A DNA stretch of 41,563 nt, from IMG/VR virus record IMGVR_UViG_3300019458_000058, positions 1-41,563 of that record. The stretch is one strand, 5' to 3'. Positions 1-41,563 of the stretch are shown here, piece by piece (the stretch's first letter is position 1; each line of letters begins with the position of its first letter). This stretch comes from a virus. Under the pieces are notes generated by a model, which saw nothing but the letters and a program-made list of their open reading frames with translations, did not search any database and was not told where the DNA came from. The translations under genes were made by a program, and so were the position numbers.

Positions 1-97
1 CCTGTTTGACCGCCGCCTCAACAGCCAATTTTAGGCTTTCCGTTTCCATGGAAAATAAAATGATTCCCGTCCATCTAGATTTAATTTCAAATTTCAT
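1..97 (-). CDS. N-terminal part of small phage protein, cut by window edge
   Basis: This is a partial gene: ATG at 97-95 overlaps the TGA of the upstream methyltransferase (ATGA), and the frame is open to base 1. The visible 32 residues begin MKFEIKSRWTG and include KLAVEAAVK. They resemble the N-termini that often precede pentapeptide repeats in phage proteins (recognition from memory; no repeat is present in the visible part). The run of ten G just upstream serves as its ribosome binding site, about 7 nt before the start. If the window is circular, the frame continues into the fragment at 41433-41563, giving a 75-residue protein without pentapeptide repeats. Function unknown. Confidence 0.7.
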   Translation of the reverse strand, partial: MKFEIKSRWTGIILFSMETESLKLAVEAAVKQ

Positions 98-1443
98 AGG
101 TTTACCCCCCCCCCGCCTTTAAATCTCATCTCTCGCTTCTCACTTATCGCCACCATTTCCCGCAAATGCTTTGATGCAGTTTCATAACTAAGCAGACCCC
201 TTTTGCTTATATAAGAATAATGCTGATACTTGGTTCTGCGCAGCCCCTTGTCTAAATTATCCAGATATCCATCAAGTCGTTGAATTTTAATTTCTCTAAA
301 CCTTTGCTGCCGACTCATCAGGGGGTCTTGATAATATGGCAAGCCATGTTTATGGCATAAATCTTTAAACTTTGCTGGCCAGCCAAGGCGGCGGCTTATT
401 TTTGCTTTTTTCAATAATGCAAAGTCGATACGGCCTTCTCTAGATGCGATTCGTTTTAATTCATTTAAAATATCTGATTCTGTAGCCTTTGATGGTGGGC
501 AAAGACCCAGCTCCCTAACCATTCTTGTGAAGCCCCTAATTCTTCCTTTTGGGACGCCAAGATCCTTGCATGTTGGTGTGCGATGGTTATCGTTATAGAA
601 TTTCTGTATTAATGCCTTGTAGTGATTATTCTTGGTTTCTATCAATCCTCGCCTGTGAAGGGCTTGCATTACACCATAAGTCCCCTTTGCTCGAACCTCT
701 TTGATGTTTGCGCATTTACCATCCATAAACCATAAATGTGGCGATATTTTGACTGCGCCGCTACAGCGCCGGTTTTTTGATTTATATGAATTAACGGTAA
801 ACCATCCCGTATACATAAATGCTTTACCAGATCGATATTTCAGCCAACTCGGCGAGCTACAATTTACGCGATATTTTCTTTTGCAGTTAATCATGTGGGC
901 ATTAAAGCATCTGGCGCGAAAAAGGCCTTGGTTATTATTTAAGTCTGGTGTTTGGCCATATGTCGCGCAAGCATCGATGTAGTTTTTTATGTTGGCATAT
1001 TTATCGGATAAACTCTCTCTTGACCCGTATAGATTTACCACGCACTTGCCACCTGGACGGATTATCCTCCGATCAAATATCATTTCTAAATCAAAGCGAA
1101 CGACGCTACTGAGATTAGAGAAATAATCAATGTAAATAACATCGAACTTTTTTTCTGTTGTTGCCAAGAATTCAGACGTCTTCATGTTCAAAATAGTAAC
1201 GCCTTTTTTGGATCGGTATCGACCGGCAATCCGATTGTAAATAAGGCTATCCTCTTCAAGGCACACGATTTCATCAACTGCTTTATAGGTATCGAAAAAC
1301 TCTATGTCCCACCCTTGTTCGCCCGGGAGGCACAGTATGTTTAAATTTTTTCTATATCTGCTTAGATTGCCAATCGCCCGCCCTAAGACAAGTGTTTGCA
1401 ATTTTCGCTTGTGTATATTTATTATTTCTCCTGTCTCGGCCAT
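94..1443 (-). CDS. Putative SAM-dependent methyltransferase with C-terminal DNA-binding-like repeats
   Basis: 449 residues. The ATG at 1443 is chosen over an upstream in-frame Met because GGGGAG lies 5 nt before it. The N-terminal 140 residues look like a class I methyltransferase fold: glycine loop LCLPGEQG at 37-44, an acidic residue ending the next strand (E64), DVIYIDYFSN at about 101-110 and RPGGKCVVNLYG at about 129-140. A Cys/basic segment follows. Two segments at roughly 275-315 (with NDNHRTPTCKDLG) and 325-365 resemble homing-endonuclease-associated repeats, which are DNA-binding modules. It is probably a DNA methyltransferase or base-modifying enzyme, but no DPPY/PCQ-type catalytic motif is evident, so the substrate is open. 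The gene ends in a ten-G tract encoding Gly-Gly-Gly-Gly before VNL. Confidence 0.62.
   Translation of the reverse strand: MAETGEIINIHKRKLQTLVLGRAIGNLSRYRKNLNILCLPGEQGWDIEFFDTYKAVDEIVCLEEDSLIYNRIAGRYRSKKGVTILNMKTSEFLATTEKKFDVIYIDYFSNLSSVVRFDLEMIFDRRIIRPGGKCVVNLYGSRESLSDKYANIKNYIDACATYGQTPDLNNNQGLFRARCFNAHMINCKRKYRVNCSSPSWLKYRSGKAFMYTGWFTVNSYKSKNRRCSGAVKISPHLWFMDGKCANIKEVRAKGTYGVMQALHRRGLIETKNNHYKALIQKFYNDNHRTPTCKDLGVPKGRIRGFTRMVRELGLCPPSKATESDILNELKRIASREGRIDFALLKKAKISRRLGWPAKFKDLCHKHGLPYYQDPLMSRQQRFREIKIQRLDGYLDNLDKGLRRTKYQHYSYISKRGLLSYETASKHLREMVAISEKREMRFKGGGGVNL
105..114 (-). repeat. Homopolymeric tract, ten G on the coding strand
   Basis: Ten consecutive C on the plus strand (G on the coding strand) lie in the last codons of the methyltransferase gene and double as the ribosome binding site of the next gene. 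Nine G would end the protein at a TAA directly after the tract. Eleven G would bypass both stops and join the methyltransferase in frame to the following MKFEIK protein. Confidence 0.9.
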
Positions 1444-1444
1444 T

Positions 1445-1543
1445 TTATCTCCCCACCACACACTGAAACAACCCGCCCACCAAAAACCCACAGATCAAAA
1501 CAAACGTCACGAATGCCCAGATCCAGTCTTCGAGGGAGATCAT
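1445..1543 (-). CDS. Small single-span membrane protein
   Basis: 32 residues, MISLEDWIWAF to CVVGR. The ATG at 1543 overlaps the TGA of the XRE regulator (ATGA), and the TAA ends one base before the methyltransferase ATG, so it fills the gap between two genes exactly. After a short acidic N-terminus, most of the chain (about residues 7-30) is one hydrophobic helix with Trp, Gly and Cys. It has no ribosome binding site of its own, so translational coupling to the regulator is likely. Function unknown; small phage membrane peptides of this kind are often holin-like, anti-host or exclusion factors, but nothing here decides. Confidence 0.6.
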   Translation of the reverse strand: MISLEDWIWAFVTFVLICGFLVGGLFQCVVGR

Positions 1544-1779
1544 CTCAGCTTCTCCATCAGCGCGCTGATGACCTCTTGCCTGTAGATTTCTTTAATTATT
1601 TTTACCTTAACGCCAACGGCTTGAGACAATTGTTTTAGGATGTGCCTTGGCGGTCTGGATTTGCCTCTTTCCCAATTGCTGACGAATTGTCCTGACGTGT
1701 AGCCAAGGCGTTTGGCCAACTCATATTGGGTTAGGCCGGATTTTTCCCTGGCCTCGTGCAAGATTTTTGCAAGTGACAT
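1540..1779 (-). CDS. XRE-family (Cro/C1-type) transcriptional regulator
   Basis: 79 residues. Residues 1-60 are a classic lambda-repressor-like helix-turn-helix: LAKILHEAREKSGLTQYELA, then GYTSGQFVSNWERGKSRPP, where the QFVSNWERG recognition helix and the trailing proline loop are characteristic. A short basic tail follows. A GGGGG site lies about 6 nt before the ATG. It has no second domain, so it is Cro-sized rather than a cleavable CI repressor. It is the second gene of the minus-strand operon starting at 2525 and is probably an early-gene regulator; its operator is not identified. Confidence 0.88.
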   Translation of the reverse strand: MSLAKILHEAREKSGLTQYELAKRLGYTSGQFVSNWERGKSRPPRHILKQLSQAVGVKVKIIKEIYRQEVISALMEKLR

Positions 1780-1808
1780 TAAACCCCCGTTAAATAGTAT
1801 TCTTTTGT

Positions 1809-2525
1809 TTATTTGATATAGTTTAGGTAATCAACTTCTTTTGCAAATAAATAAGATGTGTCGATGGCATAAACATCTTGGCAATGGCGCGACCATTTTT
1901 CGATCAATTTGGGCCAGGGGGTTATTTTATAGGCGAGCACTGAGATGGGGGTGGGGAGGTGTTTATAGCTCATAAGGGTTGAGAGCATGTGGTTTCTGGT
2001 GACTTGATCTTTGCGGCCAAGGCGCCAGTGGATGGCTGAGATTAGGGTTTCGAGGTCGCAAAAGCAGAGGAAAAAGAAGCGAGTGAATGAAAATTTTTCA
2101 GCCCAGATTCTAGCCCAAAGCCCCCAGACTTCGGGTCCAGTAAAGTCCGGGGTTTTTCGTCTAGGTCTTGGGCCGTTGCTGAATTTGTTCCAGGCGAAAA
2201 GGAAGCCCTTGGATCGATGTTGCCCCCAAAACCAATGGCTACACGCAAAGGCTTCATTGCTTTCGGGGTTATTCAAAACGGCACATAAAACAGGGATAAA
2301 TTGGTCTCTGGAGAAGCGCTCTGGCAGTCCCCACCAATAATTTGCATTCGGGTGACGCAGTGGGGTTACCCCTTGATAATAAGACCATTTCCTTGTGAAG
2401 TTTTTGGTGAGGCAGGCGATGGTGAAGAACTCGGCCGCCGAGTCGCCGGCATCTTTGAAGCGGTTGACGGGCAGGCCGTAAGGCCCGTCTATATATATAG
2501 GATCAATTTGAAACTCCTCGCCCAT
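1809..2525 (-). CDS. Conserved-looking phage protein of unknown function, 238 aa
   Basis: The start at 2525 (MGEEFQIDPIYIDGPYG) is preferred to an in-frame Met ten codons upstream because AAGGGG precedes it by 4 nt. The protein is rich in Trp, Phe and Arg. Visible landmarks are NANYWWGLPERFSRDQFIPV, TPDFTGPEVWGLWARIWA and a hydrophobic stretch SFTRFFFLCFCDLETLISAI that may enter a membrane. I recall proteins with a similar SRDQ...P and P(D/E)xxGPExW pattern in other phages, without a known role. It is the first gene of the leftward operon and is divergent from the terminase operon, only 33 bp away, so promoters for the two must overlap or lie inside the coding regions. Confidence 0.7.
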   Translation of the reverse strand: MGEEFQIDPIYIDGPYGLPVNRFKDAGDSAAEFFTIACLTKNFTRKWSYYQGVTPLRHPNANYWWGLPERFSRDQFIPVLCAVLNNPESNEAFACSHWFWGQHRSKGFLFAWNKFSNGPRPRRKTPDFTGPEVWGLWARIWAEKFSFTRFFFLCFCDLETLISAIHWRLGRKDQVTRNHMLSTLMSYKHLPTPISVLAYKITPWPKLIEKWSRHCQDVYAIDTSYLFAKEVDYLNYIK

Positions 2526-2558
2526 AAGACCCCTTAGAAAAATCAAATTTGCCAAGAC

Positions 2559-3242
2559 ATGACCGACAATGCAATATCATTTGTAGATTTTACATGTTAT
2601 CGGGGGGATTATATTTCGAATCAAACGGCTTTAGTCGAGCGAGAGGATGATAGCGGCATTCAGATCATCATAATGTTGCGCGGAGCACTTCTTAGGGCCG
2701 TTGAGAGTGCTTCTCAAGAGTTTTTACACTTCACGGAATATGACCTTCAAGAGGCGATTAAACCGACCGATATAGATTGGGCTTTGAGACACAGGCTTTG
2801 GAGCCTGATCGCTAAATATCCCTCTGGCGAAATCGACAAAATAGAGGGGCCGATGGTCTATAATCAGATCTGTTGCGCGGCCCATTTTTATAATCGATTT
2901 CTAAAGGACCCGAGAAAAGTCGCTTGGTTTTTGCATCCGATCGAGGATGAGAAAAAGTATAATGCCGCATCTTTTCATTTTCTGGCCGTCAAGCTGCAAA
3001 ACTACATTCTGACCCAGCCGATCACCGCCGACAATTTGGGTGAATTTGTACGGCTTGCCAAATTCCTATCCGACCGAGCCTTTGGTCCGGTCATCCATAA
3101 ACTCGAAACCAAGAATTTGAATGTCAACGCCGAGGTCAAGTCCGAAAAGCCCCAGGACCGCGAAGGGCTTTTGGCCAAGATCAAAGAGCTTGAGGCTTCT
3201 TTAGAAAAGCAGACAAAAGAGATCGATGTCACGCCAGAGTAG
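2559..3242 (+). CDS. Putative terminase small subunit
   Basis: 227 residues, directly upstream of and overlapping the large terminase by 17 bp, where the small subunit (DNA recognition, packaging initiation) is expected. The sequence RFLKDPRKVAWFLHPIEDEK, followed by an all-helical segment and a conserved-looking HKLETKNLNVNAE near residue 185, resembles other phage small terminase-like proteins. The last 35 residues form a charged probable coiled coil. No helix-turn-helix is obvious at the N-terminus, so assignment rests mainly on context. The only ATG in frame lacks a clear Shine-Dalgarno; an in-frame TAG at 2535 rules out a longer start. Confidence 0.6.
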   Translation: MTDNAISFVDFTCYRGDYISNQTALVEREDDSGIQIIIMLRGALLRAVESASQEFLHFTEYDLQEAIKPTDIDWALRHRLWSLIAKYPSGEIDKIEGPMVYNQICCAAHFYNRFLKDPRKVAWFLHPIEDEKKYNAASFHFLAVKLQNYILTQPITADNLGEFVRLAKFLSDRAFGPVIHKLETKNLNVNAEVKSEKPQDREGLLAKIKELEASLEKQTKEIDVTPE

Positions 3243-4767
3243 TGAGGAGCGGCTTTTAAAAGAAAAGCTTAGGCTTTTAGAAAAGCGCGTGGCTCTTGAG
3301 AAGGGATTGCCGCATCTTTATGGATTTCCATGGTATAAGTGGGCTCGGCAAATTTTTGAGTCAACAAATAAGGAAATTTTCCTAACGTCCGCTAACCAGA
3401 TAGGAAAAAGCACGACCGCAATCAGAAAAAACATTCACTGGGCCACGGAAAAAGAATTGTGGAAAAAACTTTGGCCTGATTTATTCGAGGACCAGATTCC
3501 AAATCTTTTCTGGTATTTTTATCCAACTTTTCCAACTGCGACCACGGAGTTTGAGAAAAAGTGGATACCTCTTTTTTTACCTAGAAATAATTATGTGCGT
3601 GATCCCGTTTACGGTTGGGATGATGACTATGACAAAGGCGAGATCAGGGCCATTCATTTTAAATCAGGTGTGAGCATTCAATTTAAGACCTACGAGATGA
3701 AGCTTAAGAACATTCAAAGTGCATCGGTCTATATGGTTACCGCAGATGAGGAAATGCCGGTGCATTATTTGCCAGAGATCAAATCAAGGCTAAATTCCAC
3801 GGGCGGATATTTCTTAAATTGCTTTACCGCAACGATTGGTCAGCTTTATTGGGCGCAAACCATGGAGCCGACCTCAAAGCTTGATGAAAAGCATCCAAAT
3901 GCTTTAAAAATTCAAATCTCGCTTTATGATTCACAATATTATGAGGATGGCTCGCCATCGCCTTGGACTGCTGAGAAAATCGCAGCGGCCAGGGCCAATT
4001 GCCCGACTGAGGCCGAGGTGCAAAGGCGAATTTACGGAAAATTCGTCAAAGCGCACGGGCTTATGTATGAGTCTTTCAGCGCTGAGCACAATATGTCTGA
4101 TGCTCATCCGTTGCCGGCGAGTTGGTTTATTTATGCAGCAGTTGATCCTGGAAGCGGTGGGCAGAGTGGCCATCCGGCGGCAATTTTATTTCTAGCGGTG
4201 AGTCCTGACTACAAGCAGGGGAGAGTTTTTCGAGGCTGGCGAGGGGACGGGATATCAACGGCGGCGCCGGATATTTTGCAGAAGTATCAGGAGCTAAAAA
4301 AGGGTCTTATCATCACTCAACAGATTTACGATTGGGCAGCGAAGGATTTCTTCACCGTTGCTTCTCGAATTGGTGAGGGGTTTGCGCCAGCCGATAAGAA
4401 AAGAGAGACAGGTGTCGGGCTTGTGAACTCGTTATTTAAAAACCGCATGCTTAAGATTCAGCGCGGTGACCCTGAATTAGAAAAGCTTGTGCAAGAGCTT
4501 TCAACATTGGCCGTTGATCGGGATAAGCGCTCTTGTGCTGATGATCTGGTGGACTGCCTAAGGTATTGCGCTGCGGCAATCCCATGGGATTTTTCTGATA
4601 TTCACGGGACCATTGATATTGGGGATGATCTGGCAAAAGAGCGAGCGCCTAAAAAAGAGTTGACCGAGACTGAGAGGCGTCGAGAATGGTTTGAGGGAAA
4701 AGGTCTAGATGAGCAGACTGAGGTCGATGCGGAGTTTGCTTTTTGGAATGAAAACCTAGAAAGTTAA
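3226..4767 (+). CDS. terL: Terminase large subunit (ATPase and nuclease)
   Basis: 513 residues; the packaging motor. The ATPase domain has Walker A NQIGKST (about 57-63) and Walker B VTADEE (about 172-176, with D174 and E175/E176). The RNase H-like nuclease domain has AVDPGSGG with D307, a second acidic stretch YDWAAKDF, and DDLVDCLR with D439/D440/D443 as the third metal-binding region. A GAGATCG site precedes the ATG inside the end of the small-subunit-like gene. Length is normal for phage large terminases. The C-terminal 60 residues are highly charged, which may serve portal binding. Confidence 0.95.
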   Translation: MSRQSSEERLLKEKLRLLEKRVALEKGLPHLYGFPWYKWARQIFESTNKEIFLTSANQIGKSTTAIRKNIHWATEKELWKKLWPDLFEDQIPNLFWYFYPTFPTATTEFEKKWIPLFLPRNNYVRDPVYGWDDDYDKGEIRAIHFKSGVSIQFKTYEMKLKNIQSASVYMVTADEEMPVHYLPEIKSRLNSTGGYFLNCFTATIGQLYWAQTMEPTSKLDEKHPNALKIQISLYDSQYYEDGSPSPWTAEKIAAARANCPTEAEVQRRIYGKFVKAHGLMYESFSAEHNMSDAHPLPASWFIYAAVDPGSGGQSGHPAAILFLAVSPDYKQGRVFRGWRGDGISTAAPDILQKYQELKKGLIITQQIYDWAAKDFFTVASRIGEGFAPADKKRETGVGLVNSLFKNRMLKIQRGDPELEKLVQELSTLAVDRDKRSCADDLVDCLRYCAAAIPWDFSDIHGTIDIGDDLAKERAPKKELTETERRREWFEGKGLDEQTEVDAEFAFWNENLES

Positions 4768-4772
4768 AGTTG

Positions 4773-5078
4773 ATGTTCATCAGTACAGATGAATTATTAG
4801 AACTTATTAAAGCTTGTAAAGCCGCTCGCGCGACCAATTTGAAAATTGGCGATGTCGAGATAAGGTTTGCCGACCGTGAAAGGCGGCAGACTAAAGAAAA
4901 GGTGCGTGAAATCCCAATTCCCACGGCTAAAGAACTTTCAAGCGCAGAGGACGATGCGAGGATCAAGAATAATCTTGAACTCGTAGATGACGACGTGGCC
5001 ACGATGCACGTCGAGGACCCCTCTGAGTTTGAGAGACTTATTGTCGAGAGGGAATTAAAGGACCGTGCCCAAGCATAA
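4773..5078 (+). CDS. Small phage protein between terminase and portal, unknown function
   Basis: 101 residues, starting at the second codon of an overlapping TTG-ATG pair (MFISTDELLELI). The N-terminal 35 residues look like a short folded unit (ELIKACKAARATNLKIGDVE, then IRFADRE), followed by a charged helical tail. The gene starts 6 nt after the TerL stop and overlaps the portal start by 14 bp, so it belongs to the packaging operon. Small proteins at this position occur in other podovirus-like genomes. No role can be assigned. Confidence 0.75.
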   Translation: MFISTDELLELIKACKAARATNLKIGDVEIRFADRERRQTKEKVREIPIPTAKELSSAEDDARIKNNLELVDDDVATMHVEDPSEFERLIVERELKDRAQA

Positions 5079-7155
5079 AATTGATGATCTAAACCGAATT
5101 TATTCGGATGGTGAGCAGTGCGATCAGGATGTGTATGCGGAAATGCGTTCAAACGTCCTATTGGCGGCGGGCGAACATTATAACCGAAAACGCTCTGGAT
5201 GGTGGGACCGGATACGCGAATCAAGAGACATCTCAAATGAGCAAAAGCTAAGGCTTACTAAAAATCACATCCATAAAATCTCAAAGACCTACATCAACAA
5301 CATTGTCTCGCAATCCCCTGGCGTTATCCCCACACCCAATAACCCCAAAGAGCTGCAAGATCAAAAGGCCGCTGAGCTTAACCGATCAGTCTGGGAATTC
5401 GCCAAAGTTCAGCATCAGTTAAAAATTAAAACTCAAAGTGAGGCCAAGGATTACATTGAAATTGGCGAGGTCGCCTGCAAAATATTTTGGGACCCAAATG
5501 CTGGTAGATTTCTTGGCTATGAGCAAGAGCTTGACGAGGAAGGCTCACCGCTTGTCGATGAAAACGGCGAGCCTTTGCAGTCAGATAGAGCGGTGTTTAC
5601 GGGTGATCTCGTTTTTGAGCGTATATATGGTTTTAATTTAATCCGTGCCGCTGAAGCCAAGACAATGTCTGAGTCACCGTGGCTTTGCAACAGAAAGATG
5701 ATTCATCTTGATGATCTTAAGAAAATCGTCGGCGATGACCCGGAGAAGCAAAAGCATATCGTATCATCTCGCGATGAAACTTATTTTGTTTTTGATTCAT
5801 CAAGAAATTCCTATAACAAGGCCGATAATCAAGCTCTTTGGCGAGAGTTTTTCTTTAGGCCATGTTTGCTTTATCCAAACGGATATTTCTATATCGCTCT
5901 TAAAGACGCTATTTTATTTGAAGGGGAGCTTCCATTTGGCGTTTTCCCGATTGTCTATGAGGGCTTTGATGAGATCGCAACAACTCCTCGCCACCGAAGT
6001 ATCATCAAGCAATTAAGGCCCTATCAGGTTGAGATTAACAGATCAAGCTCCAAGATTGCCGAGCATCAGGTCACTTTGGGTGATGACAAGATCATTTTGC
6101 AAAACGGATCTAAGATGACCTCTGGTCCGCATGCGCCTGGGATTAGAACCCTGATGGTCACGGGGCAGCAGCCAACGGTTTTAGAGGGTCGCACTGGGTC
6201 TCAATACCTTGATTACGTAAATTCGCAAATTGCTGAGATGTATCAGGTCGCAAACGTGGCCGAGGACTCTCAGGAAAAAGAAGGTGGAGATCCTTTCGTT
6301 AATCTTTATAAGGCCGTGAAGGATAAAAAGAAGTTTTCTATTTATGCAGAGAAATTTGAAAATTATCAGATCAACAAGTGCAAGACATACCTTGAGCTTG
6401 CCAAGAACTACTTTGACGCCAATATGCTCATTCCGGCCATTGGGCGCAGTGAATATATCAATATTGAAGAGTTTAAGCGGGCTGAGCCATTATCCTATCA
6501 GATCAAGATTGAGCCAAACTCCGATGATACGACATCGCTTATGGGAAGGCATTTATCATTAAATTGGATTTTGCAATATGTTGGTCAAAACCTTCAGCGC
6601 GACGACATTGGAAAGCTTATTCGTCAGATGCCTTTTGCCAATCATGAGGAGTCATTCTCTGATCTTACGATTGATTACGACATGGCGACAAACATCATCT
6701 TGGCTCTTGATCGAGGTGATGTGCCGACACCGTCAAAGCAGGACAATGATCAATATATTTTAAAAAGGCTATCGAGCCGTCAAAAGCAAACTGACTACGC
6801 ACTTCTTAACCCACAGATTCGCGCCAACTATGACCAGATGATTGAGTATTATGAACAAATCTCGGCCGATAAGGCCGCGCAAATAAAAGCTGCGCAAAGT
6901 GATTTCATCCCGTCATCAGGCGCAATGATTAAAGTTGATTATTACATCCCAGATCCGAACAACAAAACAAGATCTATTCGAGCAACATTACCAGCGGAGT
7001 CCATTGATTGGCTGATCAAGCGCCTTGAGGAGCAGGGTTCGGCTCAGCAACAATTGGCTGGACAAACAACCTCGGTCCAAGCTGACATAGCAAGACTATT
7101 AATGAACGGGCAGCAAATGATGCCGTCCGGATTACCACAAGGGGGACTGCAATGA
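5065..7155 (+). CDS. Portal protein
   Basis: 696 residues, the size of podoviral (P22-like) portals, which form the dodecameric DNA channel at the capsid vertex. GTG start at 5065 with AAAGGA just upstream. The N-terminal region (KNHIHKISKTYINNIVSQSP) and the following IEIGEVACKIFWDP segment match the portal stem/wing pattern, and the position between terminase and scaffold is typical. The C-terminal 40 residues are rich in Gln, Gly and Met. A TGA/ATGA overlap joins it to the scaffold gene. Confidence 0.9.
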   Translation: MPKHKIDDLNRIYSDGEQCDQDVYAEMRSNVLLAAGEHYNRKRSGWWDRIRESRDISNEQKLRLTKNHIHKISKTYINNIVSQSPGVIPTPNNPKELQDQKAAELNRSVWEFAKVQHQLKIKTQSEAKDYIEIGEVACKIFWDPNAGRFLGYEQELDEEGSPLVDENGEPLQSDRAVFTGDLVFERIYGFNLIRAAEAKTMSESPWLCNRKMIHLDDLKKIVGDDPEKQKHIVSSRDETYFVFDSSRNSYNKADNQALWREFFFRPCLLYPNGYFYIALKDAILFEGELPFGVFPIVYEGFDEIATTPRHRSIIKQLRPYQVEINRSSSKIAEHQVTLGDDKIILQNGSKMTSGPHAPGIRTLMVTGQQPTVLEGRTGSQYLDYVNSQIAEMYQVANVAEDSQEKEGGDPFVNLYKAVKDKKKFSIYAEKFENYQINKCKTYLELAKNYFDANMLIPAIGRSEYINIEEFKRAEPLSYQIKIEPNSDDTTSLMGRHLSLNWILQYVGQNLQRDDIGKLIRQMPFANHEESFSDLTIDYDMATNIILALDRGDVPTPSKQDNDQYILKRLSSRQKQTDYALLNPQIRANYDQMIEYYEQISADKAAQIKAAQSDFIPSSGAMIKVDYYIPDPNNKTRSIRATLPAESIDWLIKRLEEQGSAQQQLAGQTTSVQADIARLLMNGQQMMPSGLPQGGLQ

Positions 7156-8156
7156 CGACAAGCAATTCGTCAGACCTCGCAGTGACTGCGACTGAGGGCG
7201 CCGCAAGCGCTCCAGAAAGTGTCACACAAACATCCACAGAAACAGCAGTGGGAGCAGAAAAAACAGGCCTAGAAAGCCTAAAAGCACAATCTCAAGAGGG
7301 GAAAACTCCAGCGCCAACTCCTCAGGCTGATGTGCCTCAATCATATCAGCCAAACTGGAAATATAAAGTTTTCGGTAAGGAAAAGGAGCTTGAGGAGTTT
7401 TGGCGGCCACTGGTTAAGGACCAGGACTCTGAGAAAAAGGTGAAGGAAGTTTTCACCAGGGCGATGGCGTTTGATGATTTGAAGTCAAAGCACGACATGT
7501 CCCAAGGTGAATTCCAGCAGCTTTTGACTGATTATCAGTCACTTGATCGTGACGTTAAGAAAGTCATGCAGTTTAGAAATAGTCGTGACTTTGACAATTT
7601 CTTTAAGGCCTTGAGGATAAGTGATCAGGAGGTTTACGAGTACGCCTTGAATAAGCTTAAGCTTTCAGAGGCATCTCCTGAGGAGCGCCAGCGAGCTGAG
7701 CAGCAAGCGATTGATCGAAGTCGTTCATATGAATTAGAAAACGAGAAATCTAACATAGAGCAACAATTCCAAGATCAGGCAGTCCAGGTCAGGACTATGC
7801 AGCTTGATCTTGCTTTGTCTCGGCCCGATGTCCAGCGCAGCGCAAGTGCGTGGGACGAGAGGGTTGGTCAAGTTGGGGCATTCCGCAACCTCGTAATTGG
7901 GGAAGCGCAGAATGCTTATTTCTCAACCGGAAAAGACATCTCGGCAGAAGAGGCCACGCAAATGGTCCTTCAAAAGTTTGGGAAGTTCTTGGAGGAGTCG
8001 CAAGCTCCAGTCCAGGCACCTCAGACAGTCCAGGTGGGTACAAAGCCGGTCATCCCAACGGTTCAGGGCAGAGGGACCTCGCCTATAAAGAAGGCCCCAA
8101 AATCAATTGATGACTTAAAAGCCATGGCTAGAGAAGCCCAGGCCCAGGGTCGTTAA
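7152..8156 (+). CDS. Putative capsid scaffolding protein
   Basis: 334 residues between portal and coat. The low-complexity N-terminus (first 65 residues rich in Ala, Thr, Ser, Gln and Pro) is followed by a charged helical central part (EFQQLLTDYQSLDRDVKKVM; ASPEERQRAEQQAIDRSRS). The C-terminus is basic and helical (SIDDLKAMAREAQAQGR), as in scaffolds that bind coat protein through a C-terminal helix. No protease signature is visible. The start overlaps the portal stop (ATGA). Assignment is from composition and position. Confidence 0.75.
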   Translation: MTTSNSSDLAVTATEGAASAPESVTQTSTETAVGAEKTGLESLKAQSQEGKTPAPTPQADVPQSYQPNWKYKVFGKEKELEEFWRPLVKDQDSEKKVKEVFTRAMAFDDLKSKHDMSQGEFQQLLTDYQSLDRDVKKVMQFRNSRDFDNFFKALRISDQEVYEYALNKLKLSEASPEERQRAEQQAIDRSRSYELENEKSNIEQQFQDQAVQVRTMQLDLALSRPDVQRSASAWDERVGQVGAFRNLVIGEAQNAYFSTGKDISAEEATQMVLQKFGKFLEESQAPVQAPQTVQVGTKPVIPTVQGRGTSPIKKAPKSIDDLKAMAREAQAQGR

Positions 8157-8178
8157 TTTTTAAGTGAGGATTTGAAAA

Positions 8179-9426
8179 ATGGCTACCAATCGTGATTTTC
8201 AATCCATGCTTAATCAGTACCTTCCTTTAGATCTTTTGAAGGAAGAGTTTATTAAGCGTGACTATCTGATGCAGCATTGTCAGATGGATGAGTCATGGAA
8301 AGGTGGAGAGTTAATCGTTCCGTTCCAATCTCAATATGCTTCTAGCATTGAGTTTGGTTCGCTCGCTGACTCTTCGGACATTTCCAAATACAAATACATT
8401 CGCGGATCGATCAGCACTCAGCCAGAAATCTGGTCGAGTTTGATCTTCCAACATCGTGATCTTATGGAGCACGACGGCAAAATTCCTGAGAGCACATTCT
8501 TGAGAATTCTGCCCGATCAGATCGATGCAATGATGATGTACTTCAAGATGGTGATATCTGTTCACCTACTTGGTGGACCTCACTTTGCAAGATCTGTAGC
8601 GGACACTGATCTTGTCAACGGCATTATCCAGGTTGACCGAATTGATCGATTCACAATCGATCAGAAAGTAAGTCTTGACGATGATAACTCAACGCCAACG
8701 ACTTATTACGTGATCGCAGTTAACGTCTATGATGAGACTGTGACACTTTCGGCCACTCGTGGCGGTGCCGCTGCTAACGTGTCGGCATATACCACGGCGC
8801 AAAATGCGAAATTCTATCACCCCGGAGCACAAACTGCGGGAATGACAGGATTGAAATCTCAGCTCTTGAGCGCTGCCAATGGCGGCTCGACCACTCTGTT
8901 TGGACAGACAAAGACAGCCTTTCCATGGCTCCAGTCTGTGCAAGTAGATGGAAGCTCAGTGAGCGCTGCCAACATCTTAGATAAAATCTTTGATGGCTAT
9001 GTTAAGCGCATGCGCTTAGCAAAGGGCGGCAAAGCGCCTGAGGTCCTGATGAGCTTTAAGCATTTCGGCTCCGTGCTGAAGTTGCTCGAAGTTCAAAAGG
9101 GTCCGTTCAATGTGGTTCCAAACTCTCGTAAGGTTAACACTTACGGTTGGGACACCATTGAGGTCGGATCGGTCTCTGGCCAGGTGCTCAAGCTTGTCGG
9201 AATTCAAGAGTGTGATGACGATGTCATTTACTACTTGGATTGGTCGAGCATTACGTTCTACTCGAACGGAATGTTCAAGCGCCGCAAGGCTCCCGATGGC
9301 AAAGAGTATTTCGAGTCACGGGCCACAACGGGCTATGTTTACATTCTTGATCATTGCTTGTTCGGTGATCTCGTATGTCATGCGCTCTGGAAAAATGCCA
9401 TCATGTATGGCATCCCGAATTATTAA
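8179..9426 (+). CDS. Major capsid (coat) protein
   Basis: 415 residues. It lies after the scaffold and before a strong hairpin. It starts MATNRDFQSMLNQYLPLDL with GAGGA about 10 nt upstream. A sequence typical of HK97-fold coat proteins follows: an N-arm, a long helical spine (RILPDQIDAMMMYFKMVISV) and a beta-rich insertion (residues about 150-230). The C-terminal part ends in KEYFESRATTGYVYILDHCL. Expected to be the most abundant virion protein. The exact subfamily is not resolved by eye. Confidence 0.88.
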   Translation: MATNRDFQSMLNQYLPLDLLKEEFIKRDYLMQHCQMDESWKGGELIVPFQSQYASSIEFGSLADSSDISKYKYIRGSISTQPEIWSSLIFQHRDLMEHDGKIPESTFLRILPDQIDAMMMYFKMVISVHLLGGPHFARSVADTDLVNGIIQVDRIDRFTIDQKVSLDDDNSTPTTYYVIAVNVYDETVTLSATRGGAAANVSAYTTAQNAKFYHPGAQTAGMTGLKSQLLSAANGGSTTLFGQTKTAFPWLQSVQVDGSSVSAANILDKIFDGYVKRMRLAKGGKAPEVLMSFKHFGSVLKLLEVQKGPFNVVPNSRKVNTYGWDTIEVGSVSGQVLKLVGIQECDDDVIYYLDWSSITFYSNGMFKRRKAPDGKEYFESRATTGYVYILDHCLFGDLVCHALWKNAIMYGIPNY

Positions 9427-9436
9427 TTAGTATTTT

Positions 9437-9462
9437 GGCCCCCTTATTGGGAGGGGGCCTTT
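9437..9462 (+). terminator. Hairpin after the coat gene, probable (partial) terminator
   Basis: A 7-bp perfect stem GGCCCCC / GGGGGCC (9437-9443 with 9453-9459) with a 9-nt loop is followed by TTT. It sits 10 nt after the coat stop. Because downstream genes lie on the same strand, it may attenuate transcription or protect the coat transcript 3' end rather than stop all transcription. Confidence 0.7.
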
Positions 9463-9488
9463 AAACTGAAAGCGAGAAAGGGTAAAAT

Positions 9489-10031
9489 ATGAAAGCGATT
9501 TTTTTAATGCTTGCGCTGGTGCCGACTTTGGCTTTCGGTGCAATAAGAAACCAAAACGGCAATGCGCATGCAGACATTCAGTACAAACTCAACAAGGGTG
9601 CGGGTCCTGCTGTTGCAAATCAGGCAAGACTTGGCCTTTTGCTCAAAGAGCAGCTTGGCGTTGCCATCGGCAATTACAGCTTTGCAGTCCAGGGCGGTGC
9701 TGTCGGCACTATCAACCTTAAAGATGGCGATGGTAAGGATTTAAAACTCCCGGCCAATGCCCTCATTAAGAACGTCGTGATTGACGTAATCACTCAGCCG
9801 ACATCTGGCGGATCTGCAACAATTGCAGTCACAGCAGTTTCAAGCGGTGATTTGCTGGCGGCCCTAGCTGTTGGATCTTTTACGGGGCGCATCCAGGGCA
9901 TTCCTGATGACGCGACTGTGGCTGATATGATCAAGCTTTCGAGTGAGAAAACCATTTCGATTGCTGTCGCAGTGGCGGCCCTGACGGCTGGCAAATTTAA
10001 CGTGTTGGTCGAATACGTGGTTTCGGAATAA
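9489..10031 (+). CDS. Putative virion (decoration-like) protein with N-terminal signal peptide
   Basis: 180 residues. It starts with a classic signal peptide (MKAIFLMLALVPTLAFG, probable cleavage after AFG or AFGA). The mature part from about residue 75 is a beta-rich domain: LKLPANALIKNVVIDVITQP, then alternating strands and KFNVLVEYVVSE. This domain pattern occurs in phage proteins encoded next to the coat gene and thought to be head-decoration or structural proteins (recalled). An export signal on such a protein is unusual. A GAAAGGGTAAAAT site precedes the ATG. The alternative is a secreted or envelope-anchored phage protein. Confidence 0.7.
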   Translation: MKAIFLMLALVPTLAFGAIRNQNGNAHADIQYKLNKGAGPAVANQARLGLLLKEQLGVAIGNYSFAVQGGAVGTINLKDGDGKDLKLPANALIKNVVIDVITQPTSGGSATIAVTAVSSGDLLAALAVGSFTGRIQGIPDDATVADMIKLSSEKTISIAVAVAALTAGKFNVLVEYVVSE

Positions 10032-10046
10032 GGGAGGGGTCCTTAA

Positions 10047-10568
10047 TTGATTGAGCTAATACTCAAAGATATTGAGGACCCATATGTCCGAGAGAACTTC
10101 TTTCGGCTTTCCAGGTTTATCAACGCTCAGCCAATCTTTGATGGTGAGTTTAAGCTCTTTGATGTATCGGTATCGCCGGGACAAAGAAACTCTCCCATTC
10201 AGCATGGTCTGACATTTATTCCTTATGACATCATTTTGTTATCGATCGAGGGGGACGCCAATTTCTCGTTTAGGTATCAAAATTTCGATAAGACAAATAT
10301 TTACATCACCAATGAGGACCAGGTAAGGATTAGGTTTCTGGCTGGCAGGTTTAAAGACCTGGCAGGTCGTCCGAATCGAACACCATTTAAAGAGGTGCGG
10401 CCTGATTATGTCAGGGGCTTGCCATTTCCTCCGTTCACACGATTTTGTTCAGGCAGTCTTTCTTTGTTAGATCCTGATTGTTATAACACGGTTGATTGCA
10501 ATGAGCTTCCAATTGATTGGACTCTACAAAACCTAGATATGGGGACGCTAGATGAGTTCGGTAACTAG
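10047..10568 (+). CDS. Phage structural-type protein of unknown function
   Basis: 173 residues with a TTG start, supported by an unusually strong GGGAGGGG site 7 nt upstream and by the lack of an ATG in the conserved-looking N-terminus (IELILKDIEDPYVRENFFRL). The sequence RFINAQPIFDGEFKLFDVSV, followed by a beta-rich segment and QVRIRFLAGRF, matches a small family I recall next to coat or fibre genes in uncultured podovirus-like phages. The C-terminal 60 residues are Pro/Cys-containing and look less structured. Overlaps the next gene by 17 bp. Confidence 0.75.
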   Translation: MIELILKDIEDPYVRENFFRLSRFINAQPIFDGEFKLFDVSVSPGQRNSPIQHGLTFIPYDIILLSIEGDANFSFRYQNFDKTNIYITNEDQVRIRFLAGRFKDLAGRPNRTPFKEVRPDYVRGLPFPPFTRFCSGSLSLLDPDCYNTVDCNELPIDWTLQNLDMGTLDEFGN

Positions 10569-11910
10569 GTTCCAAGTATTACGTGGCACCACGGCCCAGC
10601 GCCTGGCCATAACTCCCCTTAAAGGTGAATTCATCTATGATGAAAGCACCAAGCAAACATTTGTTGGCGATGGCGTCACGGCAGGTGGAAATTTAATTCA
10701 AGGCACCACGTCTAATTTGATTTCGATAAACCAACAAGCTGCGGCCTACACAATTGTCGGCGCCGATGGTGGGGATATTGTTGAGTTCACAGGTGGAGCT
10801 GCTGCGACATTTTCTTTAACTGCGGCAGCAACGCTAGGCGCTGGCTTTTATTTTTTCATAAAGCACAGTGGCGGCAATGTGAACTTAACAATAGATCCAG
10901 ACGGCGCTGAGCTTATTGATGGGCTCGCTACACTGGTCATGCACCCTGGCACTTTAAGGCTAGTCATTTGCACTGGAGCTGCATTTTCAACTGAGCTTTT
11001 GCATGGCGGGATGATGGAATTCACCACGGCAGGCGCAAACGCTTTTATTGTTCCCACCAAAACCAAAAGATTCACCATTGAGTTATGGGGGGCTGGCGGT
11101 GGGGGCGGATCTGGTAGACGCGGTGCCGCAGGGACCATTCGGGGCGGCGGCGGCGGCGGCGGCGGCGGGAATTATGCCAGAAAAGATTTTAGAGCCTCTG
11201 ATCTTGGGACATCGGTCACGGTAACTCTGGGCACTGGCGGGTCTGGTGGAGCAGCGGTTGGCGCTGATACGACAAACGGCAATGCTGGCAGCGTTGGTGG
11301 AAATTCCACATTTGGCACTTTTTTGACTGCTTATGGCGGGGCGGGCGGCGAGGGAGGGGTTGGCGGGGCCAACAATGCCGGCGGCGGCGGCGGCGGCCTT
11401 CTTACTGCTCCGGTCACTACAACCGGAGGCCATCCAAGCCCAAGTACGACAAGCTCGGCCATGGGCGGCGGATCTGGAAACAATGGAGATAATGGCGGGG
11501 CTTCTGGTCAAGGCGGCGGGGCCGGCGGTGGGTCTGGCGGTGGAACTCCGGTTGGGGCCGGCGGGACTTCGGCCTTTGGCGGTGCCGGCGGCGGAGCCGG
11601 CGGCGGAATTTCAAATGCGAACGTCGATCGAGCCGGAGGCGCTGGCGGTTCTGGACAGGGGGCGTTGGCTGGAGGCGGGGGTGCTGGAGGTGCTGCCGGA
11701 GCGGCCGGCACTGCCGGGACGGCAGGACCATCTGTTCTTGGCCCAGGTACTGGCGGCGGCGGCGGCGGCGGAAGTGCCACGACGCCAGGGGTTGGCGGGG
11801 CCGGAGGGGTTTCATGCGGTGGAGGTGGAGGCGGTGCCGTTTTAAATGGTACGGCTTCTGGTGCCGGTGGGGCCGGGGGAACTGGTTATTGCAGGATTTC
11901 ATATGAATAG
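10552..11910 (+). CDS. Polyglycine-rich tail fibre / adhesin-like protein
   Basis: 452 residues. Residues 1-50 (RFQVLRGTTAQRL to TFVGDGVTAGG) resemble the N-terminal virion-attachment domain of the major-tropism-determinant type. Residues 50-160 are beta-rich. From about 175 to the end the protein is dominated by glycine, with many Gly runs interrupted by short variable loops, ending GTGYCRISYE. Such sequences form polyglycine-II helix bundles in phage adhesins such as S16 gp38, where the loops between Gly runs contact the receptor (established for that family; inferred here). GGGG lies 7 nt before the ATG. Codons use GGC tracts, so the region can change length in whole codons. Confidence 0.82.
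   Translation: MSSVTRFQVLRGTTAQRLAITPLKGEFIYDESTKQTFVGDGVTAGGNLIQGTTSNLISINQQAAAYTIVGADGGDIVEFTGGAAATFSLTAAATLGAGFYFFIKHSGGNVNLTIDPDGAELIDGLATLVMHPGTLRLVICTGAAFSTELLHGGMMEFTTAGANAFIVPTKTKRFTIELWGAGGGGGSGRRGAAGTIRGGGGGGGGGNYARKDFRASDLGTSVTVTLGTGGSGGAAVGADTTNGNAGSVGGNSTFGTFLTAYGGAGGEGGVGGANNAGGGGGGLLTAPVTTTGGHPSPSTTSSAMGGGSGNNGDNGGASGQGGGAGGGSGGGTPVGAGGTSAFGGAGGGAGGGISNANVDRAGGAGGSGQGALAGGGGAGGAAGAAGTAGTAGPSVLGPGTGGGGGGGSATTPGVGGAGGVSCGGGGGGAVLNGTASGAGGAGGTGYCRISYE
11143..11166 (+). repeat. (GGC)8 trinucleotide tract in the adhesin-like gene
   Basis: Eight perfect GGC units encode a Gly run. Further GGC tracts occur near 11380-11397 and 11752-11769. Slippage would add or remove glycine without shifting the frame. 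Confidence 0.9.
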
Positions 11911-12355
11911 ATTTGCATTTGTGAAAAACGGCAAGGTTGAGGCAATTTTCGACACAGAAAGCCTGGCGTCTGCTTTTCCAGATCTAAATCTGATTTCGGC
12001 CGGCTCTAATGTGCAATGCGGATGGATTTACAACTCTCAGACTCAGGAATTCTCAAGCAATGCTCCATCCACGGCTGAAAAGGATTTATTGAAATATTTG
12101 AAAAGAGCCGAGGCGAAAAACAAAATCATTGCTTGGGTCGCTCAAGAGAATGTCGCTCGCGTAAAAAATGGAACTTGGACCACAGAGCAGCTCATTTCTC
12201 TTACACAAGATGCGGAGCTTAAGGACCTGCTTGATGATGTCAATTCACTTAGTTTTGAAATTGCCGCTAATAAAATTACAGGCCTTACAAATGAATTGCT
12301 AACGAGTGATATAAAAGCGGCTTGGATTGAAAAGCTTCAGGGGTATTTTTATTGA
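11903..12355 (+). CDS. Fibre-associated protein, possible assembly/chaperone role
   Basis: 150 residues from the ATG at 11903 (MNRFAFVKNGKVEAIFDTES), which overlaps the end of the adhesin gene by 8 bp and has AGGA 6 nt upstream. The N-terminal 50 residues have the pattern of small phage proteins translated just after fibres (FAFVKNGKVEAIFD, then GWIYNSQTQEF), and the rest is helical. Position and shape suggest a fibre-assembly helper or a short fibre component, but no family is certain. Confidence 0.65.
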   Translation: MNRFAFVKNGKVEAIFDTESLASAFPDLNLISAGSNVQCGWIYNSQTQEFSSNAPSTAEKDLLKYLKRAEAKNKIIAWVAQENVARVKNGTWTTEQLISLTQDAELKDLLDDVNSLSFEIAANKITGLTNELLTSDIKAAWIEKLQGYFY

Positions 12356-12840
12356 TTTCTCTTATATGGACTGCATCTCCTCTACCGGCCTCTAAAATAA
12401 TCAAGTGGATAACTGGTGAGGAGTCATCTCATTTTGCCGTTGTTATTGACCAAAAGTATGTGTTTCACTCCAATTTCTACGGGGCTCATTTGAAATGGCT
12501 CTCTTCATTTTTGAAACATTCCTACATAGTAAGGCGAATGGATTTAAACTTATCACCGGCTCAAGAGGAGACGATTTACCTAGACCTCATCAATCGCTTT
12601 GATGAACAGCCCTATGACTGGGGAGCATTCTTTTATCTGATCATCAGAGGGGTTTTATATAAAGCATTTGGTGTGTCATTGCCGAGAAAAAATATCTGGG
12701 GATCGAGCAGAGGGTTTTTGTGTTTGGAAATAGCAAAAAGTCTTGATTGCATAAAACCAACTTTACTTAAGCTTGATGCAATTACACCCGAAACGCTTTA
12801 CTGGAGATTGAAAGAGGACCTGAATGATTATATTGCATAG
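12352..12840 (+). CDS. Permuted NlpC/P60-like (YiiX-type) cysteine hydrolase
   Basis: 162 residues, TTG start overlapping the previous stop. The order of motifs fits the permuted papain-like fold: His first (SSHFAVVIDQK, H27), then a middle segment EQPYDWGAFFYLI, and Cys late (RGFLCLEIAKSLD, C124 with E126, compared with the usual CSE). Members of this class are amidases or peptidases. In a fibre cluster it could open peptidoglycan or modify an envelope component during entry. A second, non-permuted hydrolase lies at 17736. Confidence 0.68.
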   Translation: MISLIWTASPLPASKIIKWITGEESSHFAVVIDQKYVFHSNFYGAHLKWLSSFLKHSYIVRRMDLNLSPAQEETIYLDLINRFDEQPYDWGAFFYLIIRGVLYKAFGVSLPRKNIWGSSRGFLCLEIAKSLDCIKPTLLKLDAITPETLYWRLKEDLNDYIA

Positions 12841-12860
12841 CATTAAAAACCAAGACTTGG

Positions 12861-12879
12861 CAGGCATGGGTTCTGCCTG
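12861..12879 (+). other. Intergenic hairpin
   Basis: CAGGCA (12861-12866) pairs with TGCCTG (12874-12879) around a 7-nt loop in the 63-bp gap before the 79-aa gene, followed by a weakly T-rich stretch. Possible weak terminator or RNA processing site. Confidence 0.4.
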
Positions 12880-12903
12880 TCTAATTTCATTTAAGGGGTA
12901 TTT

Positions 12904-13143
12904 ATGCCAAACGCAGATGTAGCCGACGTTGAGGATATTCTCTTAAGTGTCAGCAAGGTAGCGATGAAAACCTATCGCACCTACGATGGTTCAAACAGGC
13001 TTGAGTATCAATACGAGTGTCCCGTCACTACGATAAACGGCGGCAAGTGCATTAAGACTCAATACTCCTATGTTGGCGCAACGACACAGGTGGAAAAATC
13101 TAAGGAGACGGTGGATGCTTGGAGTTCCGCCTATGACATCTAA
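12904..13143 (+). CDS. Small phage protein preceding a fibre gene, unknown function
   Basis: 79 residues with AAGGGG 6 nt upstream. Residues 25-60 are beta-rich (RTYDGSNRLEYQYECP, then KCIKTQYSYVG) and contain two Cys; the rest is polar. The stop codon directly abuts the ATG of the large fibre gene, so the two are co-translated. I recall short proteins of this type in front of fibre genes of marine phages; function unknown. Confidence 0.7.
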   Translation: MPNADVADVEDILLSVSKVAMKTYRTYDGSNRLEYQYECPVTTINGGKCIKTQYSYVGATTQVEKSKETVDAWSSAYDI

Positions 13144-14928
13144 ATGAGCATCATCGATCGCGGCAGCAGGGGAAACATTCAAAGTGTGCTAGGCCTTCCA
13201 GGTGGAACTTCAGGATCGGCGACAAGTACTGGCGCCTCAGGAGCGGTTCAATTCAGCAATGGCACTGGCGGGTTTTCCGCTGATGCAACGAATTTCTTCT
13301 GGAATGACACCACAAATCGACTTGGAATTGGCACCAATTCTCCGACATCTGAACTGGATGTCAGGGGCACAATCATTGGACGCAAAGACAATGCCTCATC
13401 TTTCAGAGTTAAGGGGCCGCAGGCAGTGTCAGAGGGCGGCGCAGACGTTCAATCATATGCTGGCATATTTTATAATGATGCATACGTCAACACTGGCACA
13501 TTAAAAACCAGAGTTATCTTTGGCGCCAATGTCGAAATGGATTTCGAGCTTCAGTCTCCTCATCAATTGCGACTTGTCGCAGTCGATGATACTCAGCCTG
13601 ATGGAAAGCTTTATGCCGCATCAAAAACAAATTTCGTCATTAACCTAAGGGCTGACGCTGAGACGGCATCTCCAAAACAGCTTATTTTTGATCGAGTTAC
13701 CACTGGCTCGACAGGTCTTGCTAACACGTCTGACGTTGTAATCAAGACGTCATCTGGGAGCTTATATTTAAACCATGGCATAACCTCTGGCGCGCTTGTG
13801 TTTCCATCTTTAACCACTGCCCAAAGAAACGCGCTTACTCCTGCGGCTGGTTGGATTTTATTCAACACGACAGACGCGACATTTCAAGGATATGACGGCA
13901 CTCAATGGGAGGACATCCCTGGCTCATCAAGCGGTGGAGGTGTCGCTTTGGCCGGTGCTGCCAGAGCTAGATCAGATGGTAACATTGATTTGACCAATTT
14001 ACCGGCAACGATTGATTCAGAGACCCTTAACAATGGAGATTTTTTCTTAGCGGCAGATCAGGGCGTTGCCTCTGAAAACGGTGTCTATGAATACACTGGC
14101 GTTGGAAATGCTGCGACCAGGGCGACTGGATGGGATACGGCAGAAGCCTTCACGGCCGGCCGACTCGTAACAGTTACTGAAGGCACAATTTTTCATAACA
14201 CTATGCTAGCCGTTCAGGCGACGATTACCACACTTGATGTGGATAATATTTTAATCGAAGTTGTTGGGTTTGATTACTCAAGTGTGCCGGTCGAATTAAA
14301 GCCATATGTCAATAACCAAGTGCAAAACGGGACCGATGGTCGCAGATGGACCAGGGGTTGGTTTACAGATTTCGTTAACCTCGGCACGGCAGGCGGCGGA
14401 GACAATATAGAGCTTGGATTTAGTGAGACAGCACCATCTGGAGCGGCAGGGGCCGGCATTAAAGCTCCGACGACAAAAGACCTTGTGTATTTCACAAGGA
14501 CTAATGACGACAATGACGCAGCCGCGACCAAGAGCCAATACTTTGAAACTGGCAATAAAGATGACGGCACGGGAGATTCTGGATCATTTTTTGTAAAGTC
14601 TGGAAATTCTGCTGGTGGAGTTAGGGGAGATTTCTCTCTTGATGTAAGAAGCCTTCTCGTTACCGCGACCATCACGGCAGGTGGAACTACTGGTAACCAG
14701 ACGATTAACAAAATGTCTGGCACGGTTAATTTCGCGACTGCGGCGACTTCGTTAACTGTGACCAATGATACGGTCACCACTGATAGCATTGTGCTAGCAA
14801 TTGTTGCGACAAATGATGCCACTATGAAATCAGTTCAGGCGGTGCCTGGGTCTGGGTCATTTGTGCTTTACGCAAATGCCGCAGCAGCGGCAGAGACTTC
14901 TGTTAGATGGTTTGTGTTTAACAATTAA
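13144..14928 (+). CDS. Tail fibre-like protein
   Basis: 594 residues, starting immediately after the previous TAA with no separate ribosome binding site. After a Gly/Ser-rich leader, the segment TTNRLGIGTNSPTSELDVRG (about 57-76) is a common trimeric-fibre signature. Residues about 265-370 contain the repeated fibre module with ARARSDGNIDLTNLP, ATIDSETLNNGDFFLAADQG and NGVYEYTG (recalled from many tail fibres). The C-terminal 150 residues are Thr/Ala-rich beta sequence. No intramolecular chaperone or enzyme motif was seen. Confidence 0.85.
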   Translation: MSIIDRGSRGNIQSVLGLPGGTSGSATSTGASGAVQFSNGTGGFSADATNFFWNDTTNRLGIGTNSPTSELDVRGTIIGRKDNASSFRVKGPQAVSEGGADVQSYAGIFYNDAYVNTGTLKTRVIFGANVEMDFELQSPHQLRLVAVDDTQPDGKLYAASKTNFVINLRADAETASPKQLIFDRVTTGSTGLANTSDVVIKTSSGSLYLNHGITSGALVFPSLTTAQRNALTPAAGWILFNTTDATFQGYDGTQWEDIPGSSSGGGVALAGAARARSDGNIDLTNLPATIDSETLNNGDFFLAADQGVASENGVYEYTGVGNAATRATGWDTAEAFTAGRLVTVTEGTIFHNTMLAVQATITTLDVDNILIEVVGFDYSSVPVELKPYVNNQVQNGTDGRRWTRGWFTDFVNLGTAGGGDNIELGFSETAPSGAAGAGIKAPTTKDLVYFTRTNDDNDAAATKSQYFETGNKDDGTGDSGSFFVKSGNSAGGVRGDFSLDVRSLLVTATITAGGTTGNQTINKMSGTVNFATAATSLTVTNDTVTTDSIVLAIVATNDATMKSVQAVPGSGSFVLYANAAAAAETSVRWFVFNN

Positions 14929-14968
14929 CGGATTAATTGCGGCCTCCCGCCGTTAAAAGGGGAAAGAC

Positions 14969-15874
14969 ATGCCAAAGATTTTCGGTGAGCTTCAAAGCGC
15001 CACATTTGAAAACCTAAGCTCAGACCCATCCGGCTCTGTCGCTGGCCGCTTTTGGCGAAATTCCACATCTGGCTTTTTCAAAACAGACGACGGCTCAAAC
15101 AAAAGATCATTCTTAAGAAATGACCAGCAGATCATCATCGGAAATAACGGGACTGCAAATAGTAATGTTCGGTTTAACCGAGCGGCAGCAGGTGTGTTGC
15201 AAGCAGTCCTTGGCGGTGATGTAACGGCTGAAGGGTCTTTATCAACTGCTGTGGCGCAATTTAGCTCAAGGCATGAGAATTACACTGATGCTGGAAAACC
15301 AGCGGCGGGCAACGCCGGGCGCTTAATTTGGGTAACCGATCAATCAACTCTTAAAATTGACACTGGCTCAACATGGCTCCCAGTTGGATCTGGCGGAAGT
15401 GGCGGGGCTTTAAGATGGGTTGAGGATGCAGAGGCCCCGGTATCAGACATTGAATTTAACTCTCAAGTGTATTTCTACACCGCAGGTGAGACGCAAAACC
15501 TATATGCATGGGTTAAGGTGCCGGCAAGCTATGTGGCGGGCCAGCAGATAAATCTTAGGATGTCTGCCTATTCACCGGATACGAGTGGAAACATTTTGAT
15601 TTCCACTCAGAGCACATTGATTAGAGCTGCAACTGATGCCATGGACTCAACCACAAATCAAAGGACTTCGACCAATACCGCAATAACCCTTGGGGCCGGT
15701 ACGGTAAATGAACCACAATCAATCGTGTTTGATTTAACGTCCACGTCTGGGCAGATCAATAGTGTTTCAGTCGCGGCGGGTGATCTGATTAAGGTTAGGC
15801 TTTTCCGTGGCACTGATACGGCGACGGGTGATGTGAGAGCATTGGTCTATGCAACGGAGGCGAGCTTTACATGA
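14969..15874 (+). CDS. Tail fibre / virion surface-like protein
   Basis: 301 residues with AGGGG upstream (14957-14961). The N-terminus MPKIFGELQSATFENLSSDP, followed by GRFWRNSTSGFFKTDDG and later AGRLIWVTDQSTLKIDTGST, is the collar-like repeat pattern of phage fibre proteins. Residues about 150-301 form a separate beta-sandwich-like domain (LYAWVKVPASYVAGQQINLR; GDLIKVRLFRGTDTATGDVR) that could bind carbohydrate. Overlaps the following gene (ATGATGA). Confidence 0.75.
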   Translation: MPKIFGELQSATFENLSSDPSGSVAGRFWRNSTSGFFKTDDGSNKRSFLRNDQQIIIGNNGTANSNVRFNRAAAGVLQAVLGGDVTAEGSLSTAVAQFSSRHENYTDAGKPAAGNAGRLIWVTDQSTLKIDTGSTWLPVGSGGSGGALRWVEDAEAPVSDIEFNSQVYFYTAGETQNLYAWVKVPASYVAGQQINLRMSAYSPDTSGNILISTQSTLIRAATDAMDSTTNQRTSTNTAITLGAGTVNEPQSIVFDLTSTSGQINSVSVAAGDLIKVRLFRGTDTATGDVRALVYATEASFT

Positions 15875-17739
15875 TGAAATATATTTTGCCATTTTTAATG
15901 TCGTTTTCAGCTTTCGCCGCTTTGTCTGATGTTGACCGACAGGAGTTTTGGTCAAAGAATCTGCTTAAGAACGGCGGGGCCGAGAATGGCAAAGGCTCTG
16001 GCATTCATAAATGGACGGCAAGTGCTGGCACATTCGCCACGGTCACCTCTGGATCTAATCTCCTCACGGGTCGCGTGTCGTTCACTTGGGATGCCGCAGC
16101 TTCCACGAACACCTTAAGCTATGGGGCCGTTACAATTCCAAACGGCTTAAAGGGAAAAAATGGTGTAGCACTTTGTAAGATCATGACACCATCTGGAACG
16201 GCAACGCATTCTTTGCAAGCCTATGATGGGTCTAGCGTCTTAGGCTCTATTACGATAGCATCAAGCACTTCACCGCAATATCAATATGCATCTTTTATTT
16301 TCCCATCAAGCGGCACTATTATACTAAGACTTTTGGCAAACCAAAATGAGCCATCTATTACAATAGATGATTGTTGGCTCGGAGATGCCGAAGAAATTAA
16401 TTTAACTAATATCTCTCAAACGACCTTCATCGGTAATGCCTTCATTGACACAACAGCGTCTTGTCAGTGGAATAGAACCAGCACAACACTTGGCCCATTT
16501 GGAACTGTTGCCGCTTGCCCAGGTCCAACGGTTGGATCTAATCCAGGGCCAGGGATCATTCAAACAACCGATGCGGATTTGCCCAGGTTTACTGTTAACA
16601 ATTTACCTCCTGGCAGGTATCGCGTAGTCATTACCGGAAGCGGCGGGGCCGCTGTTGCAACGGGATCAACCGCTTATGCCATAACAGACGGGTCCGTCAC
16701 GGTTGGCAGAGGATATGGAAATGCGACGAATGCCTCTACATCAGAGGTTATGGTTGAGTCTTTTTTTGAATACACATCATCTGGAAATAGAACTTTTGAA
16801 TTATATACTTCAGCGGTAACTGGAACCCGATCTGATTTATATGCTCAAACAGGAAATTTGCGTGTGGATTTTTCCATCATCAAATACCCACTATCAACAG
16901 AGCTGGCTTATAAACCATCAACATCAGCACTTTCATGGTCTGGATATCACGATATAACTTGCTCATGGGCTAGAACCAACACTGCAATTGGAGATCCGGC
17001 CGCCGATGCATCTTGTTCGCTGGTCGAAAGGACTAACACCAATTTTGGAACAGTTTCGGCAACTGGATCAGTTTTGCCGCAGCTATTGCTAATCCCATCA
17101 AGAATTGGAAAATACTTCGTTTGTGTTAATTTTAGATTCCTTACAAGCAGCGGTGGGGCCGATTCTGTATTTTCCTTAAACACTTCATCTGTCACAATCG
17201 CAGAGGCTCAAGGGGATCAAGAGACCTCATTGGTAAATCAAAACCTTAACCTGTGTGGCATATGGAATATCACGTCCTTAGCAGCACAAACTCTAAGACT
17301 ACAGTGGGCGTCATCTGCCGGCTCCACGACATTGAGCGGAGTATCTCCTGGAGTCTCGACTTTGGAATGGTCCATTTTCGCAATAGATCAAGCGTTGCCG
17401 TCTCCAGTGCTGGTCCACTCGGTCGCAAGCTCTTATTCAGGGGTTACAGCAATTGAAGTGGCTCAGCTTAACTGTGACGCTTCATCGTCGATCATATCTC
17501 AGCACGGCTCATGGGTATCAAGCATTGGAAACATCTCAGCCGGCACCTGTGCAATTACTCTTTCCGCTGGCGCTTTTTCATCGACCCCATATTGTCAGAT
17601 GACCTTAGCTCAATCAGTATCTAGCGATGGCCTTATAGGCATCACGGCAAGCTCAGCCACGTCACTTACGACTGATTGTTTCTCTGGTGTAAACTGTACG
17701 ACTTATGATTTTAATCTCACATGCATTGGGGCTAAGTGA
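15871..17739 (+). CDS. Large fibre-like protein with signal peptide and carbohydrate-binding-like domain
   Basis: 622 residues. Starts with a signal peptide (MMKYILPFLMSFSAFAALSD; probable cleavage after AFA). A jelly-roll, carbohydrate-binding-like module follows: NLLKNGGAENGKGSGIHKW, then ATHSLQAYDGSSVLGSITIA and a SITIDDCWLG end at about residue 170. A long Ser/Thr-rich beta region runs to the C-terminus. Cys residues recur through the chain, which suits export through an oxidising periplasm. Either ATG of the ATGATG pair (15871 or 15874) may be used; GGAGG lies 10 nt before the first. Whether it is a virion fibre or a secreted/surface protein made by the infected cell is open. Confidence 0.7.
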   Translation: MMKYILPFLMSFSAFAALSDVDRQEFWSKNLLKNGGAENGKGSGIHKWTASAGTFATVTSGSNLLTGRVSFTWDAAASTNTLSYGAVTIPNGLKGKNGVALCKIMTPSGTATHSLQAYDGSSVLGSITIASSTSPQYQYASFIFPSSGTIILRLLANQNEPSITIDDCWLGDAEEINLTNISQTTFIGNAFIDTTASCQWNRTSTTLGPFGTVAACPGPTVGSNPGPGIIQTTDADLPRFTVNNLPPGRYRVVITGSGGAAVATGSTAYAITDGSVTVGRGYGNATNASTSEVMVESFFEYTSSGNRTFELYTSAVTGTRSDLYAQTGNLRVDFSIIKYPLSTELAYKPSTSALSWSGYHDITCSWARTNTAIGDPAADASCSLVERTNTNFGTVSATGSVLPQLLLIPSRIGKYFVCVNFRFLTSSGGADSVFSLNTSSVTIAEAQGDQETSLVNQNLNLCGIWNITSLAAQTLRLQWASSAGSTTLSGVSPGVSTLEWSIFAIDQALPSPVLVHSVASSYSGVTAIEVAQLNCDASSSIISQHGSWVSSIGNISAGTCAITLSAGAFSSTPYCQMTLAQSVSSDGLIGITASSATSLTTDCFSGVNCTTYDFNLTCIGAK

Positions 17740-18164
17740 CCACACTAATCGACTACGCTAAATCACAAATCGGAGCTCCTTACAAATGGGGCGGCTCATC
17801 TCCAATGGAGGGGTTTGATTGCTCTGGTTTTATTCAATGGTGTTTGCAATCGGTCGGCATGGACCCCAAGGGCGATCAATCAGCCCAAGCCTTATATGAG
17901 CATTTCTTTGAGCTTGGGTTTGTGAACGCTCTGCCAAAGGCCGGGGCCTTGGCGTTTTACGGCAGTCCAGAGATTTCTCACATAGCCCTTTGCATTAACG
18001 ACATGCAAGTCATTGAAGCCGGCGGCGGTGACAGCACAACCGTAAACCTTGAGGCCGCGATAAAAAAGCAAGCCAGTGTTCGCATAAGGCCCTTTGACGC
18101 CAGAAAAGACCTGGTCTCGATAATTCAGCCGGCTTATCCTAAGTGGGTGCAAGACAGTGGATAG
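17736..18164 (+). CDS. NlpC/P60-family peptidoglycan hydrolase
   Basis: 142 residues with a GTG start overlapping the previous TGA. Canonical NlpC/P60 order: IGAPYKWGGSSPMEGFDCSG with catalytic C29 and ISHIALCINDMQVIEAGGGD with H82; the segment after H82 supplies the third polar residue. These enzymes cleave D-Glu-diaminopimelate links in stem peptides. There is no signal peptide, and it lies just upstream of three small membrane genes, so endolysin of the lysis cassette is the likeliest role. A tail-associated hydrolase is the alternative because fibre genes precede it. Confidence 0.88.
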   Translation: MTTLIDYAKSQIGAPYKWGGSSPMEGFDCSGFIQWCLQSVGMDPKGDQSAQALYEHFFELGFVNALPKAGALAFYGSPEISHIALCINDMQVIEAGGGDSTTVNLEAAIKKQASVRIRPFDARKDLVSIIQPAYPKWVQDSG

Positions 18165-18414
18165 TCAAACGCTGCTCACGATTCTTTGGACCATTATCGT
18201 CTCAATCGGTGCGGCACTTCTTGGGCTTGGCGTTTGGGCGGTTAAGAAACTAATCGTGATCATTTTCGAAAATACCGTTCAGATAAAAATCCTAAATAAG
18301 CACATCGATGAGATCATGCGAGCACTTTCTCGTGTGGATAAAATGGGAAAAGACATTTCAGAGGCTCACGCAAAGATAAGGGAAATAAAGGTCCAAATAG
18401 CTAACGGGGGTTAG
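18157..18414 (+). CDS. Small membrane protein with coiled coil (holin- or spanin-like)
   Basis: 85 residues, GTG start overlapping the hydrolase by 8 bp. An N-terminal hydrophobic helix (LLTILWTIIVSIGAALLGLG, about 5-24, extending on to KKLIVIIF) is followed by an amphipathic coiled-coil-like tail (IDEIMRALSRVDKMGKDISE). This layout and the place in the lysis cassette suggest a holin or spanin-type partner. No family is certain. Confidence 0.65.
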   Translation: MDSQTLLTILWTIIVSIGAALLGLGVWAVKKLIVIIFENTVQIKILNKHIDEIMRALSRVDKMGKDISEAHAKIREIKVQIANGG

Positions 18415-18415
18415 T

Positions 18416-18808
18416 ATGAAACAATTAATTTTAGCCATGATCCTAATGACTGGATTTATGGCATTTGCTCAGGCGCCTGATGTGGCGCCGACAATGGTCG
18501 TCTCGGCGTCCGCACCGGCAGACGATGTGCTCATGCCTCCGGCATGGCTCGCCACGGCTTTAAAGACAATCGAGTCAATGCCGATAATTGGCCCTGTTGC
18601 CGTTGAGGTGTTCAAGTGGTTGGGCGTGATTGCATCAATCGCAACGGCGCTTGTGACGTTTTTAGTGGCGGTCATTCGCGCCCTATCTGTGGTTTTGAGT
18701 GCGGCCAGGATGCTTGCACTTGCCAACATGATAGCGGCCTTTGAGTCATCAAAGATCATGTATTGGCTAAAGTTTTTCTCAATCTACAATGCAAAAGAAA
18801 AGAAATGA
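18416..18808 (+). CDS. Exported/membrane protein with signal peptide, unknown function
   Basis: 130 residues. A signal peptide (MKQLILAMILMTGFMAFAQA, probable cleavage after AFA) is followed by a short Ala/Pro/Met linker, then two to three hydrophobic helices between about 57 and 110 (FKWLGVIASIATALVTFLVA; VLSAARMLALANMIAAF) and a basic end. GGGGG lies about 7 nt before the ATG, inside the end of the previous gene. Candidate holin or a phage inner-membrane protein of the lysis block. Confidence 0.6.
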   Translation: MKQLILAMILMTGFMAFAQAPDVAPTMVVSASAPADDVLMPPAWLATALKTIESMPIIGPVAVEVFKWLGVIASIATALVTFLVAVIRALSVVLSAARMLALANMIAAFESSKIMYWLKFFSIYNAKEKK

Positions 18809-19048
18809 GTGCTCTCTTCAATAGAAAAGATTTTAGCCCTGATCGAAAAGTATGTAACAGTTTGGCTGGCCTTTTTGGCCGGCCAGGCTTTCGAAGAAAG
18901 GAAGCGGCTTCGTCTTGAGCGAAAAAAGATTGACGATGATCTCAAAGTCAAGATTAGACAAGCCGAGCTTGAGATTGAGCTTAAGAGCAAGGGTGTGTCT
19001 GATCGCGATGTTGTTGCCGACATCTTTAGCCAGGGCGAGCGGAAGTGA
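18809..19048 (+). CDS. Putative i-spanin-like (Rz-like) protein
   Basis: 79 residues, GTG start directly after the previous TGA; an ATG two codons upstream is out of frame. Residues 12-27 (KYVTVWLAFLAGQAFEE) form a short hydrophobic N-terminal anchor, followed by a long, highly charged helix (RLRLERKKIDDDLKVKIRQA) typical of Rz-type spanins. Its 3' part is overlapped in another frame by the next gene, the arrangement known for Rz/Rz1. The hydrophobic segment is short and the family match is not confirmed. Confidence 0.5.
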   Translation: MLSSIEKILALIEKYVTVWLAFLAGQAFEERKRLRLERKKIDDDLKVKIRQAELEIELKSKGVSDRDVVADIFSQGERK

Positions 19049-19256
19049 TGTTTGCTATAGCAACACTGATATGGTCAAGCTTCGTGAGTACAAGCTTTCT
19101 TGCGATAAAGATAAGTCACAGCTTCAAGCATTTAAAGAGGCTTACAATCAATGCATGGAAACAGAGCCATGCGTGGAGTCAAGTGGTGGGGAAATGTTTT
19201 TCATGACCTTGGCAGTTTTTGTGGCTGGAGTGTTTTTGGGTGGATCTATAAAGTGA
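18993..19256 (+). CDS. Envelope protein with signal peptide and C-terminal membrane anchor
   Basis: About 87 residues if it starts at GTG 18993; an ATG at 19008 is the alternative. It begins inside the i-spanin-like gene in a different frame (56-bp overlap). The N-terminus (VCLIAMLLPTSLARASGSDV) looks like a signal peptide. The central part is helical with Cys residues (SQLQAFKEAYNQCMETEPC), and the end is a hydrophobic anchor (MFFMTLAVFVAGVFLGGS). No lipobox is present, so it is not an Rz1-type lipoprotein. Similar signal-plus-C-anchor proteins follow spanin-like genes in other phages (recalled). Confidence 0.6.
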   Translation: MCLIAMLLPTSLARASGSDVCYSNTDMVKLREYKLSCDKDKSQLQAFKEAYNQCMETEPCVESSGGEMFFMTLAVFVAGVFLGGSIK

Positions 19257-19263
19257 GGTAAGA

Positions 19264-19644
19264 ATGGAAACTCTCTCTTTTGGGTACAAAAAACCAGAAT
19301 CAGGCGATAAGGGTTCAGCCCTTTTTACGGCGCTTGAGGATGATATTCAGCAGCTTAATGATCATGACCACGACGGCACAAACTCAGCCCCTCTAACGGC
19401 ACAATCCATCGTCGGTATTGTCCAGACCATCTCGTCAGGCTCATGGGTCGCCAATGGTCCAACTGGATTTTACCGGCAGCTTGTGACAATACCTCCTGGG
19501 TTTGATTTCGATTTGGTTGGAATAAGCTTTAGGCTAACGACTGGCGAGGTCGTTTTGCCAACTGTGGAGCGGCAATCAGATACGACCTATTATGTCTACA
19601 CAATTGATAATTCTCTTTCATTCTTAGCGGTTTATGGCGGCTAG
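19264..19644 (+). CDS. Phage virion-associated protein, unknown function
   Basis: 126 residues with GAGGT 5 nt upstream. The sequence METLSFGYKKPESGDKGSAL, then HDHDGTNSAPL and TYYVYTIDNSLSFLAVYGG, matches a small family I recall in podovirus-like genomes close to tail nozzle genes. The N-terminal third looks like a virion-attachment segment and the rest a small beta domain. The stop overlaps the nozzle-like gene start by 11 bp. Confidence 0.75.
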   Translation: METLSFGYKKPESGDKGSALFTALEDDIQQLNDHDHDGTNSAPLTAQSIVGIVQTISSGSWVANGPTGFYRQLVTIPPGFDFDLVGISFRLTTGEVVLPTVERQSDTTYYVYTIDNSLSFLAVYGG

Positions 19645-21904
19645 ATCGGCAAACCCTTTTGAAGTAACTGACTTCTCTGCCGGCATCACTGATGATGTCT
19701 TTGAGCAGGCCTATAACACCTATGCCACTCTTGATAATTTCATTCTGACATCCGATGGAAAGCCCGCCTCTCGCGACGGATCAGTCATTGATAATGACAC
19801 TCCGGCAAATGACCAAATCCCGGCAGGCGTTCAGCGCATTGGGACACTGATCAATTACGCCAATAACACTACTCTTTTTGTTCATTCAGCAAAAGCCTTT
19901 TACTATAGAAACCCTGCCGCTTACGCAACACTCACCGGACCAACCGGGAATTCAGTCTTAAGCACTGGTACTGTAACCAATGCGCTTTCCTACACTCAGT
20001 GGAATAGGCACATATTTTTAACGAGTGACGCTTTTCCAAGACCTCAAAAAATTTATCGTGATTCGGGAGGCGTTTATCGTGTGAGGACCTCTGGCCTTCC
20101 GGCGCTGGCCAGCGATCCAACCGTTGTGATTGGAACTGCTGAGACGAATGATTATTTGTACGCATTTCATTATCACTACACTTACATGGTGGGTGATCAG
20201 GAGCATCAGGATTTTGGCGCAACAACAGTCATTGAAGTTGATGATTCATCAGATCCGGGTACCAGTCCAAACACCATCAACTCAATTCCGGTTATTTCAA
20301 ACGGTGTGATTGATAATTGGGACACAACGGTCATTAAGGTTTTCATTTATCGAACCATTGCTGGCGGCTCCACTCTTTACAAGATTGGTGAAGTGACCAA
20401 TGGAACGACGACGTTTAATGACACGTTCGCCGATACGGCGATTGTAGATAACGACATAATTTACACCGATGATGGCACTCTTGATTTTGACCCCACGCCT
20501 GAATCAAAGCTGGTGCATGTCGTAAACTCCACTGGATATTACGGCTATATCAAAGATGGGTCAGAGCAATTTCCAAACAAGGTGAGACAATCTGTTCCGG
20601 GAGATCCTGACGCATGCCCAGAGGATTTTGAGACTGAGCTTGAGGATGAGCTGGTAGGCCTTTCAAGTGCGAAATCAAACCCAATATTTTTATGCAAGAA
20701 ACACATTTACAGGTGCGAGGGGGCTTTTGATCAATTCGGTCGCGGCGGCATGAACCCAATTAGGATCTCTGACACCGCCGGATGCGTGTCTAACCTTTCA
20801 ATTGTTCAAGCAGAGAATGGTGTTTTTTGGGCTGGCAATGATGGGTTTTATTACACCGATGGTTATCAGACCATTAAGATTTCAGACAATATAAACACCA
20901 GATATAAAAATTTGCTTGGCGAGCAAACTCAGCGCAATAGAATTTATGGCAAATTTGATGAATTAAACCGCAGAATTTTGTGGGGAATTCAATCAGATTC
21001 GGGCTCCCTTGATAATGACTCGTCCATTGTCCTTGATCTCAGGTGGGGGATTAAGCCTAAAAGTGTGTTCACCACATGGAGCGGGAATAGCTTCATGCCA
21101 ACGGCATTTGAGTTTTTCAATGACTCTCTTTACCGGGCCGACACTAGGGGCTATGTGTTCATTCATGATTCTGACACTTTGACTGATCCTAAGATCGACA
21201 CTGCCGCTGACGCAGAGGATTGGAACCGAGAGACCATCATCTGGACCTATCAGTCCATCAACATCAATTTTGGTGGGACCTTCTTTAGGAAAATTCCAAC
21301 AAGGATTTTGCTGACCGCTGCCAATCGGGCAGACACGACAATCCAAATCTCAGCCATAAATGATGATGGCAAAATGACCAGAAACCTAAATGTCATCAGA
21401 TGGCGCAGGAACTTCACCTGGGGGGATCAGTCTTTTGTCTGGGGCAATGAGGATTGCGTATGGAATGCCACGGGCCTTATTGAACAATGGCGCAGATTTC
21501 CAGCCAGAGGGCTTAGGGTGTCTTACGTCCAGATGGTCATCACAAATGGTTTTTCAGCCATCACCAATTCGGACACCGATGGCAATGCCACGTTTAATGG
21601 TGCGGCCAACACGGCGACCCTTGATAATGTAACACTCGCCTGGCCCGAGGACGCGGTTGATTATTTCATCTACACTGAGGCTGATGACTACACCCAAGGG
21701 TTTCTCATCACGACCAGGAATAGCGACACTGTGGTCACGGTCACCGACCCAAACAATGTGCTGCCCAATGGGTCACTTCAATGGGTAATACGAGGGTTTA
21801 AGAAAGGGGAGCCTTTAAATCTCTTGGCCTACAACATCCATTGGCAGGACATCTCCCAGACCCAAGAAACATTTGAGACCGGGTCTAGCGGTGAAAACCA
21901 ATGA
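19634..21904 (+). CDS. Tail nozzle / stabilisation-like protein
   Basis: 756 residues. The N-terminus (FEVTDFSAGITDDVFEQ, then LDNFILTSDGKPASRDGSV) is the pattern of large podoviral tail tubular or stabilisation proteins, which start with 'grv...G-lnt' style strands and form a beta-propeller nozzle under the adaptor ring. Repeated blade-like motifs recur (GVFWAGNDGFYYTDGYQ; NRIYGKFDELNRRILWGIQS). The size matches T7 gp12 / P22 gp10-type proteins. Encoded just before the adaptor-like gene, which supports this role. Confidence 0.75.
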   Translation: MAARSANPFEVTDFSAGITDDVFEQAYNTYATLDNFILTSDGKPASRDGSVIDNDTPANDQIPAGVQRIGTLINYANNTTLFVHSAKAFYYRNPAAYATLTGPTGNSVLSTGTVTNALSYTQWNRHIFLTSDAFPRPQKIYRDSGGVYRVRTSGLPALASDPTVVIGTAETNDYLYAFHYHYTYMVGDQEHQDFGATTVIEVDDSSDPGTSPNTINSIPVISNGVIDNWDTTVIKVFIYRTIAGGSTLYKIGEVTNGTTTFNDTFADTAIVDNDIIYTDDGTLDFDPTPESKLVHVVNSTGYYGYIKDGSEQFPNKVRQSVPGDPDACPEDFETELEDELVGLSSAKSNPIFLCKKHIYRCEGAFDQFGRGGMNPIRISDTAGCVSNLSIVQAENGVFWAGNDGFYYTDGYQTIKISDNINTRYKNLLGEQTQRNRIYGKFDELNRRILWGIQSDSGSLDNDSSIVLDLRWGIKPKSVFTTWSGNSFMPTAFEFFNDSLYRADTRGYVFIHDSDTLTDPKIDTAADAEDWNRETIIWTYQSININFGGTFFRKIPTRILLTAANRADTTIQISAINDDGKMTRNLNVIRWRRNFTWGDQSFVWGNEDCVWNATGLIEQWRRFPARGLRVSYVQMVITNGFSAITNSDTDGNATFNGAANTATLDNVTLAWPEDAVDYFIYTEADDYTQGFLITTRNSDTVVTVTDPNNVLPNGSLQWVIRGFKKGEPLNLLAYNIHWQDISQTQETFETGSSGENQ

Positions 21905-21978
21905 TCGACTTGCTCGAATGGGGTTTTTATTGGAGCATAAATTGAGAGATACCGATAATTACAAAAGGGTAACGCACC

Positions 21979-22677
21979 ATGGCTTATAGGACTTTTGGCG
22001 ATCTCAGGGAGCAGGTTGAGGCAGAGCTTGACCTTGAGGCCGAGGAGTTCATTCAGCCAACTGAGATGCAGCGGTATTTCAACTCTGGAATTCAAATTAT
22101 TGAGGCCGAGATAATCAAGCTTGGGCTTAGGGAGAGATACCTGCAAGATGAGGCCTTCATTTCAATTGTAGTTGATCAGCAGGATTATTCATTGCCTGCT
22201 GACATTATCGACACCAAAATCAGAAAGCTTGTTTATCGTGAAAACACGATTGTCTACACGATAAAACCCTTGCGCTCGGAGTCGGCCTACGAGACCGAGG
22301 ATGTGTTTAACCTCTACAACTCTTCTGATTATTATTTTTATTCAATCTACAAAACCTCTGAAAATTACGTGTTGAGACTCACCCCAAAAGCCCGCAAAAA
22401 TTTCACTGATGCGATCAGAATCATTTATTTTAAAGACTTGAATCAATACACCGATGACGACACCAATTGTGATGTGCCACAGATTTGCTATGAATATTTG
22501 CTGAGCTATGTTCGCTATCGCTGCTATAAAAAAGAACTTCACGCGAATGCAGATAGTGAAAAGCAAGACTTAGCAGCTTTGCTTCAGCTTATGCGCGAAA
22601 CTCTACAGGGCCAAGTCGCCGATCCAGACATGGATCTCAATGACCAGGATGTTAAAGTATATGAGGAGCACTCATGA
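21979..22677 (+). CDS. Head-tail adaptor-like protein
   Basis: 232 residues. Helical N-terminus with the common adaptor pattern (TFGDLREQVEAELDLEAEEF, then EMQRYFNSGIQIIEAEII) and a beta insertion around YSLPADIIDTKIRKL. A C-terminal helical part (CYEYLLSYVRYRCYKKEL) completes the gp11/gp4-like fold expected of the ring between portal and nozzle. AAAGGG lies about 11 nt upstream. ATGA overlap with the next gene. Confidence 0.78.
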   Translation: MAYRTFGDLREQVEAELDLEAEEFIQPTEMQRYFNSGIQIIEAEIIKLGLRERYLQDEAFISIVVDQQDYSLPADIIDTKIRKLVYRENTIVYTIKPLRSESAYETEDVFNLYNSSDYYFYSIYKTSENYVLRLTPKARKNFTDAIRIIYFKDLNQYTDDDTNCDVPQICYEYLLSYVRYRCYKKELHANADSEKQDLAALLQLMRETLQGQVADPDMDLNDQDVKVYEEHS

Positions 22678-23411
22678 GTCTTAGGGATTATATTTATCAA
22701 CAGCGAGAGCTTCAACGTCAGGCGGCCGAACGCAGGCGCTTTGAGATGGAAACACAGGAGCGCGAACGACAGCAGCAAATGGCAAATAATCCAGCCATTC
22801 GCATTCCCATGCAATCAGAATTCGAGCGCCGAGCTGGTGTAATGCCGCCAGGATATGAAGGCACGAGAAACAGAGAAACTGGTGAACTGTTAGCCCAATA
22901 CCGAATGGACCCATATGCTGGACGCGCTCAACAGGCATTGGCAGAGCAAGCGTTCGCAGAGGGCGAAAGTCCATGGCTGAAGCTTCAAATGCAGCAGCAG
23001 AGAATGGGCGAGGAAGACCAAAGAGGGGCGGCCCAAAGAGCTTCACAGCAGGCCTTGTCTCAGGCGGCCGGAACTCTGGCTAGAACTGGTGGGCTGTCAA
23101 GTGGGGCTAGGAGTTCTCTTGCAAGACAAGGGGCTAGGGATCTTATGACCTCTCGCCAACAAATCTCAAGGCAAGGAATGGGCGAAAGGCTTGGCCTTCA
23201 GGCTCAAGACCTAGGGCGGCGTGAGGGGTTGGTTAAGAGCTTTGCTGATGCCGAGTCAGCCGCAAAGCAGGCCGACATTGGACAATTAACTGGTGACATT
23301 ACAAGGTCGGCCGCATTTGATGTGAACAGATACAATGAAATGATGCGCGCGTGGGCCGCTCAACAATCAGCCGATGCGACGAGAGCTTCCGGAGGCGGTG
23401 GAAAGAAGTGA
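22674..23411 (+). CDS. Internal virion (ejection-like) protein
   Basis: 245 residues, extremely rich in Gln, Arg and Ala, mostly helical. It includes ARTGGLSSGARSSLARQGAR around residues 135-155, a motif I recall in phage internal or ejection proteins. No membrane helix. Its place after the adaptor gene and before other Gly/Ala-rich helical proteins fits a set of proteins delivered with the DNA. Evidence is composition, context and the remembered motif only. Confidence 0.65.
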   Translation: MSLRDYIYQQRELQRQAAERRRFEMETQERERQQQMANNPAIRIPMQSEFERRAGVMPPGYEGTRNRETGELLAQYRMDPYAGRAQQALAEQAFAEGESPWLKLQMQQQRMGEEDQRGAAQRASQQALSQAAGTLARTGGLSSGARSSLARQGARDLMTSRQQISRQGMGERLGLQAQDLGRREGLVKSFADAESAAKQADIGQLTGDITRSAAFDVNRYNEMMRAWAAQQSADATRASGGGGKK

Positions 23412-23839
23412 ATATCCATCGCTTAACTTTAGACGAATGGAATAAAATGAGCGAGAATGCTCACTTTATTTGCTTCAGGGAAAAGCGTGATCCATCAATG
23501 AACACTTTTGATTTTGCCTTATTTGTTGAGGACAATGATAAACCAATGAGCTATGCCACTTGCATTGAAATGGATAAAGAGTCGGTCTACATGCAGCACG
23601 GAGGAGCATTCCCTTCAATTGCAGGCACGGCCTTAAGCTATAGGTCATACCATGTAATCCTTAAGCGCCTGGCTGAGACGTACAAGCGAGCCTCGACAAG
23701 AATTCAAAACACGAACACCCCAATGCTTAAAATGGCCATAAGGGCAGGGTTTTTAATCAATGGAGTGGACGTGCTTGAGAATGAAATCTTTGTGCATTTG
23801 AAAAATGATTTCTCAAACTCGGTGTATGCTGATGCATGA
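23408..23839 (+). CDS. GNAT-like acetyltransferase-fold protein 1
   Basis: 143 residues from a GTG start overlapping the previous TGA (an in-frame ATG further upstream would lie inside the previous gene). The N-terminal half is alpha/beta (HFICFREKRD; FDFALFVEDNDKPMSYATCI). The C-terminal part TRIQNTNTPMLKMAIRAGFL is the typical GNAT motif in which Asn and the MAIRAGF helix close the acetyl-CoA site. Substrate unknown. The following gene encodes a second protein of similar size and layout. Both lie among ejection-like genes, a position where phage GNATs recur. Confidence 0.6.
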   Translation: MNIHRLTLDEWNKMSENAHFICFREKRDPSMNTFDFALFVEDNDKPMSYATCIEMDKESVYMQHGGAFPSIAGTALSYRSYHVILKRLAETYKRASTRIQNTNTPMLKMAIRAGFLINGVDVLENEIFVHLKNDFSNSVYADA

Positions 23840-24236
23840 TTTTTATTTGGAGCCTTTTTCTTGGGAAACTCACGGAGCTGTCTATAGCGGATGGTTTAAG
23901 TCACGGGGAGTTTTCGAGCCTGAACAAAAGTTTATCAGTCCCACTGGGTTTATGGTCTACTCTAGCGGCTCACCAATTTGTGCGGGGTTTTTATCTTTGA
24001 CTGACAATAATGTCGCAATGATAACCAATTTCATCTCTGATGAAAAATGCAATAAAGAAACACGCTCGCAAGCGGTTGATTTTTTAATCGATCGGCTGGT
24101 TGATCTTGCGTCATCCTTTAAGGGCATTGACCTAATTTGTGCGAGCACAAATTTGACCCACGTTAAGGATAGGTTTTTAAACCATGATTTTCACGTCATG
24201 GACGATGGTTATGTAAACTTAGGCAGGAGGATTTAG
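23826..24236 (+). CDS. GNAT-like protein 2
   Basis: 136 residues from ATG 23826 (ATG 23832 is equally possible; neither has a clear ribosome binding site), overlapping the previous gene by about 14 bp. Strands at PICAGFLSLTDNNVAMITNF are followed by a helix (SQAVDFLIDRLVDLASSFKG) and then ICASTNLTHVKDRFLNHDF, the beta-alpha-beta order and N..hv..R.L..GF-like ending of the GNAT fold. The glycine-rich acetyl-CoA loop is not evident, so the protein may be degenerate or structural. Confidence 0.55.
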   Translation: MLMHDFYLEPFSWETHGAVYSGWFKSRGVFEPEQKFISPTGFMVYSSGSPICAGFLSLTDNNVAMITNFISDEKCNKETRSQAVDFLIDRLVDLASSFKGIDLICASTNLTHVKDRFLNHDFHVMDDGYVNLGRRI

Positions 24237-24237
24237 C

Positions 24238-24714
24238 ATGGCATGGATACCGATAGCTATGGCCGCACTGGGAGCCGTGTCGGGAGCAGAGCAAGCAAAA
24301 GCACAAAAGAAAGCTCAAGAGCGACAGGCAAACCTTAGCGCTGCTCAGACTCAATATTCTCCATGGACTGGCATAACGCCTCAACAGTTTACTCCAGGTC
24401 CGGTGTCATCTCCTCTGGCCGGCGCCTTCTCCGGCGGTGTGCAAGGGGGGCTTCAGGGGATGATGTTTTCAAAAGGTATGGGCGAAAGCGCTCCAATGTC
24501 TAGCGGCCCAACAGATTCAATGCCACAATTACAGCCTGTTTCTCTTGGATCATCATACTCGCCGAAAACTCAAATGGGGGTAGCTGGCGGCGGATCTACC
24601 CCATGGCTTGGCATAGGGCTACAAAAGCCAAGCATGATCAGTGGGGAAACTCAGCTTAACCCAGATGAGGATTATTTTTCGAAAAACCGTCGCCTGATGG
24701 CAGGGTATCCATAA
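24238..24714 (+). CDS. Internal virion / ejection-like protein with hydrophobic N-terminus
   Basis: 158 residues with a strong AGGAGG site. The N-terminus MAWIPIAMAALGAVSGAEQA is hydrophobic, followed by a Gln/Lys helix and a long Gly/Ser/Pro/Met-rich tail. Phage ejection proteins commonly start with such a membrane-active helix followed by low-complexity sequence. No specific family recognised. The stop directly abuts the next start (TAAATG). Confidence 0.6.
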   Translation: MAWIPIAMAALGAVSGAEQAKAQKKAQERQANLSAAQTQYSPWTGITPQQFTPGPVSSPLAGAFSGGVQGGLQGMMFSKGMGESAPMSSGPTDSMPQLQPVSLGSSYSPKTQMGVAGGGSTPWLGIGLQKPSMISGETQLNPDEDYFSKNRRLMAGYP

Positions 24715-25782
24715 ATGGCTAATGGACTTTCAGGATATTTTGATGATGAAGAGTTAAATCCAGCTCCACTGACTGAGGCTGACATACTTCGCGTTCAGCA
24801 GCAGGGGACGATGACTCCTGCGATGCCGCTACCATCCGTTGATCCACGCATGCAAAAAGCCATCCTTGAGGATTATGAGCAGCAAATGAAACAAGCCGCC
24901 ATCGAACAGCAGGGCGGCATTCGTCAGCTTGAGAAATACATAAAAGATTATCAAGCGAAAGAACCAGACATCGACTGGACACCGCTTGCAGCATTTGCCG
25001 ACTATATAGATCCACAAGGCAGAGGCAAGGCATTAGAGGTCGCAAAGCTTCTTAAGCCTGAGACCAAAGAGCAAAGAGATGCAAAAACTTTAGCTTTGCA
25101 AGGCGAACTTCAAAAGCGGCGCGAGCAATACACCAAAAATCTAATGGAACCGCTGCTCGCTCAACTTCGCGGACAAGCAACGGGTCAAGCTATTCGCGGG
25201 GAATACCTTGATTTAGCCAAGAAAAAATTCGGCCAACAGATGACCGAGAAATACGGCGAAAAGGTCGGAGCCCCTGCGACAGATTTTGCCAATTCACTAA
25301 AAGAATTCGAAGGGGTTTTAGGGTTTAAATTAAACGATTATGACCCAGCAACAAATACAGTGAACGGCAAACCAATGGCGGATTTGCCAGGTGTCAGCAT
25401 TCCTGGCGTTGGAAGGCTTGCAGTAACCCCTGATGCCTCAAGGCTTAAGAGTTCAATTTCAAGAATTTTCAACATTGAATTAAAAGACCGATCGGGAGCC
25501 GCCGTCACCAACAATGAGCTTGAACGGTTAAAGCTGGAATTTGGCCAAGGGCAGTTTAACACCGAAAGCCAAATGATTGAAGCGGCACAAAGATATAAGC
25601 GCCTGATGGAGCAAGAGCTTGCGGCCAGAGAGGCGGCCTATGCTCCTGAGATTCGCGAGCAATATAAGGCCTACGGCGGAAAAACCGTTAAAGAATCTTT
25701 TGGCGATGGCCAGCCGAGCGCCCCTCCAAGTGATAAAATGAAGCGACTTCAAGAATTAAGAGAAAAAGCCAAAGGTGGATAA
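24715..25782 (+). CDS. Internal virion / ejection-like helical protein
   Basis: 355 residues, ATG immediately after the previous stop. Predominantly helical with long Gln/Lys/Glu-rich segments (ILEDYEQQMKQAAIEQQGGI; ALQGELQKRREQYTKNLMEP). A compact middle region lies at about 195-250 (FANSLKEFEGVLGFKLNDYD; GVSIPGVGRLAV), where a small globular domain may lie. A charged C-terminus follows. No enzymatic motif seen. TAATG overlap with the next gene indicates coupled translation. Likely one of the proteins that enter the cell ahead of the DNA. Confidence 0.6.
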   Translation: MANGLSGYFDDEELNPAPLTEADILRVQQQGTMTPAMPLPSVDPRMQKAILEDYEQQMKQAAIEQQGGIRQLEKYIKDYQAKEPDIDWTPLAAFADYIDPQGRGKALEVAKLLKPETKEQRDAKTLALQGELQKRREQYTKNLMEPLLAQLRGQATGQAIRGEYLDLAKKKFGQQMTEKYGEKVGAPATDFANSLKEFEGVLGFKLNDYDPATNTVNGKPMADLPGVSIPGVGRLAVTPDASRLKSSISRIFNIELKDRSGAAVTNNELERLKLEFGQGQFNTESQMIEAAQRYKRLMEQELAAREAAYAPEIREQYKAYGGKTVKESFGDGQPSAPPSDKMKRLQELREKAKGG

Positions 25783-27323
25783 TGCCTCTTTCGGAAGCTG
25801 AAAAACTAGAGCTTGCTCAGCTTGAAAAAGAGCTTGCGCCAACCGCTGGAGGTCTTTCACCAAAGGAGCAGGCCGAGCTTGCGCAGCTTGAGGCGGAGGT
25901 CGGCGGTCAGGCGCCGCCGGCACAAGATCAATTTTCACCAGCCGAGGCGGTAGTCGAAGGATTCGGTCAAGGGGCAAGCCTTGGATATTTGCCAAAACTT
26001 CAAGCCGCGTCCATGTCTATCCTTCACCCAGAACTCACTTATGAAAAAGCCTTGAAACAAATGCTTGAGCGGGGACAAGCTATTCAGGCCGAGGAGCCCG
26101 TGGCATCAGCCGCCGGAACCGTTGGCGGGGCGTTGGCCCTTCCCATTCCTGGTGCAGCGTCCGTTAAGGGCGCTACCCTTGCCGCCAAAGTCGGCCGCGC
26201 GGCTACGACCGGCGGGGCAGTTGGATTTGCCGCAAATCCAGGGGAAAATCTTTCACTCGAAGAAAACCTAATGGCCAGACTTAAATCAGCAGGACTTGGT
26301 GCGGGCCTTGGCGGTATTGCGCAATCTGCCGGTTCAGGCCTTGCCTCCCTGCCAGAGAAACTCTCAAAGACAAAGACAATGATGGCCCTTAAGCAAGCCG
26401 GCGGGAGATTCAAAGATTTCAAAGAAACTATCAAAAAAGGCACTGGCAAGAAAATCGAGCAGTTCATGCAAAAAGAGGGAATGCTCACGCCTGGGAAAAC
26501 ATTTGAAAACGTCGCAGAAAAAGCCGATGAAATTGTTGATGACGCTGGCAAACAAATTCAAAAAACCTATCAAGATGTCACCGAATCATCGGCAAAAGAA
26601 TTAAACCTTGAAACCGCAACACCACAAAATATTCAAAACATCTTGTCCACAAAACCCAATGCCACGCAAATGGCCGATGAGTTTTTGACTGAGAGTGCTG
26701 AAAAGCTCACCGGCAAATCGGGCGGGCAACAGGCTCTAAAGACCATTGAAGGCGAACTTCAAAATCTAAAGGCCCTCGGTGATGAGCCATCAATTGGACA
26801 AATGCTGGATTACCGCAAATCACTTGATGACAATATCAGGTGGAATAAAACTTATGGCGAATCACCGGCCGCCATGCAGCGGTTAAGAGACTTGAGAAAT
26901 GCAGTCCAAGGCAGAATCAATAAACACATCGATGCCCTTGATACCGCATTCAAATCAAAGAACACTGCTCTTTTAAAAAAGATCAATGAGCGCTACTCCA
27001 ACGCCAAAACCGTGCAAAACATGTCGCAAGATAAACTAGCCAGAGAAGAGGCGAGATCAGTCTTTGGACTTCTTCCCGTTATCACCGGCACGGGCCTTGC
27101 CAGTGCCGAGATCGCACAAGGTAAAGACCCGACAACTGCGCTTGCTCATGGTCTTTTAACCGCAGGCGCCACAAGAGCCGCTAGAACCTATGGGCCTGGG
27201 CTTACCTATCAGGCCGCCCGTGGAGCTGAAGCCTTAACTCGAAGGACCGCGCCACTTGAGCGCATACCGGTTCAGTCATATACTCTCCCATGGTTATTGA
27301 TGGGGAATAAAAATGAACGGTGA
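25782..27323 (+). CDS. Large internal virion / ejection-like protein
   Basis: 513 residues. The acidic helical N-terminus (EKLELAQLEKELAPTAGGLS, with a near repeat EQAELAQLEAEVGGQ) is followed by an Ala/Gly-rich region (about 105-205) with several membrane-active stretches (AGTVGGALALPIPGAASVKG; SAGLGAGLGGIAQSAGSGL). A long charged helical part makes up the rest. This resembles ejection proteins that form a conduit through the envelope. No lytic transglycosylase motif was seen. Confidence 0.62.
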   Translation: MPLSEAEKLELAQLEKELAPTAGGLSPKEQAELAQLEAEVGGQAPPAQDQFSPAEAVVEGFGQGASLGYLPKLQAASMSILHPELTYEKALKQMLERGQAIQAEEPVASAAGTVGGALALPIPGAASVKGATLAAKVGRAATTGGAVGFAANPGENLSLEENLMARLKSAGLGAGLGGIAQSAGSGLASLPEKLSKTKTMMALKQAGGRFKDFKETIKKGTGKKIEQFMQKEGMLTPGKTFENVAEKADEIVDDAGKQIQKTYQDVTESSAKELNLETATPQNIQNILSTKPNATQMADEFLTESAEKLTGKSGGQQALKTIEGELQNLKALGDEPSIGQMLDYRKSLDDNIRWNKTYGESPAAMQRLRDLRNAVQGRINKHIDALDTAFKSKNTALLKKINERYSNAKTVQNMSQDKLAREEARSVFGLLPVITGTGLASAEIAQGKDPTTALAHGLLTAGATRAARTYGPGLTYQAARGAEALTRRTAPLERIPVQSYTLPWLLMGNKNER

Positions 27324-27462
27324 CTCTGGAACCAATAGAGATTTCGGAAATATGCTGAATCAAAAATTCCTAAGCCCATGGACTCGGGTTGGCCGGGGAG
27401 TGATTGGAAAGAAGAAAAAACGCCGCAAGAAATTTGGCGATTACATCGAAAGGGAGTATTAA
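27313..27462 (+). CDS. Small basic protein, 49 aa
   Basis: Starts inside the end of the preceding ejection-like gene (11-bp overlap) and stops 1 nt before the next ATG. Sequence MNGDSGTNRDFGNMLNQKFL, then VGRGVIGKKKKRRKKFGDY. The Lys/Arg run suggests nucleic-acid or membrane binding. Neat packing between its neighbours and a GGGAG site near its end that serves the next gene support it as real. Function unknown. Confidence 0.65.
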   Translation: MNGDSGTNRDFGNMLNQKFLSPWTRVGRGVIGKKKKRRKKFGDYIEREY

Positions 27463-27463
27463 A

Positions 27464-27715
27464 ATGGATGAAGCAATGACAGCTAAAGAGCCAAAAAAAG
27501 AAGGCGGCATGGAAGAGTGGGAAATCAAAGAAGCCTGCGACACCCTCATCAAGGCCGAAATGATCAAGGCCGACGCTGACAAAATGAAAGTGCTTCAGCC
27601 ATACCTAAACGAAAAAGCCAAGGCCGCGCAAAGCCTTGCCGATCATTCGCCAGATCCTAAAGAAGGCGTTGACGGGTTAAAGAAGCTCGCTAAGAAGAAG
27701 CTTTCGTCTTACTAG
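27464..27715 (+). CDS. Small acidic/helical phage protein, unknown function
   Basis: 83 residues. ATG 27464 is chosen because GGGAG precedes it by about 8 nt and it follows the previous stop. The core MEEWEIKEACDTLIKAEMIK, followed by ADADKMKVLQPYLNEKAKA, matches a small all-helical phage family I recall in structural gene blocks. It is the last gene of the rightward late block and its 3' end overlaps the converging minus-strand gene by 26 bp; no terminator hairpin is visible there. Confidence 0.72.
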   Translation: MDEAMTAKEPKKEGGMEEWEIKEACDTLIKAEMIKADADKMKVLQPYLNEKAKAAQSLADHSPDPKEGVDGLKKLAKKKLSSY

Positions 27716-28079
27716 GCTCTGGCAATACCACTGGATCTTTGATAAATGGTTCAAGCCATAAAAGCTCTGACGCTGAGATTTTAATTTTTTCCAGCTCTGC
27801 TAAAGAAACTTTAGGCAAATCAAATTGAAACTTAGTTTTTTCGAACTCATCACTTGCCTTGTCTTGCTCAGATTGGCTTTTGTTCTTAATGTTTTCTTTT
27901 ACCGAGTCAGCCACAGTCAAAGCAACTTGCTCCTCTTTCTCAAGGCGCTTATAAATTGTCGCGATCTTAATCGTAGATTTCAACTCCATTGGCTCCCTCA
28001 TCAAGCGCCTAACGGCCGCACCGAACTCAGGATTTCTAAGCTGGCCCCACGTCAGTTCAATCATTTCACTTTGCTCCAT
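27690..28079 (-). CDS. Phage protein of unknown function
   Basis: 129 residues, last gene of the leftward recombination operon. N-terminus MEQSEMIELTWGQLRNPEFG, then AAVRRLMREPMELKSTIKIA and a long charged helix. The C-terminal third (KISASELLWLEPFIKDP) looks like a short docking segment. The GQLRNPEF...L pattern is one I have seen in small phage proteins of undefined role. Overlaps the upstream 52-aa gene by 19 bp and the converging late gene by 26 bp. Confidence 0.7.
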   Translation of the reverse strand: MEQSEMIELTWGQLRNPEFGAAVRRLMREPMELKSTIKIATIYKRLEKEEQVALTVADSVKENIKNKSQSEQDKASDEFEKTKFQFDLPKVSLAELEKIKISASELLWLEPFIKDPVVLPEPSKTKASS

Positions 28080-28219
28080 GCTGATTTTTTTCTTGCGCGC
28101 TCAGGGAGCTTTTTTCCCTTCGACGCCTGATCGTACTCTTCGACAGTCTTTTTTGAAATATCCCCACGGGAAGCTGCTGCGTGCATAAATTTGCGTTGAG
28201 CATTGCTTTTATACGGCAT
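28061..28219 (-). CDS. Small basic phage protein (MPYKSNAQRKFMHAA type), 52 aa
   Basis: ATG at 28219 with AGGAG about 7 nt upstream. The N-terminus MPYKSNAQRKFMHAAASRGD is a highly recognisable pattern of tiny phage proteins, usually MPxKSxAQxRxM, found across many tailed phages. The rest is Lys/Arg-rich (ASKGKKLPERARKKSAWSK). It probably binds nucleic acid or a virion component; function not known. It shares its last 19 bp with the start of the next gene. Confidence 0.82.
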   Translation of the reverse strand: MPYKSNAQRKFMHAAASRGDISKKTVEEYDQASKGKKLPERARKKSAWSKVK

Positions 28220-28228
28220 TCGATACTC

Positions 28229-28462
28229 CTAGTGTAATCCATCCTCTAATTTCACCATATTTCTGACCACTTCTAAAAGGTCAACTTGCGACTGTGAGCA
28301 AATGCTGTGACAAACGGCCAAGAGCACCCCTAGCGCGTCCATTGGATGCATAGCCCTAGCAGCACGAAGGTTATAATTAATATCCATAAGCCCGTCTCCA
28401 ACATTGGTCCTCACCGTCACCATAAGACCGTTAACCTCGATCTTGTTTACGTACTCCCGCAC
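28229..28462 (-). CDS. Small phage protein, unknown function
   Basis: 77 residues with GTG start overlapping the upstream TAG by one base (TAGTG), so probably translationally coupled. N-terminal beta strands (KIEVNGLMVTVRTNVGDG) and a helical, Cys-containing C-terminal half (DALGVLLAVCHSICSQSQVD). No recognised family. Confidence 0.62.
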   Translation of the reverse strand: MREYVNKIEVNGLMVTVRTNVGDGLMDINYNLRAARAMHPMDALGVLLAVCHSICSQSQVDLLEVVRNMVKLEDGLH

Positions 28463-28776
28463 TAGATAAGCAGCTTTCCAAGCTTTTCCCGCTTAATACC
28501 GTCCAGATAACCAAGCGCGTAACTCATGGCCAACCATTTTCCAAAGGCCTTTTCGTACAAAATATGAGGGTTTTTGATGCTATTTTGATCAAAATCCCCC
28601 CTTTTTGATGCGTTTTTGATGGATTTCTGCTGGTTTTCTAGGTGTTTTTTAATGGTGTCCATCAGCCCCGACTCATCTAAAAAGAGCTTGCAAAACTCCA
28701 AGGCCTTCTTATGGGCAAATGAATTGGCTAGCTGTTGGGCCTGCATCTGCCAATAGGCAGTGATGTCATTCGACAT
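28462..28776 (-). CDS. Phage protein, unknown function
   Basis: 104 residues, mostly helical: AYWQMQAQQLANSFAHKKAL, then a linker of low complexity (KRGDFDQNSIKNPHI) and a hydrophobic C-terminal helix (FGKWLAMSYALGYLDGI). GGGA lies 10 nt before the ATG, within the end of the upstream gene. No family recognised. Confidence 0.65.
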   Translation of the reverse strand: MSNDITAYWQMQAQQLANSFAHKKALEFCKLFLDESGLMDTIKKHLENQQKSIKNASKRGDFDQNSIKNPHILYEKAFGKWLAMSYALGYLDGIKREKLGKLLI

Positions 28777-28990
28777 AAGTCAAAATCCCAGTTGGACTAA
28801 AGGGCCATGGTAAATCGTCCGATTCATTGATAGCATAAGGCTTCTCCTCGTTGGTCGGCGTCACGGGCGGCTCGGAGACGACTAAAGGAATAGTCAAAGG
28901 TCCACTCCTACGGGACTTTAAATCTCCGGGCCGCCCATCTAGTTCAATCTCCTCAAAAGCTGCCAAAAGACAAAAATCATCAAAGCCCAA
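28766..28990 (-). CDS. Small phage protein, start uncertain
   Basis: 74 residues if it starts at TTG 28990, which lies 7 nt after a strong GGGAGG; GTG at 29005 is the alternative. Sequence MGFDDFCLLAAFEEIELDGR, then a Pro-rich linker (GPLTIPLVVSEPPVTPT) and DLPWPFSPTGILTYVE. Its end overlaps the next gene by 11 bp. The same GGGAGG also lies just before an ATG in another frame that would encode an 18-residue hydrophobic peptide, but the spacing is too short for that start. Function unknown. Confidence 0.5.
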   Translation of the reverse strand: MGFDDFCLLAAFEEIELDGRPGDLKSRRSGPLTIPLVVSEPPVTPTNEEKPYAINESDDLPWPFSPTGILTYVE

Positions 28991-29006
28991 AACATTACCT
29001 CCCACA

Positions 29007-29402
29007 CTATTTTTTTCTCTCTTGCTTCTTGTGTGAACTTGGCAAAACAATAATCGGAAGCGGCGCCTCTGCCACAACCTTCACAGTCTTTGAAACCTTA
29101 ACTCCAAGCTCCTTTAACCGCTTGATCTCAAGGTCCATGGCATCAATATGGCTTTTCACATCATCACGAAAACTGGAAACAATGTTTCTAGTCTCAACAC
29201 AAGTATCAGTCACCTTGGCCGTGGCGTCGGCCACATCGCCCAAAAGCTTCTCGATGGCAGCAATCCTGTCCTCGGCACCGTCAACCCTGGAGTTGACTCG
29301 GCTAAAGGCCTTTGAGCCATCAGCCACGTAAAGATAAGTGCCGGCAACCAAAACTATGAAACCAATTAAGAATATGCCTGCGGCGTCTGGTGTGAATCGC
29401 AT
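29007..29402 (-). CDS. Membrane-anchored coiled-coil protein
   Basis: 131 residues. An N-terminal membrane helix (AGIFLIGFIVLVAGTYLYVA, about 8-27) is followed by a long coiled coil with heptad-like hydrophobics (EDRIAAIEKLLGDVADATAK; IDAMDLEIKRLKELGVKVSK) and a short hydrophobic and basic end. GCAGGG directly precedes the ATG, with GGGGG about 8 nt upstream. The layout matches single-span proteins that expose a coiled coil to the periplasm or cytoplasm; no specific family. It lies in the recombination operon, away from the lysis genes. Confidence 0.66.
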   Translation of the reverse strand: MRFTPDAAGIFLIGFIVLVAGTYLYVADGSKAFSRVNSRVDGAEDRIAAIEKLLGDVADATAKVTDTCVETRNIVSSFRDDVKSHIDAMDLEIKRLKELGVKVSKTVKVVAEAPLPIIVLPSSHKKQERKK

Positions 29403-29587
29403 CCCTGCCCCCTTTTTAAAAGATTATCGCTCCCTGATAATTCATCCATTATTTTTGCCAAATCGTGCTCACCCTCGGATGCTCTAAATTTTATGTAATC
29501 AAATATTATTTTCAACAAAACAATTAAAGTGTGGTGGGAAATTCGACCCATGGATTTTAGCTGGTATTGAATTAGCTCTTTTCGCAT
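29366..29587 (-). CDS. Small phage protein, unknown function
   Basis: 73 residues, overlapping the exonuclease gene by 16 bp and the coiled-coil gene by 37 bp. AAGAG lies 4 nt before the ATG. An N-terminal helix (LKSMGRISHHTLIVLLKIIF) and an acidic middle (ASEGEHDLAKIMDELSGSDN) are visible. The 37-bp overlap downstream is longer than usual here, so a slightly different gene end or a spurious frame cannot be excluded. Confidence 0.5.
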   Translation of the reverse strand: MRKELIQYQLKSMGRISHHTLIVLLKIIFDYIKFRASEGEHDLAKIMDELSGSDNLLKRGQGCDSHQTPQAYS

Positions 29588-30459
29588 ATCTCTTTAATCT
29601 GAACATATTCAGACCCATTCTTTCTAAACTGATCCAGATCAATCCCTTTAAGGACTTCAATCTTGGAGTAATCAACATTGCCACGCCTAAAAATCTTTTG
29701 AATCCTAAGCCCACCGCAGGCAACAATAGATGACTTCTCAGTCAATCCGGTCAACTGCTTTTTAAGCCGCTCAAGCTCGGACTCTTTTTCCTTCATCTCC
29801 GACAAAAGGGCGCGGTACGCATAAGCCACTTGATTAAAATGAAGATCATCAACCCTAAGCTCATCTTTATCGGACAGCTCCGGTGGGGTCTCTCTTAAAA
29901 CCAAATCCCAAAACTCAAGCTCCTTTGGCAGAAGCTCCTTTTCAATGAAATCAAGCCTTGGCTCGATTGGCATCATATGAAACTGATCCATTTTCTTTTT
30001 ATCTGGCGTTAGCGTGTAGCACACATAAAAAGCTTTTTTGACGCCGGTCACTAAAAACTGATGATCCATTTGAATTCGGTGATGCTCGACAATCTCGCCA
30101 GCTCTGGCTTTTTCCATCTTTTCTCGACCGACAAGCTTAATCTCTGCAAAGACCACCCTGTCCTTATCGTTCCCAAAACCATCAAGTGAAGCCCTTAAGA
30201 ACCGATAAGTCTCATGCTCCACAACTGCTGGCTCAAAATCCACTCCGGTCTCAACCGACGCCCTGGCTCTAGCCGGAGTTTCAAACACCTGTCCAAGATG
30301 CATGATCTCAGAGAGTTCATTATCTTCCCTTAGCCCAAGCTTATCGCGCCAAAGAGAATACGGAGTGTGATATGGACTCTTGTTTAAAACTGCCGGCGCA
30401 TCGGATGAACCAATGCCAGATCTTCGCCACTTAAGCCAATCTTTCGTCCCCTGCTCCAT
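29572..30459 (-). CDS. YqaJ-type phage exonuclease (lambda-exonuclease-like fold)
   Basis: 295 residues. N-terminus KDWLKWRRSGIGSSDAPAVL is the signature start of YqaJ viral recombinases. The nuclease core follows: LGQVFETPARA with E60, then RASLDGFG with D93 and VFAEIKLVG with E106 and K108, matching the PD-(D/E)xK site that resects dsDNA 5' ends. A C-terminal coiled coil is seen (LLSEMKEKESELERLKKQLT). It overlaps the SSB-like gene by one base and works with it and the Sak4-like ATPase in single-strand annealing recombination (family knowledge). Confidence 0.9.
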   Translation of the reverse strand: MEQGTKDWLKWRRSGIGSSDAPAVLNKSPYHTPYSLWRDKLGLREDNELSEIMHLGQVFETPARARASVETGVDFEPAVVEHETYRFLRASLDGFGNDKDRVVFAEIKLVGREKMEKARAGEIVEHHRIQMDHQFLVTGVKKAFYVCYTLTPDKKKMDQFHMMPIEPRLDFIEKELLPKELEFWDLVLRETPPELSDKDELRVDDLHFNQVAYAYRALLSEMKEKESELERLKKQLTGLTEKSSIVACGGLRIQKIFRRGNVDYSKIEVLKGIDLDQFRKNGSEYVQIKEICEKS

Positions 30460-30959
30460 TAAAAGCCCATCTCGTCTGGATCATTCGAAGCGCCCGGAGC
30501 GTAATTCTTAACCTTAGGCTTTGGCTTAATTCCCATCTCATCTCGAGCATTCTTAAACTCTGATCTGAAATTAAGTCCGCCTAAAACCTTCGGGTCATTG
30601 ACTTTGCTGATCATGGAAAAGGCTGGATCATTGATCCACTCTATCCTCTTATATTCACCATCGAGGATGACGGTAACCTCATATTCTTTTTGCATATCGA
30701 GAGCGCCCTGATTAACCAAATCACCAACATTTTCGCCGCTAAATCCACAAGTGATCAATGTCTTAATGAGCTTTTGGTTTGGAGTGCCGTCTTTTTTCAG
30801 GCAAAAACAATCAAACGTGCCATTGTAAAAAGCACCCTCATGCTCAATATCCATCTGAATAAAGGCCTTAAGAGCACCAAGGCTCTCAACCTCAGTAATC
30901 CCATAATCCTTAATGAACGCCTTATATCTGCCAGGCTCCAAATTCTTAATTGATCCCAT
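30459..30959 (-). CDS. Single-strand DNA-binding-like protein of the recombination module
   Basis: 166 residues from the ATG at 30959, which has AAGGGG 6 nt upstream (GTG two codons earlier is less likely). The beta-rich core (GRYKAFIKDYGITEVESLGA; YEVTVILDGEYKRIEWIND) and the acidic C-terminal end NDPDEMGF fit SSB-like proteins, whose acidic tails recruit partners. Phages with Sak4 and YqaJ genes often carry such a protein between them. No canonical OB-fold signature can be confirmed by eye. Confidence 0.68.
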   Translation of the reverse strand: MGSIKNLEPGRYKAFIKDYGITEVESLGALKAFIQMDIEHEGAFYNGTFDCFCLKKDGTPNQKLIKTLITCGFSGENVGDLVNQGALDMQKEYEVTVILDGEYKRIEWINDPAFSMISKVNDPKVLGGLNFRSEFKNARDEMGIKPKPKVKNYAPGASNDPDEMGF

Positions 30960-30969
30960 GTGCACCCCT

Positions 30970-31869
30970 TTAAATTAGTTGTTGGACTCTTTGTTCAATT
31001 TTTTCTAATTTTGATAAATCCATCGCCGCTTGATCAATGGATGTAAAAACCTTTTTCTTAAGATCCTCATCGCGAATGTTTTCACATAATCCACGAATGG
31101 TTTTTACTAACTCATCTGGCTTTCTTTTCTCGCCCTTATAGAACCGCAAATAGGCATCATAGAATGTCGCAAAATCAAGGGGCATTTCATATGGCAAATT
31201 GTAGCGATTCTTACCGATATGACCGGGCCTTCTTTCAGTCAACAAAACCCTTTCCCCTTCACCAAGGGCAAACACGCGGTCTGAGTTTTCATCCTCTTTT
31301 TTATAGGAAATGTAATTTGCAAAAAGAACTGCTGAACACCAATCAACAAAAATAGCTTGGACCTTTTGATGCAAATTAAGTTCATATGTATCATACTTAA
31401 GGCCCAAAATCGTATCGGCCGCAGAGGTTTTCTTAGAATGAGCAATCAGTATAATGTTCATGCCCTTATCATCTCGAAGAGATTTTAAAATATCTCTTGC
31501 CGAAATCATTTCAATCTCGGCCCTCTCGAAAGCCTTTCCATACCCGCCAAAGGCTGTCGCCATTGAACCGGTTTGCTTAGGGTCATCGGCTATGATTTTT
31601 CTATGCAGAAGCTTTTCAACGCTGTCTATGCTGTCCACGACTACTGTTTTGTAATCATGGGCTTGGCTTTTTAAATGCTTTACTTGATTTTTAAAATCAT
31701 CCCAAGAGCCTGGGGCTTTAAACCTCGCGCAATCGGCTTCGTCATTTTCTTCAGCACCAAGAAATATTGGCTTAGGCGCTTTTGTCGCAAAGGTCGTTTT
31801 TCCTATCCCAGGAATACCGACTAAAACTATGTTAAACGGTTTGACCTTACGGCCAGTGATTATCTCCAT
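30970..31869 (-). CDS. Sak4-like RecA-fold ATPase (recombination)
   Basis: 299 residues from the ATG at 31869 (GGAGGGGGC upstream; an in-frame Met eight codons earlier is less likely). Walker A VGIPGIGKTTF (about 17-27), Walker B YKTVVVDSID (D79, D82), and a later MNIILIAHSKK strand with the polar sensor residue follow the AAA_24/Sak4 pattern of RecA-like single-strand annealing ATPases. It is the first gene of the leftward operon that also encodes the SSB-like protein and exonuclease. Confidence 0.86.
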   Translation of the reverse strand: MEIITGRKVKPFNIVLVGIPGIGKTTFATKAPKPIFLGAEENDEADCARFKAPGSWDDFKNQVKHLKSQAHDYKTVVVDSIDSVEKLLHRKIIADDPKQTGSMATAFGGYGKAFERAEIEMISARDILKSLRDDKGMNIILIAHSKKTSAADTILGLKYDTYELNLHQKVQAIFVDWCSAVLFANYISYKKEDENSDRVFALGEGERVLLTERRPGHIGKNRYNLPYEMPLDFATFYDAYLRFYKGEKRKPDELVKTIRGLCENIRDEDLKKKVFTSIDQAAMDLSKLEKIEQRVQQLI

Positions 31870-31995
31870 GCCCCCTCCAGCGAATAATGCCATTAACGAT
31901 TAAGCGATGATTTTTTATCAAGCAATTAAATTTTTTCCATAGCGCCGTGAGCCATGAGCTAGACAATCGATCGAAAAATCCATTCAACTAATCAA
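31870..31995. promoter_or_regulatory. Divergent intergenic region between recombination and replication operons
   Basis: 126 bp, AT-rich (TTTTTTATCA, AAATTTTTTCC) between the Sak4-like gene (minus) and the VRR-NUC gene (plus). It must carry promoters in both directions, but no convincing -35/-10 pair was found. No ORF of note. Confidence 0.5.
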
Positions 31996-32502
31996 ATGTC
32001 GTACAAAGACCGGGTCGCAAACGCCCTACTCAAATATCACGCCAAGCAATTAAAAAAAGACCAAGGCCCCACCCGCAAAAACAAAAAGCCAGAGAAACAG
32101 GTCGAAAAAGAATGTCTCATTTGGATGAGATCGCGCGGCTGGTCCGTCCAAATATATGAGTCAAAAGCTACATATGATCGCAAAGGCTTTTGGCGAAACC
32201 AAGCCATGAAAGCCGGCAATGCCGACTGCCAAGGCAATGATAACCTTGGCAATTCGGTCGTCATCGAGTTCAAAGCACCCGGTAAACTCTCAACCTTTGG
32301 ACTTGACCGCAATTATCGCCAACAACAATACATCAGAGAAAAAATCGAAACCGGCTCTTTTGCCTGCGTCGTCGATTCCCCCACATTGCTTGAAACTATT
32401 TACGCCAAATGGCGAACACTCAAAGACATCGGCGCCATTGAGGATGCTAAATCAGTTTTGAGAAACGCTTTACCTATAAAGGTATCGGCCCCCCTGGAGT
32501 AA
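31996..32502 (+). CDS. VRR-NUC domain nuclease (possible Holliday-junction resolvase)
   Basis: 168 residues. The core motifs of the VRR-NUC family are in order: EKQVEKECLIWMRSRGW (E34/E38), GNADCQGN with D77, and VVIEFKAPGKLS with E91 and K93, followed by RQQQYIREKIETGSFACVVD. The family contains structure-specific PD-(D/E)xK nucleases. A Lys-rich N-terminus (residues 15-38) probably binds DNA. There is no clear Shine-Dalgarno before the ATG. The 3' end of the gene lies inside a perfect hairpin, with the stop codon in the loop. Confidence 0.85.
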   Translation: MSYKDRVANALLKYHAKQLKKDQGPTRKNKKPEKQVEKECLIWMRSRGWSVQIYESKATYDRKGFWRNQAMKAGNADCQGNDNLGNSVVIEFKAPGKLSTFGLDRNYRQQQYIREKIETGSFACVVDSPTLLETIYAKWRTLKDIGAIEDAKSVLRNALPIKVSAPLE

Positions 32503-32512
32503 GGGGGCCGAT
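32484..32512 (+). terminator. Strong hairpin spanning the VRR-NUC stop codon
   Basis: A perfect 10-bp stem ATCGGCCCCC / GGGGGCCGAT (32484-32493 with 32503-32512) surrounds a 9-nt loop containing the TAA. It is terminator-like but lacks an adjacent T-run, so it may be an attenuator or a 3'-end stabiliser. Its core is the same GGCCCCC / GGGGGCC pair seen after the coat gene. Confidence 0.6.
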
Positions 32513-32540
32513 GTTCAACATCTTTTGGTGCTTACGAGAA

Positions 32541-32596
32541 TCTCAATGGGCATTGAGATAGGGGAAAAAATACTTACCTTTTGCAAAAAAGGCAAG
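32541..32596 (+). promoter_or_regulatory. Leader of the primase-helicase gene with two inverted repeats
   Basis: Two perfect inverted repeats lie in the 144-bp gap: TCTCAAT GGGC ATTGAGA (32541-32558) and CCTTTT GCAA AAAAGG (32577-32592, extendable by CTT/AAG with one mismatch to 32573-32596). The first could be an operator for the XRE protein; the second has a GNRA tetraloop and may be an RNA hairpin. Roles are inferred. Confidence 0.5.
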
Positions 32597-32646
32597 AAGT
32601 AATTATTACTGGAAATTCCAACATCTATGAGGAGGGGGCTTGCGTT

Positions 32647-34683
32647 ATGGGAATTTATTCTGATTGGGCGCCGAAATACTTCGAAAGCGGCATCTACACC
32701 GTCCCGTGCAAAGACAAAAAACCAATTATTGGATATGGCTGGCAAAAATATTGCGAAAACCCTCCAGACGAAAGCCATCTGTCCAAATGGATTGAAACCC
32801 ATAGTGACGCAAATCAATTAGGACTATTGCTGGGTCCATCCACCGGCAAGGTAGCCTTTGATTTTGACTACGCCTATAACCCCAAGAAATGCACAATTTC
32901 AAAGGAGGATTTCGCAAAAGACAGAATCAGAATAGAAAAAGAAATCATGGAACTTTTGCCCATAACCTATTTCGGCAAGGTAGGCGCCAAAGGCTGGACC
33001 AGATTTTACGCCTGGAATAAGCTTTTAGTAAACCGCAGTACCACACGCAATGGAGTGGGTCTTTTCGATTTTCTCTCTCAAGGCAAACAAACCATCATCC
33101 CGCCATCGGTTCATTCGATACTTGAGGATAAAAAAATCATCTACAAATGGATTGACGAATCACTGGAATATGGCGCTGGCAAACTGCCAGAGCTTTCAAT
33201 GGAGATCATCGAGACCATTATTTCCCTTTACTCCGACCGCCCAAGAGGACGCCGCCCCCAGCTCCAGGACATGAGCCGACATGAAAGAGTGATGTATTTC
33301 ATAATCGACGCGCTAAGAGTTGATCAAAGCTTAGAGCGCATCGCTTTGAAGGCGATTGATTATGATAAAATTGTCAATGACACACCATACTTGATTGATC
33401 CTAAATACTACAACGACACCGACGCTTATAAAAACTCACTAGAATTTGTGATGAAAATAAATAAATGGGCCACCAGAAAAGAAGCGCTCAAAACCAAAGA
33501 AGAGAAACGAGAGCCGAAGGCTTTTACTGACAATTGTTGGAACCATTTCTTTGAGACTTCATTCTTTGAAGTGAGAAAAGATATTTTCTCAGAGGATACG
33601 TTCATCAGAAAAAAGGCCAAAGCCAAGTGGGAGTTGATAAAATCAAAAGACGGTGTTTTGCGAGCTTACACCAAAAATTTTGGATTGCCTAAGAGCCAAG
33701 TAGTTGATGAGCTTGACAGGTGGGCCTTTGAAAAAAGTGATCTTAAATTTTTGTGTGACGTGCCAGCATGGGATGGCACCGACCGCGTTGCTAGCATTGC
33801 TGGCTCAATAACCTCTGACAAATTCACTCAAACCCAAATCATCGATATTTTTAAACACTGGGGAGTGGGTATTTTTAGGCGCCTTGAAAACCCAGAAACC
33901 CAAAACCGCTGCATTATCTTAAAGGGTGATCAAGGCCACGGCAAAGATACTTTGGTCAGATCCATGCTCAAAGAATTTAAACCCTACTACAAAGCTTCGA
34001 CTTTACCGGGTACGCAAAAAGATGTCCTTGAAATAGTATCTAGCCTTTTGATCGTCCATATCGAAGAGTTCGACCAGACCAAAGGGATCGATATCGGCTT
34101 TTTAAAGTCGCTGATCACCCAGCCATCAAGTTTTTTCAGAGAGGCTTATGGTTACGCACCAAACGAGAAGTTAATGCGCCCAAGCTTCATCTCAAGCGCC
34201 AATGTTGATGACATCCTAAGAGACCCGAGCGGAAACCGCAGGTTCATCGTTATCCCGGTCAGTAAGATCGCTTGGGATTACCCGCAAGATGAGAGTTTGC
34301 AGGTTGTAGCTCAGTGGAAGTCTATGTTTGAGCGTGGAGAGTGCTTTACGCTGCCTAAAGAGACCGAGGACGCGATTAAAGTAGTAATTGATGCTTACAC
34401 CCCGGAAAGCCTTGAAGTCTCGATAATGGAGCTTTACCGCGCAAGGATGATGGACTTGACCGTAGGTTTGAATGCTAGATACCCGAATGCACTTTGTCTC
34501 AACGGTGGGCAGGTGACCGAGATGTTATGCGGCTTGGCAAAGACGTTTAATTGTTCGCTTAGAAGGGTGCAATCGGCGGTGAAATCTAGTGGTTTAACAC
34601 GCCGGTCTAAGAATGGAATTTTATACTACACCGATCCTACACCCGCCGCTATGTGGCAAAAAGATGATGATGCATCGGTGTAG
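32647..34683 (+). CDS. Primase-polymerase / VirE-type helicase (replication)
   Basis: 678 residues from the ATG at 32647, placed by GGAGGGGG upstream (an earlier TTG at 32581 is rejected). The N-terminal primase-polymerase domain has KKPIIGYGWQKY, VAFDFDY with D72 and D74, AKGWTRFYAW and KQTIIPPSVH (metal site and nucleotide-binding strands). The C-terminal half is a VirE/VapE-like superfamily 3-type ATPase: Walker A LKGDQGHGKDT (about 425-435), Walker B LLIVHIEEFDQ (about 466-476) and SFISSANVDDILRDPSGNRR with sensor and arginine-finger residues. It would prime and unwind phage DNA. No DNA polymerase gene is seen, so elongation probably uses the host replisome. Confidence 0.88.
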   Translation: MGIYSDWAPKYFESGIYTVPCKDKKPIIGYGWQKYCENPPDESHLSKWIETHSDANQLGLLLGPSTGKVAFDFDYAYNPKKCTISKEDFAKDRIRIEKEIMELLPITYFGKVGAKGWTRFYAWNKLLVNRSTTRNGVGLFDFLSQGKQTIIPPSVHSILEDKKIIYKWIDESLEYGAGKLPELSMEIIETIISLYSDRPRGRRPQLQDMSRHERVMYFIIDALRVDQSLERIALKAIDYDKIVNDTPYLIDPKYYNDTDAYKNSLEFVMKINKWATRKEALKTKEEKREPKAFTDNCWNHFFETSFFEVRKDIFSEDTFIRKKAKAKWELIKSKDGVLRAYTKNFGLPKSQVVDELDRWAFEKSDLKFLCDVPAWDGTDRVASIAGSITSDKFTQTQIIDIFKHWGVGIFRRLENPETQNRCIILKGDQGHGKDTLVRSMLKEFKPYYKASTLPGTQKDVLEIVSSLLIVHIEEFDQTKGIDIGFLKSLITQPSSFFREAYGYAPNEKLMRPSFISSANVDDILRDPSGNRRFIVIPVSKIAWDYPQDESLQVVAQWKSMFERGECFTLPKETEDAIKVVIDAYTPESLEVSIMELYRARMMDLTVGLNARYPNALCLNGGQVTEMLCGLAKTFNCSLRRVQSAVKSSGLTRRSKNGILYYTDPTPAAMWQKDDDASV

Positions 34684-34881
34684 GATGAAATTTAAACAAT
34701 GTTCATCAAAAAATGATGTAAAAACAACATTATATGAATAAATGTACCATATTAATGGTAATTTGAGCATAAAATATTATCTTCATTTTGACTCTTAAAA
34801 CAGATGTTTTAGGTCAAAAATGGCAAATTAAAACTTTATGTAGAAATGCCTACATCGTACACCAGGAGGAGGGTTTGCTTT
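34684..34881. promoter_or_regulatory. AT-rich intergenic region with several palindromes
   Basis: 198 bp without a gene. Inverted repeats are TACCAT-ATTA-ATGGTA (34745-34760), CTTAAAACA-GA-TGTTTTAGG (34794-34813, one G:T pair) and ATGTAG-AAATGC-CTACAT (34838-34855); a weaker CATCA/TGATG pair lies near 34703. The set is compatible with operators controlling the next gene, or with a replication origin region beside the replication gene. No promoter hexamers are convincing. Confidence 0.55.
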
Positions 34882-35235
34882 ATGCGTAAAGAGATAATTG
34901 ACGCGATAAGAAAAACAAGGGGGGGAACGTCATTTGTTGAGCTGGAAAATATCCCAGGTTCAGTGGGTGAAAAAGCTCTCTTTGCGGCTGAAAATTTGGT
35001 TATTTGGCTAGGGTTATCGGAAAAATTTGTCGATTCTTTTAATGGTCTTTTTAGAGATGGGATGATCGATATAAAACCAACTTCGACATTGGTTTATATG
35101 ATTGACGGCAAAGCGTTATCCATACCTTTAGCAAAAAGGATAAAACCCTATAAAAACCTAAGATGGTTACCGGTTGTCATTAATTTAAGTAAAAAATGCC
35201 AAGATAGCGCGGAAAGCCAAGGTCCTTCGTTATAA
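34882..35235 (+). CDS. Small phage protein, unknown function
   Basis: 117 residues from the ATG at 34882, which has an unusually long AGGAGGAGGG site 8 nt upstream; an earlier in-frame ATG at 34846 lies inside a palindrome and lacks a site. N-terminal helix MRKEIIDAIRKTRGGTSFVE, then AAENLVIWLGLSEKFVDSFN and a beta-rich end (MIDGKALSIPLAKRIKPYKN). No family recognised. The stop overlaps the end of a converging membrane ORF. Confidence 0.66.
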   Translation: MRKEIIDAIRKTRGGTSFVELENIPGSVGEKALFAAENLVIWLGLSEKFVDSFNGLFRDGMIDIKPTSTLVYMIDGKALSIPLAKRIKPYKNLRWLPVVINLSKKCQDSAESQGPSL

Positions 35236-35400
35236 AAGCCCAAGTAAATACCCTATTGCACCCATAGGGATCTCGACTAAAACAATCCACAGGGCCTCTA
35301 ATAGCCTCATGGGCTGGCCTATGCAGACTATCCAGGCCACGGCACCGATCAATAGGACTTTACAGATCCTCGCGATCGGCCGAATATAAGGCCATGCCAC
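35230..35400 (-). CDS. Possible small two-helix membrane protein
   Basis: 56 residues from GTG 35400, which has AAGGTGAG 7 nt upstream. Two hydrophobic segments (ICKVLLIGAVAWIVCIG and LLEALWIVLVEIPMGAIGYL) separated by a short loop give a credible hairpin. Its stop overlaps the converging gene by 6 bp. Its start overlaps the start of the opposite-strand ORF at 35394, so one of the two may be false. The frame stays open upstream, but that part is Pro/Ser-rich antisense-like sequence. Confidence 0.4.
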   Translation of the reverse strand: MAWPYIRPIARICKVLLIGAVAWIVCIGQPMRLLEALWIVLVEIPMGAIGYLLGLL

Positions 35401-35696
35401 AGCAGTTCTCACCTTGGATGAAAATGAAGGCTCAAGAAGCGGTCGAAAAGCTCGGCCAGGCGTTTGATCCGATGGAGGTAAGGGCCGCAAGGCAGAATCA
35501 GATATTTGTTGGCTCATCCGCACCTGAGCTGCCAATGGCAATGTCGGCGACGACGACTGCCCTTCGGCGCCGCCCCATGGTCCAGAGGCCGTCACTTGAG
35601 GAGCTGCAGCGCCGGGCTCAAATAGCCGAACAGCAGTTGATCCAAGAAGCTCAAGCCCGCGAACTAGCAGATCAAGCGGGATATAAAAAATACTGA
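35394..35696 (+). CDS. Small helical phage protein, probable
   Basis: 100 residues, rich in Gln, Arg, Ala and Met (QQFSPWMKMKAQEAVEKLG; SLEELQRRAQIAEQQLIQEA). Codon use and composition look like the ejection-type genes of the late block rather than the opposite strand. The ribosome binding site is weak (AAGG two bases before the ATG); later Met codons are possible starts. No function assigned. Confidence 0.5.
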   Translation: MPQQFSPWMKMKAQEAVEKLGQAFDPMEVRAARQNQIFVGSSAPELPMAMSATTTALRRRPMVQRPSLEELQRRAQIAEQQLIQEAQARELADQAGYKKY

Positions 35697-35702
35697 ATAA
35701 TT

Positions 35703-35813
35703 TCAAGTTATTACCTCAGCGTTAGGGGATGGTAAAAAAAAGCCCATTTTATTTGTAACCCCCAACAAATGCCAATCCGGCTTTTTGACCTTTCGTTTAC
35801 CTTTGCGGTTCAT
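35703..35813 (-). CDS. Small basic protein, 36 aa
   Basis: ATG 35813 has an excellent AAGGAGTG site about 5 nt upstream. Sequence MNRKGKRKVKKPDWHLLGVT, then MGFFLPSPNAEVIT. The basic N-terminus suggests nucleic-acid binding. It is the last gene of the leftward operon before the converging plus-strand ORF. The strong translation signal supports it despite its size. Confidence 0.5.
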   Translation of the reverse strand: MNRKGKRKVKKPDWHLLGVTNKMGFFLPSPNAEVIT

Positions 35814-35841
35814 TTTTCACTCCTTTGTTCAAGTTTAATTC

Positions 35842-36291
35842 TTACAATTCAGTCAATGGTATCGACTTCGAAGCGGTGTCGCTGAAGTCGTTATCAGTAT
35901 CGAAATTTGCCGACAGTGTTGGCTGAAGGCCTGTGTTGTCAATGCTGAACCGATACCGGAAGTAAAACCCTGGAGAATATTCAAGGCCGTGGTCTCGCTG
36001 TGATGTCGTGGTGTCGGGCGGCAGGTATGCACTCACCGATTGAATGAAGTCTGCACCAATCGAATAATATAAAGATTGATCCGAGAATACGACAATCTGC
36101 GCGAAACGGATACAGCCATAAGGTGAGTCGCCAAAGTCCTCAGCACCAGTGCATGCGTTTGAGTCGAAGTATTCATAGATGCCGGTGATGGTTACCTCGG
36201 GCACCAGTGGCAATGATGCAAGATCAGCCTGGTCCTTATTGCCCTCGCAAGCAGTTAACAAAAGCATTGATATAATCAGTAAACGTCCCAT
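35842..36291 (-). CDS. Lipoprotein, unknown function
   Basis: 149 residues. N-terminal type II signal (MGRLLIISMLLLTACEGNKD) with lipobox LTAC; the residue after Cys is Glu, not an Asp retention signal of the enterobacterial type. AGGAGGG lies 6 nt before the ATG. The mature part is acidic and beta-rich (VTITGIYEYFDSNACTGAED; GFYFRYRFSIDNTGLQPTLS) with two more Cys that may pair. Phage lipoproteins in early operons often block superinfection at the envelope; that role is inferred only. Confidence 0.78.
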   Translation of the reverse strand: MGRLLIISMLLLTACEGNKDQADLASLPLVPEVTITGIYEYFDSNACTGAEDFGDSPYGCIRFAQIVVFSDQSLYYSIGADFIQSVSAYLPPDTTTSQRDHGLEYSPGFYFRYRFSIDNTGLQPTLSANFDTDNDFSDTASKSIPLTEL

Positions 36292-36347
36292 TGTGCCCTC
36301 CTACAGGCAAAAATATTTGTCAAACCCCAAGTTTATATATAGCAATT

Positions 36348-36584
36348 TCACGCAACATACATGATCTCCGCTCGCATCTGCGTGGCAAAACGAGTGATCC
36401 ACTCGTAAACCTGCGAAACGTCGCCGTAGAGCCCATCGATCGGCATTGCATCGGTATCGCCCCGATGTATGGTCCACAAGCCCCTTTGGCACCGGACGAA
36501 TGAATAGATGCATGCGCCATTGCTATAGACATACACCGCTTGACCGACTTCAGGATGCGAAACGGTTTGGATTAGTAATCTCAT
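36348..36584 (-). CDS. Small phage protein, unknown function
   Basis: 78 residues, MRLLIQTVSHPEVGQAVYVY to AEIMYVA, beginning 3 nt after the stop of the lipoprotein gene upstream. Mixed beta/alpha composition with SFVRCQRGLWTIHRGDTDAM. Two other open frames overlap it on the same strand; this one is chosen for its tight spacing and balanced composition. No ribosome binding site is clear, so coupling is assumed. Confidence 0.5.
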   Translation of the reverse strand: MRLLIQTVSHPEVGQAVYVYSNGACIYSFVRCQRGLWTIHRGDTDAMPIDGLYGDVSQVYEWITRFATQMRAEIMYVA

Positions 36585-36587
36585 ACA

Positions 36588-36848
36588 TCACCAACACAAC
36601 ACTTGAGTTGAGTGATACGATCCGTTGAGGCTATATAGCGGTTTCGAGACGCATACATGCTGAACACGGTCGTAGTTTGATGGCTCACCTATGCCTAGGT
36701 CTGGAGACGTGGCGTTTTGCAAAGGGATTAGTTGACCGCCTCTAAACACTTCGCGCAATGCTGATGGCATGGCGAAACCTTGAGGTGCTGGAGGTTTCGT
36801 GGCGCAAGACGTGAGGAATAGCGCTAGTAATAAGATTATGCGTTTCAT
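36588..36848 (-). CDS. Small lipoprotein
   Basis: 86 residues with a type II signal peptide (MKRIILLLALFLTSCATKPP), lipobox LTSC. GGAGG lies 7 nt before the ATG, encoded in the C-terminal codons of the upstream gene, with an ATGA overlap. The mature part is Pro-rich and ends with two Cys (VQHVCVSKPLYSL ... VLCW), possibly disulfide-bonded. It may be an exclusion or lysis-related lipoprotein (o-spanin-like size), but no coiled coil is present and it lies far from the lysis genes. Confidence 0.72.
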   Translation of the reverse strand: MKRIILLLALFLTSCATKPPAPQGFAMPSALREVFRGGQLIPLQNATSPDLGIGEPSNYDRVQHVCVSKPLYSLNGSYHSTQVLCW

Positions 36849-37096
36849 TCGGCACCTCCGGTATTAACAGTTCTTACAACCGGTTCATGCTTATCCGCAT
36901 AATTTTCGGCCGCTTTTCTAATTTTGAAAGTCCTGATGGCATTAGCGATTGGGTACCTATTTTCATTCGTCCACTTAAATACGCCGAAAATTAATTTTCC
37001 GCTCTTTATTCCGTCTTTAACGCGCTTTGCTTCTTCTTTCCGACAATCAGGGCATCCTAACTTTGAATGCCCATGGAATTCACATTGATTGTTCAT
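36845..37096 (-). CDS. Small zinc-finger-like protein
   Basis: 83 residues. The N-terminus contains CEFHGHSKLGCPDCRKEEAK, with one Cys/His pair and one CxxC that could bind zinc. A basic helical part follows (IRTFKIRKAAENYADKHE). GGAGG lies 7 nt before the ATG and the start overlaps the upstream stop (ATGA). It ends TGGAE, as does the protein encoded upstream, because both 3' ends carry the next gene's ribosome binding site. Function unknown; nucleic-acid binding is plausible. Confidence 0.7.
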   Translation of the reverse strand: MNNQCEFHGHSKLGCPDCRKEEAKRVKDGIKSGKLIFGVFKWTNENRYPIANAIRTFKIRKAAENYADKHEPVVRTVNTGGAE

Positions 37097-37401
37097 TCGG
37101 CGCCTCCAGTGGCTTTTCGAATCGCCGACTCTAGTTCACGCAAATAGGCCTCTTTGTCCTGCTCAAGGCCATAGGTCTGCTCAATGAAGTTTAGGCGCTC
37201 TAAAATTATTCCAACAGCGCTCTTGCATGCGGCAAGTAGGTCTGGGGCGGCCGCAATGAGATTGGCATTGGCAAGGTCTTCGGCTTCACTGTCTGAATTT
37301 ACGTCGTATTTGCAAATTGAATAAGGTGAACCTTCTTTAAATGCTTCGACGACATAATCTTTATCATTACTGAATGCCCAAGGTCCCGGCGTATGTTTCA
37401 T
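37093..37401 (-). CDS. HTPGPW-type small phage protein
   Basis: 102 residues. MKHTPGPWAFSNDKDYVVEA and ANANLIAAAPDLLAACKSAV are the hallmark N-terminal and middle motifs of a very widespread phage early-gene family of unknown function. AGGGG lies about 7 nt upstream. The C-terminus is a charged helix ending KATGGAE. ATGA overlaps on both sides indicate coupled expression. Function unknown in the family. Confidence 0.85.
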   Translation of the reverse strand: MKHTPGPWAFSNDKDYVVEAFKEGSPYSICKYDVNSDSEAEDLANANLIAAAPDLLAACKSAVGIILERLNFIEQTYGLEQDKEAYLRELESAIRKATGGAE

Positions 37402-37661
37402 AAACTCCCCTTTATTTTTAAATTCATTCGTTCCATCAACCTATAAACAATTTCCGACTTAAGACTGTTCTCCCATTCTGCAAATTCAGCGGTCTCTCGA
37501 TAGTGCTCTATCCATGGCTCCGACCGATGCCCTATCAGATCGATCATTCCCTCGAGGTGCATAGCAACTGCAAGGTCTTGAGGTTCTATTAGGCGCTCGA
37601 AATCGGTACCTGCGATAAATTGGTGATAGAGGTGTTTGATGCGTTTGGGTTTGGGTTTCAT
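37398..37661 (-). CDS. Small phage protein, unknown function
   Basis: 87 residues, MKPKPKRIKHLYHQFIAGTD, then a helical region with DLAVAMHLEGMIDLIGHRSE and EFAEWENSLKSEIVYRLMER. Lys-rich start. It begins directly after the stop of the 164-aa gene and overlaps the next gene by 4 bp (ATGA). No family recognised. Confidence 0.68.
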   Translation of the reverse strand: MKPKPKRIKHLYHQFIAGTDFERLIEPQDLAVAMHLEGMIDLIGHRSEPWIEHYRETAEFAEWENSLKSEIVYRLMERMNLKIKGSL

Positions 37662-38156
37662 TTATTTGACCTTAATGCCCTTAACCATCAACACAATGTC
37701 TTGACCTGCGTATGATTCCAACAGTTTCAACGCAGACCTAACTCTCTTTTCGCTCATTACTTCGGCGCGCGTTCGGTTTTCCTGTTCCTGTTCTTCGCGT
37801 TCGATATCGGATTGATATTGACGTTCATCTTTAAGAAAATCTTTAAGACCTGCCATGCACGAATTGACGTGTTCATCAATCCTGTTTAGTTCATCAGGAT
37901 AAAGATCAGTATCAATCACAAGCCATCCGCCGGATCGTCCTGCAATGTGAGCCTTAACAGGCCTTCCGATTATCTCCGATAAATATTCGAATTTTTCTCC
38001 GAATGCCCAATTTTGAGCCAATTCAATTTCATAATCTGAATTGAATCCGTAGAACTTAATGTCCCATTGATACTTTCCGTATTTATTGAAACTGCCACGA
38101 AAGTAAGATGATTCGTGTTCGCAGCGTCGCAAACCTTGATCTTTAAGTGATTTCAT
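37662..38156 (-). CDS. Phage protein, unknown function, first gene of a leftward early operon
   Basis: 164 residues with GAGGAG about 8 nt before the ATG. N-terminal half beta-rich (SYFRGSFNKYGKYQWDIKFY; KAHIAGRSGGWLVIDTDLYP), then a highly charged helix (DERQYQSDIEREEQEQENRT) and a short basic end. A candidate promoter lies upstream, with an inverted repeat between it and the start, so the operon is probably regulated. No family recognised. Confidence 0.66.
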   Translation of the reverse strand: MKSLKDQGLRRCEHESSYFRGSFNKYGKYQWDIKFYGFNSDYEIELAQNWAFGEKFEYLSEIIGRPVKAHIAGRSGGWLVIDTDLYPDELNRIDEHVNSCMAGLKDFLKDERQYQSDIEREEQEQENRTRAEVMSEKRVRSALKLLESYAGQDIVLMVKGIKVK

Positions 38157-38611
38157 TTTTTGTCTCCTCGTTTATAGACCTGGCCGGTCTGTTATTGTTT
38201 ATAGTAACCTATCGGCCTAAACATGCAAATGTTTAGAGCTAAATTGAGACACATTAACAAATACTCGTTTCACCGCGTCCGCGCCTAATATATAAGGACG
38301 CCCGCCCGCGGGCACGCGCTTGCGCCTAGGCGAGTGCTTGAGGTTAGGCGTCTAAGCGATAGGTCTATGTCATTGATACCACTGGGCATTGTCATCTTGA
38401 GACCTGAGCTCTATGGTTCAATCTGATAATGAGGCGTATTAAATAGAGGCCAAATCCCAATATAGAACAACCGGGGGTAGGGGGTCTGTTCCGCCTCTAA
38501 TATTACCGTGCCCCCGCCCCGCAAAATTTTTTCACAACCAAAAAAAACTAAACAAACACCATCAAACGCATGCTATCCTCAAGCTTACAACTAAACATGG
38601 AGTTATTACTC
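38157..38611. other. Structured non-coding region next to the integrase-like gene
   Basis: 455 bp without a convincing gene. It contains CTAAACAT-GCAA-ATGTTTAG (38217-38236), GCGTCC/GGACGC around 15 nt (38275-38301), the palindromes GCCCGCGGGC (38304-38313) and CGCCTAGGCG (38323-38332), CGCCTAA/TTAGGCG (38282-38288 with 38344-38350), and TAGAGGC/GCCTCTA (38444-38450 with 38493-38499) enclosing GAACA/TGTTC. GC-rich and AT-rich blocks alternate. Candidate attachment site (attP), replication origin, or structured RNA; divergent promoters for both flanking genes must also lie here. Confidence 0.6.
38198..38228 (-). promoter_or_regulatory. Candidate promoter and operator for the leftward early operon
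   Basis: On the minus strand TTGCAT (38228-38223) and TATAAA (38203-38198) are separated by 19 bp, longer than the usual 17. A perfect inverted repeat AGACC-TGGCC-GGTCT (38176-38190) lies between it and the ATG at 38156 and could be a repressor site. The -35 overlaps a GCAA-loop hairpin (38217-38236). Confidence 0.4.
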
Positions 38612-39115
38612 ATGACCCCCCTCACCCGCGACAAGTTCTTATCCCCGCTAGAGTTCGCTCACCTAAAGGCTTTCGTCGAAACAAACGAACCAAACCGCGA
38701 TCAGCTTCTTATTCAGCTTGCGATCAGGACGGGTGCTAGGGCATCGGAGTTGCTCGCCATCAAGAGGAGTGATTTAGATCACGACGCAAGAGCGATTTAC
38801 ATAAAAGGTTTGAAGGGTTCTCGTGACCGCTTAATGCCACTATCGGCGCAGCTATTCGAGAAAATCTCCGCTCTTCCCGGTGAGAGGCCATTTAACATTT
38901 CATACTCGCGCTTGCATCAGATTTGGGATTTGTACTCTCCGAACAGAAAGAAGTTTCATTCGATCCGGCACACATTTGCAGTTGAGCTTTACAAGCGGAC
39001 GAGGGATATTCTCCTTGTGCAGTTAGCGCTTGGGCATAAGGATTTGAGGAACACGATGGTTTATGTTGATTTTGTCTATTCGCAAGAGGAACTAAGAAAA
39101 CTATTGGTGGGCTAA
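38612..39115 (+). CDS. Small tyrosine recombinase (integrase/resolvase-like)
   Basis: 167 residues from the ATG at 38612 (GGAG about 9 nt upstream; ATG 38597 is possible). Catalytic set in order: R43 in RTGARASELLAIKRSDL, Lys in KGLKGSRDR (65 or 68), H116 and R119 in FHSIRHTFAVEL, H142 in LALGHKDLRN, and nucleophile Y151 in TMVYVDF. It consists essentially of the catalytic domain alone; the arm-binding and core-binding N-terminal domains of typical phage integrases (about 350 residues) are missing. It may act as a minimal integrase or resolve genome multimers. Confidence 0.88.
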   Translation: MTPLTRDKFLSPLEFAHLKAFVETNEPNRDQLLIQLAIRTGARASELLAIKRSDLDHDARAIYIKGLKGSRDRLMPLSAQLFEKISALPGERPFNISYSRLHQIWDLYSPNRKKFHSIRHTFAVELYKRTRDILLVQLALGHKDLRNTMVYVDFVYSQEELRKLLVG

Positions 39116-39126
39116 CGACACGAGAA

Positions 39127-39342
39127 TTACCCCCTCCCCATCCTCACCAGCTCCACCCGAATCTTAATCAGCCTTAGCTTATCTGATTGCGAGAGTTCTT
39201 CCATGTAGACATTAAGTCGGTCGGTGACGAAGTCAAAGGCTTCTGACCAGTAGTTTGAGTCATCGGACAGTTCGGAGAAAATTAATTTATTCGCCACGCT
39301 AAACATAAAATCCTCGACTGTTTGTTCGTCGTCAGTGGTCAT
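39127..39342 (-). CDS. Small phage protein, unknown function
   Basis: 71 residues, acidic and helical: MTTDDEQTVEDFMFSVANKL, then EAFDFVTDRLNVYMEELSQS and a basic C-terminus. Overlaps the upstream membrane gene by 11 bp and converges with the recombinase gene, 11 bp apart. No terminator is visible between them. No family recognised. Confidence 0.66.
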   Translation of the reverse strand: MTTDDEQTVEDFMFSVANKLIFSELSDDSNYWSEAFDFVTDRLNVYMEELSQSDKLRLIKIRVELVRMGRG

Positions 39343-39493
39343 TTTTGTTCCACGTAGAACTTATCCAAGTTAGGAAGCCAAACGTCATGATGATGCTTAT
39401 TCCAAATATCATGATGATTAATAGGGCGAGTGCTGCTCCCATTATGATGGGTGAGGCGAGTATTTCTATGATGAGCTGTAGGAATTCCCACAT
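39332..39493 (-). CDS. Small membrane protein
   Basis: 53 residues from ATG 39493. The frame continues upstream to a TTG, but that start lies within a terminator hairpin. Almost entirely hydrophobic: FLQLIIEILASPIIMGAALA, then LLIIMIFGISIIMTFGFLTW, giving two membrane helices, followed by a short polar end. No ribosome binding site is clear. It lies just after a strong terminator of the upstream operon, so it needs its own promoter or read-through. Function unknown. Confidence 0.55.
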   Translation of the reverse strand: MWEFLQLIIEILASPIIMGAALALLIIMIFGISIIMTFGFLTWISSTWNKNDH

Positions 39494-39508
39494 ATGGATA
39501 TGATGTGC

Positions 39509-39538
39509 AAAAAAAGTCCCCTTGGTCAAGCCAAGGGG
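39509..39538 (-). terminator. Rho-independent terminator, leftward
   Basis: On the minus strand, a perfect 8-bp stem CCCCTTGG / CCAAGGGG with loop CTTGA (39538-39518) is followed by AC and seven T (39515-39509). A textbook intrinsic terminator; it ends the leftward operon that includes the 62-aa gene and, if the genome is circular, all genes back to 2525. Confidence 0.92.
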
Positions 39539-39560
39539 GAAGCTGTAACAACAGGTAAGG

Positions 39561-39749
39561 TTATATAGCTTCTGTTGGGTTATCGCCTATGTGGTAGAGG
39601 TCGTCAATGTTGTAGTATAGGTCGGTCGCGTTGCAATATGAGCATTTGGTTTTGGAGCATGTGATATCGAGGGTTGGGAAGCGATAGCCGCGTTGTATGG
39701 CGCATTCGAGGCAGATCCTTAAGATGCGTGGAGAGGGGTTATTATCCAA
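39561..39749 (-). CDS. Small zinc-ribbon-like protein
   Basis: 62 residues with a TTG start at 39749; no ATG is available after the upstream in-frame stop. Two Cys pairs (CLEC at about 13-16 and CSKTKCSYCN at about 31-40) make a credible zinc ribbon. The acidic tail ends DNPTEAI. No Shine-Dalgarno precedes the TTG, but a 16-codon frame (39742-39792) overlaps the start by 8 bp and could couple its translation. Function unknown. Confidence 0.55.
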   Translation of the reverse strand: MDNNPSPRILRICLECAIQRGYRFPTLDITCSKTKCSYCNATDLYYNIDDLYHIGDNPTEAI

Positions 39750-39827
39750 GCTGTAGTCGTTTTATGAGTTGAATTCTGAGGGTTAGGAGCATGGCTAGTC
39801 TATGATATTTTAGTGATTGATCTGGGT

Positions 39828-39863
39828 TTAGATTTTGAACTTTGGCTTTTTCTCGTCGGTCAT
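39828..39863 (-). CDS. Micro-ORF, 11 aa (second copy of MTDEKKP)
   Basis: ATG 39863 follows GAGGATAAA and encodes MTDEKKPKFKI, then TAA. Its first seven codons are identical to those of the micro-ORF at 40005-40040, within a perfect 22-bp direct repeat. It lies 1 nt after the stop of the 47-aa gene, so it is well placed for coupled translation. Leader peptide, tiny functional peptide, or relic of a duplicated gene start. Confidence 0.4.
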   Translation of the reverse strand: MTDEKKPKFKI

Positions 39864-39865
39864 TT
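39844..39865. repeat. 22-bp direct repeat, copy 1 (copy 2 at 40021-40042)
   Basis: Identical 22-bp sequence at 39844-39865 and 40021-40042, 177 bp apart, each encoding the start of a micro-ORF (MTDEKKP) on the minus strand. The 47-aa gene lies between the copies. Confidence 0.9.
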
Positions 39866-40008
39866 TATCCTCTTTCCACGCATTCAACGCTTCGGCATTT
39901 TCGACAACATCTAATCAACAAAGCGTGGCCATATTGATAGCAAAGCGTATCCCATTCAGTCCAATGGTGAAATCCAAACCGACAAAAAAGAAATGAGAAA
40001 ATGTTCAT
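39865..40008 (-). CDS. Small Cys/His-rich protein, 47 aa
   Basis: ATG 40008 has GCGAGG directly upstream and GGGGG further back, and overlaps the stop of the first micro-ORF (ATGA). Sequence MNIFSFLFCRFGFHHWTEWD, then LIRCCRKCRSVECVERG, with paired Cys suited to zinc binding and a short hydrophobic N-terminus. Function unknown. It sits exactly between the two copies of the 22-bp repeat, so gene and repeat may have been inserted together. Confidence 0.55.
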   Translation of the reverse strand: MNIFSFLFCRFGFHHWTEWDTLCYQYGHALLIRCCRKCRSVECVERG

Positions 40009-40040
40009 CCCTCGCCCCCAGGCTTTTTCTCGTCGGTCAT
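40005..40040 (-). CDS. Micro-ORF, 11 aa (first copy of MTDEKKP)
   Basis: ATG 40040 overlaps the TGA of the 76-aa gene and has GAGGCGG upstream; it encodes MTDEKKPGGEG and its TGA overlaps the next ATG. Both junctions are ATGA overlaps, which is what a genuinely translated short gene would show in this operon. Confidence 0.45.
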   Translation of the reverse strand: MTDEKKPGGEG

Positions 40041-40042
40041 TT
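40021..40042. repeat. 22-bp direct repeat, copy 2 (copy 1 at 39844-39865)
   Basis: Perfect copy of 39844-39865; covers the first seven codons of the micro-ORF at 40005-40040. Confidence 0.9.
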
Positions 40043-40267
40043 CGCCGCCTCATTAGGGCTGGATAGGTTACTAATTAATCTGCCTATTTGTTTCTGCTCT
40101 TGAGACCACGAGGCCTCTCCATCCATTTTTGGCTGTCTTGGTAAAATCTTTTTTAACTCATTAATAACCTCAGATTTTAGCAATACTGGTTCCACAAAGT
40201 TTCTATTCGCAAGCTTTAAATATTCGTCTGTGCGAAGCTGCTCTATCTGAACGTAGTATGTTTTCAT
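40037..40267 (-). CDS. Small phage protein, unknown function
   Basis: 76 residues from ATG 40267, with AGGGG 7 nt upstream (a GTG at 40312 would overlap the preceding zinc-ribbon extension). Sequence MKTYYVQIEQLRTDEYLKLA, then VINELKKILPRQPKMDGEAS and a helical end. No family recognised. The stop overlaps the first micro-ORF. Confidence 0.62.
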   Translation of the reverse strand: MKTYYVQIEQLRTDEYLKLANRNFVEPVLLKSEVINELKKILPRQPKMDGEASWSQEQKQIGRLISNLSSPNEAAK

Positions 40268-40277
40268 TTTGCTACCC

Positions 40278-40682
40278 CTACTGCATAAACTGAATGCATT
40301 TTTCCGTTTCACATTTAGCCCAAATGTGGCCGTTAATTTTTGCGATGTTAAAATGTAGCGGCTTTGCTCACTTCGGGCATTCCACTAATCCGCCGCTTGT
40401 GTTGTTTTCTTTGGCGTGTTTTCTAATCGCAGAAAACGCTTTCTCAATCAATACGAGATATTCTTTGAAATCTTTTTCCTGCTGTAAAATTTCCTCACGA
40501 GAAAATGGCGAGAGCTTTTCGCAGTTGGCAAGCGGCTGCTTTTTTATGGGGCTGTTGCCTGCGCACGGAAGCCTCGCCATCCATCCGAAGTCTGGTCCAC
40601 CGACAAGCTCTCGGTAATTGATCTCAGCCTTGCAAGAGGCGTTGTGAAGAGGCCCGTTAAAGTGTCTACATGTTTCTCTCAT
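40278..40682 (-). pseudogene. HFNG/zinc-ribbon phage protein interrupted by an in-frame TGA
   Basis: Codons 1-104 run from ATG 40682 (GGAGGAG 6 nt upstream): RETCRHFNGPLHNASCKAEI with Cys motifs, then a helical part ending GGLVECPK. A TGA follows (40370-40368), and the same frame stays open for 29 codons: AKPLHFNIAKINGHIWAKCE, TEKCIQFMQ, then TAG at 40280-40278, 10 nt before the next gene. Read through, the protein has CPKx...C....C, exactly the zinc-ribbon end of a phage family I recall, with the TGA where the second Cys of CPxC belongs (TGC or TGT to TGA is one change). Either a truncating mutation, a sequence error, or recoding. The 104-aa product (40368-40682) is the default translation. 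Confidence 0.7.
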
Positions 40683-40685
40683 CCC

Positions 40686-40865
40686 CTACTCCTCCACCCT
40701 CTCAAGCTCAAACTCCGGTATAGTTCCATGCTCATCAAAATACATTAGCAGTTGATTGTACAAAATCTCTTTGTCGCTTTGAGTGACCGGCCTGCCGTCT
40801 AGGGCCTTATCGATGGCTTTGTGAATGGCTTCGCTGACATGGTTGGGGACGATGACGACTTTCAT
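40686..40865 (-). CDS. Small phage protein, 59 aa
   Basis: ATG 40865 overlaps the upstream TGA (ATGA). Sequence MKVVIVPNHVSEAIHKAIDK, then SDKEILYNQLLMYFDEHGTI and PEFELERVEE. A short strand, a helix and a YFDEHGxIPEFEL ending form a pattern I recall in small phage proteins. Its final codons carry the ribosome binding site of the next gene. Function unknown. Confidence 0.72.
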   Translation of the reverse strand: MKVVIVPNHVSEAIHKAIDKALDGRPVTQSDKEILYNQLLMYFDEHGTIPEFELERVEE

Positions 40866-41431
40866 TCCCCATCCCCCACCAGCTTTCGCGCTCGGTCGAT
40901 TAGTTTGTTGTACTCACCAATAGATAAATTTCCGTGCTTATTAAGCGAGTCGTGATGCACCAGCCAGTCCTTGATTAAGGCGCAAAGTTGATTAATCTCA
41001 ACCTGTTTGAGCATGTGGCTTTCGCCAAGCTCTTTAAGCGACTTCTCAAGTTCTGCGCACTCTGCGCTTCGAAGTTCCAACGTGCGTTCAGTTTCTCTTC
41101 TGTCGTTTTCAAAATGAGGAACTTGAAGCAGGTCACATTCCTTTGACAGCCGCTTCACTTCGTCTAGCAAGAATTGAAGGTCAGATGGTGCGTTGGCGAT
41201 GAAGGATGCATTCCCTTCAAATTGAGCAATTTCCTCTGGTGGAGACTCCGAATGAAGTTCGCGACACTCAAGCCTGCAGATCGCTGTTCCTGGGTGATAA
41301 TATCCTTTGTTTTTTGCCCATATCACTCCACATGATCGCCAGTCTTTACCAGATGAACGATAGTCTTCGTTTTCCCATTCCCCCGGCGTCGCTTCCCCCA
41401 GCCTTTGAGCGATCTCTTCTATGCGGGTCAT
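40862..41431 (-). CDS. Ead/Ea22-like phage protein
   Basis: 189 residues from ATG 41431 (GGGGAGG 6 nt upstream; an in-frame Met further upstream lies inside the neighbouring gene). RIEEIAQRLGEATPGEWENE and NASFIANAPSDLQFLLDEVK are the two hallmark motifs of a widespread early phage family (Ea22-like). A coiled-coil region follows (RTLELRSAECAELEKSLKEL) and a helical C-terminus. Function in the family is not established. Last codon overlaps the next start. Confidence 0.8.
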   Translation of the reverse strand: MTRIEEIAQRLGEATPGEWENEDYRSSGKDWRSCGVIWAKNKGYYHPGTAICRLECRELHSESPPEEIAQFEGNASFIANAPSDLQFLLDEVKRLSKECDLLQVPHFENDRRETERTLELRSAECAELEKSLKELGESHMLKQVEINQLCALIKDWLVHHDSLNKHGNLSIGEYNKLIDRARKLVGDGE

Positions 41432-41432
41432 T

Positions 41433-41563
41433 TTAAACCTCCCCGCCTTTAAACACCTCCGGCGCCTCAATGCTCGACACCAGTTTATACTTAGGCAGTT
41501 CAACGCCATTTTCTTTTGCCCATTGTTCAATCCATTCACAGGTGATTTTAGAAATTGGATTAG
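41433..41563 (-). CDS. C-terminal part of small phage protein, cut by window edge
   Basis: 42 codons enter from the window edge and end at TAA 41435-41433: NPISKITCEWIEQWAKENGV, then ELPKYKLVSSIEAPEVFKGG and EV. The last codons carry the GGGGAGG site of the next gene. Joined to the fragment at 1-97 across the window ends, the frame is preserved (one codon, GCT, spans the junction), giving a 75-residue protein. Function unknown. Confidence 0.72.
   Translation of the reverse strand, partial: NPISKITCEWIEQWAKENGVELPKYKLVSSIEAPEVFKGGEV

Follow-up and report, generated by a model that had tools for sequence, protein, structure and literature searches.

Does the in-frame TGA that occupies the second cysteine position of a CPxC zinc ribbon in a viral gene mark a truncated gene, an error in the record, or a codon read as an amino acid? 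The gene lies in a 41,563-base virus record, the whole of which was analyzed and is referred to as the window. Its gene content (a terminase, a Sak4-like annealing protein, a RecE-like exonuclease, a primase/helicase, and a tyrosine integrase) is that of a tailed phage. The terminase (3226-4767) has few relatives, namely 17 IMG/VR loci at 42–63% identity, and showed only 22% identity with Arthrobacter phages in the phage collection.

The truncated ORF is located on the minus strand (40368..40682, start at 40682) and consists of 104 codons and the TGA. Its product begins with MRETCRHFNG and ends with GGLVECPK directly before the TGA at codon 105 (40370-40368), and it contains an N-terminal Cys cluster (C5, C17, C40, and C54), a helix-like linker, and the first ribbon Cys, C102. 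Past the TGA, this frame stays open for another 29 codons on the minus strand (40281..40367), encoding AKPLHFNIAKINGHIWAKCETEKCIQFMQ, up to a TAG (40280-40278). This continuation carries the rest of the zinc ribbon, with NGH at residues 117–119, C124, and C129, and ends with the usual C-terminus of the family (MQ). The TAG is where a full-length product of the family is expected to stop, as relatives end at the same alignment position. It is directly followed by the GGGG stretch that precedes the ATG (40267) of the next gene (40037..40267, minus strand), which encodes 76 aa and matches no known family; the gap between the TAG and this ATG is 10 nt. The full-length frame would probably run into the ribosome-binding region of the next gene. 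The positions of the TGA after GGLVECPK, the 29-residue continuation, the TAG, and the 10-nt gap were all as the earlier note had given them. An open stretch of 29 codons is unremarkable by itself (probability about 0.25 in random codons, by arithmetic). Re-initiation after the TGA was considered and rejected, as no in-frame start codon is present ahead of the last residues. Near this locus, a perfect 22-nt direct repeat, GGCTTTTTCTCGTCGGTCATTT, was found at 39844-39865 and 40021-40042, 177 nt apart. Its copies flank a small Cys-rich ORF on the minus strand (39865-40053), and on that strand each copy begins a start-like ATGACCGACGAGAAAAAGCC, which suggests a possible duplication or insertion among small genes.

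The homology of the gene extended across the stop. phrog_31210 (PHROGs v4, function unknown, 66 positions) matched residues 100-133, spanning the TGA, with an E-value of 0.0011, and its match across the TGA reached 1.4e-5 in the search of the record. A ribbon profile built from relatives, from which the window was excluded, matched the window across the TGA at an E-value of about 1e-13; in this search the window was the only match with an internal stop. For the N-terminal half, a profile made from relatives gave a match at E 2.9e-16, and this half was also aligned to them. Furthermore, full-length relatives aligned to the window gene over 129–137 residues at about 34–36% identity, with E-values down to 3e-27 (35.7% over 129 residues for L103, 35.3% over 133 residues for L099, and 35.0% over 137 residues for L080), and this whole-length homology includes the N-terminal Cys cluster. 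The family cluster, C.HF...C...GG.D.GW..R.PC...C, is present in the window. All parts of the C-terminal ribbon, CPx[C]-(11)-NGH-(4)-CE(T)-(2-3)-C ending with M[QEM], are likewise found in the window frame except the second Cys, which is the TGA; this single break in the coding frame through the ribbon is unique among 76 distinct ribbons. Judged by these alignments, the window gene is a member of a phage family whose small product carries a cluster of Cys at the N-terminus and a four-Cys zinc ribbon at the C-terminus, the C-terminal part corresponding to phrog_31210. The fold could not be convincingly named from searches of Pfam and PDB. A zinc-stabilized nucleic-acid-binding or adaptor role would be a guess from the type of fold only.

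A product ending at CPK could in principle be a natural form of the protein. This candidate was rejected: all N-terminal matches except one had the ribbon, and there were no homologues stopping at CPK and lacking a ribbon, which the earlier note had named as evidence against a TGA replacing Cys. The exception, L110, has another Cys-rich end. From about position 324 onwards, L110 encodes a stretch related to the N-terminal Cys cluster (E 3.9e-13) and, fused to it, a different C-terminal part (CPECGKDL...CPDGH), a ribbon-like end that the ribbon profile did not recognize; this arrangement hints that the two Cys-rich parts may be recombined. In L046 (about 4650-5100), two adjacent genes in different frames matched the N-terminal Cys-cluster profile (E 2e-34 and 3.9e-11), perhaps as a result of tandem duplication.

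The codon used at the TGA column was investigated in the relatives. Single-protein searches found no close relative of the window gene in IMG/VR or phage records. Two degenerate patterns were too strict; a consensus ribbon query then reached Methylobacterium phage-like plasmids and others, and the proteins reached in this way had a Cys aligned to the TGA. A further 11 viral and 5 genomic loci came from an alignment-based scan. The gene was absent from the 12 records searched for it among the terminase relatives (17 loci), and among 398 sampled genomes of one phylum the family was detected only in the centre genome itself. A DNA pattern in which the surrounding motif was fixed and the codon left free gave 65 matches in 64 IMG/VR contigs, all of them family members, with TGC in 52 and TGT in 13. 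After these matches were combined with the other loci and duplicates were removed, 76 distinct ribbons were obtained, comprising 61 with TGC, 14 with TGT, and one, that of the window, with TGA. The earlier note had suggested a CPxC ribbon with its second Cys replaced and proposed aligning homologues at codon 105; the alignment bore this out, with Cys in 75/75 other distinct members. When the pattern required TGA and the surroundings were loosened, two matches appeared, both by chance and neither encoding the family. Hence, from the free-codon, ribbon-profile, and TGA-directed scans, we concluded that the TGA sits at what is, across the aligned members, a genuinely invariant Cys and is unshared.

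Such a pattern, with TGA exactly at a Cys column, is the classic one of Sec/Cys exchange, and it raises the question of whether the codon is decoded. TGA closes 21 of the 55 likely genes in the window; the genetic code is therefore standard, and genome-wide reassignment of TGA was ruled out. ARAGORN detected no tRNA genes in the record, so that it contains neither a tRNA-Sec nor a suppressor tRNA. Rfam gave no match in the record, and none for the local stretch even at an E-value of 10. The earlier note had proposed a possible weak stem downstream of the TGA that was not a clear SECIS. A weak hairpin was indeed predicted and it is not a clear SECIS, but its stability was no better than that of shuffled sequences (z −0.21, +0.24, and −0.09, in a shuffle test that is itself weak). 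As a control we used the SECIS of E. coli fdhF, the identity of which was confirmed; its z was only −0.91, indicating the weakness of the shuffle test, and thus the argument is carried by the absolute energy and by the lack of TGA-bearing relatives. At the same length, the fold energy was −4.4 kcal/mol for the window stretch and −14.2 kcal/mol for the fdhF element. A literature search at the level of titles and abstracts revealed no case of this kind.

These results bear on two forms of recoding. Insertion of selenocysteine, or dedicated insertion of Cys, at the TGA is very improbable despite the position of the codon: the structure is far weaker than that of fdhF, no parts of the Sec machinery were seen, and a TGA-bearing relative was found in none of the 75 other members (0/75), the directed scan having given chance matches only. 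In addition, the site presumably serves as a structural zinc ligand and not as a redox centre, and at a zinc ligand position Sec brings no obvious advantage. Low-efficiency read-through by near-cognate or suppressor decoding, which would yield mostly truncated and a little full-length product, is improbable. Basal UGA read-through is known in bacteria and the downstream frame is intact and homologous, but the TGA is conserved in no relative, no suppressor tRNA is present in the record, and nothing distinctive surrounds the stop, the structure there being weak. We likewise hold it quite improbable that the virus makes two proteins, one truncated and one full-length with the ribbon, by inserting Sec or Cys at this one UGA or by reading through it. 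Of the three options in the earlier note, a truncating mutation and a consensus error fit these data; the third, recoding, found no support from a TGA-bearing relative, a SECIS, an Rfam match, or a tRNA.

The condition of the tail was then considered with respect to the age and reality of the change. Beyond the TGA, the tail shows neither another stop nor a frameshift, and it retains NGH and the two later Cys. In a neutral simulation at 0.1 substitutions per site, approximately 20% of tails stayed this intact, or approximately 9% when indels were included. The intact tail and the simulation together suggest that the change is recent, or an error. An error or a minority variant may have been fixed in the metagenome consensus, with the virus population carrying an intact gene. 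We regard this as possible but rather unlikely. The record is a single contig of an uncultured virus, no near-identical copy that would confirm the TGA base was found in the collections, every relative is intact, and apart from this codon the window gene itself keeps its frame and all its ligands intact. On the other hand, no other internal stop was found in the 55 likely genes (a list chosen from open frames), so that the record is not generally error-ridden, and the divergence of the tail is somewhat higher than expected. Relative to its own N-terminal half, the window tail was the most diverged of 36 members tested, which weakly fits a relaxed constraint after truncation; this signal is confounded, as relatives were gathered by the tail pattern and the nearest relatives of the window rank just above it. 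The ribbon profile score of the window tail was the second lowest among members, a weak result subject to sampling bias.

On balance, we consider it probable that the TGA is a lone nonsense allele of an ordinary phage gene that removes the ribbon. One codon change would have turned the second ribbon Cys into TGA in this virus, and translation would stop there to give a 104-residue protein with the N-terminal part and no functional ribbon; the remaining 29 codons would be a remnant that is no longer translated but has so far escaped decay. What is directly observed is the coding frame, its homology extending over the stop, and the presence of Cys in this column in all other members; the reality of the base and the efficiency of termination are inferred. 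A nonsense allele fits a homologous frame that spans the TGA to the C-terminus of the family, the Cys found in all 75 others, the use of TGA as a usual terminator, the absence of recoding features, and the diverged tail. Against it, the ligands, NGH, frame, and end position are intact, and no clear sign of decay is seen outside one codon, which equally fits a consensus error. The family is known but uncharacterized, and in one member, that of the window, there is either a lone nonsense change or an error of the consensus.

A real change would leave a protein of 104 residues with an incomplete ribbon. Because the usual stop lies directly before the GGGG of the next gene, early termination would leave ribosomes approximately 90 nt farther from the next start, and translational coupling might weaken. 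The ordinary reading matters little, hinting that the ribbon is perhaps dispensable in this virus or that the record is in error; as a useful by-product, a broad family of phage proteins built from two Cys-rich parts is described. True decoding of the TGA would represent a rare case of recoding in a phage, located at a structural zinc ligand, but no support for it was found.

Compared with known systems, the window gene resembles bacterial selenoprotein genes such as E. coli fdhF in having an in-frame TGA where relatives have Cys, but it differs from those with a SECIS in that no comparable stem-loop, Sec machinery, or other TGA-bearing member was seen. The same C-terminal ribbon, CPxC-11 residues-NGH-C-C, occurs in uncharacterized phage and prophage proteins (e.g. 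L103, L098, L080, L099, and L157) and in Methylobacterium plasmid genes (L020-L022), and the viral relatives also share the N-terminal CxHF...C...PC...C cluster; unlike in the window, all of their frames are intact. For phrog_31210, the C-terminal half matches both the window ribbon, spanning the TGA, and each of the 14 members of the family alignment; where the window has TGA, members of phrog_31210 have a Cys codon.
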